Source of the DNA: an uncultured Chlorobiota bacterium
Lineage (GTDB): Bacteria; Bacteroidota; Bacteroidia; Bacteroidales; JAADGE01
Length of the DNA stretch: 47,887 nucleotides
Assembly: GCA_947311445.1 (NCBI GenBank)
Contig: CAMZKV010000048.1
Span: forward strand, 1-47,887
Direction of reading: 5' to 3'
This document shows, piece by piece, positions 1 to 47,887 of the stretch. A program made the translations under genes and the position numbers. Each line of letters starts with the position of its first letter. Within the stretch, counting starts at the first letter, position 1. Below the pieces are notes generated by a model, which had not been told where the DNA came from, did not search any database, and saw only the letters and a list, made by a program, of their open reading frames with translations.

Positions 1-1205
1 TCATAAGCCTGTTCGCCATGTAATGAAGAGTCTAATCCAATTTCTTCGTCTTCAGCAGAAACTTTCACTTTTGTAACTAAGTTGATAACTATTAGCATTA
101 CATAAGTAAAAATAAATGCATAAGCAGATGCGCCTATAACAGCAACTACTTCTTTAAAAAAGAAAGATGAGTTTCCTTCAATTAAACCAGACTGACCATT
201 AATTGCTGATGATGCAAACACTCCAAGAAGTATTGTTCCTATTACTCCTCCCATTCCGTGTACTCCCCAAACATCTAAAGCATCGTCCCAGCCCCATCTG
301 TTTTTAAACTGTACTGCAACAAAACAAAGAGAACCTGCAACAAGACCAATTAGCATAGCTGCCCATAATGGCACAAAACCTGCTGCGGGAGTTATAGTTG
401 CCAATCCTGCAACAAAACCTGTAAGAAGACCAACAAATTTTGGTTTTCCTTCTTTTATCCATTCAATAATTAACCAAGTTATTCCTGCAACTGATGCTGC
501 AACATCTGTGTTTAAGAAAGCTGTTGTTGTAACAGCATCTACTTTTAGTTCACTTCCCGCATTGAAACCATACCAGCCAAACCATAGCAAACCTGTTCCT
601 ATTGCTACCAAAGGAATGCTGTTAGGTACTGATTTTGTATCTTTCCTTTTTCCAACGTAAATTACCGAAGCTAATGCTGCAAAACCAGCTGTTGCGTGTA
701 CTACAATACCGCCTGCAAAGTCGAGAACTCCCCATTGTGCAAGAAGTCCGCCACCCCAAACCATGTGAACGAAAGGGTAATAAACAAAAATTTGCCAAGC
801 AACTAAGAATATTAAATATGCTTTAAAAGTTACACGGTTTACAAATGCTCCTGTAATAAGTGTTGGTGTAATTACGGCAAACATCATTTGGTATGCTATG
901 AAAATATACTCGGGATATTGTCCGTCGGCACCACTATATGCCTTATCAAATGAAATTCCATTGAGGAATGCCCAATCGAAGTTCCCAATTATACCGCCTT
1001 CGCCTCCACTAAAACTTAATGAATAGCCAAAACTAATCCAAAGAATTGTTGTAATTCCCAATGACACAAACGTTTGCATCATAATTCCGAGTATGTTTCT
1101 TTTTCCGGCGAGACCTCCATAGAAAAAAGCCAAACCGGGTGTCATAAGCATTACAAGACTTGTGCTAAGTATCATAAATGCCGTAGTTCCTGTATCAAAA
1201 CCCAT
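1..1205 (-). CDS. amt: Ammonium transporter (Amt/MEP/Rh family), C-terminus cut by window edge
   Basis: Inner-membrane channel for ammonium/ammonia uptake. Reading down from the ATG at 1205 gives 401 codons without a stop, and the last residues (EEIGLDSSLHGEQAY) look like the usual end of bacterial Amt proteins, so only a few residues are missing. Visible landmarks: LDFAGGIVVHATAG with the conserved Asp at 162 and first pore His at 170, and VWGVHGMGG with the second pore His at 316. The whole length is hydrophobic, consistent with 11 helices. There is no obvious cleavable signal peptide. A TorF-like outer-membrane protein lies 41 bases upstream on the same strand, which suggests joint expression for nitrogen uptake. 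A glnB/glnK partner, often next to amt, is not in the window and could lie beyond position 1. Confidence 0.93.
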   Translation of the reverse strand, partial: MGFDTGTTAFMILSTSLVMLMTPGLAFFYGGLAGKRNILGIMMQTFVSLGITTILWISFGYSLSFSGGEGGIIGNFDWAFLNGISFDKAYSGADGQYPEYIFIAYQMMFAVITPTLITGAFVNRVTFKAYLIFLVAWQIFVYYPFVHMVWGGGLLAQWGVLDFAGGIVVHATAGFAALASVIYVGKRKDTKSVPNSIPLVAIGTGLLWFGWYGFNAGSELKVDAVTTTAFLNTDVAASVAGITWLIIEWIKEGKPKFVGLLTGFVAGLATITPAAGFVPLWAAMLIGLVAGSLCFVAVQFKNRWGWDDALDVWGVHGMGGVIGTILLGVFASSAINGQSGLIEGNSSFFFKEVVAVIGASAYAFIFTYVMLIVINLVTKVKVSAEDEEIGLDSSLHGEQAY

Positions 1206-1246
1206 ATTATTTATGTTTTAAATTATTAATAAAAATTTGAAAAATT

Positions 1247-2002
1247 CTAAAATGAAATTCCTGCTACTAAATATATTTTTTCAGCTTGCGGATTTGTAAT
1301 TACTGATACTGAAAGTGGTAAACTAAACTTATCTGTAAATTTTATATCTTTTGTAGCCGTTAAACCTAAATTTACAACACCAAATCCATTTCCGTAGAAA
1401 CCTGTTTCTCCAAGGTTTTCATCAGGGTCAGTTAAATTAAATCCCATAAAAGCATTAATATTTTTGTATGAATACCCAAGTTCGGCATAAGTTGAATATT
1501 GAATGCCTTTAACTGTTGCATCGCTATTTAAGCTTTGAGCATCTGCACCCCAAACATTTGCTGCAAGAAGAAATGTTAATGGAAGTTTTTCTGTTCCGTT
1601 AAACGATAATGAAGTTTCCAGAATATGACCCGTTGTATTTTTGTCATAATCAAAATATTTATATGCACCTACTTCATTTGGGAAAAAATAATCGGTTACA
1701 ATTATTGAAACCATATCATTATAAGTGTAAGACACATATAAATCAGCCTCTTGTGCTCCTGTGAGGTTCATTGCATAAGCTCCCCAAGCTCCAAGAGCAA
1801 AACCGCCTTTATTAAACTCAACACCCGGTTGAATACTTGGTGAAGCACCAAAATCAGTTCCACGCCATACATATCGGCTCATTAAATCGCAACTTACACT
1901 AAGCAAATCATTATTTTTTGCTTCATCGGTTTGCGAAAAAGAAATATTTGCAAAAAGCATAATTGCAATAGCAAATAATAAACTTAATCTATTTTTTTTC
2001 AT
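1247..2002 (-). CDS. TorF-like putative outer-membrane porin
   Basis: A 251-residue protein with a clear signal peptide (about residues 1-23, ending ISFSQ) followed by alternating amphipathic strands and a C-terminal aromatic residue (VAGISF), as expected for an outer-membrane beta-barrel. The segment DLMSRYVWRGTDFGASPSIQ resembles the start of the TorF/gcw_chp family, where a strand with Arg-Gly is followed by a G-x-PS/PA-x-Q motif. The family is of uncertain function. It sits 41 bases upstream of amt on the same strand, so it may help small nitrogen compounds cross the outer membrane; that is inference from position. A weak promoter-like CATCTTTG lies at 2029-2036 on the minus strand, one base off the TAnnTTTG consensus. 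Confidence 0.65.
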   Translation of the reverse strand: MKKNRLSLLFAIAIMLFANISFSQTDEAKNNDLLSVSCDLMSRYVWRGTDFGASPSIQPGVEFNKGGFALGAWGAYAMNLTGAQEADLYVSYTYNDMVSIIVTDYFFPNEVGAYKYFDYDKNTTGHILETSLSFNGTEKLPLTFLLAANVWGADAQSLNSDATVKGIQYSTYAELGYSYKNINAFMGFNLTDPDENLGETGFYGNGFGVVNLGLTATKDIKFTDKFSLPLSVSVITNPQAEKIYLVAGISF

Positions 2003-2197
2003 CTTATTTACGTTTAAAATTTCGTTTACAAAGATGATTTAAAATAGAAGTTTATACAATCGTGTTTTTTCGTATTATTGAATACGTGTTTCTCTTAGAT
2101 TTTTTTTTATAATTTTATATTTATGGTAGGATTATTATCATAACTTAATGTACTAATAATCGAGTATTAAGAAATAATTTTAGAGTTCGGTCTAAAA

Positions 2198-2278
2198 AGC
2201 GACGGTTTGAATGTTTTATCAAACAATTTGGCTTAAAATACCTTAACATTCAACACATTACACAATTAAGCCGTCGCT
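2198..2278. repeat. Palindromic element A (bulged hairpin)
   Basis: The left arm AGCGACGGTTTGAATGTT at 2198-2215 pairs in two blocks. Its first 11 bases pair with AAGCCGTCGCT at 2268-2278 with one G.T wobble, and its TTGAATGTT pairs perfectly with AACATTCAA at 2245-2253. The right arm therefore carries a 14-base insertion between the two blocks. Element B at 3020-3147 has the same design and shares the core ACGGTkTGAAT. Confidence 0.7.
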
Positions 2279-2303
2279 AAATTTCATGTTTTTTTTCTTA
2301 TAC

Positions 2304-2320
2304 CTTAAATCCGCAAGTCA
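2304..2320. repeat. 17-base direct repeat, copy 1 (CTTAAATCCGCAAGTCA)
   Basis: An exact 17-base match to 3020-3036, so the response-regulator gene is bracketed by two copies in the same orientation. The second copy forms the left foot of hairpin element B. Here the copy is followed directly by a small hairpin (about 2317-2338). No transposase or target duplication is visible. Confidence 0.8.
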
Positions 2321-2344
2321 GGCTTTGAAAGCTCTGACAGGGTT

Positions 2345-3004
2345 TTATATTTCAATAATATTATTCTTAATTGCAAATTTCACCAAATCAACAACACTAT
2401 TCAAGTTAAGTTTTTTCATAATGCTGGTTTTGTGGGTTTCAACAGTTCTTACACTTATTGAAAGTTTTTCTGCAATGCTTGGATTGTTCATTCCTTCAAC
2501 AACATACAATAAAATTTCTTGTTCCCGTTTTGTAAGATTGCTTAATTTATCATCGGAAACTTTATTGCCAAATTTTGCATTATTAACATAGGATTTTAAA
2601 ATTGTATCGGAAATAGATTTGCTAAAATATTCATTACCATTAAACACTTCATCAATTGCTTTTAGAAGCTCTTCGCGAGTTGTATTTTTGGGTAAATATC
2701 CGTTAATCCCTGTTTTTAGGGCATTAAAAATAAAATCCTCAGAAGTGTACATTGAAAGTATTATTTTTTTAATTTTAGGATAATCTTTCGATAATATTTT
2801 TGAGAGTTCAATACCCGACATTTTTGGCAAAGAAATATCTAACAAAATAATATCTGGTTTTACAGTATTCAGAAGTTTTAAAAGTTCATAAGCATTTTGT
2901 AATTCGCCTACAATTTCAATTTTTACACAATCTGACAAAAGAGATTTTATTCCATCTCTAACTATCTGATGGTCATCAAGTAAAACTATTTTAATTTTTG
3001 TCAT
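2345..3004 (-). CDS. NarL/FixJ-type response regulator (REC + LuxR HTH)
   Basis: A 219-residue DNA-binding response regulator. The receiver domain (about 1-125) has the acidic pair D10-D11, phosphoacceptor D56 in LLDISLPKMSG and the conserved Lys in GYLPKNTT. The C-terminal LuxR helix-turn-helix starts at about 150 (LTKREQEILLYVVEGM, then SIAEKLSISVRTVETH). I chose the ATG at 3004. An upstream in-frame ATG at 3037 would add 11 residues encoded by the repeat element and not belonging to the receiver fold. The cognate kinase gene lies directly upstream on the same strand, separated only by hairpin element B. Target genes cannot be read from the sequence; serine dehydratase, first in the same run, is a candidate. 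Confidence 0.93.
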   Translation of the reverse strand: MTKIKIVLLDDHQIVRDGIKSLLSDCVKIEIVGELQNAYELLKLLNTVKPDIILLDISLPKMSGIELSKILSKDYPKIKKIILSMYTSEDFIFNALKTGINGYLPKNTTREELLKAIDEVFNGNEYFSKSISDTILKSYVNNAKFGNKVSDDKLSNLTKREQEILLYVVEGMNNPSIAEKLSISVRTVETHKTSIMKKLNLNSVVDLVKFAIKNNIIEI

Positions 3005-3019
3005 AAGATTTTGTTTTAT

Positions 3020-3147
3020 CTTAAATCCGCAAGTCACGGTGTGAATAAACTAATAAACAGAAAGTTAACTGAAATACCATATCACTTTTATTAAATAATT
3101 CACACCGTGACTATCAGTTAGTTAGTTTCTAGCTTGCGGATATTAAG
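3020..3147. repeat. Palindromic element B between kinase and response regulator; includes 17-base repeat copy 2
   Basis: The outer arm CTTAAATCCGCAAG (3020-3033) pairs with CTTGCGGATATTAAG (3133-3147) with one bulged T. The inner arm AGTCACGGTGTGAAT (3032-3046) pairs perfectly with 3098-3112. A 20-base insertion (3113-3132) separates the two right-hand blocks, the same design as element A. The stop codon of the kinase gene (3143-3145) lies inside the outer right arm. In the mRNA this would be a strong hairpin between the kinase and regulator cistrons. Confidence 0.8.
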
Positions 3148-4915
3148 TATTAATAGGAATTTCAATAATAATTGTTGTTCCTTTTTTTCTTTCAGAAAAA
3201 ATTTTAAACTTTCCGTTAAGCAAGGAAACTCTATCAATGATATTATTCAATCCGTTTGAATTTTCTTTTTTATCTTTTACTATATCAAAGCCTTTACCAT
3301 CATCTTTTATGTTTACAAGTATTTTTTTTGTAGAAAATTCAAGATTAATTTGTACATTTTTTGCTTCCGAATGTTTTACAATATTTGTCATAGTTTCTTG
3401 AATAATTCTGAACAAATATATCTTTATTTCAGAAGTCAAATTTTTACTTTCGCCTTTTTTATTAAATTTAATTTTTATGTTTGAAGTTTCTGAAACATCA
3501 TTGCAAATATTTCTTATTGCTGTAATTAATCCAAATTCCGACAAAGCTGCGGGCATAAGATTGTTTGAAATTCTTCTGGTTTCTTCAATGGCATTGTCAA
3601 ACAAATTTCCTAAATTTAATTGAGCATCTGTTATTTTTGTGTTTTTGGGCAAGCTGCTTTCAAATTTCAGTTTTAGTGCAATTAAAAGTTGCCCCAAGCT
3701 ATCGTGTAACTCCCTCGAAAGTCTTTGGCGTTCAATTTCTTGCCCATCAATTAAGGAACGTAAACTTTTAGTTTTTTCAACACCCAATTCTTTTGCTTGT
3801 GTTTTTAATTGCTTAACCATGTGGTTAAATGTTTCGGTAAGTTCGCCAATTTCATCATCAGAAATATTATGAATTTCAACATCTAAATTACCTGTTCCAA
3901 CCTCGTGTGCTGCCTGATTAAGTTTTTGAATGGGAAAAGTTATTTTTTTTGAAAGAATTATTACAACAAGCATCACAATTAGAAAAATAAAAATGCTTAT
4001 AAATATTATTTCATTTCTTATTTTATAAATAGGAATTGTAACTTCTTTATAATCAATTTCTGCAAGAATAACCCAATGTAAATTTGGAACATTTATTTTA
4101 TCGTAGGAACTTAAAACTTCAATATTTCTGTAATCTTTAATAAGTTTTGTTCCCGGTTTGTTATTTAATACAGATTGTACTGCTTTGGTTTTAACAAAAG
4201 TTTTTAAAATTGATTTTTCTTGAAAACGAGAAGAACTTCTCATCAAATAGTCACTGCCAACCAAATAAGATTCTCCTGATGCTCCTAAACCACTTGCAGG
4301 ATTATCATTAAGCATAATTTTATCAATAACAATAGAAGGAATTTCAAAAACTAAAATCCCTAAAATTTCATTATTCCCATCCTTAATTGTTTTACAAATA
4401 GTTAAATTTGCAAAACTATCATTTTTATTTTTAGTATAATCCTTAACAAACACATCATTATTCGTAACACCCTCATTATAAAACTCTTTGCAATTAGCCG
4501 AAGTATTATTTTCACAGCTATTTTTTAAAGGATAAATTAGCTTATTTTTTCCAATAATAAATATTCTGCTGTAATGCTCTTGCGAAAGTTCATTTATAAA
4601 CTTTCTGCTTTTACCTAGCTTGAAATCATTAATAGGAGTATTTTTTTCAGGTTTATTTATTTCATTAATTTGTTTTACAAGAAACCTAATATCGGAAGAT
4701 GCAGCGGCTAAACCTACTTCTTTAAAACAGTTGTAAAAAAATGTTTCAATTAAATTTGTTTTAATAACTCGTACAGAATTTAATTGATTAAATGTTCTGT
4801 TGAGAATAGCTTTCTTGGCATTATAAAAAGAATATGAGGCAACAACAGTTATTGTTAATACACTTATTAATAAAGATGCAATTATAAGTTTATCCGTTAT
4901 TGAGATTTTTCTCAT
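3143..4915 (-). CDS. Membrane sensor histidine kinase (Cache-like sensor, HAMP, HisKA_3, HATPase)
   Basis: A 590-residue kinase predicted to phosphorylate the LuxR-type regulator encoded just downstream. Order: transmembrane helix 1 at about 8-28; a roughly 270-residue extracytoplasmic region with a Cache-like look (GESYLVGSDYLMRSSSRF and SSYDKINVPNLHWVILAEID near its end); helix 2 at about 303-323; HAMP at about 325-378; a HisKA_3 dimerisation helix with ERQRLSRELHDSLGQ, phosphoacceptor His404; then an ATP-binding domain with the N box around QETMTNIVKHS and the G-box DDGKGFDI. The ligand is unknown; Cache domains often bind small organic acids or amino acids. The start codon lies 5 bases from the end of the serine dehydratase gene, so transcription is almost certainly shared. 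Confidence 0.92.
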   Translation of the reverse strand: MRKISITDKLIIASLLISVLTITVVASYSFYNAKKAILNRTFNQLNSVRVIKTNLIETFFYNCFKEVGLAAASSDIRFLVKQINEINKPEKNTPINDFKLGKSRKFINELSQEHYSRIFIIGKNKLIYPLKNSCENNTSANCKEFYNEGVTNNDVFVKDYTKNKNDSFANLTICKTIKDGNNEILGILVFEIPSIVIDKIMLNDNPASGLGASGESYLVGSDYLMRSSSRFQEKSILKTFVKTKAVQSVLNNKPGTKLIKDYRNIEVLSSYDKINVPNLHWVILAEIDYKEVTIPIYKIRNEIIFISIFIFLIVMLVVIILSKKITFPIQKLNQAAHEVGTGNLDVEIHNISDDEIGELTETFNHMVKQLKTQAKELGVEKTKSLRSLIDGQEIERQRLSRELHDSLGQLLIALKLKFESSLPKNTKITDAQLNLGNLFDNAIEETRRISNNLMPAALSEFGLITAIRNICNDVSETSNIKIKFNKKGESKNLTSEIKIYLFRIIQETMTNIVKHSEAKNVQINLEFSTKKILVNIKDDGKGFDIVKDKKENSNGLNNIIDRVSLLNGKFKIFSERKKGTTIIIEIPINT

Positions 4916-4920
4916 AAAAA

Positions 4921-6135
4921 TTAATCTTTTTTCAAATCAATACCATGCATACCTAATGTTGCCAAACCTCCAAGTGAAGTTTCTTTATAAAGACTAGGCA
5001 AATCGTGTCCTGTCTGTTCCATAACTTCCACAACATTATCAAAAGGAACAAGGTGTCTTCCGTCTGAATGAATAGCATACAATGCCGAATCAAAAGCACG
5101 TTGAGCACCAAAAGCATTTCTTTCTATGCAAGGAACTTGAACAAGCCCTGCAATTGGATCGCAAGTAAGTCCCAAATGATGTTCTAATCCGGAAGCTGCC
5201 GCATATTCAATTTGATAGGTTGTTCCGCCAAGCAATTGTGCACAAGCTCCGGCTGCCATTGAACAGGCAGTACCGACTTCGCCTTGACAACCTACATCTG
5301 CTCCTGAAATTGATGCGTTTTCTTTAACTAAGTTTCCTATTAATCCAGCAACAGCAAGAGCTTTTAATATTCTTTCTTCTGAAAATTCATATTTTTTATA
5401 AAAAAGGTAAAGTACGGCTGGTAAAATACCGGAAGAACCGCAAGTTGGAGCAGTAACAACTTTTCCAGCCGAAGCATTTTCTTCTGAAACAGCTAAGGCA
5501 TAAGCAAAAAGATATGTGTCGTCTTCAGCAAATTTATTTTGCATATTTGCTTTTACAAAATAAGAAGGTGCTTTTCTGCGAAGTTTTAAAATACCGGGAA
5601 TTGTTCCATCAGATTCTAATCCTCTTTCAATAGCTGATTTCATTGTTTCCCATACTTTTTTAAGATATTTAGGGAAATCATCATTCTCAATTCTATAAAC
5701 GTATTCCCAGAGAGTTCCTCCTTCTATTTCTAGATGTTTTATAATGTCTAACATATTGGTAATAGGATAAATATCTTTTTTGCCTGGTTTTGTATCTCTA
5801 TCAATTAATGCTCCTCCACCAATACTATAAACTTCCCATTCATCAATCTTTTCATTATTTTTATTATATGCTTGGAATACCATTCCGTTTGGATGCAAAG
5901 GCAAATATTCATCTTGTTTCCAAATTATTTCTGTTTTTTTGGGAAGTGTTTTTTTTATAATAAAGTCTGTTAAATGTCCCCTTCCGGTTAGTGCTAAACT
6001 TCCGTAAAGTATAACTTTAAAAGATTTAGCATTAGGATTTTTTTTTGCAAACTTTTTAGCTGCAAATTTAGGTCCCATTGTATGACTGCTTGAAGGTCCA
6101 TTCCCAATTTTATACAGTTCTTTTATTGATTCCAT
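4921..6135 (-). CDS. sdaA: L-serine ammonia-lyase (iron-sulfur, single chain)
   Basis: Converts L-serine to pyruvate and ammonia with a 4Fe-4S cluster. The 404-residue chain contains both the beta-type start (IGNGPSSSHTMGPKFAAKKF) and the alpha-type domain with TAPTCGSSGILPAVLYL, GADVGCQGEVGTACSMAAGA and CDPIAGLVQVPCIERNAFG, which supply the expected cluster cysteines. Length matches single-chain enzymes. Gene context: first of three genes on the minus strand, followed after 5 bases by the sensor kinase. The product ammonia and the nearby amt gene both concern nitrogen, but no direct link is shown. A TAnnTTTG box at 6173-6180 on the minus strand gives a short leader. Confidence 0.95.
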   Translation of the reverse strand: MESIKELYKIGNGPSSSHTMGPKFAAKKFAKKNPNAKSFKVILYGSLALTGRGHLTDFIIKKTLPKKTEIIWKQDEYLPLHPNGMVFQAYNKNNEKIDEWEVYSIGGGALIDRDTKPGKKDIYPITNMLDIIKHLEIEGGTLWEYVYRIENDDFPKYLKKVWETMKSAIERGLESDGTIPGILKLRRKAPSYFVKANMQNKFAEDDTYLFAYALAVSEENASAGKVVTAPTCGSSGILPAVLYLFYKKYEFSEERILKALAVAGLIGNLVKENASISGADVGCQGEVGTACSMAAGACAQLLGGTTYQIEYAAASGLEHHLGLTCDPIAGLVQVPCIERNAFGAQRAFDSALYAIHSDGRHLVPFDNVVEVMEQTGHDLPSLYKETSLGGLATLGMHGIDLKKD

Positions 6136-6172
6136 TTTATGAAAATATAATTTGATTGCAAGATATATTTTT

Positions 6173-6180
6173 CAAAATTA
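6173..6180 (-). promoter_or_regulatory. Promoter -7 box (TAATTTTG) for sdaA
   Basis: Matches the Bacteroidota TAnnTTTG consensus on the minus strand, about 38 bases before the sdaA start codon. A clear -33 element was not identified. Confidence 0.5.
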
Positions 6181-6215
6181 AAAAAATAAAAGTTTTATTA
6201 TTTAGAATCATTCTT

Positions 6216-6223
6216 TATATTTG
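6216..6223 (+). promoter_or_regulatory. Promoter -7 box (TATATTTG) ahead of the TPP riboswitch
   Basis: Exact TAnnTTTG match placed so that transcription would begin at about 6230, immediately before the first conserved riboswitch bases. Confidence 0.65.
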
Positions 6224-6230
6224 CAAAAAA

Positions 6231-6312
6231 TTAATCAGGGGTGCCTTAAATTACAGGCTGAGATTAGACCCTTTGAACCTGATACGGATAATGCCGGCGC
6301 AGGAAGATAAGA
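6231..6312 (+). promoter_or_regulatory. TPP riboswitch (THI element)
   Basis: Contains the diagnostic blocks in order: AGGGGTGCCT, AGGCTGAGA (P2 pairs GCCT with AGGC), ACCCTTTGAACCTGAT, and ACGGATAATGCCGGCGCAGGAAGAT. P1 is A/T-rich and short (TT-A-ATC with GATAA). It binds thiamin pyrophosphate and should repress the receptor gene starting 72 bases further on. No strong U-tailed terminator is visible between aptamer and start codon. A short AGGAA/TTCCT stem at 6301-6320 overlaps the aptamer's 3' edge and could form part of the switching structure, which suggests control of translation; that is inference. Confidence 0.96.
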
Positions 6313-6384
6313 AATTTCCTAATCTATTATTTTCAATTCCCTTGATGTTATTATTTATTAATTTTAAATTAAACATCAATCAAA

Positions 6385-8748
6385 ATGAGAAAAATCAACA
6401 TTTTTTTATTTATACTTTTTTTCAGTATAAATATTTTTGCACAAAAAATAAGCGGAACTGTAAGCAATCAGAACAATGAAAAATTACATGGAGCAACAAT
6501 AAAAATTAAAAAAACTTTCCTTACAACAAGTAGTGATATAGACGGAAATTTTGAATTTAACAATTTAGAATATGGAAAATACAATATTGAAGTTTCTTAT
6601 ATTGGTTACAAAACTGAAACTAAACAAATTATATTGGATAAAAAAGATTTTAACGTCAATTTTGTCCTAGAAATTTCGGAGGTAATTGCAGAAGAAGTAG
6701 TTATAACAGCATTAAGGGCGAACTTAAACACGCCTATTGCTTATACAAATATTGAAAAAGAAGATATTGAAAGAAACAACACAGGGCAGGATATCCCTTA
6801 CTTGCTAGATATGACACCTTCAATTGTTATTAGTTCTGATGCAGGAGCTGGAGTTGGTTATACTTCAATGAGAATTAGAGGAACTGATATGACAAGAATA
6901 AATGTTACTCTTGATGGTATTCCTTTAAACGATTCAGAATCGCACGGAGTTTGGTGGGTAAATATGCCCGATTTTGCATCTTCCGTTGGTAATATTCAAA
7001 TTCAAAGAGGAGTAGGCACATCTTCAAATGGGGCGGGAGCTTTTGGGGCAAATGTAAATTTTGTTTCTGAAAAAATTAAGAAAAAAGCTTATGCAGATGT
7101 CAATTGGGGAATTGGCTCTTTTAACACAAAAAAAGCAACTTATAAAGCAGGAACAGGTTTGCTTGGAAAACATTTTGTTTTTGATGCAAGACTTTCCAAA
7201 ATTCATTCTGATGGTTTTATTGATAGAGCAAAATCTGATTTAGAATCTTATTATGTATCTGGAAAATACATCGACAAAAAAAACTTCTTTAAAATAAATG
7301 TTTTTAGGGGAACAGAAGAAACTTACCAAGCTTGGAATGGTGTGCCAAAGACATATTTGGACACTAACAGAACCTATAATTCATATACTTATGAAAATGA
7401 AATTGATCATTACACCCAAAAGCATTACCAAATGTTTTATACTCGCAAAATTAATGAAAATTTAAACCTAAACATTGCTTTACATCATACAAAAGGTGAA
7501 GGATATTATGAGCAATCTAAAACCGGAAAAAAATTTAAAAATTATGGCTTAGATGCTATTATAATAGGAACAGATACAATAAGAAAAACAGATTTAATTC
7601 AAAGAAAGTGGTTAAAAAATAACTTTTATGGAGGAATTTATTCATTAGAATACTCAAAACACAAATTAAATACTGTTTTTGGTGGTGCAATAAATAAATA
7701 TGACGGCGACCATTTTGGTAAGATTATTTGGGCAGAATATGCAAGCAACGGAATTAAAGGACATGAGTGGTATAACAATAATGGTGTAAAAACTGATATA
7801 AATGAATACCTAAAAATTAATTATCGGGGAATTTACAAATTAAACCTTTGGGCAGATCTTCAATATAGAATGGTAAAATATAAAATTACAGGTACACATG
7901 ACGATTTAAGAGATATTTCACAAACACATAACTACGGTTTCTTTAATCCAAAAGCTGGTTTAACTTATGAGTTGGAAGAAAATATGAATACATATTTTTC
8001 ATTTGCAATTGCTAATAGGGAACCTTCTAGAAGTAATTTTAGAGATGCCGCAGAAAATGAAATGTTTATTCCTGAAACTTTATATGATTATGAAGGAGGA
8101 TACAAATTTACGACAAATAATTTAGCCTTAAATTTGAATTTGTATTATATGAACTACAAAAATCAACTAATCCTAACAGGAAAGATTAATGATGTTGGTG
8201 CATACATAATGAGCAATGTACCTGAAAGTTATAGGGCAGGGGCAGAACTTTCAGGAGGTGTTAAACTTAACCGCTTTGCAGAATGGAAATTTAATGCAAC
8301 ATACAGCCAAAATAAAATTAAAAACCTAACAGTTTACATTGATAATTGGGATACTTGGGGACAAGAAACAGAGGCATACAAAGAAACAGATATATCTTTT
8401 TCTCCGGATATAATTGCAGGAAGTGAGTTTATGTTTCATGTATTAAAAGGACTTGATGCAAGTTTTACTTCTAAATATGTAGGAAGACAATACATTGACA
8501 ATACTTCAAATATTGAGCGTTCATTGAGCCCTTACTTCGTAAATAATATAAGATTAAATTATTCTTTAAAATTGAAAAGAATTAAAGAAATAGCATTTAA
8601 TATTTCAATAAATAATATTTTTAATGAAATGTATGAAACAAATGCTTGGGTTTATAGATATACAACAGGCGGAACTGAATATGCAATGGATGGTTATTTC
8701 CCACAGGCAGGAATAAACTTTTTGGCTGGAGTTAGTTTTAAATTTTAA
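6385..8748 (+). CDS. TonB-dependent receptor, predicted thiamin outer-membrane transporter
   Basis: A 787-residue outer-membrane receptor. Signal peptide at 1-19 (ending NIFAQ); a carboxypeptidase-D-like domain at about 20-95 (KISGTVSNQNNEKLHGATI, then SYIGYKTETK); plug domain at about 115-225 with SMRIRGTDMTRINVTLDGIP and the NIQIQRGVGTSSNGAGAFG segment; 22-strand barrel to the C-terminal GVSFKF. The upstream TPP riboswitch points to thiamin or a derivative as substrate, consistent with known riboswitch-controlled TonB receptors in Bacteroides. No pnuT-like inner-membrane transporter or thiamin kinase lies next to it; the following genes are on the other strand. It ends at a bidirectional terminator. 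Confidence 0.92.
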   Translation: MRKINIFLFILFFSINIFAQKISGTVSNQNNEKLHGATIKIKKTFLTTSSDIDGNFEFNNLEYGKYNIEVSYIGYKTETKQIILDKKDFNVNFVLEISEVIAEEVVITALRANLNTPIAYTNIEKEDIERNNTGQDIPYLLDMTPSIVISSDAGAGVGYTSMRIRGTDMTRINVTLDGIPLNDSESHGVWWVNMPDFASSVGNIQIQRGVGTSSNGAGAFGANVNFVSEKIKKKAYADVNWGIGSFNTKKATYKAGTGLLGKHFVFDARLSKIHSDGFIDRAKSDLESYYVSGKYIDKKNFFKINVFRGTEETYQAWNGVPKTYLDTNRTYNSYTYENEIDHYTQKHYQMFYTRKINENLNLNIALHHTKGEGYYEQSKTGKKFKNYGLDAIIIGTDTIRKTDLIQRKWLKNNFYGGIYSLEYSKHKLNTVFGGAINKYDGDHFGKIIWAEYASNGIKGHEWYNNNGVKTDINEYLKINYRGIYKLNLWADLQYRMVKYKITGTHDDLRDISQTHNYGFFNPKAGLTYELEENMNTYFSFAIANREPSRSNFRDAAENEMFIPETLYDYEGGYKFTTNNLALNLNLYYMNYKNQLILTGKINDVGAYIMSNVPESYRAGAELSGGVKLNRFAEWKFNATYSQNKIKNLTVYIDNWDTWGQETEAYKETDISFSPDIIAGSEFMFHVLKGLDASFTSKYVGRQYIDNTSNIERSLSPYFVNNIRLNYSLKLKRIKEIAFNISINNIFNEMYETNAWVYRYTTGGTEYAMDGYFPQAGINFLAGVSFKF

Positions 8749-8764
8749 AGAGTTTCTAATAATA

Positions 8765-8800
8765 TAAAATCCTGCCAATTGAATGATTTGCAGGATTTTA
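8765..8800. terminator. Bidirectional intrinsic terminator
   Basis: TAAAATCCTGC at 8765-8775 pairs perfectly with GCAGGATTTTA at 8790-8800, with a 14-base loop; A/T runs on both sides give a U tail in either direction. It serves the receptor gene (ending 8748) and the convergent gene, whose stop codon (8798-8800) is inside the right arm. Confidence 0.8.
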
Positions 8801-9799
8801 TAAATTATTCAGATAAACTTTTTTTCTAGCTTGAATATTAAATCTTAAAATTACTTTTTGAGAAAAGTCATATCCTTCTGGAAAACAATGTGTTGCAAAT
8901 TGAAATTTTAGTTGTACATTTTTATGTTTAATTAAATTAAATTCTGCATCAATTCTTGTATATGTTTTCGATGTATAAAATTTATTTCCGTAAGCCAAAG
9001 ATAAACTTTCTCCGTAATATTGTGTTACTCTCAACAAATACCTACTGTATTCGATATTTAATTTACCATAAATCCCTCCATTAAAAGCATATGGGTCAGG
9101 TCGGTATCTGTCGTAAGAAAATGCAGTTCCAACAGCTATTTTAGAATATATTTTTTTAGTTAAATCAATGCCGAATAAAAAAACACCTCCACCATTATCT
9201 CGTATATGAAAAAGAGAATCTCTTATTCCGGCATCGGCAAAATGATACATATAAAAATAATTTTCAAAGAAAAATTTGCCAAATTTAAGTTCTCCGGATG
9301 CTCCGCCAAGGAAACTTTCATTTACGGTTTCAGTTTGTCTTCCTACCCAATCTAACCAAACATTTTGATATCCAAATTTTCTTTTTGCTTTAAGATATAT
9401 TCCTTCTATATTAGGACGATAATATTTAACAATTTCTTTAAATAAAACTCTTGGATAATTAATTTTTTGTTCTCTTGGGAAAGCTCCAATATTAAAATCA
9501 AAATTCTTATCTGAATATGAATAGTAAAGTACCGGGAACAAGGGTATTGAGTTAGGATATGCTCCAAATTCATATAAATAATCTGCCCCTATTTTTATAG
9601 AATGTAAAGAATCGATTCTTATACCTGCCGAGAAATCTATCCTTTGACCAAAAAATGTAGCTCCGGATGTATATTGATTATGAAATTCTTTGTTGTCAAA
9701 AAAACCTAATGATTTTAAATCCCATTCAAATATTTCTTGTGATTCTGCTTTTAAAAAAAAAATAAAAATAAAGCTAAATAAAAGTATTTTTTTAATCAT
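8798..9799 (-). CDS. Outer-membrane beta-barrel protein of unknown function
   Basis: A 333-residue exported protein. I chose the ATG at 9799 because it begins a good signal peptide (MIKKILLFSFIFIFFLKAESQ); the longer frame to 9862 would put 21 poorly fitting residues in front. The mature part is rich in Tyr/Phe strands separated by short turns (YYSYSDKNFDFNIGAFPREQ, DWVGRQTETVNESFLGGASG), consistent with a porin-sized barrel. I do not recognise a named family. It converges on the thiamin receptor gene and shares its terminator, but orientation and spacing give no strong functional link. Confidence 0.75.
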   Translation of the reverse strand: MIKKILLFSFIFIFFLKAESQEIFEWDLKSLGFFDNKEFHNQYTSGATFFGQRIDFSAGIRIDSLHSIKIGADYLYEFGAYPNSIPLFPVLYYSYSDKNFDFNIGAFPREQKINYPRVLFKEIVKYYRPNIEGIYLKAKRKFGYQNVWLDWVGRQTETVNESFLGGASGELKFGKFFFENYFYMYHFADAGIRDSLFHIRDNGGGVFLFGIDLTKKIYSKIAVGTAFSYDRYRPDPYAFNGGIYGKLNIEYSRYLLRVTQYYGESLSLAYGNKFYTSKTYTRIDAEFNLIKHKNVQLKFQFATHCFPEGYDFSQKVILRFNIQARKKVYLNNL

Positions 9800-9893
9800 A
9801 ATATAATTTTTCTTGCAATGTTCTACTAATAAAAGAAGTTTGAAACAAACATTTGATAGCAAACAAGTTAATGCTTATTATGCGAAAATAGTA

Positions 9894-10580
9894 TTAATCT
9901 TTCAAACTAGCAATTGCTAATATCAAACCTAGTGCAATTCCAAGAATTGCAGCAAATAAAACTCTGAAATCAGCAGGCAATAAAAAAGTAATCGTATGAG
10001 CTGGTATCCAAAAAAAAGGGATTGTCTTTTTAAAAACAAAATGCCACTGAATATCCCAATTTATGGTCTTAAATATTTCAGCAAAATTAATCTTTTTCAA
10101 AAGGCAACTTAGTTTACCGGAATTGTTAACTATATGGATATCAGTTATTTTATGTAGTGTCATCATAATAGGTGCATAAATAATATTCATACAGAAACTA
10201 ATTGAAAAGGCTACCAAAACCTTCTTCAAAGATAAGTTGCCTGCTAAAATATTTCCTGCATTTTCCAAACCTAAATATTCTAAAAAAAAGGGTGTTCCGT
10301 TTGCAAAAATTATAAATGCAACTTTAATTGTTATGCCAAGAAAACCCCAAACAACAGCTCTTGGCAACAATCCAAAACTATTTCTATTATAAACTCCTTC
10401 TCTTATTCTTAAGCCCAAAGATTCTCCAAAGGTTGCTAATATTGCAAATTTTATAAATGCAGTAATAAAACCATGATTTTTGTTGAACTCAATATAAAAA
10501 TTATAGACTTCATCGAAAATGAAGAATAGGGACAAAAAAGCAATAACACTTGCAATTACAATTAAATCTTGTTTTTTCAC
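9894..10580 (-). CDS. Integral membrane protein, possibly Mpv17/PMP22-like
   Basis: A 228-residue hydrophobic protein with about five predicted helices (roughly 5-25, 40-60, 75-95, 118-140 and a C-terminal pair at 185-225). The stretch NWDIQWHFVFKKTIPFFWIP followed by AHTITFLLP and then a Gly-rich helix resembles the C-terminal signature of Mpv17/PMP22 channel-like proteins, but the match is from memory and loose. The frame opens with GTG at 10580; the next in-frame ATG is much further in. It lies between ComEC and the unknown barrel on the same strand, with a gap of 47 bases to comEC. Function unknown. Confidence 0.7.
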   Translation of the reverse strand: MKKQDLIVIASVIAFLSLFFIFDEVYNFYIEFNKNHGFITAFIKFAILATFGESLGLRIREGVYNRNSFGLLPRAVVWGFLGITIKVAFIIFANGTPFFLEYLGLENAGNILAGNLSLKKVLVAFSISFCMNIIYAPIMMTLHKITDIHIVNNSGKLSCLLKKINFAEIFKTINWDIQWHFVFKKTIPFFWIPAHTITFLLPADFRVLFAAILGIALGLILAIASLKD

Positions 10581-10627
10581 GTGCGTTTAATAAAACGGTT
10601 AATTAACTTTAAAAAATAACTAAATTA

Positions 10628-12742
10628 TCATAAATATCTTGAAAAAGCCCCATCAATAACAAAAAAACAATCTTGTTTTAATATTTCACATTCAGTTTTC
10701 CAATCTTCAATACTATAAAAATCATTTGAAGAATCAAAAATTAATATTTTTGTTTCATATAAATTTAAAATTTCATTAATCTTAATTTTTGGACTTTTTG
10801 AAATAATAATATAATCTACAAATAGTTTTTTCTCAGACAAAAATTCTACTTGCTTTTCTGTGTTAATAATTAAAAATGTTTTTGAATTTACTTTGAAATA
10901 ATTCCTTTGCTTAGTAAAGAATTGGGAGTTATAATTAGGCGTATTTATATCAATAAATTCATAGTTTTTTTTATTAAAGTGCATCCAATTATTTAAAAAA
11001 CTGTATTTTTTTATGTCAGAATTTAATACAGAATTATCTGCAAGTAAAATATTTTTTTCTCCTATAAAATTTATTGTTGAAACATCTTTTATATTGTAAA
11101 CAAAAACTTGATTGTTTAGGTTTTTATATACCTTACGAGTAGTATTAATTCCCAACCATAAAAGCAATACAAATAGACTTATCAACAAATCCTTTGTTTG
11201 TTTATAGTGAAAATAAAAGGAAATCATGGTAATAACTAAAATTGAAAAAATCAAGTCGGAAAAATTAAAAGAAATATTCTCAAAATTAGAAAATGGTAAT
11301 GCCTCAATATTATTTACAGAATAATTTAATGCGAAAATTAGTTTTTTGAGTGCAAATGCAAAAAAATCAGACAAATATGGTATCGTAGATGTTAGTAAAA
11401 GACCTGCAGCACTATAAATAATTGCAGTTGCCAATGGGATAACAAGAATATTTGTAAGAATAAAATAATTTGGAAAAATATGAAAATAGTATAAAGAAAT
11501 TGGGGCAGTTCCAATTTGTGCAGCAATTGAAACAGCTGTTAACGACCAAACATAATACAATATTTTATTTTTTATAACGAATAAATCAATAATTTTCGGT
11601 TGGAAATGAACTATTGCAATAACCGCTGAATATGAAAGTTGAAAACCTACACTTGTGATCTTATACGGATCAATTAACAACAATATAAAAGCAGATATTG
11701 CCAATGAATTATATATATTAACCCTGCTTTGCATTGTTTTGCCAAATATTACAAAAGTAAACATCAAAGCTGCTCTACTAACAGAAGGAGATAATCCTGA
11801 AACAAAGGCAAAAACCCATAAAAAAACTATTAAAATAAATGCCTTAATGTATTTACCATAATTAAACCTATCATTTTTAAATTTATCAAGAAATTTCAAA
11901 AAGAAATTTAACATTAAAAAAATTATTCCTACATGTAAACCGGAAACAGCTAAAATATGCATTGCTCCTGAGGCAACAAATGCCTTCCTTGTTTCCTCTT
12001 CAATTTCACTCTTATTTCCAAGTGTTAATGCCTGTAGAATTGCAAACTGCTGATTGTCAATCCCATATCTCTTATACACATCAGCTAAATTTTCTCTTAG
12101 TTTATATGCAAAAGAATAAATAAAAGAAGCATTATCTTCACTTATTTTTTTCCAGTCTTCTTTCTTTATGTATGTCTGTGCACATATTCCTTTTCTAAAT
12201 AAAAATTCTTTATAATTAAATTCATAAGGATTCCCTGAATTTTTAATTTTATAAATTCTTGATTTAAAAATAATTTTATCTCCATAATACAAATTCTTCA
12301 CAGAAATATCCTTTTCAAAATATATAACAATTTTATCATTCGAAATTACTACATTATTATTTGTGCTATATCGTTTAACTTCTGCAAATGTTTTATAAGA
12401 ATTAAGTTTTTCAACAGGCGGTTCCATAATAATGGCTTCTGAAACTAATTCTTCATTATAGTCTTTAAAGAATTTAGGAGTATTAACAGATACTAACCAA
12501 GAGCCAAGAACCACAAGTAGTAAATTTAATAATATTCCAGAAATAAATCTATATTGATAAGAGAAACTGTCTTTAAAATTAAATTCTGTTAATATCAATA
12601 AAACAAGAACAACAACTGCAATAATAGAATAATAATTAAAATTATATTCAAAGAATATTTGTAAAATAATTCCTAAAATAAAAGGAAATATTAACCTTAC
12701 AAATGGCAATTGCTTAATAAATTGAACAAAACTTAAAAACAC
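10628..12742 (-). CDS. comEC: ComEC/Rec2-family DNA uptake channel with degenerate C-terminal domain
   Basis: Inner-membrane protein thought to carry single-stranded DNA into the cytoplasm during transformation. The 704 residues show N-terminal helices, an extracytoplasmic OB-like region, and the competence domain with SGAMHILAVSGLHVGIIFL at about residues 265-283 and SGLSPSVSRAALMFTFV. After the last helices the final 170 residues correspond in position to the metallo-beta-lactamase-like domain but have no HxHxDH motif, so any nuclease activity is probably lost. The frame begins with GTG at 12742, followed closely by PFVRLIFPFILGIIL, typical of Bacteroidota ComEC starts. Neighbours give no competence operon. 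Confidence 0.88.
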   Translation of the reverse strand: MFLSFVQFIKQLPFVRLIFPFILGIILQIFFEYNFNYYSIIAVVVLVLLILTEFNFKDSFSYQYRFISGILLNLLLVVLGSWLVSVNTPKFFKDYNEELVSEAIIMEPPVEKLNSYKTFAEVKRYSTNNNVVISNDKIVIYFEKDISVKNLYYGDKIIFKSRIYKIKNSGNPYEFNYKEFLFRKGICAQTYIKKEDWKKISEDNASFIYSFAYKLRENLADVYKRYGIDNQQFAILQALTLGNKSEIEEETRKAFVASGAMHILAVSGLHVGIIFLMLNFFLKFLDKFKNDRFNYGKYIKAFILIVFLWVFAFVSGLSPSVSRAALMFTFVIFGKTMQSRVNIYNSLAISAFILLLIDPYKITSVGFQLSYSAVIAIVHFQPKIIDLFVIKNKILYYVWSLTAVSIAAQIGTAPISLYYFHIFPNYFILTNILVIPLATAIIYSAAGLLLTSTIPYLSDFFAFALKKLIFALNYSVNNIEALPFSNFENISFNFSDLIFSILVITMISFYFHYKQTKDLLISLFVLLLWLGINTTRKVYKNLNNQVFVYNIKDVSTINFIGEKNILLADNSVLNSDIKKYSFLNNWMHFNKKNYEFIDINTPNYNSQFFTKQRNYFKVNSKTFLIINTEKQVEFLSEKKLFVDYIIISKSPKIKINEILNLYETKILIFDSSNDFYSIEDWKTECEILKQDCFFVIDGAFSRYL

Positions 12743-12803
12743 GGCTTTAAATTATTAACTTTTATGTTAATGAAAAAAATCTTTTATAATCATTCCATTT
12801 TTT

Positions 12804-12811
12804 TATTTTTG
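12804..12811 (+). promoter_or_regulatory. Promoter -7 box (TATTTTTG) for the heptose operon
   Basis: Matches TAnnTTTG about 110 bases before the hddC-gmhB start. The resulting leader contains an inverted repeat, GCTTTATG at 12844-12851 with CATAAAGC at 12892-12899, which could fold. Confidence 0.5.
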
Positions 12812-12919
12812 TAAATATAATTTTAAAATTCATAAATAAAGTCGCTTTATGTCTTATAATATACTTACAAGTGTACAAGCTTCAAAAAAATCATAAAGCA
12901 AATTAAAATACCAAAGTCT

Positions 12920-14215
12920 ATGAAAGCAGTAATACTTGCAGGAGGAAAAGGAACAAGACTTTCAAGTTTCACAAAAGAAATTCCAAAACCAATGATTAAA
13001 GTTGGTAACAAATCTGTGCTTGAACATCAAATTTTGCTACTAAAAAAATACGGTTTCTCCGAAGTAATTATTATAGTTAACTATCTTAAAAAATCAATTA
13101 TAGATTATTTTGGTAACGGAAAAAAAATTGGACTTAAAATTTCATATTTCGAAGAACCAAAACCTCTTGGCACTGTTGGAGGATTAAAAGAAATTGAGAA
13201 TAAATTAAATAATGATTTTTTACTTCTGTATGGAGATGTAATGATAAATATGGATTTACAGAGGTTTATTGACTTCCATAAAAACAAAACCAGTGAACTT
13301 ACATTAGTTGTTCACCCAAATGACCATCCCTACGACAGTGATTTGCTAGACATTAATTCCAATGGAAGAATTACTCATTTTTTCCCGAAACCACACTCAA
13401 ACGATAAATATCTAAGAAACCTTGTGAATGCAGGGGCATATATTATTTCTCCCACAATATTTAAATATTTAAAAAAAGGAAAAAAACAGGATTTTGGAAA
13501 AAATATATTCCCAACGATTTATGATAAAATAAGAATGTTTGCATATAACACTACTGAATATCTTAAAGATATGGGTACTCCCGATAGGTTAAAAGAAGTA
13601 ACTCACGCATTAAACAATTACCAAATAAAAAATGCAAGTTATGAATTTAAGCAAAAAGCAATCTTTCTTGACAGAGATGGAGTTCTTAACAAAAACATAA
13701 ATCTTATTCATAAACCGGAAGATCTAATATTATACGATTTTACAGCAAGAGCAATTAAAAAAATTAACAAATCCGAATATAAAGCAATTCTTATAACAAA
13801 TCAGCCCGTTATTGCCAGAAACCTATGTACTGTTGAAGAATTAGAATACATCCATAAAAAATTAGAAACAGAATTAGGTAAAAAAAATGCAAAATTAGAT
13901 GCAATATATTATTGTCCACATCATCCAGACAAAGGTTACCCAGAAGAAAATAAAAAATATAAAATTGAATGTTCTTGCAGAAAACCCAAACCCGGAATGC
14001 TAATTGATGCTTCAAAGGATTTCAACATAGATTTAAAAAAATCATTTATGATTGGAGACTCTGAAAGAGATATTATTGCCGGAAAAAATGCAGGTTGTAT
14101 AACAGTAGGTCTAAAATCCGGCAATGCTATGAAAAATTCAATTGAAAAACCAGATTATATTTTTAACAATTTGCTTGAAGCAGTTGAATTTATATTATCA
14201 TTGCAGTTAAATTAA
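12920..14215 (+). CDS. hddC-gmhB: Fused heptose-1-phosphate guanylyltransferase and heptose-bisphosphate phosphatase
   Basis: A 431-residue two-domain enzyme. Residues 1-235 are a sugar nucleotidyltransferase: MKAVILAGGKGTRLSSFTKE, PKPMIKVGNKSVLEHQI, then LLYGDVMINMDL. Residues about 247-431 are a HAD phosphatase of the GmhB type: AIFLDRDGVLNKN (nucleophile Asp), ILITNQPVI, zinc-binding YYCPHHPDKG and ECSCRKPKPGM, and MIGDSERDIIAGKNAG. Together with the next two genes this gives the steps to a nucleotide-activated D-glycero-D-manno-heptose; the presence of hddA suggests the alpha anomer and GDP. Which nucleotide is used is inferred, not seen. The product would feed surface glycan or lipopolysaccharide assembly. 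No glycosyltransferase lies nearby. Confidence 0.85.
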   Translation: MKAVILAGGKGTRLSSFTKEIPKPMIKVGNKSVLEHQILLLKKYGFSEVIIIVNYLKKSIIDYFGNGKKIGLKISYFEEPKPLGTVGGLKEIENKLNNDFLLLYGDVMINMDLQRFIDFHKNKTSELTLVVHPNDHPYDSDLLDINSNGRITHFFPKPHSNDKYLRNLVNAGAYIISPTIFKYLKKGKKQDFGKNIFPTIYDKIRMFAYNTTEYLKDMGTPDRLKEVTHALNNYQIKNASYEFKQKAIFLDRDGVLNKNINLIHKPEDLILYDFTARAIKKINKSEYKAILITNQPVIARNLCTVEELEYIHKKLETELGKKNAKLDAIYYCPHHPDKGYPEENKKYKIECSCRKPKPGMLIDASKDFNIDLKKSFMIGDSERDIIAGKNAGCITVGLKSGNAMKNSIEKPDYIFNNLLEAVEFILSLQLN

Positions 14216-14234
14216 AAACAAACTAACAATAAAA

Positions 14235-15218
14235 ATGATAACTACCAGAACACCATTCAGAATAAGTTTTGTTGGAGGAGGCTCAGACATGGAAGCCTTT
14301 TACAAAAAGTATCAAGGTGCAGTTTTAAGCACTTCAATTAATAAATATATGTATATTTCAACTCATAAATATTTTCACGAAAACAAAGTAAGAGTTAAAT
14401 ACTCAGAAACTGAAACTGTTGACAATATCAATAAACTAAAACATCCAATTTTTAAAGAAACTTTAAAATTAACAGGCATCAACAAAGGAATTGAAGTTAG
14501 CTCGATTGCAGATATTCCTTCTGGAACAGGAATGGGTTCATCATCATCATTCACTGTTGGATTATTGCACAATCTCAATGCAGTTAACAGAAAATATATT
14601 ACAAAAGATGAACTTGCAGAAACTGCTTGTAAAATTGAAATAGACATTTTAAAAGAACCCATAGGAAAACAAGATCAATATGCTGCTGCATTTGGAGGTT
14701 TAAATATAATCCGTTTTAATCCTGATGGCTCTGTAAAAGTTGAGCCTCTATATATTAAAAATGAAGTTTTTCAAAAATTAGAGGATAATCTTTTAATGTT
14801 CTACACAGGAAATAAAAGAAAAGCATCCGATATTTTAACAGAACAAAAAAAAAACATATCAGAAACTGATAAATTTGAAGGTTTAAAATCAATGACTTTA
14901 CTAGTTAACGATTTAAGAGATGCTCTTTTCAATGAAAACTTAAAAGATTTCGGAAAAATACTTCATGAAAACTGGATTTTAAAACAAAAATTAGCTTCTA
15001 AAATAAGCAATAATGAAATTAATAAAACCTACGATATTGCATTAAAGAACGGAGCAATAGGAGGCAAACTTCTTGGTGCAGGAGGAGGCGGATTTTTACT
15101 ATTCTATGCAGAAAAAGAACATCACCAAAGACTAAAATACGCATTAAGAACGTTAAGACACTTTGACTTTAAGTTTGACAAAGACGGTTCTAAACTAATA
15201 TCATATACAGATGAGTAA
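14235..15218 (+). CDS. hddA: D-glycero-alpha-D-manno-heptose 7-phosphate kinase (GHMP family)
   Basis: Phosphorylates heptose 7-phosphate at C1 to the 1,7-bisphosphate. The 327-residue protein has the GHMP start ITTRTPFRISFVGGGSDMEA, the ATP loop IPSGTGMGSSSSFTVGLL at about residues 95-112, the EPIGKQDQYAAAFGGLN segment, and the C-terminal GAIGGKLLGAGGGGFLLF motif. This pattern matches HddA/WcbL kinases rather than galactokinase or HldE-type kinases. It starts 19 bases after hddC-gmhB and its last 8 bases overlap gmhA, showing a tightly linked operon. Confidence 0.9.
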   Translation: MITTRTPFRISFVGGGSDMEAFYKKYQGAVLSTSINKYMYISTHKYFHENKVRVKYSETETVDNINKLKHPIFKETLKLTGINKGIEVSSIADIPSGTGMGSSSSFTVGLLHNLNAVNRKYITKDELAETACKIEIDILKEPIGKQDQYAAAFGGLNIIRFNPDGSVKVEPLYIKNEVFQKLEDNLLMFYTGNKRKASDILTEQKKNISETDKFEGLKSMTLLVNDLRDALFNENLKDFGKILHENWILKQKLASKISNNEINKTYDIALKNGAIGGKLLGAGGGGFLLFYAEKEHHQRLKYALRTLRHFDFKFDKDGSKLISYTDE

Positions 15219-15822
15219 ATATAAATACACAGAATACCTTAATACTTTAAAAGAAACATTAGAAAATATTTCAATAAATAAACTAGAAGAATTAACTGAT
15301 ATTTTTTTAGAATGTCATAAAAATAATAATACTATATACATCTTTGGAAATGGCGGTAGCGGTGCAACTGCATCTCATGTGGCAGGAGATTTTATGAAAG
15401 GAGTTTCTTATCAATTAAAAAACGCATTTAAAGTAATTAGTTTAAATGATAATATGCCGGGAATTATGGCAATAGCAAATGATTTGAGTTATGATGATAT
15501 TTTTATTGAACAATTAAAAAACACATTAAAAAAAGGAGATATTGCAATTGGAATTTCCGGTAGTGGAAATTCAAAAAATGTATTAAAAGCAATAAATTTT
15601 GCAAATAAAAAAAACGCAATAACAATTGGGTTTACCGGATACAAAGGAGGAAAATTAAAAACATCAGTAAATCTTTCAATTCACGCTCCTGTGATTGATA
15701 TGGAAATAACAGAAGATGTTCATATGGTAATTTTTCATGCTTTAAAGCAACAGATAATTTCAAAATTAAAAGGAAATGAATTTTCAATGGGGAAAAAGTA
15801 TGAAAATAGAATTGCAAACTAA
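15211..15822 (+). CDS. gmhA: Sedoheptulose 7-phosphate isomerase
   Basis: Turns sedoheptulose 7-phosphate into heptose 7-phosphate, the first step of the heptose pathway. The 203-residue SIS-domain protein carries YIFGNGGSGATASHVAGDF, the phosphate-binding IGISGSGNSKNVLKAI and the late ITEDVHMVIFHALKQQI with the Glu/His pair expected in GmhA. Its ATG overlaps the end of hddA by 8 bases. Being last in the operon, it completes the set isomerase, kinase, phosphatase and nucleotidyltransferase in three genes. Confidence 0.93.
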   Translation: MSKYKYTEYLNTLKETLENISINKLEELTDIFLECHKNNNTIYIFGNGGSGATASHVAGDFMKGVSYQLKNAFKVISLNDNMPGIMAIANDLSYDDIFIEQLKNTLKKGDIAIGISGSGNSKNVLKAINFANKKNAITIGFTGYKGGKLKTSVNLSIHAPVIDMEITEDVHMVIFHALKQQIISKLKGNEFSMGKKYENRIAN

Positions 15823-15910
15823 AAATATAGTTTTCAATACAATATAATCTTTAAATAACAAAATAAATATATATAAAACTATAAAAAAACAATATAATTT
15901 TACTATTTTT

Positions 15911-15940
15911 TTTGTTCTTAATAATTTATTTGTAATTTTG
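15911..15940 (+). promoter_or_regulatory. Promoter (-33 TTTG, -7 TAATTTTG)
   Basis: TTTG at 15911-15914 and TAATTTTG at 15933-15940, 18 bases apart, match the Bacteroidota two-part consensus. It would start a transcript about 40 bases before the DUF6089-like gene. Confidence 0.65.
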
Positions 15941-15986
15941 AAAACTTAAAGTATCTATTAAAATACAATTATTATATTCTTTGACT

Positions 15987-16865
15987 ATGAGAAAACTTAT
16001 TTATTTAACCTTATTAGTACTTTTAATTCCATCTTTATCAAATGCTCAAAGATGGAAGCACGAAAGACTTTCCGTTTATGGAAGTGCCGGAACAAATTTC
16101 TTTTTAGGAGACTTGGGAGGTGGTCCTAAAGATGCTTCTCACTATTTCAGCTTACGCGATATAGATTGGGTATATACAAGACCTGTTCTTCAAGCTGGTA
16201 TAAGATACAAACTCTTAAGAGATTTAGCAGTTAAACCATTTATTTCTTATGCAAGATTAAAAGCCGATGACATGAAATCCGAACATATTGGAAGACGTTC
16301 AAGAAATTTACATTTCAGGACAAACTTATGGGAAGTTGGTGCACAATTTGAATATTATTTCATAAAAGAAAAACATCTTGGAAGATATACTTTCTCAAGT
16401 TACAAAGGTCTTAATAAATTAAGTGCATATGTTTCTATTGGTGGTGGCGGTTTGTATTATAATCCAAAATCAGAAGAAATTAGAGGAAGTAACTCTTGGC
16501 AAGAACTAAGACCTATGATGAACGAAAATAAAGCATACGGAATGTTTGCTGGATTTTTTAATGTTGGTCTAGGAATTAAATACAAACTTGATGAAAGATA
16601 TGCAATAGGATTAGACGTATCTAACAGATATACCTCTACTGATTATCTAGATGATGCAAGTGGTAGTTATATTGGAAAAGATAATGGATTTGCAGACAAA
16701 CATTTAGTTGTAGATTACGATAATAATGTAGTAACAGATGTACATACTTTATACCCTGAAGGAAAAGAAGGAAGAGGAGACCCAAGTTATAATGATGCGT
16801 ATTTATTTTCAGTAATTACAGTGTATTATAAAATTAACAGTGTATTTAGTATACCAAAATACTAA
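15987..16865 (+). CDS. DUF6089-like outer-membrane barrel protein
   Basis: A 292-residue exported protein with a signal peptide (MRKLIYLTLLVLLIPSLSNAQ) and barrel-like strands. I chose ATG at 15987 rather than TTG two codons earlier. SVYGSAGTNFFLGDLGGGP closely echoes GFTLGTSYYLGDLNH in the next gene but one element downstream (16982), so the two look like paralogs of the DUF6089 family. That family is usually found next to uppS and bamA in this phylum, as here; its role is unknown and an envelope-assembly function is inferred from position. A strong stem-loop follows it, so it may be transcribed alone. Confidence 0.75.
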   Translation: MRKLIYLTLLVLLIPSLSNAQRWKHERLSVYGSAGTNFFLGDLGGGPKDASHYFSLRDIDWVYTRPVLQAGIRYKLLRDLAVKPFISYARLKADDMKSEHIGRRSRNLHFRTNLWEVGAQFEYYFIKEKHLGRYTFSSYKGLNKLSAYVSIGGGGLYYNPKSEEIRGSNSWQELRPMMNENKAYGMFAGFFNVGLGIKYKLDERYAIGLDVSNRYTSTDYLDDASGSYIGKDNGFADKHLVVDYDNNVVTDVHTLYPEGKEGRGDPSYNDAYLFSVITVYYKINSVFSIPKY

Positions 16866-16886
16866 AAAAGTTACAACTTATAATAT

Positions 16887-16957
16887 AATGTTTCAATTTT
16901 TACACAATGTTTTTTTATAAAAACAGTTATTGTATAAAAATTGAAACATTTTTTTTA
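16887..16957 (+). terminator. Intrinsic terminator-like stem-loop
   Basis: AATGTTTCAATTTTTA...CAAT (16887-16909) pairs with ATTG..TAAAAATTGAAACATT (16929-16950), followed by a run of T. The stem is A/T-rich but long; it ends the first DUF6089-like transcript. Confidence 0.7.
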
Positions 16958-16981
16958 ATCACTCATTAGAATTGTTTAATT

Positions 16982-17650
16982 GTGAAAAAAAGTATAATAT
17001 TTCTATTAACAATATTCTTTACCTTAAATTTAAAATCTCAAAACCTAAATATAGAGCCTGGTTTTACTTTGGGCACTTCGTATTATTTAGGAGACCTAAA
17101 TCATACAAAGCAATTTTATTCACCAGAATTAGCAGTTGGCCTTGCATTCAGAAATAATTTCAACACAAGATATGCTGCAAAACTAAATATTATAAGAGCA
17201 GTAATATCAGGAAATGATGCAGATTTCCCTAGTATATACCAACAAACCAGAGCTCATTCTTTTGTAAACACTTTATATGAAATAGGTCTTCAAACTGAAT
17301 TCAATTTTAAAGATTTTAATTCTAGAAAAAGAAAAAGTAAAACTCCATATATTACTGCTGGAGTTGCATTTGTAATTTCAAATTCTTTTCAATCATACAC
17401 TTTTGCTGTGCCAATGGGAGTTGGATACAAATATTCGCCTAGTAAAAGAATAACTCTAAGTGCTGAATGGACTTTTAGAAATACAATTTCTGATAATTTA
17501 GATCTCTTAGAACCTGCTGACAATCAAGCAAAACAGATTACAAAAAAAAGAAACAATGACTGGTACTCAATTCTTGGATTAACGCTAACTTATAACTTTC
17601 AAAGTGATAAAAAATGGTGTCCTGCATACAATAAAAAAGGGGCTAAATAA
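16982..17650 (+). CDS. DUF6089 family protein
   Basis: A 222-residue exported protein starting at GTG 16982, which places a good signal peptide at the N-terminus (ending LNLKSQ). The remainder alternates hydrophobic strands with turns, as in an 8- to 10-strand barrel; GTSYYLGDLNHTKQF is the family-like motif. It lies 6 bases from uppS, matching the conserved order in Bacteroidota, where this family precedes isoprenyl transferase and BamA. No catalytic motif is visible; function unknown. Confidence 0.8.
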   Translation: MKKSIIFLLTIFFTLNLKSQNLNIEPGFTLGTSYYLGDLNHTKQFYSPELAVGLAFRNNFNTRYAAKLNIIRAVISGNDADFPSIYQQTRAHSFVNTLYEIGLQTEFNFKDFNSRKRKSKTPYITAGVAFVISNSFQSYTFAVPMGVGYKYSPSKRITLSAEWTFRNTISDNLDLLEPADNQAKQITKKRNNDWYSILGLTLTYNFQSDKKWCPAYNKKGAK

Positions 17651-17656
17651 AATCTA

Positions 17657-18409
17657 ATGGATTTAATAAACACAATAAACAAAGATAATTTGCCAAAACA
17701 CATTGCCATTATAATGGATGGAAATGGAAGATGGGCAAAAAAGAGAGGAAAGCAAAGAGTATTTGGGCATAAAAGTGGAGTTCAATCAGTTAGAAACATT
17801 GTTGAAGCAGCAGGAAAAATTGGGATAAAGCACCTAACACTATATGCATTTTCTACCGAAAATTGGAAAAGACCAAAAACAGAAGTAAGTGCCTTAATGA
17901 CATTATTTATTAGTGCCGTAAAAAATGAGACAAAAAATCTCATGAAAAATAATGTAAAATTAAATGCAATTGGAAGTTTAGAAAACCTACCCAAAAATGT
18001 TCAAGAAAACCTAAATAAAATTATAGAAAAAACTAAAAAAAATACCGGTTTAAACTTAATATTAGCATTAAGTTATAGTTCAAAGCAAGAAATTACAAAT
18101 GCTGTTAAAAATATTTCTTCGGATATTCAAAAAGGAAAAATTTCAATTAGTGATATAACAGAAGAATTAATTTCTAACAATCTTCAAACAAAAGGAATTC
18201 CAAACCCAGAATTATTAATCCGTACAAGCGGAGAAAACAGAATCAGTAATTTTCTTCTATGGCAAATATCCTATTCTGAACTTTATTTCTCTGAAGTATT
18301 ATGGCCTGACTTTTCCAAAGAACATTTTTTTGAAGCAATTTTAGAATACCAAAAAAGAGAACGGAGATTTGGAAAAACAGGTGAACAATTAAAAGAAAAT
18401 AATTCATAA
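17657..18409 (+). CDS. uppS: Isoprenyl transferase (undecaprenyl diphosphate synthase)
   Basis: Builds the C55 lipid carrier for peptidoglycan and surface glycans from farnesyl and isopentenyl diphosphate in cis. The 250-residue protein shows HIAIIMDGNGRWAKKRG with catalytic Asp21, GHKSGVQSVRNIVEAA, LTLYAFSTENWKRP, and the C-terminal LLIRTSGENRISNFLLWQ and YSELYFSEVLWPDF. Length is typical. It is followed by bamA after 137 bases that carry their own promoter box. Confidence 0.97.
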   Translation: MDLINTINKDNLPKHIAIIMDGNGRWAKKRGKQRVFGHKSGVQSVRNIVEAAGKIGIKHLTLYAFSTENWKRPKTEVSALMTLFISAVKNETKNLMKNNVKLNAIGSLENLPKNVQENLNKIIEKTKKNTGLNLILALSYSSKQEITNAVKNISSDIQKGKISISDITEELISNNLQTKGIPNPELLIRTSGENRISNFLLWQISYSELYFSEVLWPDFSKEHFFEAILEYQKRERRFGKTGEQLKENNS

Positions 18410-18461
18410 GATTTTCCTGACATTTAGATTGAATTTCAATTCTAAAATTGAAAACAAATAT

Positions 18462-18469
18462 TATCTTTG
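18462..18469 (+). promoter_or_regulatory. Promoter -7 box (TATCTTTG) for bamA
   Basis: Exact TAnnTTTG match about 78 bases before the bamA start, in the gap after uppS. Confidence 0.6.
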
Positions 18470-18546
18470 CAAAAATTAATTTAGAGTGTAACATTTATCA
18501 GTTAAATCCGTTTTAAAACAAACTCAAAATTTAAAGTAAAAACCTA

Positions 18547-21009
18547 ATGATTAAAAAAATAATCCTTTCAATACTTTTTATTTCATTTATACAAATAACC
18601 TTTAGCCAAGATGATATAGATTACGAAAACCCTCAAGAATATGAAATTGCAGGAATTCAAACAAGAGGTATAAGATATCTTGACAGAACAGCATTAATTC
18701 AGGTATCTGGATTAACAGTTGGAAAAAAAATTTTAATTCCGGGTGATGACATTACAAATGCTGTTAAAAAAATGTGGGAGCAAAATATGTTTTCTGATGT
18801 TCAAATTAATAAACTAAAAACCGAAGGTAATAAAATTTGGCTTGAAATTTATCTTGAAGAAAGACCAAGACTTTCGGAAGTAAACTATTTTGGAATTAGA
18901 AATTCTGACCAAGAAGAACTTAATGAAAAATTAGATTTAATAAAAGGAAGGAAAATTACTGAAAACACATTAGTTTTATCTAAGAATATAATTAAAAATT
19001 TTTACGCCGAAAAAGGTTTTTCAAGAACTAAGGTTAAAATATACAAAAAACAAGACACAACATATCAAAATGCTATTTCTTTAAACATTTACATTAACAA
19101 AAATAAAAAAACACGTATCCAAAATCTAACAATTGAAGGAAATACAGTTTTTAAAACCAGAAAAATAAAGTGGCGAAAAATTAAAGACACAAAAGAAAAA
19201 AGATGGTACGGGCTTTTTAAACCCTCTAAATATATTAAAAGCACTTACGAAGCAGACAAGAAAAATTTAATTGCTGAATACAACAAAGAAGGATACAGAG
19301 ATGCAAAAATTATCAAAGATTCTGTTTTCAACAATGGCAAACATGTTGACATTTACATAAAAATTGATGAAGGAAAACAATATTTTTTTAGGAACATTAA
19401 ATGGGTAGGAAATAAAAAATACGAAACTGAACTTCTTAATAAAAGATTACACATTAAAAAAGGAGATGTTTACGATAAAGAAAAACTTAACAACAGGTTA
19501 ACAGTTGATGAAGATGCAGTAGGAAATTTATATATGGATAACGGTTACCTATTCTTTAATGTTAGAGCAGTTGAAAAGAAAATAGATAACGATTCTGTTG
19601 ATTTAGAATTAAGAATGTATGAAGGTCCTAAGGCAAAAATAAACAAAATTACAATAAAAGGAAATGACAGAACTAACGACAATGTTATAAGACGTGAACT
19701 TTACACAGTACCAGGTGAACTTTTTAGTAAAAGTGACATAATTCGTTCAATTAGAGAATTAGCTACGCTTGGACATTTTGACCCCGAACAAATTATTCCG
19801 ACTCCCATACCAAACCAAGCAAATGGAACAGTTGATATCGAATATTCTCTTGTTGAAAGAGGAAATGACAGAGTAGAAATATCCGGAGGATGGGGACAAG
19901 GAATGCTTGTAGGTCGACTGGGGCTTTCTTTTAACAACTTCTCAATTCAAAATGTATTTGAAAAGAAATCTTGGAGACCTCTACCTACAGGAGATGGTCA
20001 AAAACTCAGCATTAGTGCTCAAACAAATGGAGCTGCATACCAATTTTACAGCGTTTCTTTCCAAGAACCTTGGTTAGGAGGAAAAAAGCCAAACTCTCTT
20101 TCTGTATCTTTTTATTATAATATTCAAACAAACAGGTCTATATATAATCCCAATCCTGTTGAACTCCAAACAGCTAAAGTTTTAGGTTCTACTGTTGGAT
20201 TCGGAAGAAGATTAAAATGGCCCGACAACTATTTCACATTATATCATTCCATTGGATACCAAAATTATAACTTAAGCGATTGGAGATATCGTTCCTACAT
20301 AAAAAACGTTACAGACGGAAGATTTAACAGTTTAAATTTTAGCACAACATTTGCAAGAAATTCAGTTGACAATCCATTATATTCAAGAAGAGGCTCTAAC
20401 TTCTCAATAGGAGTTGAATTTACACCACCTTACTCATATTTAAACGGAAAAGATTATTCAAAAATTAGTACCGAAGAAAAATACAAATGGATAGAATATC
20501 ATAAATGGACATTTAAAGGACAATGGTTTACCCAATTAATTGGAGACCTTGTTTTTCATACAAAAACGGAATTCGGTTCAATAGGTTTTTACAATAAAAA
20601 AGTTGGATATTCTCCTCTTGGTGGTTATAGCCTTGGAGGTAGTGGAATGTCATACTATTCCTATGGAGTTGATGTTGTTGCTCTTAGAGGATATAAAGAT
20701 GGAGCACTTACACCTCAAAAAGGGGCAAATATTTACACTAAATACACCATGGAACTTAGATACCCTGTTGTTTTGGGAGAAAGTGCAACAATTTTCGGAT
20801 TAATATACACAGAAGCAGGAAACTCATGGTATAATACCCAAACTTTTAATCCTTTTAATGTTAAACGTTCGGCAGGAGCTGGTGTTAGAATTTTCTTACC
20901 AATGTTAGGGCAGTTAGGATTTGATTGGGGTTGGGGATTTGATAACCAACCAGGAGAAACAGGCCCTCACGGAAGTGAATTTCACTTTACTATGGGACAA
21001 CAATTTTAA
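18547..21009 (+). CDS. bamA: Outer-membrane protein assembly factor BamA
   Basis: Inserts beta-barrel proteins into the outer membrane. The 820-residue chain has a signal peptide (ending ITFSQ), five POTRA repeats over about residues 35-430 (for example IQNLTIEGNTVFKTRKIKW and INKITIKGNDRTNDNVIRRE), then a 16-strand barrel that ends with the beta-signal-like FHFTMGQQF. The barrel part includes VALRGYKDGALTPQKGANIY, corresponding to the conserved VRGY/F loop-6 motif. Two Skp-like chaperone genes follow directly, consistent with joint work on barrel precursors. Confidence 0.95.
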   Translation: MIKKIILSILFISFIQITFSQDDIDYENPQEYEIAGIQTRGIRYLDRTALIQVSGLTVGKKILIPGDDITNAVKKMWEQNMFSDVQINKLKTEGNKIWLEIYLEERPRLSEVNYFGIRNSDQEELNEKLDLIKGRKITENTLVLSKNIIKNFYAEKGFSRTKVKIYKKQDTTYQNAISLNIYINKNKKTRIQNLTIEGNTVFKTRKIKWRKIKDTKEKRWYGLFKPSKYIKSTYEADKKNLIAEYNKEGYRDAKIIKDSVFNNGKHVDIYIKIDEGKQYFFRNIKWVGNKKYETELLNKRLHIKKGDVYDKEKLNNRLTVDEDAVGNLYMDNGYLFFNVRAVEKKIDNDSVDLELRMYEGPKAKINKITIKGNDRTNDNVIRRELYTVPGELFSKSDIIRSIRELATLGHFDPEQIIPTPIPNQANGTVDIEYSLVERGNDRVEISGGWGQGMLVGRLGLSFNNFSIQNVFEKKSWRPLPTGDGQKLSISAQTNGAAYQFYSVSFQEPWLGGKKPNSLSVSFYYNIQTNRSIYNPNPVELQTAKVLGSTVGFGRRLKWPDNYFTLYHSIGYQNYNLSDWRYRSYIKNVTDGRFNSLNFSTTFARNSVDNPLYSRRGSNFSIGVEFTPPYSYLNGKDYSKISTEEKYKWIEYHKWTFKGQWFTQLIGDLVFHTKTEFGSIGFYNKKVGYSPLGGYSLGGSGMSYYSYGVDVVALRGYKDGALTPQKGANIYTKYTMELRYPVVLGESATIFGLIYTEAGNSWYNTQTFNPFNVKRSAGAGVRIFLPMLGQLGFDWGWGFDNQPGETGPHGSEFHFTMGQQF

Positions 21010-21028
21010 TAAATTTTTATTAAAAAAA

Positions 21029-21036
21029 TATATTTG
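21029..21036 (+). promoter_or_regulatory. Promoter -7 box (TATATTTG) for the ompH pair
   Basis: Exact TAnnTTTG match about 90 bases before the first ompH start, in the gap after bamA. Confidence 0.6.
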
Positions 21037-21121
21037 CACCATTTTTGCATAATAAGATTAACATACAAACTCAAATACACGCTACAAGGTGTAAGTTATT
21101 AATTATTAAAATCTTAAAAAA

Positions 21122-21634
21122 ATGAAAAAATCAATCGTATCATTGTTGTTAATCGGTTTATTTGCTATTCCAACATTTGCACAAAAAAATGCTTATGTTG
21201 ATACAGAATATATTTTAAGCAAAATTCCAGCATATGAAAATGCTCAAACTAAATTAGACGGATTATCGCAAGAATGGAAAAAAGAAGTTGAAAACAAATA
21301 CAAACAGGTTGAAGAAAAATACAAAGAATTCCAAACTGAAATTGCTCTTTTATCAGCAGAAATGAAGAAAAAAAGAGAAGATGAAATTATTAGATTAGAA
21401 ACTGAAGCAAATCAATTAAAAGACAAATATTTTGGAAATGAAGGAGAACTTTATACTAAAAGACAAGAACTAGTTAAGCCAATTCAGGATGAAGTTTATA
21501 ATGCAATAAAAGAAATTGCAACCGAAGGAAACTACGGATTTATATTTGATAAGGCTGCAAATATGTCTATGATATATACAGACCCAAGATATGACATAAG
21601 TGATGATATTCTTAAAAAACTTGGATACAATTAA
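21122..21634 (+). CDS. OmpH/Skp family periplasmic chaperone, copy 1
   Basis: A 170-residue exported protein: signal peptide at 1-20 (ending PTFAQ), a first strand KNAYVDTEYILSKIPAYENA, a long charged coiled-coil of about 75 residues (ENKYKQVEEKYKEFQTEI onward), and the closing YGFIFDKAANMSMIYTDP strand. This is the Skp layout: a trimeric chaperone whose helices clamp unfolded outer-membrane proteins. It lies between bamA and a second copy. Confidence 0.92.
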   Translation: MKKSIVSLLLIGLFAIPTFAQKNAYVDTEYILSKIPAYENAQTKLDGLSQEWKKEVENKYKQVEEKYKEFQTEIALLSAEMKKKREDEIIRLETEANQLKDKYFGNEGELYTKRQELVKPIQDEVYNAIKEIATEGNYGFIFDKAANMSMIYTDPRYDISDDILKKLGYN

Positions 21635-21682
21635 AAATCACTTAAAAAAGAAAACTATTATTTTAAAAACTAAATAACAAAA

Positions 21683-22216
21683 ATGAAAAATTTATTAAAA
21701 TTAAGCGTTGTAATTTTTCTACTTACAGCAATTACATCAACAACTTATGCACAAAAATATAAATTTGGGCACACAAATTCTCAGAAATTAGTTGACGAAA
21801 TGCCTGAAACAAAAAATGCGAGGACAGAACTTGAAGCATTAACAAAAAAATACACAACACGTTTTCAAGAAATGCAAGTAGAATATGAAAACAAATATAA
21901 AGAGTTTGTTGAAAATGAGCAACTTGCAACTGCAAGTCCAGAAAAGTGGGATGAACTTACAAAAGAAGACAAACAAGCAGAAATAATGGGACTACAACAA
22001 AGACTTCAATCATACGAAGGAAATGTGCAACAAAAAATAAATGCTAAACAAGTTGAACTTCTTACTCCAATTACAGAAAAAGTTCAAAAAGCAATAAAAG
22101 ATGTCGCAAAAGAAGGAGGATTTACATATATTTTTGATGAATCATCTTTACTTTATTTCTCAAAAGAACAAAGTATTGATGTTACTTCCTTGATAAAAGC
22201 TAAATTAGCAAAATAA
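21683..22216 (+). CDS. OmpH/Skp family periplasmic chaperone, copy 2
   Basis: A 177-residue paralog of the preceding gene, with signal peptide (ending STTYAQ), KFGHTNSQKLVDEMPETKNA, a coiled-coil in the middle and FTYIFDESSLLYFSKEQ near the end. The pairing of two ompH genes after bamA is common in Bacteroidota. It starts 48 bases after copy 1 and is followed by a strong terminator, so the pair probably forms one transcript. Confidence 0.92.
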   Translation: MKNLLKLSVVIFLLTAITSTTYAQKYKFGHTNSQKLVDEMPETKNARTELEALTKKYTTRFQEMQVEYENKYKEFVENEQLATASPEKWDELTKEDKQAEIMGLQQRLQSYEGNVQQKINAKQVELLTPITEKVQKAIKDVAKEGGFTYIFDESSLLYFSKEQSIDVTSLIKAKLAK

Positions 22217-22240
22217 AACTAATTACATCAAAAACATTTT

Positions 22241-22282
22241 AAACCTGCATAGTCAAATTATGAAAATGCAGGTTTATTATTT
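22241..22282 (+). terminator. Intrinsic terminator after the ompH pair
   Basis: AAACCTGCAT (22241-22250) pairs perfectly with ATGCAGGTTT (22266-22275), with a 15-base loop, followed by a T-rich run. An in-frame ATG at 22260 falls in its loop, which argues against that codon as the murI start. Confidence 0.8.
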
Positions 22283-22298
22283 TATAAGTATCAACAAA

Positions 22299-23111
22299 AT
22301 GGAAAATTTAAAACAAAATCAACCAATAGGAATTTTTGATTCAGGAGCTGGAGGATTAACAGTAGCATCTGCTGTTAAAAACTTACTGCCAGAAGAAAAA
22401 ATTATTTATTTTGGAGATACGGCACATCTTCCATATGGAGATAAATCTACTGAAACAGTAAAAAATTACTCTTTAAGAATAACAGATTTTCTTTTAGAAA
22501 AAAAATGTAAGATTATTTTAATTGCTTGCAACACTGCCTCAGCTGCGGCATATGAAGCAGTAAAAGAAAAAGCCAAAGGAAGAGCTATTGTTTTAAACGT
22601 TATTGACCCTGCAACTAAGTATGTTGCAAACGAAACTTCACTAAAAAAAGTTGGAGTTATTGGAACAAAAGGAACAATTCAAAGTGGAACATATACCAAG
22701 AAAATAAAATCTTTTCAAAAAAATAAGGAAGTAGTTTCTCTACAAACACCATTATTGGTTCCAATGATTGAAGAGGGTTTTATCTATGACAATATCAGCA
22801 ACTCTATAATAAAACAATACCTTTCAAATGAGAAACTTAAAGATATTGACGGGCTTATTCTTGCTTGTACGCACTACCCTATTATTAAAAATCAAATTAG
22901 GAAATACTACAATTTTAAAACAACTGTTATTGATTCTTCTGTAGTTGTAGCTCAAGAATTAAAGAAAATACTTTCTGAAAATAATCTTTTAAATTCTGAA
23001 AATAAAATGCCGGAACACGAGTTTTTTATTTCAGATTATACAGATTTTTTTAAAACTCTTGCAGAAATGTTTTTTGATTCTGAAATAAATCTTCAAAAGA
23101 AACATTTATAA
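22299..23111 (+). CDS. murI: Glutamate racemase
   Basis: Makes D-glutamate for peptidoglycan. The protein (270 residues from ATG 22299) shows QPIGIFDSGAGGLTVASAV, YFGDTAHLPYGDKS, and the two catalytic cysteines in ILIACNTASAAAYEAV and ILACTHYPII. A 13-residue longer frame from 22260 is possible, but that ATG is inside the terminator loop of the preceding transcript and adds residues absent from the family's usual start. Its place after bamA and ompH is conserved in the phylum. Confidence 0.95.
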   Translation: MENLKQNQPIGIFDSGAGGLTVASAVKNLLPEEKIIYFGDTAHLPYGDKSTETVKNYSLRITDFLLEKKCKIILIACNTASAAAYEAVKEKAKGRAIVLNVIDPATKYVANETSLKKVGVIGTKGTIQSGTYTKKIKSFQKNKEVVSLQTPLLVPMIEEGFIYDNISNSIIKQYLSNEKLKDIDGLILACTHYPIIKNQIRKYYNFKTTVIDSSVVVAQELKKILSENNLLNSENKMPEHEFFISDYTDFFKTLAEMFFDSEINLQKKHL

Positions 23112-23197
23112 AATAAAATATAAATTACTCATTTACAATCTAATAAAACTATCTTATAAAAATCTTTTTAAAACATATTTTAAGAGTTTTTGGAGAA

Positions 23198-26100
23198 TTA
23201 GGGCAAACGATTACTTTTCTCAAAATATAATTTAGCTTTATTCCCCATAACATACATAACCGGAACCATTATCAAAGTAAGGAATGTTGCAAATGACAAA
23301 CCAAAAATTACTGTCCAAGCCATTGGTCCCCAAAAGTCAGCATTATCACCACCAAAATATATATTTGGAGAAAAATCTCTTAATAATCCTGCAAAATCAA
23401 TATTAAAACCTGTTGCCATTGGAAGTAACCCAAGAATTGTCGTTATTGCAGTTAAAAGTACGGGACGCAGTCTAGTTTGCCCACCTTTAATAATTAAACT
23501 TACAATTTCATCAAAGGGAAGATTGTCATCTTCTTCAAGTTCTAATTCGCGTTTTCTAATTTTCTTTAAGTAATCAATATAGTCAATAAGCACAATGCCG
23601 TTGTTTACAACAATTCCTGCCAAAGAAATTATTCCTACGCCAGACATTATAATAACAAAATCCATTTTAAATGTGGCAATTCCTCCAAAAACGCCTATTG
23701 TACTAAAAATTACTGTTGCAATTATAATAAATGGTTTTATAACTGAATTAAATTGTGTAACCAAAATCAAAATAATTAAGGCTACTGCAATTAACATTGC
23801 TTTCATCATAAAATCTGATGTCTCTTTTTGCTCTTCTTGCTCTCCTGTCAGTTCATATTTGTAGCCGTCTTTAAATTCAAAATTATCTAATATTTTCCTA
23901 ATTTTATTATTTATTTCTGTTCCGTTTGCTCCTTCAATTATATTTGATTGTAAACTTACAACTCTCTTATTATCAATACGTTTTATGGCACTAAAAGAAG
24001 TTATATATTCAAAACTTGCAACTGCTGAAACCGGAATATATAACATTTTTCCGTTTGACGGGTTTCTGAAACTAATTATTTGATTTAAAAGTGTTGAAAT
24101 ATTATTTCTAAACTCTGGTGCAAGTTGAATTTGAATGGGATATTCTTCATCTCCAATTTTAAGGTCTGAAACTTCTTTTCCAAAAAGTGCCGTTCTTATT
24201 GTTGATGCAATTTGCCCTGTTGCCATTCCAAAACGCCTTGCATTTTCTCTGTCAATTTTTATAATCAGTTCAGGTTTGCCTACATCTAAATCTGCTTTTA
24301 GACCTTCAATGCCAGATATTTGTGCACTAGTTAAAATTTGCTTTATTGTGTCTGCATAAACTAAAATTTGTTCAAAATCGTCTCCTGAAATTTCAATATT
24401 AATAGGTTTGCCAGTTGGAGGTCCCATTTTATTTTTTTCAACAGAAATCATTACTCCCGGATATTTTCCAATTAGAGAATCACTAACTACTCGCATTAAA
24501 TCTGATGTATTTTTGCCTTGTCGAAATTCAAAATCAACAAAATTAACTGTTGTAATTGATTTATGTGGTGTATTTCCTATTGATTTTTCATTCTGCCCAA
24601 TTGCTCCTTTTCCTACAACTGTTACCATGGATTCTACAAGCCCTAATTTTGTATATCCTTCATTATCAATAATTTTTGCAATATCTTTCTCTACAATTTT
24701 TGCAATACTATCGCTTGCTGTAATGTCTGAACCAATAGGAAGTTCGGCTTTTACCATAAAGAATTGAGGTTCATTAATTGGAAAAAGATTGACTTGTGGT
24801 TTTCTTATCTTCATAAACTGAATTGTTAAAACCATTAAAACAATTGTTCCTATAAAAAAAAGAGTTGGTCGTTTGCCTTTTAATGCAAATTTTAAAAACC
24901 TAAGATAAAGGTTTTCAAGTTTAACTAAAAAAACTTCTTGAAACCAAATTGAAATTCCAAAGAAAACATAAAAATTTAAGATTGTTACAACTGCAACAAC
25001 AAGAAGCAGACTTGCAAATATCTTAAAATCAGCAACATAAAACAAAACCGCAAGAAGAAGTAAACTTCCTGCAATAATTAAAGTTCTTTTTTGTGGTGGT
25101 TTTTCGCCCCCCTTTGACTTAAATACTAATGTGATTGCAGGTATTAAAACAAGTGCTACAAATAGAGATGATGATAAAACAATAATTAAAGTTTTTGGAA
25201 GAAAACTCATAAATGAACCCATCATTCCAGGCCAAAAAAGTAGTGGGATAAATGCTGCCAGTGTAGTTGCTGTTGATGCAACTATTGGCCATGCTATTTC
25301 GCCAACACCAAGCCTAGCAGCCTCAAAAGCAGAATATCCTTGTTGCCTGAAACGATATATATTTTCTACTGCAACTATGCCATTATCTACAAGCATACCA
25401 AGTGCAAGAATAAGTCCAAAAAGAACAATCATGTTTATAGTAGAGCCTATTGACCCCAAGATCACAAATGATATGAACATTGACATTGGTATTGCAAAGC
25501 CAACAAACATGGCATTTCTTGTTCCAAGAAAGAAGAATAGGACAAACATTACGAACAGCACTCCCATTATTATGCTGTTTTCAAGATTAACAATCATTTT
25601 CCTGACCTTATCTGATTGGTCATTCGTAACTGTTATAACAAGATTTTTAGGAAATACTTTCTCTTTTGCATTTTCAAGTATTTTATTAATTTTGTCGGAA
25701 GCTCGTATTAAATTTTCTCCTCCTTTTTTTATAATTTGAAGAGTTACAACAGTTTCTTCATTTAATCTGGCAACGCTTTGCATATCTTTGTAACCATCAA
25801 CAACTTTACCATCTATTATAACATCTCTTAAATATACAATATTTCCTTTTTCACTTTTTACAATTATATCATTTAGTTCCGAAACATTTTTAAACTCACC
25901 ATCTGTACGAACAGAACGGCGTGTGCCACCAATAATAATATCTCCGCCGGAAACACTCATATTTTCAAAAGCAATTGCATTTTCAATATCTTTAAATGTA
26001 ACAAAATGAGCGTCCATTTTCTGTTTGTCGATATTAACACGTATTAATTTATCTTCTACGCCTGTAATATTTACTTTTGAGATTTCGTTTAGATCCTCAA

Positions 26101-26605
26101 TTTTTTCTTCAAGATATTCTGCATATTTTTTTAATTCATCTGTTGAAAAATCTCCTGATAAATTTATATTTATAACAGGAAATTCTGATGGGTCAAGGTC
26201 AATAACTACAGGGTCTGTCGGCAAATCATCTGGCAATTCAGCATTTGCTCTGTCCACAGCATCTTTAACATCTTGCAGTGCATTTTTTATGTTTACATCG
26301 GAGTTAAAATCGAGCATTATCATAGACACATCTTGCGAAGATGTTGAATTCATTTTTTTAATGCCATCTACCGTAAAGACCTCTTTTTCAATAGGTTTCG
26401 TTACCAAACTTTCCATATCATTTGGAGCATTTCCCGGATATACGGTTTGTATCATTATCATAGGCAGAGCAACTTCTGGAAACATTTCCTTTGGCAAACC
26501 GGCATATGTAAAAATTCCTGTTATTGCTAAAATAAAGATTAAAAGATATACTGTAATCTTATTTTTAAGTGATGCTGTTGTTATTTTAAAATCTCTTAAT
26601 TGCAT
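23198..26605 (-). CDS. RND-family efflux permease (AcrB/HAE1-like)
   Basis: Proton-driven inner-membrane pump. At 1135 residues it is about 90 longer than AcrB. It starts RDFKITTASLKNKITVYLL, has the first porter half with VTKPIEKEVFTVDGIKKM, the central helices with the conserved LVDNGIVAVENIYRF (family D-x-x-x-V-x-E-N), then a second half ending in GLSFATFLTLIMVPVMYVM. Between helices 6 and 7 (about residues 505-560) are two extra hydrophobic segments (LIIAGSLLLLAVLFYVADF and FASLLLVVAVVTILNFYVFF) not present in AcrB. It is last in a four-gene run tetR-tolC-MFP-RND, 206 bases from the adaptor gene. Substrate unknown. Confidence 0.94.
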   Translation of the reverse strand: MQLRDFKITTASLKNKITVYLLIFILAITGIFTYAGLPKEMFPEVALPMIMIQTVYPGNAPNDMESLVTKPIEKEVFTVDGIKKMNSTSSQDVSMIMLDFNSDVNIKNALQDVKDAVDRANAELPDDLPTDPVVIDLDPSEFPVININLSGDFSTDELKKYAEYLEEKIEDLNEISKVNITGVEDKLIRVNIDKQKMDAHFVTFKDIENAIAFENMSVSGGDIIIGGTRRSVRTDGEFKNVSELNDIIVKSEKGNIVYLRDVIIDGKVVDGYKDMQSVARLNEETVVTLQIIKKGGENLIRASDKINKILENAKEKVFPKNLVITVTNDQSDKVRKMIVNLENSIIMGVLFVMFVLFFFLGTRNAMFVGFAIPMSMFISFVILGSIGSTINMIVLFGLILALGMLVDNGIVAVENIYRFRQQGYSAFEAARLGVGEIAWPIVASTATTLAAFIPLLFWPGMMGSFMSFLPKTLIIVLSSSLFVALVLIPAITLVFKSKGGEKPPQKRTLIIAGSLLLLAVLFYVADFKIFASLLLVVAVVTILNFYVFFGISIWFQEVFLVKLENLYLRFLKFALKGKRPTLFFIGTIVLMVLTIQFMKIRKPQVNLFPINEPQFFMVKAELPIGSDITASDSIAKIVEKDIAKIIDNEGYTKLGLVESMVTVVGKGAIGQNEKSIGNTPHKSITTVNFVDFEFRQGKNTSDLMRVVSDSLIGKYPGVMISVEKNKMGPPTGKPINIEISGDDFEQILVYADTIKQILTSAQISGIEGLKADLDVGKPELIIKIDRENARRFGMATGQIASTIRTALFGKEVSDLKIGDEEYPIQIQLAPEFRNNISTLLNQIISFRNPSNGKMLYIPVSAVASFEYITSFSAIKRIDNKRVVSLQSNIIEGANGTEINNKIRKILDNFEFKDGYKYELTGEQEEQKETSDFMMKAMLIAVALIILILVTQFNSVIKPFIIIATVIFSTIGVFGGIATFKMDFVIIMSGVGIISLAGIVVNNGIVLIDYIDYLKKIRKRELELEEDDNLPFDEIVSLIIKGGQTRLRPVLLTAITTILGLLPMATGFNIDFAGLLRDFSPNIYFGGDNADFWGPMAWTVIFGLSFATFLTLIMVPVMYVMGNKAKLYFEKSNRLP

Positions 26606-26811
26606 TGTCTTTTTTTAATTTATTTATTAATGATACAATTATTTAGTTATTCAATGATACAAAATCCAAATTAAACATAAGCACTTATATATCAGGGCAA
26701 TTTCATACTTTTATTAGATTTTAACAAAGTGTGAGTTTGCCATGACTTATAAAAAAAACTATTTGCTTTTCAAATTACATATTTATATCATTAAAAATTG
26801 TATAATTTAAG

Positions 26812-27918
26812 TTATTTCACTATAAGAACCTCCATACCATTATTTACTAAATTATAACCATCGGTAATTATTTTTTCTCCTTCAATAATTCCACTTTCTA
26901 TAACAGTTTTATTTTCAATGTGTACTCCTGTTTTTATGTATCTTTTCTCTGAAATTATTTTTCCGTTTTCTTCTTTTGCTATAAAAATGTACTTTCCTTT
27001 TCTATCATTTTTAATTATGATTGATGGAACTGTAAAATTTTCACCTTCATAGTCCGAAAGAATAATTTCAGCTATCATATTTGGCTTAATTTTTTTGTCT
27101 TTATTTTCAATTTTCACAAATACCTTAAAAGTTCTGTTTGCCGGATTTATAATATTTCCTGTCCGGTAGACTTTTGCCGTTTTTTTCCAATTTGGATATG
27201 TTGGAAATTCAACAGTAATTTCATCACCTTTTTTTACAAATGGCAAATATTTCTCAGAGATTTCTGCTCCTGCTTCCATAGTATTGAGGTTTACAAGGTC
27301 AATTAATCTTCGCCCCGGAGATGCCATTTCTCCTTTTTTAGAATAAATTGCATCAATCAATCCTGAGAATGGTGCACTTATTCTGCTCATTCTTAATTGT
27401 GCATATACAGTTTTCAACTTTGCTTCTAAACTTTCTTTTTGGTTTTTTGCTTGCAAATAGTCAATTTCTTTTCCTATTTTTTGTTCCCAAAGAGTTTTTT
27501 GTTTTTCATACATTACTTTTGCTAAGCTAAGTCCTGTTTTTATTTCTGAAATACTACTTTTAATTAGTTCAGAATTAAGTTTTACAAGTAATTGTCCTTT
27601 TTTAACAAACTGACCTTCTTTAACAAAAACTGTTTTTATTTGCCCGTTCATTTCAGGGGAAATATATGCCATTTTTTCCGACCTAACAGTTCCTGTTGAG
27701 GTAAACGAATGTTTTACTTTTTCTTTTTTTGCTTCTTGAATTTTAACTTTTAAAGTTTTGTTTTTTGAAATTATAACATCTTCATCTAACTGATTTTCAA
27801 GCTGTTTTATTTGTTCCTTTAACTCAAATATTTGATTTTTAATATCTTCATTTGATTTTTTGGAATTACATGCTCCTGAAAATATTGTTAGTATTAATAT
27901 TATGCTTATTTTTTTCAT
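26812..27918 (-). CDS. RND efflux periplasmic adaptor (membrane fusion lipoprotein)
   Basis: A 368-residue adaptor linking the RND pump to the TolC channel. It has a lipoprotein signal with acceptor Cys17 (ILTIFSGAC), a short coiled-coil lead, the lipoyl half-motifs AYISPEMNGQIKTVFVKEG and RISAPFSGLIDAIYSKKG, a helical hairpin between them, and beta-barrel and membrane-proximal domains to the end. Order in the run is tetR, tolC, adaptor, pump. Nothing in the sequence marks the substrate. Confidence 0.93.
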   Translation of the reverse strand: MKKISIILILTIFSGACNSKKSNEDIKNQIFELKEQIKQLENQLDEDVIISKNKTLKVKIQEAKKEKVKHSFTSTGTVRSEKMAYISPEMNGQIKTVFVKEGQFVKKGQLLVKLNSELIKSSISEIKTGLSLAKVMYEKQKTLWEQKIGKEIDYLQAKNQKESLEAKLKTVYAQLRMSRISAPFSGLIDAIYSKKGEMASPGRRLIDLVNLNTMEAGAEISEKYLPFVKKGDEITVEFPTYPNWKKTAKVYRTGNIINPANRTFKVFVKIENKDKKIKPNMIAEIILSDYEGENFTVPSIIIKNDRKGKYIFIAKEENGKIISEKRYIKTGVHIENKTVIESGIIEGEKIITDGYNLVNNGMEVLIVK

Positions 27919-27988
27919 TTTGAATATTGTTAAATTATTTTTTACTTCGATATTTAAAATTCAGTATTCATTATTCTGTATTTTTTTA

Positions 27989-29392
27989 TTATAGCCTATT
28001 TGACAATCGTTTCAAACTAATATATTTATCAATTAAATTGCTTAGAGACCTGTAATATTCAGTTAAAGAGCTATAATATTGCATCTGCTTTTGCGACAAA
28101 ACAAAACTTTGCTCCGTTCCAATTTTAAATTTCTTATATGAATTATTATAAATCTTTTTTGCAAGATGCCTTTGTTCTGATGTATTCTTAACAGTATTAA
28201 TATTATTTATAAAATCAGTTTTTGTTTGGTCAATTTCTAATTGTAGAGCTTGCTCAGTTTGAAGTCTTAAATTTGTCTTTTTTTCAAGTTCAAATTGTGC
28301 TTGTTTTATTTTTGCATAGCGTTGCCCACTACTAAAAATTGGTATTGTAAGTTTTATTCCCCACACTGAGGTTGGATACCAGTCTGCCTCTTTAGAAAAA
28401 AAATCTAAGCTATCTCGCATAGATTGTTTTTTGTATGAATAAAATCCAACTACGGAAGGTAGTGTTTTAGTTTTTTCTCGTTTTAAACTTAAACTCGCCA
28501 AACTTTCTTGTACCTGAACTAACTCATAATCAATATTTTGATTGTAGGATATTTCTTCTAAAAAAATATTTTCACGCTCCATTTCCTCAATAATATCATC
28601 AATGCTCCCTGTTATTTTTATTTCTTTTTTATTATCAATTCCTACCTGAAACTTTAATAATTTATATAAAACATCTTTTGTTTTCTGTAAAGAAATTAAT
28701 GAATTTTCGGTTTGTTTTTTGTTAAGTTTTACTTGCTCAACATCTGTTGCTTCCATAAAACCGGCATCAAGTAATTTTTCATTTTCTAATAGTAATTTTG
28801 AAAGTCCGGAGTTCATACTGTCCAAAGCTAAAATACTTTCTTGTGCAATTAAAATTAGATAATATGTTTTTTCAAGATTTTCTTTTACGCTAATTATTGT
28901 TTTTTCTTTTGCTTTTTTTGATAATTCAAGGAATATTTTAGATGCTTTTAAGGCAATAATATACTCGCCACTAAAAATTATTTGCGAAACGGAAACGTTC
29001 CAATCTGCATTGTGCTTGCTTCCAAATTGCACAGGCATTTTTTTTCCTTCTTCATATGGTGCAAGGGGTGTTAATCCGAAAGCATTTGTATTTACACCAT
29101 AAATTGCAGGGGAAATAAAATCTGGCATTAATTGAGTAGGAATGTCCGGAAAATTTTGATATTGTACTCCCCCATTCACTTGTGGCAAACCAATTGCTGT
29201 AGTTTCCCATTTTAAGGCTTTTGACCTTTTTATTTCAAGTTCAGAGTTTTTAATTTGAAAATTATGCTTAACTGCATAGTCTTTTAATTCTTGTAATGAA
29301 TAGTTCTTAACACTTTCGGAAGAATTGTCTTGTGCTTTTACAAAATTTATTGCAAAAACAATTATTAAAAATATTAAAATTTTTGTTTTCAT
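27989..29392 (-). CDS. TolC family outer-membrane efflux channel
   Basis: A 467-residue protein with a signal peptide (ending NFVKAQ) and two outer-membrane-efflux repeats. The first runs from YSLQELKDYAVKHNFQIKNS through a long helical stretch with YYLILIAQESI and LLDAGFMEATDVEQVKLNK; the second has GIKLTIPIFSSGQRYAKIKQ and a matching helical hairpin. This forms the trimeric channel of a tripartite pump. It starts 2 bases from the end of the tetR gene, so the two are co-transcribed. Confidence 0.93.
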   Translation of the reverse strand: MKTKILIFLIIVFAINFVKAQDNSSESVKNYSLQELKDYAVKHNFQIKNSELEIKRSKALKWETTAIGLPQVNGGVQYQNFPDIPTQLMPDFISPAIYGVNTNAFGLTPLAPYEEGKKMPVQFGSKHNADWNVSVSQIIFSGEYIIALKASKIFLELSKKAKEKTIISVKENLEKTYYLILIAQESILALDSMNSGLSKLLLENEKLLDAGFMEATDVEQVKLNKKQTENSLISLQKTKDVLYKLLKFQVGIDNKKEIKITGSIDDIIEEMERENIFLEEISYNQNIDYELVQVQESLASLSLKREKTKTLPSVVGFYSYKKQSMRDSLDFFSKEADWYPTSVWGIKLTIPIFSSGQRYAKIKQAQFELEKKTNLRLQTEQALQLEIDQTKTDFINNINTVKNTSEQRHLAKKIYNNSYKKFKIGTEQSFVLSQKQMQYYSSLTEYYRSLSNLIDKYISLKRLSNRL

Positions 29393-29394
29393 AT

Positions 29395-30000
29395 TTAATT
29401 TAATTCTTTTATTTTTTTATTCAGAACTTTTAGTCCTTTGGAGTTGCAAATTGCTCTTAAATGATATTTAAACATTTCTTTTGTAGCTTTTGGTTTTAGA
29501 AATTCTTTATATGAAACAACGGAGTTTTCAATTTTTTGAGTTTCCAAAATAACCATCCTTTTTGCTATTAAGTCAATATCAATATCACCGTAAAACAAAC
29601 CTTCATCAATTCCTTTTGTCAAGTTTTTAATTTTTAATTGATATATAAATTTCGATTTTTTCTCAATAAGTTCCCTATGTATTACAGGATAATATTTATA
29701 CATCTCGTATTCAATAGAGGGTTTATGAGTTTTAATCATTGCAATTATATTTTTCCGAATTTCAAAAACTTCTTCAACTGCATTAAGTTTTTTTTCAGAA
29801 ATTGCAGCAAAACGTTTTGTTTGAATTTCAAATTCATTTCGGAACGCTTGTGTTATTAAATCAACTTTATCATTTACATATTTATAAAGTGTTTTTTTAG
29901 AAATCATACATTCACGTGCAACATCATCCATTGTTACGCTTTTAAGTCCATATTTTTTATACAAATCTGTTGCTTTTTGTATAATTTCATTTTTTTTCAT
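29395..30000 (-). CDS. TetR/AcrR family repressor of the efflux operon
   Basis: A 201-residue regulator with an N-terminal helix-turn-helix (IIQKATDLYKKYGLKSVTMDDV followed by CMISKKTLYKYVNDKVDL, about residues 5-50) and an alpha-helical ligand/dimer domain with no named signature. It is first in the tetR-tolC-MFP-RND run, the usual design for autoregulation and control of a pump. A large imperfect palindrome at 30021-30065 just upstream is the likely operator. Confidence 0.93.
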   Translation of the reverse strand: MKKNEIIQKATDLYKKYGLKSVTMDDVARECMISKKTLYKYVNDKVDLITQAFRNEFEIQTKRFAAISEKKLNAVEEVFEIRKNIIAMIKTHKPSIEYEMYKYYPVIHRELIEKKSKFIYQLKIKNLTKGIDEGLFYGDIDIDLIAKRMVILETQKIENSVVSYKEFLKPKATKEMFKYHLRAICNSKGLKVLNKKIKELN

Positions 30001-30004
30001 TTTG

Positions 30005-30012
30005 CAAATATA
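30005..30012 (-). promoter_or_regulatory. Promoter -7 box (TATATTTG) for the tetR operon
   Basis: Exact TAnnTTTG match on the minus strand, only 4 bases from the tetR start codon, so a transcript from it would have almost no leader. It lies next to the operator palindrome. Confidence 0.5.
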
Positions 30013-30020
30013 GAAGTTTT

Positions 30021-30065
30021 ATACAAGGAAACAAAAAAAGGGTAAAATGTTTCCATGTTTTGTAT
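30021..30065. promoter_or_regulatory. Candidate TetR operator palindrome
   Basis: ATACAAGGAAACA at 30021-30033 is mirrored by TGTTTCC at 30048-30054 and, after five bases, TTGTAT at 30060-30065. It lies where the -33 region of the tetR promoter should be, so a bound dimer would block transcription. Confidence 0.5.
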
Positions 30066-30141
30066 TATTTATTTTTTTTAAAAAACAATTTGCATCACTT
30101 TTATCAAATTCTGCGTATTGGTTATAACAAAACTAAATTAG

Positions 30142-30414
30142 GTGAAAAAAAACTTATTTAAAATATCATTATTCATTTTTGCAATAATATATGCATATTT
30201 TCTGATAACAATTCAATCTTGCGATAAAAAAACACTCAAATTTGAATCTATTAAAAAATGCGACACTTGTTTAACTACCTACAAGTCAAACACATACCTT
30301 TTACCTAAAAAACGCATTCAATTAGGGTTCTCATTGGATAATAAAAACATTAAATCTGAACCTTTAAAAAAAGGATTTTATATAACTCAAAAATTTTATT
30401 ATAAATTTAACTAA
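30142..30414 (+). CDS. Small putative lipoprotein of unknown function
   Basis: A 90-residue product starting at GTG 30142. The first 27 residues are a hydrophobic signal ending ITIQSC, a plausible lipobox with acceptor Cys27. The mature part contains CDTCLTTYKSNTYLLP and is basic. I know no family. It overlaps the next gene by one base (TAATG), so the two are translated together. The efflux operon is divergent from it and shares the upstream region with the TetR operator, raising the possibility of joint control. Confidence 0.6.
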   Translation: MKKNLFKISLFIFAIIYAYFLITIQSCDKKTLKFESIKKCDTCLTTYKSNTYLLPKKRIQLGFSLDNKNIKSEPLKKGFYITQKFYYKFN

Positions 30415-30824
30415 TGAATAAAATTATAATTATCGCTCTTGCAATTTTTAGCATCTCTAGTTTTTGTTGCAAAAAACAGAAAGACATAATTAATGAACTT
30501 AATTTAAAAGGAACATGGATTGAGACCTCTCAACTTTCAGACACACTGTTATTTAAAAAAAACAAATCAAAAGGGTGGTTTCAACTAAACAGAGCAAGAG
30601 AAATAAATGGAGACTATCTTTTACCATTGCCAAATTCTGGTTTGTATGATTACTCAATAAATGACGATAGTATATCTTTATTTTTGAGCCTCTCAAATTA
30701 CAGACAAGCAAATAATTATTATTTTAGTTTTAATAAGGACAGAGAAGAATTAAACATTGGAAATTTCTTTGAAGATAGTCTTTCAACAGATAAAATATTA
30801 ATATTTAAAAAAATTTTAAATTAA
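30414..30824 (+). CDS. Putative lipoprotein, lipocalin-like size
   Basis: A 136-residue product whose ATG overlaps the stop of the preceding gene. Signal MNKIIIIALAIFSISSFCC gives acceptor Cys18 or Cys19. The mature part begins LNLKGTWIETSQLSDTLLF, the kind of G-T-W opening seen in small lipocalin-like domains of Bacteroidota, with further strands spaced to the end. Function unknown; the assignment to a lipocalin-like fold is inference. After it lie 282 bases without a gene before the sigma factor. Confidence 0.6.
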   Translation: MNKIIIIALAIFSISSFCCKKQKDIINELNLKGTWIETSQLSDTLLFKKNKSKGWFQLNRAREINGDYLLPLPNSGLYDYSINDDSISLFLSLSNYRQANNYYFSFNKDREELNIGNFFEDSLSTDKILIFKKILN

Positions 30825-31106
30825 AAGATTTTCTAATAATGAGATAAGAATCCCGTATTATTCAAGCAATTAAATATTGTAAAATGCAAGTTGCCTAAAC
30901 CAAATACATTTCCTTACATTAAGGATTAAAACTAAACTTTGTATAACAAAAAATAATTGCAAACCACGTATTATTTTTGATAAGTAATTATAATTGATAA
31001 CTTCACAAAAATAATTAATGAGTATTTTTTTATTAATGTGGTGAATAATGCGGTTTTTATACTTGCATTTATTTATTTTTTTTAATATAATAATTCGCAA
31101 AAATAA

Positions 31107-31673
31107 TTGCAAATTGAAAAAAACGAAATAGAGTCTAAAATACTAAAAGCCTGTAAAAGAGGAAGTTTAAAGCATCAAGAAATGCTTTACAGAAAATTCT
31201 ATGCCTATGGAATGAGTATAACATTAAGATACACAAAGAGCAAAGAAGAGGCAATTGAAGTTTTAAATGACAGTTTTTTAAAAGTATTTGAAAACATAAA
31301 AAAGTTTGACAAAAATAAATCTTTTAAATCTTGGTTTAGGCAGATTACCATTAATACTTCTATTGATTATTTTCGTAAGAATAAGAAAATAATTCAAACT
31401 GATAATATTGAAGAGTGCAAAACAGAGAATTTTGAAATTGAAACTATCAGTAATCTTGAGGTTGATGATATTTTAAAACTTTTAAACTCAATACCAAAAC
31501 AATATTCTATAATTTTTAATCTATATGAAATTGAAGGTTACAATCACAATGAAATAGCTGAAAAATTAAGTATTTCAGACAGTACATCAAGAGCAAATTT
31601 ATCGAGAGCAAAAAAAATGCTTAGAGAATTATATACAAAATATTATTATACAAATTATGCAGGAGCAGTTTGA
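31107..31673 (+). CDS. ECF sigma factor (sigma-70 family)
   Basis: A 188-residue regulator. Region 2 at about 20-90 includes YGMSITLRYTKSKEEAIEVL and FKSWFRQITINTSIDYFRK; region 4 at about 128-180 includes LNSIPKQYSIIFNLYEIEGY and HNEIAEKLSISDSTSRANLS. No ATG fits: the frame opens at TTG 31107 and the first internal ATG would remove region 2, so TTG (or a nearby non-ATG) is the best start. Its last 17 bases overlap the next gene. The 282 bases upstream are very A/T-rich and hold a 13-base direct repeat, AAATAATTGCAAA, at 30951 and 31101, the second copy spanning the proposed start codon. Confidence 0.88.
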   Translation: MQIEKNEIESKILKACKRGSLKHQEMLYRKFYAYGMSITLRYTKSKEEAIEVLNDSFLKVFENIKKFDKNKSFKSWFRQITINTSIDYFRKNKKIIQTDNIEECKTENFEIETISNLEVDDILKLLNSIPKQYSIIFNLYEIEGYNHNEIAEKLSISDSTSRANLSRAKKMLRELYTKYYYTNYAGAV

Positions 31674-32964
31674 TAAACAATTCGTCAATAAAATTCGCCG
31701 CACATTTGAGAACTATGATGAACCGTTCAACAATGATGCATGGGAATTAATGAAACAAAAATTAGCTGATAAAAAAAAGAAACCTTTATTTTTATTTTCT
31801 AATTTTTCAAAAGTTGCATCAATATTACTTATTCTTGGATTAGGAATTTTTACAGTTTACGAAACAAATAAGTATTTTATTGAAAAAAAACAATTAGTTC
31901 TTAAAAAAGAAAACGAAAATATTGATTTAGTTGAAAACAAAACAAAAGAATTATTAATCCCAACTGAAAACAATGAAAAACAAATTATAAATACTAAACT
32001 AAAAAGCACAACAGTTAAAAACACAGGTTCGAACAAAAAAAACAACTTTAATAAAACTTATAAGGAAAATTCTAAAAAAAGAAATAGCAACATTGTTTCA
32101 CTAAACAAAAAAGAATCAAATCATAATCAAAATGATATTTTAAATAAAAATAATAAAAACAATAGAGATACTCTTACAAATAACGAATTACAAAAAGAAA
32201 ATAAGGAAATATATACCAGTAATGATAAAACTTTAAAGTCTGACAGTTTAAACAAACAAATAAAAGATAAAATTACGGACAAAAAGCCAATTTTAATGCC
32301 TGATGATGATGATTTCTTTATAACTAAGAAATCTGCTAAGAAATTCAATTATAGTGTTGCGTTTTCTTCACATTACAGTTCTTCAGACATAGGAACAGCT
32401 GACAAAATAAATGTTGGAGGAGGCTTTCAAACAGCATATATTATTTCAGACTATTTCAGTATTAATTCAGGTTTATTAATTGCAAATCATAATATGAACT
32501 CGAAAGAAAGCATACAAAAAGACAAAGAAGTTTACAAGTCTTCAAATAAAACATTAATAAAAACATCTGAAACTAACATAAAATTTACAGGGGTAGATAT
32601 TCCATTAAACATCCAATATAATTTTAATAATTTATATGTATCAACAGGTATTTCTTCGATATTTTATTTGAAAGAATCCTACTCAATTAATTATTATTCT
32701 GAAAATACAACAGAAATATTTAATTACGAAACAAAATCTTACGACAAAGTATATTATTACGACACTGAAAACGAAACGATTAATAAAAAAGCATTTAATA
32801 CATTTGATTTTGCAAAACTCTTTAATATTTCAATAGGATATAAAATACCTCTTAAAAAAGGAAATTTAATTGTTGAGCCATATGCAAAACTACCTATTGG
32901 AAAACTTACCTCATATAACATTTTATACGGATATGGGGGGTTGGGTTTGAAGTATGGATTTTAA
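31657..32964 (+). CDS. Membrane-anchored protein with C-terminal outer-membrane-barrel-like domain, partner of the ECF sigma factor
   Basis: A 435-residue protein overlapping the sigma gene by 17 bases. The N-terminal 45 residues are charged (NKIRRTFENYDEPFNNDAWE), followed by one helix at about 51-68 (SKVASILLILGLGIFTVY), a long Asn/Lys-rich linker to about 225, then a barrel-like domain (FNYSVAFSSHYSSSDIG, GVDIPLNIQYNFNNLYVSTG) ending GYGGLGLKYGF. In Bacteroidota such genes often follow ECF sigma factors and are taken as anti-sigma-like. One chain with an inner-membrane helix and an outer-membrane-type barrel is unusual. It has no classical zinc anti-sigma motif, so the anti-sigma role is inferred from position. 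Confidence 0.7.
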   Translation: MQEQFDKQFVNKIRRTFENYDEPFNNDAWELMKQKLADKKKKPLFLFSNFSKVASILLILGLGIFTVYETNKYFIEKKQLVLKKENENIDLVENKTKELLIPTENNEKQIINTKLKSTTVKNTGSNKKNNFNKTYKENSKKRNSNIVSLNKKESNHNQNDILNKNNKNNRDTLTNNELQKENKEIYTSNDKTLKSDSLNKQIKDKITDKKPILMPDDDDFFITKKSAKKFNYSVAFSSHYSSSDIGTADKINVGGGFQTAYIISDYFSINSGLLIANHNMNSKESIQKDKEVYKSSNKTLIKTSETNIKFTGVDIPLNIQYNFNNLYVSTGISSIFYLKESYSINYYSENTTEIFNYETKSYDKVYYYDTENETINKKAFNTFDFAKLFNISIGYKIPLKKGNLIVEPYAKLPIGKLTSYNILYGYGGLGLKYGF

Positions 32965-33223
32965 TGCTAAAACAACATTTTTAAAATACTGTTTCTAAAT
33001 AATCTACAAAATCCTTGTTGTAGTCACACTTTCAAAGTGCACAAAGTAATCTCTATGAATAATTATTTTAACTTAATACAGCAGAATAAAAAAAGTATAT
33101 ACATTAATAATGAAGTTATACTATAATTAAGATATAAATAATAAGCAAAAGCCTAAAATCAGTCCTAAAAATAAAATAATTCAAATTATCTTTCAAAATA
33201 TTTTACCTTTATCAAATTATTTC

Positions 33224-33231
33224 TAATTTTG
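33224..33231 (+). promoter_or_regulatory. Promoter -7 box (TAATTTTG) for tRNA-His
   Basis: TAnnTTTG match ending 4 bases before the mature tRNA 5' end. The 271 bases before the tRNA hold no gene; near 33003-33040 are small A/T-rich hairpins (CTACAA/TTGTAG and CACTTT/AAAGTG). Confidence 0.6.
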
Positions 33232-33235
33232 CATC

Positions 33236-33309
33236 GCCGCCGTAGCTTAGTTGGTTAAAGCGCCTGATTGTGGTTCAGGAGATCAAGGGTTCAAATCTCT
33301 TCGGTGGTA
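33236..33309 (+). tRNA. tRNA-His (GTG anticodon), lacking encoded G-1 and with U72/A73
   Basis: Complete cloverleaf: acceptor GCCGCCG with CGGTGGT, D stem GCTT/AAGC, anticodon stem CCTGA/TCAGG around TTGTGGT (GTG), and T stem AAGGG/CTCTT around TTCAAAT. Position 1 is G at 33236 and pairs with T72 at 33308 as a wobble. The base before it (33235) is C, not the usual His-specific G-1. The discriminator is A (33309), not C73. CCA is not encoded. These are the identity features described for Caulobacter-type tRNA-His, and the next gene is hisS. Confidence 0.95.
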
Positions 33310-33316
33310 CATAAAC

Positions 33317-33347
33317 AAAGGCACTGCAAAATTGTAGTGCCTTTTTT
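33317..33347 (+). terminator. Intrinsic terminator after tRNA-His
   Basis: AAAGGCACTGCAA (33317-33329) pairs with TTGTAGTGCCTTT (33332-33344) over 13 positions with one G.T pair and a two-base loop, then a T run. It lies 8 bases past the tRNA and 34 bases before hisS; read-through would join the two. Confidence 0.85.
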
Positions 33348-33380
33348 GGCACTAAAAATCATTAAAAAATATTTTAAAAA

Positions 33381-34982
33381 ATGAGCAAAAACAAAAGAGG
33401 TGTTTTCCCACGTAAAATTAAAGGATTTAGAGATATAAATCCGGAATTAAACCAATTGCGAACAAAAATAATTACAAAAGCCGCAGAAGTATATAGAAAA
33501 TACGGATATGAGCATTGGGATACTCCATCAATAGAATATGCTGATAATCTTGGAAAATATATGCCAGACAAAGACACAATAGAAGAAGGAGTTTATTCTT
33601 TCAGAAACCCGGAAAACGAACCTGTTTACACAAATAAGGGAGAAGAATTACGAGACAATGACAACTCAGTAATTATGGAAAACCATTATCTTTCAATGAG
33701 ATATGACCTAACTGCCCCTTTAGCTCGATTATATTCTGAAAAAGTTTGGCAAAGCTATATGCAAGGTAATTTAACCGAAAAAAATATGCCACTTTTCAGA
33801 CGCTATCAATTTGGAAAAGTTTTTAGGTATGAAGCAAAATTAGATCCGGGCAGATTTAGAGAGTTTTGGCAAATAGATTTTGATACTGTTGGAACAAATG
33901 ATGTGTCTGCTGATGCCGAAGCCTGTATGATTTTATCAGATGCAATGGAAGCTATTGGTCTTAAACGAAATACATATATTGTAAATGTAAACGATAGAAA
34001 AATTCTTAAAGGATTTCTAGAAAATATTGGAGTTTTTAAACTAAAAATAGAAGATGACGGCAAAATTCTCCAAAGCGAATACTTAGAGCAAGCAATTCTT
34101 AGAATTATTGATAAGGTTGACAAAATTTACCTAAAAGGCGTTCTTGAAGAGCTAGGAAAAGGAAGAACCGACATATCCGGAGCAAAAATAATTGGTTTAG
34201 ATTTACCTGAAAGTATTATTTCTGGAATAAACAATTATTTGTCTGCCTTTGAAAATATAAAAACAAGAGCAGAAATTATAGAAAAACTTACAGAATTCAA
34301 CATAACAAATGATATTTTTAATGAAGGACTTGAAGAACTGAAAAAAATTGATCTTTTATTAAAAAATATAGGATATAAAGATGATAGAATAATGTTTACC
34401 CCTACCCTAGTTAGAGGAATGGCATACTACACAGGACCCGTTTTTGAGGTAAACTCATTACAAACATACAAGGACCACAAAGGAAGGAAAAGAGCAGTTG
34501 GAGCAATATGCGGAGGAGGAAGATACGACGGATTAGTAAAAAATTTACTCGGAATAAAAGCTCCTGCAACCGGTGCATCAATTGGAGTGGACAGGCTAGC
34601 AGAATTACTTATGCTCACAAACCAAAATGATGATTTAGAAGATGGTCCTGTTTTTATTGTAATGTTTGACGATAACTTAATGCCTGAATATCAGAAAATT
34701 GCAGCAGAATTAAGAAATGCAGGAATTGAGACAGAAGTTTATTACGGCTCTCAAAAACAATTAAAAAAACAAATGAAATATGCCGATAAAAAAAATAGTC
34801 CAATTGCATTATTAATTGGAGAAAATGAATTTAAAGAAGGTGTTGTAACTGTTAAAAACCTTAAATTAGGCAAAGACAAATCAATGCAAACAATACAAGA
34901 CAGAAATGAATGGCAATCAAAAATTCAAAAACAAGTTAAAAGAGAAAACTTAATTGAGTACATTTCAAAAATTATAAAATAA
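33381..34982 (+). CDS. hisS: Histidyl-tRNA synthetase, divergent alphaproteobacterial-like type
   Basis: A 533-residue class II synthetase charging tRNA-His. Landmarks: FRDINPELNQLRTKI (motif 1 region), LSMRYDLTAPLARLYSE, motif 2 as FRRYQFGKVFRYEAK then PGRFREFWQIDFDTVG at about 139-171, the His-specific TLVRGMAYYTGPVFEV at 342-357, GGGRYDGL, and motif 3 GASIGVDRLAELL at 398-410; an anticodon-binding domain closes the chain. Motif 2 and the segment DVSADAEACMILSDAMEAIG read like the divergent enzymes of Caulobacter and relatives. The Bacteroides enzyme, as I recall it, has a different motif 2. The enzyme sits beside a tRNA-His with the matching unusual identity bases. Type assignment is from memory and needs a tree. 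Confidence 0.95.
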   Translation: MSKNKRGVFPRKIKGFRDINPELNQLRTKIITKAAEVYRKYGYEHWDTPSIEYADNLGKYMPDKDTIEEGVYSFRNPENEPVYTNKGEELRDNDNSVIMENHYLSMRYDLTAPLARLYSEKVWQSYMQGNLTEKNMPLFRRYQFGKVFRYEAKLDPGRFREFWQIDFDTVGTNDVSADAEACMILSDAMEAIGLKRNTYIVNVNDRKILKGFLENIGVFKLKIEDDGKILQSEYLEQAILRIIDKVDKIYLKGVLEELGKGRTDISGAKIIGLDLPESIISGINNYLSAFENIKTRAEIIEKLTEFNITNDIFNEGLEELKKIDLLLKNIGYKDDRIMFTPTLVRGMAYYTGPVFEVNSLQTYKDHKGRKRAVGAICGGGRYDGLVKNLLGIKAPATGASIGVDRLAELLMLTNQNDDLEDGPVFIVMFDDNLMPEYQKIAAELRNAGIETEVYYGSQKQLKKQMKYADKKNSPIALLIGENEFKEGVVTVKNLKLGKDKSMQTIQDRNEWQSKIQKQVKRENLIEYISKIIK

Positions 34983-35069
34983 ATGAATACTTTAAAACAT
35001 CTTAAAAAAAAAGAGTTTGTAATAAACAATAAATTTCAAAAAATGTAATATTCATATTTTTTTTATACT

Positions 35070-35077
35070 TATCTTTG
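35070..35077 (+). promoter_or_regulatory. Promoter -7 box (TATCTTTG) for the pyrimidine operon
   Basis: Exact TAnnTTTG match 16 bases before the pyrD start codon, in the gap after hisS, giving a very short leader. Confidence 0.65.
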
Positions 35078-35092
35078 TAAAAAAAACGGAAT

Positions 35093-36148
35093 ATGTATAA
35101 AACAATAATCAGACCTGTCTTATTCCTTTTTAATCCTGAAGCAATTCATGGAATTCTAATCAATTTTTTAAAACTAACTAATACACTTCCTGGAATGAAA
35201 GCCCTTTTGAGGCTTTTTTTTATGTCTGAAAATCAGCAACTTAAAAAAACAGTTTTTGGAATTGAATTTAAAAACCCTGTCGGTCTTGCTGCCGGATTTG
35301 ATAAAAATGCCGAAGTTTTTGAACTTATAAACAACTTTGGGTTTTCATTTATTGAAATTGGATCTGTAACACCACTTCCTCAAAGAGGAAACCCAAAACC
35401 AAGAATTTTTAGGTTAAAAAAAGACAAAGCAATAATAAACAGAATGGGCTTTAATAATAATGGTTTACATGAAGCAATTAAAAAATTAAAAAAACGGAAA
35501 AACAACATTATAGTAGGAGGAAATATTGGAAAAAATACTTCAACATTAAATAAAAATGCAAACCAAGACTATATAAAATGCTTCAACGAACTACACCCTT
35601 TTGTAGATTATTTTACAGTAAACATAAGTTGTCCTAACGTCTGCAACCTCAGAGAACTACAAGACAAAGATGTTTTGTTGGAATTACTTTCAAAACTTAA
35701 AAAAATAAATGCAAGCAAACAAAAACCTAAACCAATATTACTAAAAATATCGCCAGATTTAACATTCCCTTTGATTGATGATACACTGGAAGTAATAAGA
35801 TATACAGGAATAGATGGAATAGTTGCAACAAACACAACAACATCAAGAGAAAAGCTCTCATATTCAAAAGATTACATAAACAAAATAGCAAATGGAGGTT
35901 TAAGTGGAAAACCATTAAAAGACCGTTCAACCGAAATCATTAAATATATTTCTAAAAAAACAAAAGGTAATCTTCCCATAATTGGAGTAGGAGGAATAAT
36001 GAATGCAGAAGATGCAATTGAAAAATTAAATGCAGGAGCATCACTTGTCCAAATCTATACAGGCTTTATCTATGAAGGACCTAGTATTGTAAAAAGAATT
36101 AACAATACAATTATAAAAAACCTTACAAAACAAAAAAATAGTATGTAA
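35093..36148 (+). CDS. pyrD: Dihydroorotate dehydrogenase, class 2 layout with Cys in the catalytic-base position
   Basis: Oxidises dihydroorotate to orotate. The 351-residue protein has the N-terminal membrane-associating helices of quinone-linked class 2 enzymes (FNPEAIHGILINFLKLT), then KNPVGLAAGFDKNAEVF, EIGSVTPLPQRGNPKPRIF, and INRMGFNNNG, all class 2 features. The active-site loop reads TVNISCPNVCNLRELQ, so residue 180 is Cys where the E. coli enzyme has the base Ser175 (NISSPNT); Cys is the class 1 choice. GVGGIMNAEDAIEKLNAGAS near the end binds FMN phosphate. It is first in the operon, 5 bases before pyrC. Confidence 0.95.
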   Translation: MYKTIIRPVLFLFNPEAIHGILINFLKLTNTLPGMKALLRLFFMSENQQLKKTVFGIEFKNPVGLAAGFDKNAEVFELINNFGFSFIEIGSVTPLPQRGNPKPRIFRLKKDKAIINRMGFNNNGLHEAIKKLKKRKNNIIVGGNIGKNTSTLNKNANQDYIKCFNELHPFVDYFTVNISCPNVCNLRELQDKDVLLELLSKLKKINASKQKPKPILLKISPDLTFPLIDDTLEVIRYTGIDGIVATNTTTSREKLSYSKDYINKIANGGLSGKPLKDRSTEIIKYISKKTKGNLPIIGVGGIMNAEDAIEKLNAGASLVQIYTGFIYEGPSIVKRINNTIIKNLTKQKNSM

Positions 36149-36153
36149 TTAAT

Positions 36154-37425
36154 ATGAAAACACTCCTAAAAAACTGCAAAATAAATAACACCATACAAAA
36201 TCTGTTAATAAACGATAAGATTATTTCCTACATTGGGAAAAACACACCAGCTTGCAATAAAGAAATTGATATAAATAACTTAACAATTATACCTGGATTA
36301 ATTGACCCACACACACACATAAGAGATTTAAAACAAGCAGAAAAAGAAGACTGGACATCAGCATCGAATGCAGCACTAAGAGGTGGCACTACTATGGTTT
36401 TTGATATGCCAAATACAAGACCCCCTACCGTAAATTTAGAATATCTTAATTTAAAAAGAGAAAAAGCAAAACTTTCAAAAGTAAATTATATGTTCAATAT
36501 TGCAACAACTTCTTTAAATTTACCAGAAGTTATAAAAATTCTTGAAACTAAACCAACTGACGTAGCAGCTCTAAAACTATTCCTTGCAGGCTCAAACTCA
36601 AATGAATATGTTGATAATGAAGAAATAATTAAACAAATTTTTAACATTTCTCTAAAATATAATTTACCTGTAATTGTTCATACAGAACTTCAAAAATGTG
36701 TTGAAGAATATTCTGCAAAAATAAAACACCCCTCTGTAAAAGACCATAACTACATGAGAAACAGAGAATGCTCAATTAAAGGAACAGAATTACTTATAAA
36801 AATTGCTATAGAAACAGGAAATAAATTGTATATTGCACACACTTCAACAGCTGAAGAAATTGATATCATAAAAGCCAATAAAAACAAATGTAAAGTATAT
36901 TGCGAAACATCCCCGCATCATCTTTTAATTAATGAAGAAATTTTAGAAACAGCGAATAATTTTGGTAAAGTAAATCCGCCACTAAGAACAAAAAACGATA
37001 ACAAAAGAATACTAAAAGGAATAATTGAAGGAACAATTGATACAATTGGTACTGACCATGCACCACACAGAAAAAATGAAAAACTAAAAATTTTCACTGA
37101 AGCTCCTTCAGGTTTTCCCGGCTTAGAAACTTCTTTGCCATTATTACTTAATGAAGTTAATAAAGGAAGTTTTTCAGTAAAAAAACTTATTGAACTGACA
37201 TCATTAAACAGTAAAAACATATTCAATATAAAAAAAAGAGGAAAGATAGAAGAAGGTTATTTTGCAGATTTAACAGTAATTGATTTTAACAAAACATGGA
37301 AAATTGAAGCAAAAAAATTCAATACAAAAGCAAAATATTCTCCTTACGAAGGAATGACAGGCAAAGGCGATATCAATATGACTTTTGTTAACGGTAAATT
37401 AAAGTATAAACAAACAATCAATTAA
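36154..37425 (+). CDS. pyrC: Dihydroorotase (type I)
   Basis: Closes carbamoyl aspartate to dihydroorotate. The 423-residue amidohydrolase has metal ligands in PGLIDPHTHIRDLKQ (His53, His55), the likely carboxylated Lys141 in ALKLFLAGS, His176 in VIVHTE, His229 in YIAHTST and Asp301 in IGTDHAPHRKNEK. The order and length match type I dihydroorotases and the allantoinase relatives; position between pyrD and pyrEF settles the function. It begins 5 bases after pyrD and ends 2 bases before pyrEF. Confidence 0.96.
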   Translation: MKTLLKNCKINNTIQNLLINDKIISYIGKNTPACNKEIDINNLTIIPGLIDPHTHIRDLKQAEKEDWTSASNAALRGGTTMVFDMPNTRPPTVNLEYLNLKREKAKLSKVNYMFNIATTSLNLPEVIKILETKPTDVAALKLFLAGSNSNEYVDNEEIIKQIFNISLKYNLPVIVHTELQKCVEEYSAKIKHPSVKDHNYMRNRECSIKGTELLIKIAIETGNKLYIAHTSTAEEIDIIKANKNKCKVYCETSPHHLLINEEILETANNFGKVNPPLRTKNDNKRILKGIIEGTIDTIGTDHAPHRKNEKLKIFTEAPSGFPGLETSLPLLLNEVNKGSFSVKKLIELTSLNSKNIFNIKKRGKIEEGYFADLTVIDFNKTWKIEAKKFNTKAKYSPYEGMTGKGDINMTFVNGKLKYKQTIN

Positions 37426-37427
37426 TT

Positions 37428-38804
37428 ATGAAAAAAGAACTTTTCATCCTAAGACTACACGACATAGGAGCAATAAAATTTGGAGAATTTACTCTAAAAA
37501 GTGGTAAAAAATCTCCTTTTTATTTTGATTTGCGAGATATGATTTCATACCCCGATATTCTTAACACAGCAGTAAATTTAATTGTCGATAAAATTGAAGA
37601 TTTAGATTTTGATTATATTTCAGGAATACCATATACTGCACTCCCCATTGCAACATTAGTTGCAGACATATTAGACAAACCGCTTATATATGCAAGAAAA
37701 GAAGAAAAATCCTATGGAACAAAAAACACAATTATAGGAAAATTTGAAAAAGATTCAAAATGCTTAATTATTGATGATTTAATAACATCAGGAGAAAGCA
37801 TAATTGAAATATCAGAAAAATTTAATAAAGAAGGTATTGAAACAATCGATTTCTCGGTACTTATTGACAGAAGCGACAATGCAAAGCAAAAATTAAGTAA
37901 TGCAGGATTTAATCTTCACCCAATATTTGAATTAGATGAAGTCATTAAAATTCTTAAAACTAACAATAGAATTACAAAACAAAGAGCTTCTCAAATAAAA
38001 AAATATACAAACGTAAAGCATGAAAAAACAGATATAAAAGTTAAAAATAATCATTTAACCAAAATATTAAAGCAAAAAATAGAACAAAAAAAATCTAATC
38101 TAATACTTTCGCTTGATGTTGATAATCAAAAAGATTTTTTTGAAATTATTGACAAAACATATGAGCATATTGTAATGGTTAAAACTCACGTCGATATTAT
38201 AAATGATTTTGATGAAAACTTCATAAAGAAACTTAAAGAATACGCAATCACTCGTAATTTTATGATTTTTGAAGACAGAAAATTTGCAGACATAGGAAAT
38301 ACTGTTCAAAAACAATATCAAAACGGAATATATAAAATAAAACAATGGTCAAATTTCATAACTGTTCATGCAAGTCCGGGAGAAGGAATTTTACAAGGTC
38401 TTTTTTCTGGAGTTGTTAACAGAAGTTCATTTTTATTAGCAAAAATGTCATCAAAAGGCAATCTAATGAACGACAATTACACAAGACAAGTTTTTGAAAT
38501 GGGAAAAAAATATTCCGATGTAGTTTCAGGATACATAGTTCATGCAAACACAAAAGAAGAATTACAAAGATTAAAAAACAAAATTCCAAAAGATCAATTA
38601 TTATTAATGCCCGGAGTAAAACTCAAAGCAGGTAAAGATGCCACAGGTCAACAATACACAACCGTAGAAAATGCAATGCAAGGTGGTGCAGATTGTATAA
38701 TTGTGGGAAGAGGAATAATTGCGGATAGTAATCCGGAGAAAATTGCAAAAGAATATAAGGAGCGTGCTTGGAATATTTACTCAAAAAACAAAGTAAATAA
38801 ATAA
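37428..38804 (+). CDS. pyrEF: Bifunctional UMP synthase: orotate phosphoribosyltransferase + OMP decarboxylase
   Basis: Carries out the last two steps to UMP in one 458-residue chain. Residues 1-180 are the phosphoribosyltransferase: FGEFTLKSGKKSPFYFDLR, GIPYTALPIATLVAD, and the PRPP motif KCLIIDDLITSGES at 111-124. Residues about 207-458 are the decarboxylase: SNLILSLDVDN, MVKTHVDII with Lys252, and FEDRKFADIGNTVQKQYQNG with the D283-K285-D288 set, then LMPGVKLKAG and ADCIIVGRGI. The EDRKFADIGNTV and KTHVDI blocks, GIPYTALPIAT, and the domain order all resemble eukaryotic UMP synthase. There is no frameshift or internal start; a short basic linker joins the halves at about 185-206. Confidence 0.95.
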   Translation: MKKELFILRLHDIGAIKFGEFTLKSGKKSPFYFDLRDMISYPDILNTAVNLIVDKIEDLDFDYISGIPYTALPIATLVADILDKPLIYARKEEKSYGTKNTIIGKFEKDSKCLIIDDLITSGESIIEISEKFNKEGIETIDFSVLIDRSDNAKQKLSNAGFNLHPIFELDEVIKILKTNNRITKQRASQIKKYTNVKHEKTDIKVKNNHLTKILKQKIEQKKSNLILSLDVDNQKDFFEIIDKTYEHIVMVKTHVDIINDFDENFIKKLKEYAITRNFMIFEDRKFADIGNTVQKQYQNGIYKIKQWSNFITVHASPGEGILQGLFSGVVNRSSFLLAKMSSKGNLMNDNYTRQVFEMGKKYSDVVSGYIVHANTKEELQRLKNKIPKDQLLLMPGVKLKAGKDATGQQYTTVENAMQGGADCIIVGRGIIADSNPEKIAKEYKERAWNIYSKNKVNK

Positions 38805-38968
38805 AACATGAAACTCCCACAACAAAGATTTTGACACCCAAGGACATGACTATAACACAGCATACAAAATACTTGCATAATAAAGCAAACAGTCATATGT
38901 GGAGTCATAAAAAATTATAAATATAAATTAACTTTTACACTTTCAAACTTTTAACTATTTCTAGACAA

Positions 38969-39874
38969 ATGAAACACCTAATCTCAATGCAAGATGTCAG
39001 TACCAAAGACATTATGAAACTAATAGATTTAGCCGACAAAATTGAAAACAAAAAAATTAATGTTGATATGACTGGCAAATTGGCTGCATTACTATTTTTT
39101 GAACCCTCAACAAGAACACATTTTTCCTTTGAAACTGCTGTAAAAAAACTTGGAGGCAACACTTTCTCAATGTCCGGAACAAACTCAACATCCGTTAAGA
39201 AAGGCGAAACATTAAGCGATACACTTATGACAATTAGTATGTATGCAGATTTAATTGTTATGAGACACATTATTGAAGGTGCTGCAAGATTTGCAGCAGA
39301 AACTGTTGATGTTCCAGTAATTAATGCAGGAGATGGAACAAATCAGCACCCCACACAAGCAATGCTCGATTTATATTCCATAAAAAAAACACAAGGTACT
39401 TTAGAAAATTTAACAATAGGATTAATTGGCGATTTAAGATTAGGTAGAACTGTTCATTCTCTTTCTCAGGCATTATCCGATTTCAATACAAAATTTTATT
39501 TTGCTTCACCAAGTCATTTACAAATGCCTAAATATATTACTGACGACCTAGATAAAAAAGGTATTCACTACCAAGAATTAGAAGACATAAAAGAAGTAAT
39601 GCATGAACTTGATATTATGTATGTTACAAGAATACAAAAGGAAAGGTTTGCAGTTTTGGAAGACTACGAAAAAGTAAAAGACAGCTACATAATAACAAAA
39701 AAACTATTGGAAGGTGTTAAAAACAACTTTAAGGTTTTGCATCCACTTCCCAGAGTAAATGAAATTACAACAGAAGTTGACAACACTAAATATGCATACT
39801 ATTTTCAACAAGCAAAAAATGGAGTATATATGCGCCAAGCAATAATTACAGAACTTTTAAACTTAAAATACTAA
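38969..39874 (+). CDS. pyrB: Aspartate carbamoyltransferase catalytic subunit
   Basis: Condenses carbamoyl phosphate with aspartate. The 301-residue protein has the carbamoyl-phosphate motif FFEPSTRTHFSFETAVKKLG, SGTNSTSVKKGETLSDT, VINAGDGTNQHPTQAMLDLY, YVTRIQKERF and VLHPLPRVNEI. Length is normal for the class that pairs with a regulatory chain, and pyrI follows after 34 bases. The 164 bases between pyrEF and pyrB hold no gene; an imperfect inverted repeat, ACATGACT with AGTCATATGT, lies at about 38843-38901. Confidence 0.97.
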   Translation: MKHLISMQDVSTKDIMKLIDLADKIENKKINVDMTGKLAALLFFEPSTRTHFSFETAVKKLGGNTFSMSGTNSTSVKKGETLSDTLMTISMYADLIVMRHIIEGAARFAAETVDVPVINAGDGTNQHPTQAMLDLYSIKKTQGTLENLTIGLIGDLRLGRTVHSLSQALSDFNTKFYFASPSHLQMPKYITDDLDKKGIHYQELEDIKEVMHELDIMYVTRIQKERFAVLEDYEKVKDSYIITKKLLEGVKNNFKVLHPLPRVNEITTEVDNTKYAYYFQQAKNGVYMRQAIITELLNLKY

Positions 39875-39908
39875 GCCGAAAACTAACAAATAAACAATAA
39901 ATAATAAA

Positions 39909-40367
39909 ATGAATAAAGAAAAACTAAAAGTTGACCCAATAAAAAACGGAACTGTAATTGACCATGTAACAGCAGGAAAAGCGCTTAAAGTTGCAGACAT
40001 TCTAAATATTGGAAATTCTACAAAAGAAATAATGATAGGTCTTAACCTTTCCAGCAAAAAAATGAAAAAAAAAGACATAATAAAGGTAGAAAACAGAGAA
40101 ATATCAAAAGAAGAAGCTAACAGTATTGCTTTAATTTCTCCAACTGCAACACTAATTATTATTAAAAATTACAAAGTAGTTAAAAAATTTGGCATTGATA
40201 TTCCTAAAGAAATAAAACAACATATAATTTGCCCAAATTCTCATTGCATAACAAACCTCGAGCAAGTAAAAACTCGTTTTATACTAGCAGGCAAAAATCC
40301 AATTGAAGTTAGATGTGCGTATTGCGAAAAAAAATATTTTATTGACGAAGTAAAGTTTAGTTTTTAA
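39909..40367 (+). CDS. pyrI: Aspartate carbamoyltransferase regulatory subunit
   Basis: The 152-residue chain binds nucleotide effectors and couples to PyrB trimers. The N-terminal domain includes NGTVIDHVTAGKALKVADIL and the C-terminal zinc site has cysteines in CPNSHC and, 27 residues on, CAYC. It gives the cell a feedback-controlled ATCase of the E. coli type. Last gene of the pyrimidine cluster; a weak stem-loop follows at 40425. Confidence 0.96.
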   Translation: MNKEKLKVDPIKNGTVIDHVTAGKALKVADILNIGNSTKEIMIGLNLSSKKMKKKDIIKVENREISKEEANSIALISPTATLIIIKNYKVVKKFGIDIPKEIKQHIICPNSHCITNLEQVKTRFILAGKNPIEVRCAYCEKKYFIDEVKFSF

Positions 40368-40424
40368 TATTCAAACAAATTTAAGAGAGTAGATATTTAT
40401 ACAAACTTAATTTTTGAATATAAT

Positions 40425-40458
40425 GGGAGCATAAGCATTATTTTATACTCCTTTAAAT
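40425..40458. terminator. Possible terminator between convergent pyrI and citF
   Basis: GGGAGCATAA (40425-40434) pairs with TTATACTCCT (40443-40452) with one mismatch and a G.T pair; only a short T run follows. It is weakly supported. Confidence 0.4.
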
Positions 40459-40536
40459 AAATAATATACCTATTTAAATTAGTCAATAAAGCCAAAACGC
40501 ATTTGTACTAACAAAACTTACAAAACACACAAACTA

Positions 40537-42093
40537 CTAAAATTCAGCAACTTGCCTTATCACATCAATAATAGTTCCATCACGATATTCTATTAAACCA
40601 ACAATTTTATCGGTAAAATTTATAGGTTTTGCAGTTCCAACAATTTCATCAACTTCTTTTTCTAGCTCTTCTATTTTTTTTGTTTTAATTCCTGCCTTAT
40701 TAAGCCTTTTTTCTAAATCTGGATATTGAGGATTTACACAAATTCCTCTTTCGGTAACTAAAACATGAACAGATTCTCCCGGAGTTACAACTGTATGAAC
40801 TTTTTTGGTAACAATGGGTATCCTTCCTCTAAAAGATGGGCAAACAACAACTGTAAGTTGAGCACCCGATGCAGTATCACTATGCCCACCCGATGCACCT
40901 CTAATGTTTCCTTCCGAACCTGTTATTACATTTACATTAAAATCTGTATCAATTTCTAATGCCCCAAGTGCTACAACATCAAGTTTATTTGTCATACAAC
41001 CACAATTAAAAGGGTTTGCATAAAGTGCAGCGGGAATTTCTATATGTCTCTTATTATTTAATAATGAATGACTTACTTCGGCATCAAAAGATTGAACATC
41101 AAAAAGTGTTTTAAACAAGCCTTCGTTTAGCATTTCAACACAATACGAAGTTATACCTCCTAGCATAAAACTTCCTTTTATGTTTTTATGCTTCATTTTT
41201 TCTCTAATAAATTTTGCAACTGCCAATGACGCCCCTCCTGCACCAACTTGAAAAGAAAAGCCTTCAATAAATAAACCTGAATGTTCAATTACATCTGCTG
41301 CAAGTTTTGCAATTCGTAAATCCATTGGCGATTTTGTAATGCGCGTTGTTCCACTTGCAATTTTTGTAGGATCACCAATAGAATTAACTTCAACTACATA
41401 ATCAACAAAATTTTGGCGTATCCCAATAGGAATACATGGGTAATCTACAAGATTATCTGTAACAACAATAACTTGTTTTGCATACCTAGCATCAATTCTT
41501 GCATAGCCAATTGAGCCAAAGGCAGATTTGCCATGTGCACCTGTTGCATTTCCTTCTTCGTCGGCAGCTGCTGCCGGAATTATTGTGAGGTCTGGTTTTA
41601 TTTTGCCTGTATGAATTGCCCTTACCCTTCCTCCGTGAGAATGAATTACAACAGGATTTTTTAAAATTCCCTTTGAAATTGCTTTACCAAGCTCGCCTCT
41701 AATCCCAGACGACCAAATTTTTGTAATTGTTCCATCTTCTAAATATCTTAAAAGAGCATCATGCGATTCGTTAAGTGATGATGATGCAAGTGTAATATCT
41801 TTTATGCCCAATTCTGCTAAAATTGAAATTGCTTTTACTAAAATATCATCTCCATTTCTTAAATGATGATGATATGTTAACGTCATTCCATTTTGAGGAT
41901 TAGTTTTTAGAATTGCTTCTTTTAAAGTGGCACATATTTTTTTTTGGTGTGGCAACTTTGCTTTATTTGGAGGGGGTACACTTATTTCGTCCATCCAACC
42001 TTTTTTTAGTTTTTCCCAAGCACCCATAAAAGGTTCAAGTTCGCCAATATATTTTATTTTATTTGGTATTTCTCTGTTTATTGCGTTTTTCAT
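40537..42093 (-). CDS. citF: Citrate lyase alpha subunit (citrate CoA-transferase)
   Basis: Exchanges the acetyl group on the acyl carrier chain for citrate. The 518-residue protein has the CoA-transferase-like layout of CitF: MTLTYHHHLRNGDDILVKAI, GGRVRAIHTGKIKPDLTIIP, AAADEEGNATGAHGKSAFGS, ITGSEGNIRGASGGHSDTAS and VLVTERGICVNPQYPDL. Length matches the family. On the minus strand it is last after citD and citE, with 86 bases between citE and citF. Confidence 0.96.
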   Translation of the reverse strand: MKNAINREIPNKIKYIGELEPFMGAWEKLKKGWMDEISVPPPNKAKLPHQKKICATLKEAILKTNPQNGMTLTYHHHLRNGDDILVKAISILAELGIKDITLASSSLNESHDALLRYLEDGTITKIWSSGIRGELGKAISKGILKNPVVIHSHGGRVRAIHTGKIKPDLTIIPAAAADEEGNATGAHGKSAFGSIGYARIDARYAKQVIVVTDNLVDYPCIPIGIRQNFVDYVVEVNSIGDPTKIASGTTRITKSPMDLRIAKLAADVIEHSGLFIEGFSFQVGAGGASLAVAKFIREKMKHKNIKGSFMLGGITSYCVEMLNEGLFKTLFDVQSFDAEVSHSLLNNKRHIEIPAALYANPFNCGCMTNKLDVVALGALEIDTDFNVNVITGSEGNIRGASGGHSDTASGAQLTVVVCPSFRGRIPIVTKKVHTVVTPGESVHVLVTERGICVNPQYPDLEKRLNKAGIKTKKIEELEKEVDEIVGTAKPINFTDKIVGLIEYRDGTIIDVIRQVAEF

Positions 42094-42179
42094 TTTTTTC
42101 TTTATATATATTTATTCGGCTTTTTTATAAAAATACATTTTTTAGTATTGGTGTGAATTATTATAAGAATATCCTTTAA

Positions 42180-43049
42180 TTAATATTTTATTTCCGCTAA
42201 ATCCAAAGTATGCCTAGCACGTGCAACCACCGGTGCATCAACCATTTTGCCATCAATTGCAAAAACTCCAATTCCTGCATCTTTATTTTTTTTGAATTCT
42301 TTAATAATTCTAAAAGCACGTCTTATCTCAGCTTCTGTTGGTGTATAAACTTCATGGATAATATCAATTTGTCGAGGATTAATAACAGCTTTTCCTGTAA
42401 AACCAATTTTTTTTGCATATTCAGTTTCTAATCTTAAACCTTCCTCGTCATTAACATCTACAAAAACTGTATCAATAGCATCTATATTATTTGCTTTTGC
42501 TGCCATTACAATCATTTTTCTTGCAAGGTCAATACCCGAGCCGTCTTTTGCGTTTACAATGTTCATATCGGCAGTTAAATCTTGTCCGCCAATTGTTATT
42601 GCATCAACCCTTTTGGAAAATTTAGCAATTTCAAAAACATTTTGCACCCCAAGTGCAGTTTCAATCATTGCATGAATTGTCATTTTATTATGTGGCAAAT
42701 TGTGTTTATTTTCGATGCTTTCAATAATATCAATAAGTTTTTTAAGCTCTTTAACAGTTTCAGTTTTTGGAAATCGTATTGCATCGGGCTGTAATGGAAC
42801 AATAGTTTCTAAATCTTCAATTCCAAAAGGTGTATCTAAATGATTTACACGAACACAAACCTCTGTGTTGTAATAGCTTATTGAATTTAGCATATTCTTT
42901 ACTAAAATCCTAGCAGAATCTTTTTCATTTAATGCAACAGCATCTTCAAGGTCGAGCAAAAGACTATCTGCTCCATAAATTCCCCCCTGTTGCAGCATTG
43001 CCGGATTATTTCCGGGAATATATAACATTGTTCTTCTTTTTGTCTTCAT
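42180..43049 (-). CDS. citE: Citrate lyase beta subunit (citryl-ACP lyase)
   Basis: Cleaves the citryl group on CitD to oxaloacetate and acetyl-CitD. The 289-residue TIM barrel begins RRTMLYIPGNNPAMLQQGG, then DSLLLDLEDAVALNEKDSAR, DAIRFPKTET, AMIETALGVQNVFEI and GFTGKAVINPRQIDIIHEVY, the standard CitE/HpcH order. It sits 6 bases downstream of citD and upstream of citF, which distinguishes it from stand-alone CitE-like malyl-CoA enzymes. Confidence 0.96.
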   Translation of the reverse strand: MKTKRRTMLYIPGNNPAMLQQGGIYGADSLLLDLEDAVALNEKDSARILVKNMLNSISYYNTEVCVRVNHLDTPFGIEDLETIVPLQPDAIRFPKTETVKELKKLIDIIESIENKHNLPHNKMTIHAMIETALGVQNVFEIAKFSKRVDAITIGGQDLTADMNIVNAKDGSGIDLARKMIVMAAKANNIDAIDTVFVDVNDEEGLRLETEYAKKIGFTGKAVINPRQIDIIHEVYTPTEAEIRRAFRIIKEFKKNKDAGIGVFAIDGKMVDAPVVARARHTLDLAEIKY

Positions 43050-43055
43050 TGGTTT

Positions 43056-43346
43056 TTATAATAAAGTTCCTTTTTGTTGGTTTAACGCTCTTGTAATTGC
43101 AGTTTCTAATCTTGCAATAATAGTTGGTTCTAATGCCCCTTTGTCTTTTGCAATTAGATGTACATTTTCAATTTCGTATTTATCAAGAATATTATTAACT
43201 AGTTCACTCAACATATCGCCATATTGCAGCATTACGCTTGATGATATTTCTATTTTTCTTCCTTGTTTATTTTTCAAAGGCTCAATTAAAATCATAATAT
43301 CGCTAGATTCAAAAGTTCCTGCTTGTGCATTTCTTTGTAATTCCAT
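43056..43346 (-). CDS. citD: Citrate lyase acyl carrier protein (gamma subunit)
   Basis: A 96-residue carrier that holds the phosphoribosyl-dephospho-CoA arm. AQAGTFESSDIMILIEPL aligns with the Klebsiella sequence AGTLESSDVMV, putting the attachment site at Ser14. DKGALEPTIIARLETA is the conserved second half. First gene of the minus-strand unit; its promoter box is at 43366-43373. Confidence 0.95.
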   Translation of the reverse strand: MELQRNAQAGTFESSDIMILIEPLKNKQGRKIEISSSVMLQYGDMLSELVNNILDKYEIENVHLIAKDKGALEPTIIARLETAITRALNQQKGTLL

Positions 43347-43365
43347 ATTTGTAGTTTAAAAAAAA

Positions 43366-43373
43366 CAAATGTA
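43366..43373 (-). promoter_or_regulatory. Promoter -7 box (TACATTTG) for citDEF
   Basis: Exact TAnnTTTG match on the minus strand, 20 bases before the citD start, in the 162-base divergent gap. Confidence 0.6.
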
Positions 43374-43475
43374 GATACTTCGATTTGTTGTTAGCATGAG
43401 AAATGTCATACAAATATATGTTTAATGAAATACCTAAAAAAAACATAAAAATTATTGCACGTTTGTTTAAAAAAA

Positions 43476-43483
43476 TATCTTTG
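43476..43483 (+). promoter_or_regulatory. Promoter -7 box (TATCTTTG) for citXG-citC
   Basis: Exact TAnnTTTG match 26 bases before the citXG start, with ATTG at 43454-43457, 18 bases upstream, as a candidate -33 element. Confidence 0.6.
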
Positions 43484-43508
43484 CAAACTCAATTTTTAAT
43501 AAAAATTT

Positions 43509-44873
43509 ATGACTGAAATTTTGCAGAAAATATTATTGGCAAAGGACAATAGAGCAAATATGCGAAAGACTTTTTCTGCAAAAAAAAAGATTTCAATTAG
43601 TTTTAGTTTAAACATTGCTTCTTACCCCAAAACTAATAAAAACATAAGCCAATTTTTTAATTTAATTTTAACAGATTTAAAAAATTTCCTTTTAGCAAAT
43701 AAAATTTTTATAGACAATAATTCGGAAATTAATATTATTGATGAAGCGGGTAATTTTTTTATGGCAATTGTTAAAAATAAAGATATTACATATTCTGAAA
43801 TAAAACAAATTACAGAAGAATTTGAAGAAAACCATAAATTAGGAAGATTTATAGATGTTGATATTACAGACGAAGATGGCAAAAATGTAAGTTCGCATAA
43901 AAAAAAGTTATGTTATTTTTGTAATGAAAAACCTGCAATTGTTTGTATGCGTGAAAAAACGCATTCCTATTCTGAATTACAAACTTTTACTTTAAAGAAA
44001 ATTAATGAATATTTATTTCTTGAAAATAAAAATAAAACAACAAAGGAGTTAAGTGCAATTGCCTTAAAATCAATATTATACGAAGTTTCGTTAAGTCCAA
44101 AACCCGGCTTGGTTAATTTTTATAATTCTGGTTCTCATACCGATATGAATTATTATACTTTTTTAAATTCGTCATCAGCACTTAGCCAATATTTTACAAA
44201 ATTTGCTGAATTAGGATATGGTTTTAATGAAGATTTGTCAAAAGCAATTTCAAAAATTAGAATTATAGGTTTGCAAGCTGAAAAAGATATGTTTGCAGCA
44301 ACAAATAATATAAATACACAAAAAGGAATAATATTTTTAATGGGTATTGCTTTATTTTCTGCATCTTATGTTTTTTATAAAGATGTAAATTTTACGATTT
44401 CAAATTTTCAGGAAACTGTAAAAAAAGTTTGTAAAGACATAGTTAAAAACGAATTGCAAAATTTAAAAGTTTATAAAACTCATGGAGAGAAATGTTTTGA
44501 AAAGTTTGGTTTAAAAGGTGCAGGGGCAAGACTTGAAGTTGAACTTGCATTTCCGACAGTTGTTAATTTTGCATTACCAGTGTTAGAAAAATTTTTTAAA
44601 GAAAATAAAAAAGAAGAAATTGAACTTGCATTAAGAAAAACTTTGCTTGCAATTATTTCTGAAAATAATGATTCTAATATTTTATACAGAAAAGGAGAAG
44701 ATGCACTTGAAAAGTTAAAGAAAATTTCAAAAGATGCGTTTATTGATGATAAAAAATATGATAAAGTTTGTAAGTTTTGTATAAAAGAAAACATTTCACC
44801 CGGTGGCTCTGCCGATTTACTTGCAGTTTCACTTTTTTTACATTCTATAAAAAAAATAAAAAATGAATTTTGA
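43509..44873 (+). CDS. citXG: Fused CitX-CitG: citrate lyase prosthetic-group synthesis and transfer
   Basis: A 454-residue fusion. Residues 1 to about 165 are CitX, which attaches the prosthetic group to CitD: LAKDNRANMRKTFSAKKK, HKLGRFIDVDITDEDG, then CYFCNEKPAIVCMREKTHSY. Residues about 180-454 are CitG, which makes triphosphoribosyl-dephospho-CoA from ATP and dephospho-CoA: LYEVSLSPKPGLVNFYNSGS, TQKGIIFLMGIALFSA, THGEKCFEKFGLKGAGARLE, and ENISPGGSADLLAVSLFL. The same fusion order is known in Haemophilus-type citXG. It overlaps citC by 11 bases and diverges from citDEF. Confidence 0.93.
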   Translation: MTEILQKILLAKDNRANMRKTFSAKKKISISFSLNIASYPKTNKNISQFFNLILTDLKNFLLANKIFIDNNSEINIIDEAGNFFMAIVKNKDITYSEIKQITEEFEENHKLGRFIDVDITDEDGKNVSSHKKKLCYFCNEKPAIVCMREKTHSYSELQTFTLKKINEYLFLENKNKTTKELSAIALKSILYEVSLSPKPGLVNFYNSGSHTDMNYYTFLNSSSALSQYFTKFAELGYGFNEDLSKAISKIRIIGLQAEKDMFAATNNINTQKGIIFLMGIALFSASYVFYKDVNFTISNFQETVKKVCKDIVKNELQNLKVYKTHGEKCFEKFGLKGAGARLEVELAFPTVVNFALPVLEKFFKENKKEEIELALRKTLLAIISENNDSNILYRKGEDALEKLKKISKDAFIDDKKYDKVCKFCIKENISPGGSADLLAVSLFLHSIKKIKNEF

Positions 44874-45948
44874 AGATACAGATTTCCGTCAGGAAGTTTT
44901 AGATATAGAAAATCCTTATGATGTTAAACTTGTTTCAAGCTTTTTAAATGACTTGGGTTTTGACTATAAAGCAAATGAAGTTGATTGCACAATGTTGCTA
45001 TACAACCTTAATGATGAGATAGTTGGCACGGGCTCGTATAAAAATAAAACTTTAAAATATGTAGCAGTTGCTCCAAAATTTAGAGATTCTACGGCTTTTG
45101 CATTAATTGTTACACATATTTCAAATATTATTTTAAAAAAGGATAGCACATGTTTTGTTTTTACGAAACCAAGTACAGCTAAACTATTCCAAAGTCTTGG
45201 TTTTTCAATTATAGCAACAGCAGAACCACTTTTTACTGTTTTAGAATTTGGCTTAAAAACAATAAAAGATTATCAGGATTATTTGAATTCTATAAAAATA
45301 GAAACTAAAACAAAAAATATTGCAACAATTGTTGTAAACTGCAATCCTTTTACAAACGGGCATAAATATTTAATTGAAAAAGCTGCATCCGAAAGTGAAC
45401 TTGTATATCTTTTTGTTGTTGAAGAAAATTTGTCTGCATTTCCATTTGAAATTCGATGGGAATTAATTAAAAAAGGCATTTCACATTTAAGTAATGTTGT
45501 TATGGTTAAGGCAGGAGAGTATATTGTTTCAGGTTCAATTTTTCCTAACTATTTTCTTAAAAATGAAAGTTTTGATTTGGTTTCGCAAAAACAAGCAGAA
45601 ATTGATGTTACAATATTTACAGAGTATTTTGTTCCTATTTTAGGAATTACAAAAAGATATATTGGAACTGAAAATTATTGTAAAACCACATGTGCCTATA
45701 ATACAGCAATGTTTAAAATTTTGCCAAAAGCAGGAGTTAAAGTTATTGAAATTACAAGGAAAGCACTTGGTATGGATAAAAACAATGAGCCGAATTACAT
45801 AAGTGCATCAAAAGTTAGAGATGCAATTAAAAATGACAGGCTTAATGAAGTTATTGATTTTATACCTTTGTCAACAAAAGATTTTCTATTGTCTGAAGAT
45901 GCTATTGAAGTTATTCATAGAATTAAATCATATTCAGGAAGACACTAA
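44863..45948 (+). CDS. citC: Citrate (pro-3S)-lyase ligase (acetate:SH-citrate lyase ligase)
   Basis: Activates citrate lyase by acetylating the thiol of its prosthetic group with acetate and ATP. The 361-residue protein has an N-terminal GNAT-like region (YNLNDEIVGTGSYKNKTLKY, SLGFSIIATAEPLFTVLEFG) and a C-terminal nucleotidyltransferase domain with IVVNCNPFTNGHKYLIEKAA carrying the TxGH-type motif, IGTENYCKTTCAYN and ISASKVRDAIKND. It completes citDEF and citXG. No citrate carrier, oxaloacetate decarboxylase or CitAB-type regulator lies in this locus. Confidence 0.95.
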   Translation: MNFEDTDFRQEVLDIENPYDVKLVSSFLNDLGFDYKANEVDCTMLLYNLNDEIVGTGSYKNKTLKYVAVAPKFRDSTAFALIVTHISNIILKKDSTCFVFTKPSTAKLFQSLGFSIIATAEPLFTVLEFGLKTIKDYQDYLNSIKIETKTKNIATIVVNCNPFTNGHKYLIEKAASESELVYLFVVEENLSAFPFEIRWELIKKGISHLSNVVMVKAGEYIVSGSIFPNYFLKNESFDLVSQKQAEIDVTIFTEYFVPILGITKRYIGTENYCKTTCAYNTAMFKILPKAGVKVIEITRKALGMDKNNEPNYISASKVRDAIKNDRLNEVIDFIPLSTKDFLLSEDAIEVIHRIKSYSGRH

Positions 45949-46030
45949 ATTAATGGGACTTCTAAAAACTCATTCGCATCAAGATTTTAATAAATTTGGA
46001 ATAACAAAAATACAATTACTTTAAATTTAT

Positions 46031-46038
46031 TATCTTTG
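46031..46038 (+). promoter_or_regulatory. Promoter -7 box (TATCTTTG) for the J-protein gene
   Basis: Exact TAnnTTTG match 49 bases before the GTG start of the J-domain gene, in the gap after citC. Confidence 0.6.
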
Positions 46039-46086
46039 AACAATTTTATTTTTAATATCACAAAGCTATATTAATTTTATTAAATA

Positions 46087-46947
46087 GTGAATTTCAAAAA
46101 CTACTATAAAATACTAGGATTAGATAAAAACACTGCTGAAAGTGAAATTAAAAAAGCATATCGTAAACTTGCTAAACAATGGCATCCTGACAAAAATCCC
46201 GGAAACAAAAAAGCTGAAAATAAATTTAAAGAAATTTCAGAAGCCTACGATGTACTTTCTGATAACATTAAAAGAAAAAAATTTGATGATTTCATTAATG
46301 TAAATGAGTCAAAAGCTGCATATTCTTATAATAACGCAAAACATTATTATACAAATACTTCTGAAACTGATTTTTCTGACTTTTTTAAGCAATTTTTCAA
46401 AAAAAGAAGTAAACAAAAATATTCATACTTTAAAGGTGATGACCTTAGAGGAAAAATTACTATTGAGCTCCAAGAGGCTTACACAGGCTCAATGAGAATA
46501 ATTAACACTAGTAAAGAAAAAATCAGAATAAAAATTAAACCCGGAATAACAAATGATAAGATCCTAAAAATAAAAGGAAAAGGGAAAGCAAGTAAATATG
46601 GTGGTGAAAATGGAGATTTATTTATCAGAATTGTTATAAATAAAAATGATTTATACACTCGCAGAAAAAATGATCTTATAAAAAAAGAAATAATTGATGT
46701 TTACACGGCAATTCTTGGCGGAGAAATCTCAGTTTCTACTTTTAAAGGGAATATAAAAGTAAAAATTCCGCCAAATTTTAAATTTAACAAGAAGTTAAGA
46801 GTGAGAGAATATGGAATGCCTGATTATGATAATCCAAATAAATTTGGAGACCTTCATTTGGATTTAGACTACAAACTTCCAGAAACTATTTCAGAGGAAG
46901 AGCAAATTTTACTTAGAAGAATACAAGAAATTAGAGATAGCTTATAA
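46087..46947 (+). CDS. CbpA-like J-domain co-chaperone
   Basis: A 286-residue DnaJ relative starting at GTG 46087, which places the J domain at the N-terminus (NFKNYYKILGLDKNTAESEI, with the HPD triplet in KQWHPDKNPGNKK). After a short variable linker (about 75-118) comes the C-terminal substrate-binding fold: DLRGKITIELQEAYTGSMRI, IKIKPGITNDKILKIKGKGK, NGDLFIRIVI, and VKIPPNFKFNKKLRVREYG. There is no zinc-finger CxxCxGxG repeat, so it is the CbpA type rather than DnaJ. It would stimulate DnaK; DNA binding as in E. coli CbpA is possible but not shown. Its stop is next to the terminator that serves the opposite strand. Confidence 0.93.
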   Translation: MNFKNYYKILGLDKNTAESEIKKAYRKLAKQWHPDKNPGNKKAENKFKEISEAYDVLSDNIKRKKFDDFINVNESKAAYSYNNAKHYYTNTSETDFSDFFKQFFKKRSKQKYSYFKGDDLRGKITIELQEAYTGSMRIINTSKEKIRIKIKPGITNDKILKIKGKGKASKYGGENGDLFIRIVINKNDLYTRRKNDLIKKEIIDVYTAILGGEISVSTFKGNIKVKIPPNFKFNKKLRVREYGMPDYDNPNKFGDLHLDLDYKLPETISEEEQILLRRIQEIRDSL

Positions 46948-46982
46948 AAAAATCGCACTTCAATAAAAAATTAAAGTGCGAT
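46946..46982 (-). terminator. Intrinsic terminator for the etfA strand
   Basis: ATCGCACTT (46952-46960) pairs perfectly with AAGTGCGAT (46974-46982), with a 13-base loop. On the minus strand it is followed by seven T, so it ends the leftward etfA transcript; the plus-strand side lacks a T run. Confidence 0.75.
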
Positions 46983-47004
46983 GAACTATATTAAAAATTA
47001 AAAA

Positions 47005-47289
47005 TTAGCCTTCTGTATAAAACTTTTTTAATGCTTTATTAAGTTTAGGAACTACATCAAAAGCATCTCCAATAATTCCATAATCTGCCGCTTCAAAGAA
47101 AGGAGCATCTGCATCTGTATTTATGCAAACCATTACTTTTGAGCTATTTACACCTGCCAGATGTTGTACAGCTCCCGAAATACCTATTGCAATGTACAAG
47201 TTAGGTGCAACAACTTTTCCTGTTTGTCCTACATGCTCATCGTGTCCTCTCCATCCTAAATCACTTACTGGACGTGAGCAACTTATTCC
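47005..47289 (-). pseudogene. etfA: Electron transfer flavoprotein alpha subunit, C-terminal fragment
   Basis: Only the last 95 or so residues are present. Reading leftward from about 47289 they give [20 protein letters not shown] then [46 protein letters not shown] and [20 protein letters not shown], the FAD-binding end of EtfA. Upstream, homology stops abruptly at the G-free pyrimidine tract: codons there read as a Gly/Glu/Arg-rich run unlike any EtfA. A normal EtfA is over 300 residues, so about two thirds is missing. The break may be a true rearrangement or, more likely, a bad assembly at a contig end; the label pseudogene is therefore provisional. Confidence 0.85.
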
Positions 47290-47440
47290 CTCCTCCCTTC
47301 CTTTCCCCTTCTTCCATTTCCTCCTCCCTCCCTCTCTCCTTAATCCATTCCCTCTTCCCCTTTACTCCATTCCCTCCTAACTCTCTCCCCCGTTACTCTA
47401 TTTGATCCTCCATTCTCTCATTTATTTTATTTCAATGCAT
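47281..47440. other. Low-complexity pyrimidine tract with almost no G
   Basis: From 47279 to 47391, 113 bases contain no G on the plus strand; the tract is mainly C and T runs such as CCTCCCTCCCTCTCTCC. Its C content is far above that of the rest of the window and it interrupts etfA. Open frames across it (for example 47123-47380 on plus) are Pro/Ser/Leu-rich and not credible as genes. After 47401 it turns A/T-rich before the long inverted repeat. Confidence 0.8.
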
Positions 47441-47887
47441 TTTCGTAATAGAAAAAAACATTTCGCTGGTACCCAGTTCAGTTTTTTAGTCACCCAACAC
47501 TTCACTAGATTAATATTTGCCCCCTTTATCGGCAATGACTACTTAAATCGGTTGTGTTCTGGAAATCTTCTCCTTTAAGTGTTCTGATGAGTCGATCGTC
47601 GCAAGAACATTATTGAATTTATCCTTTAACTATTTCTAAATCTTTCATAATAATGTAAGAAAAAATTATTATGAAAGATTTAGAAATAGTTAAAGGATAA
47701 ATTCAATAATGTTCTTGCGACGATCGACTCATCAGAACACTTAAAGAAGAAGATTTCCAGAACACACCGATTTAAGTAGTCATTGCCGTATTAGAACGAT
47801 AAAGGGGGCAAATATTAATCTAGTGAAGTGTTGGGTGACTAAAAAACTGAACTGGGTACCAGCGAAATGTTTTTTTCTATTACGAAA
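47441..47887. repeat. Long near-perfect inverted repeat reaching the window end
   Basis: The left arm 47441-47654 (214 bases) is complementary to the right arm 47665-47887 (223 bases) around a 10-base loop (GTAAGAAAAA). The outer 91 bases match exactly. Differences: about 10 bases present only in the right arm (near 47790-47800, reading GTATTAGAAC), one extra base in the left arm (near 47554), and one mismatch near 47572. Only short, stop-riddled frames occur. No transposase, terminal duplication or known ribozyme is visible. The right arm ends on the last base, so it may continue beyond or may be a fold-back artefact. Confidence 0.85.

Follow-up and report, generated by a model that had tools for sequence, protein, structure and literature searches.

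A tRNA-His without an encoded G-1 beside a long histidyl-tRNA synthetase: a putative non-canonical histidine identity pair in Bacteroidota

In most bacteria, the motif IIb position of histidyl-tRNA synthetase (HisRS) is a Gln that contacts the G-1:C73 pair of tRNA-His, whereas in derived Alphaproteobacteria it is a Gly (numbered 123) (PMC3937112). Bacterial loss of G-1 has been described only in one branch of Alphaproteobacteria (PMC4284800; PMC9976931), and histidine identity in Caulobacter in vitro consists of A73, U72 and the anticodon (PMC9976931). The loss of G-1/C73 has been termed a synapomorphy, with likely one origin in bacteria, and has been ascribed to a eukaryote-derived HisRS (PMC3937112). 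We found no account of a G-1-less tRNA-His in Bacteroidota in the literature searched; an earlier report is not excluded, some key originals having been outside the search.

The DNA analysed is a 47,887-nucleotide stretch (positions 1–47,887 of contig CAMZKV010000048.1) of an uncultured Chlorobiota bacterium placed in the Bacteroidales; the whole stretch is referred to here as the window. Its only tRNA gene, identified by direct reading of the bases and by ARAGORN, is a tRNA-His (GTG) at positions 33236–33309 of the plus strand. No G-1 is encoded: base -1 is C (33235), followed by G1 at 33236, with U72 at 33308 and the discriminator A73 at 33309. The acceptor stem (GCCGCCG/CGGUGGU) has seven pairs, of which the first is the G:U pair G1:U72, and CCA is not encoded in the gene. 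Downstream, after a gap of 71 bases, lies hisS (33381–34982, plus strand), assigned by its TIGR00442 match and by the HisRS tree, which encodes a long HisRS of 533 amino acids. The enzyme scores 330.6 bits against TIGR00442 and passes the curated cut-off of 286.75, contains PF13393 and PF03129 (class II core and anticodon-binding domain), and has the motif 2 sequences KLDPGRFREFWQIDFDTVG and LVRGMAYYTGPVFEV. The initial annotation, made without database searches, had claimed a tRNA-His with C-1, G1:U72 and A73 that lacks G-1:C73, followed by a hisS with these same motif 2 sequences; both claims held. The features of the two genes and their linkage are shown by the sequence. An AlphaFold model of the enzyme has the HisRS fold (mean pLDDT 82; low confidence at residues 49–78 and 102–113) and is closest to the solved structures of Nostoc HisRS (Z 32.1) and human HisRS (Z 31.0).

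Comparison of hairpins across loci identified a terminator-like hairpin, then TTTTT, between the two genes (33319–33342, plus strand); hairpins follow tRNA-His in most linked loci, with an AAGCAYT-like stem common to them. An attenuator between tRNA-His and hisS was considered and rejected, because similar hairpins are also present 3' of canonical and unlinked tRNA-His genes, and they are therefore ordinary tRNA terminators. Farther downstream of hisS, the window encodes pyrD (35093–36148), an amidohydrolase (36154–37425) that is likely a dihydroorotase, and a fused orotate phosphoribosyltransferase and OMP decarboxylase of 458 amino acids (37428–38804, plus strand), in which PF00156 precedes PF00215, the order found in eukaryotic UMP synthase.

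We compared the window genome (G000) with 60 relatives by scoring HisRS against TIGR00442. Most relatives encode a HisRS of about 455 amino acids that scores near 400 bits; enzymes of 520–540 amino acids scoring about 330 bits were found in G000, G004, G015, G017 and G055. All 25 canonical relatives, including members of the window's own genus, have a tRNA-His with G-1, G1:C72 and C73, and none has a tRNA-His near hisS. Immediately 5' of hisS in G000, G004, G015 and G017 is a tRNA-His that has A73 and lacks G-1. Had typical Bacteroidota tRNA-His also lacked G-1 and C73, the interpretation offered by the initial annotation would have been refuted, and this was not the case. The window pair and the canonical pair of its closest relatives have the same job and the same HisRS fold, but canonical Bacteroidota combine G-1:C73 with Gln118 in a shorter enzyme, whereas the window has A73 and no G-1 together with Asp at the Gln118 position, and the two enzymes are about 30% identical. 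Six genomes (G016, G019, G031, G033, G037 and G050) have no hisS above the TIGR00442 cut-off; one of these, G050, has a listed completeness of 100% and encodes a canonical tRNA-His (L316:1006–1080).

The window assembly (113 contigs, 94% complete) has 34 tRNAs, including a single tRNA-His, and a single hisS. No second tRNA-His, canonical or otherwise, was found in it; four tRNAs could not be typed and, being 83–88 bases long, are not tRNA-His. A TIGR00442 search of the same assembly revealed no second hisS above the cut-off, the other weak match scoring 19.7 bits over the last 68 profile positions, far below it. A canonical tRNA-His and hisS elsewhere in the genome, the remaining condition that would have refuted the initial annotation, were therefore not seen. 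Exactly one hisS was present in 39 of the 40 genomes with a long HisRS (hereafter carriers) that were searched; in the remaining carrier, a complete hisS is accompanied by a truncated one of the same type. Long-type and canonical HisRS were not seen together in any of the relatives or of these 40 carriers, and tRNA type matched enzyme type in every genome in which both genes were seen. In G454, a second tRNA-His (A73) is followed by a truncated, 257-amino-acid hisS of the same family (L163/L187), and the tRNA-His with the full hisS copy elsewhere (L111) has G73; the extra copy may be a duplicated cassette in decay.

As in eukaryotes (PMC4284800), A73 is combined here with the absence of an encoded G-1, which favours a route in which a Thg1-type enzyme adds G-1 to the transcribed tRNA and HisRS still reads G-1. 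We consider this route very unlikely. A search that detects Thg1 (PF04446) in Methanosarcina acetivorans returned none in 42 carrier genomes, and Thg1 addition was rejected on this absence; further points against it are that the Gln118 position is altered and that the enzyme groups with those of Alphaproteobacteria without G-1. Single copy of the pair and absence of Thg1 are shown. Since no G-1 is encoded and no Thg1 is present to supply one, the mature tRNA-His should begin at G1, like other tRNAs, a 5' end that is inferred. By the same inference, the window pair would resemble the G-1-less tRNA-His of Trypanosoma brucei and Acanthamoeba, which is histidylated without G-1 and without Thg1 addition (PMC4284800). 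Unlike the window HisRS, the enzymes of those organisms are eukaryotic and belong to another lineage, and Trypanosoma HisRS structures align with the window enzyme at 28–29% identity.

The window HisRS is related to alphaproteobacterial enzymes. A tblastn search against plasmids and chromids returned alphaproteobacterial HisRS at the top (38%, E about 1e-96), with Bacteroides-type HisRS far lower (30–31%, about 1e-39). In a tree of 96 HisRS, including 54 of the long family, 5 from Alphaproteobacteria (Rhodobacterales and Rhizobiales, Caulobacter itself not included) and 27 canonical Bacteroidota sequences, the long family and the Alphaproteobacteria grouped together (support 100) and separately from canonical Bacteroidota; the one human HisRS sequence, on a long branch, fell outside the alphaproteobacterial group. 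A topology uniting the long family with canonical Bacteroidota HisRS was rejected (p-AU 0.0016), and insertions and signature residues common to the long family and Alphaproteobacteria are absent from other HisRS. Convergence limited to motif 2 was also rejected, as the tree built without motif 2 retained the split with support 100/100. This phylogeny is shown, and the long HisRS and the G-1-independent alphaproteobacterial HisRS would have had a common ancestor. Because the stems between them are long, the long HisRS is an old sister of the alphaproteobacterial enzyme and not a recent import from Alphaproteobacteria. The initial annotation's description of an alphaproteobacterial-like HisRS, which grouping with ordinary Bacteroidota enzymes would have refuted, therefore held in the sense of a sister group; the pair does not simply reproduce the Caulobacter system, having Asp in place of Gly and, across its family, a base 72 that varies.

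When genome contigs were searched with an alignment of the long HisRS, 60 loci were recovered, belonging to Bacteroidales, Saprospiraceae/Lewinella, Ignavibacteria and Kapabacteria and to a few assemblies of Acidobacteria and Aminicenantes; in a 395-genome sample of the phylum, nothing matched apart from the window and three genomes from a single other family. Nearly all genomes compared are metagenome assemblies. BLAST and a covariance model located tRNA-His in 50 carriers; in 41 of these it immediately precedes a hisS of the same orientation, and in 9 it lies elsewhere. Pattern searches found none in eight further carriers. Base 73 is A in 44 of the 50, G in 4, U in 2 and C in none, and the absence of G-1/C73 beside a long HisRS is beyond chance, given G-1:C73 in 25/25 canonical relatives versus C73 in 0/50 carriers. 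G73 occurs in L111, L119, L125 and L144 and U73 in L114 and L158, so the family varies at base 73 as well. U72 is present in 24 of the 50, the rest having G, C or A; the claim that U72 is a feature of the system thus held for the window but not across the long family. The sole carrier with G at -1 is G055, whose tRNA-His (L258:1488–1561, minus strand) has G1:C72 and A73, the latter facing that G. Also in G055 (L066/L132, around position 3000), G+C rises sharply, from about 0.33 to 0.65, where hisS begins, and the low-GC genes upstream have what may be an acquired look.

Base -1, which is not G in 49 of the 50 carriers, bears on a rival in which a single leader nucleotide at -1 (C, U or A) survives RNase P cleavage and HisRS requires only an additional 5' nucleotide, not specifically G. 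In support of this rival, U-1 is found in 40 of the 50, making a U-1:A73 pair possible in most, and the A. pernix HisRS tolerates A-1 and C-1 (PMC9976931). Against it, C-1 stands opposite A73 in the window and G004, A-1 is found in five carriers, and G73 and U73 occur, so there is no conserved -1:73 pair; U-1 may reflect AT-rich leaders or an RNase P preference. A requirement for a leader base is accordingly very improbable, and a tRNA that begins at G1 remains the preferred, inferred reading.

The tip of motif 2, D155-P-G-R-F-R-E-F (33843–33866, plus strand), aligns D155 with E. coli Gln118 (printed as 108 in the alignment, in which the E. coli copy is trimmed by ten residues). The residue is Asp here versus Gly in Alphaproteobacteria, with which the window HisRS has in common P156 and the whole Pro-Gly-Arg that follows. 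Within the long family, Asp accompanies G1:U72, and other residues accompany C1:G72, U1:A72 or G1:C72, with agreement in 45 of 46 pairs. Forecasts of base 72 for nine unlinked genomes, fixed before looking, were right in eight; the exception was G055, which has Asp in motif 2 but G1:C72. C73 was absent from all nine, some of which are near relatives. This covariation is shown, and on the tree it comprises only about three independent changes; a sign test on the 2–3 independent pairs cannot reach significance. The link between the D155 position and base 72 is a strong lead that is unproven, and a D155–base 72 contact is inferred.

These features define how the window pair stands to the alphaproteobacterial system of Caulobacter, Rhizobiales and Rhodobacterales. 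They are alike in having no encoded G-1, A73, U72 and no Thg1, and the enzymes in their clade, insertions and Pro-Gly-Arg. They differ in the Asp at the Gln118 position and, across the long family, in the varying base 72, the usual adjacency of tRNA-His and hisS, the occurrence in other phyla and the long intervening stems. Because the Gly feature of motif 2 is not met (Asp155), the window pair is classed as a sister variant and not a member of the alphaproteobacterial system; that it works in the same way is inferred. Asp instead of Gly, together with a varying base 72, argues that the identity rules are related, not identical, to those of Alphaproteobacteria.

The distribution of the long HisRS is patchy, which is shown. 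In an rpoB tree, carriers are scattered within one family, which takes three or more changes of enzyme type, and G000 and G004 are nested in an otherwise canonical genus. An assembly artefact, with a foreign contig placed in a Bacteroidales bin, gains some support from the use of metagenome assemblies and from the sharp GC jump at hisS in G055. It is all but excluded, as G004, a close relative, carries this cassette with the same flanking genes on a contig of 168 kb, carriers lack a canonical hisS, and the pattern repeats in 50 genomes. A second rival, vertical inheritance of the long HisRS from an old Bacteroidota ancestor with many losses and no joint transfer, is supported by the coverage of Bacteroidota, Ignavibacteria and Kapabacteria by the family and by the single group formed in the 96-HisRS tree by the enzymes of the three carriers in the window's family. 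We regard it as unlikely: it requires that the canonical pair was regained or that both pairs coexisted for a long time, yet no genome with both was seen, and carriers are nested among canonical species. The HisRS distance between carriers is also too small for their rpoB distance (ratio 0.9–1.3, versus about 1.4–2.5 for canonical pairs at similar depth), although a slowly evolving enzyme could be an alternative cause, and the cassette has different flanking genes in the window, G015 and G017. Transfer or evolution of enzyme and tRNA as a unit, as the initial annotation had proposed, is therefore supported but not proved; joint transfer or replacement as a two-gene unit is the best reading, inferred from sequence alone.

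Taken as a whole, the pair is very likely a self-contained, non-canonical histidine identity pair, although there are no biochemical data and charging without G-1 is inferred. In this model, the long HisRS would charge its tRNA-His via the acceptor end, by A73 and, in the window lineage, also U72. The motif 2 loop would read this end, the Gln that reads G-1:C73 elsewhere being replaced by Asp followed by Pro-Gly-Arg, and the enzyme would also read the GUG anticodon, a further inference. Bacteroidota and neighbouring phyla would mostly have kept the long HisRS beside its tRNA, and in scattered lineages the resident HisRS and tRNA-His would have been replaced together. A bolder reading, for which we see no clear balance of evidence either way, is that a mobile tRNA-His/hisS cassette has repeatedly displaced the canonical pair in Bacteroidota and that base 72 has been rewired within the family with a matching change at the Gln118 position, giving several histidine identities among near relatives.

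The loss of G-1/C73 in other phyla makes the trait unusable as an alphaproteobacterial marker, and a bacterial sister group of alphaproteobacterial HisRS provides another possible source to test beside a eukaryote-derived origin. Long HisRS/tRNA-His pairs are candidate orthogonal sets, their orthogonality to the E. coli pair being inferred. Natural switches between canonical and G-1-less systems within one genus open the replacement of a tRNA identity rule to study, and the patchy distribution of the G-1-less pair hints that such a rule can be replaced as a two-gene unit.
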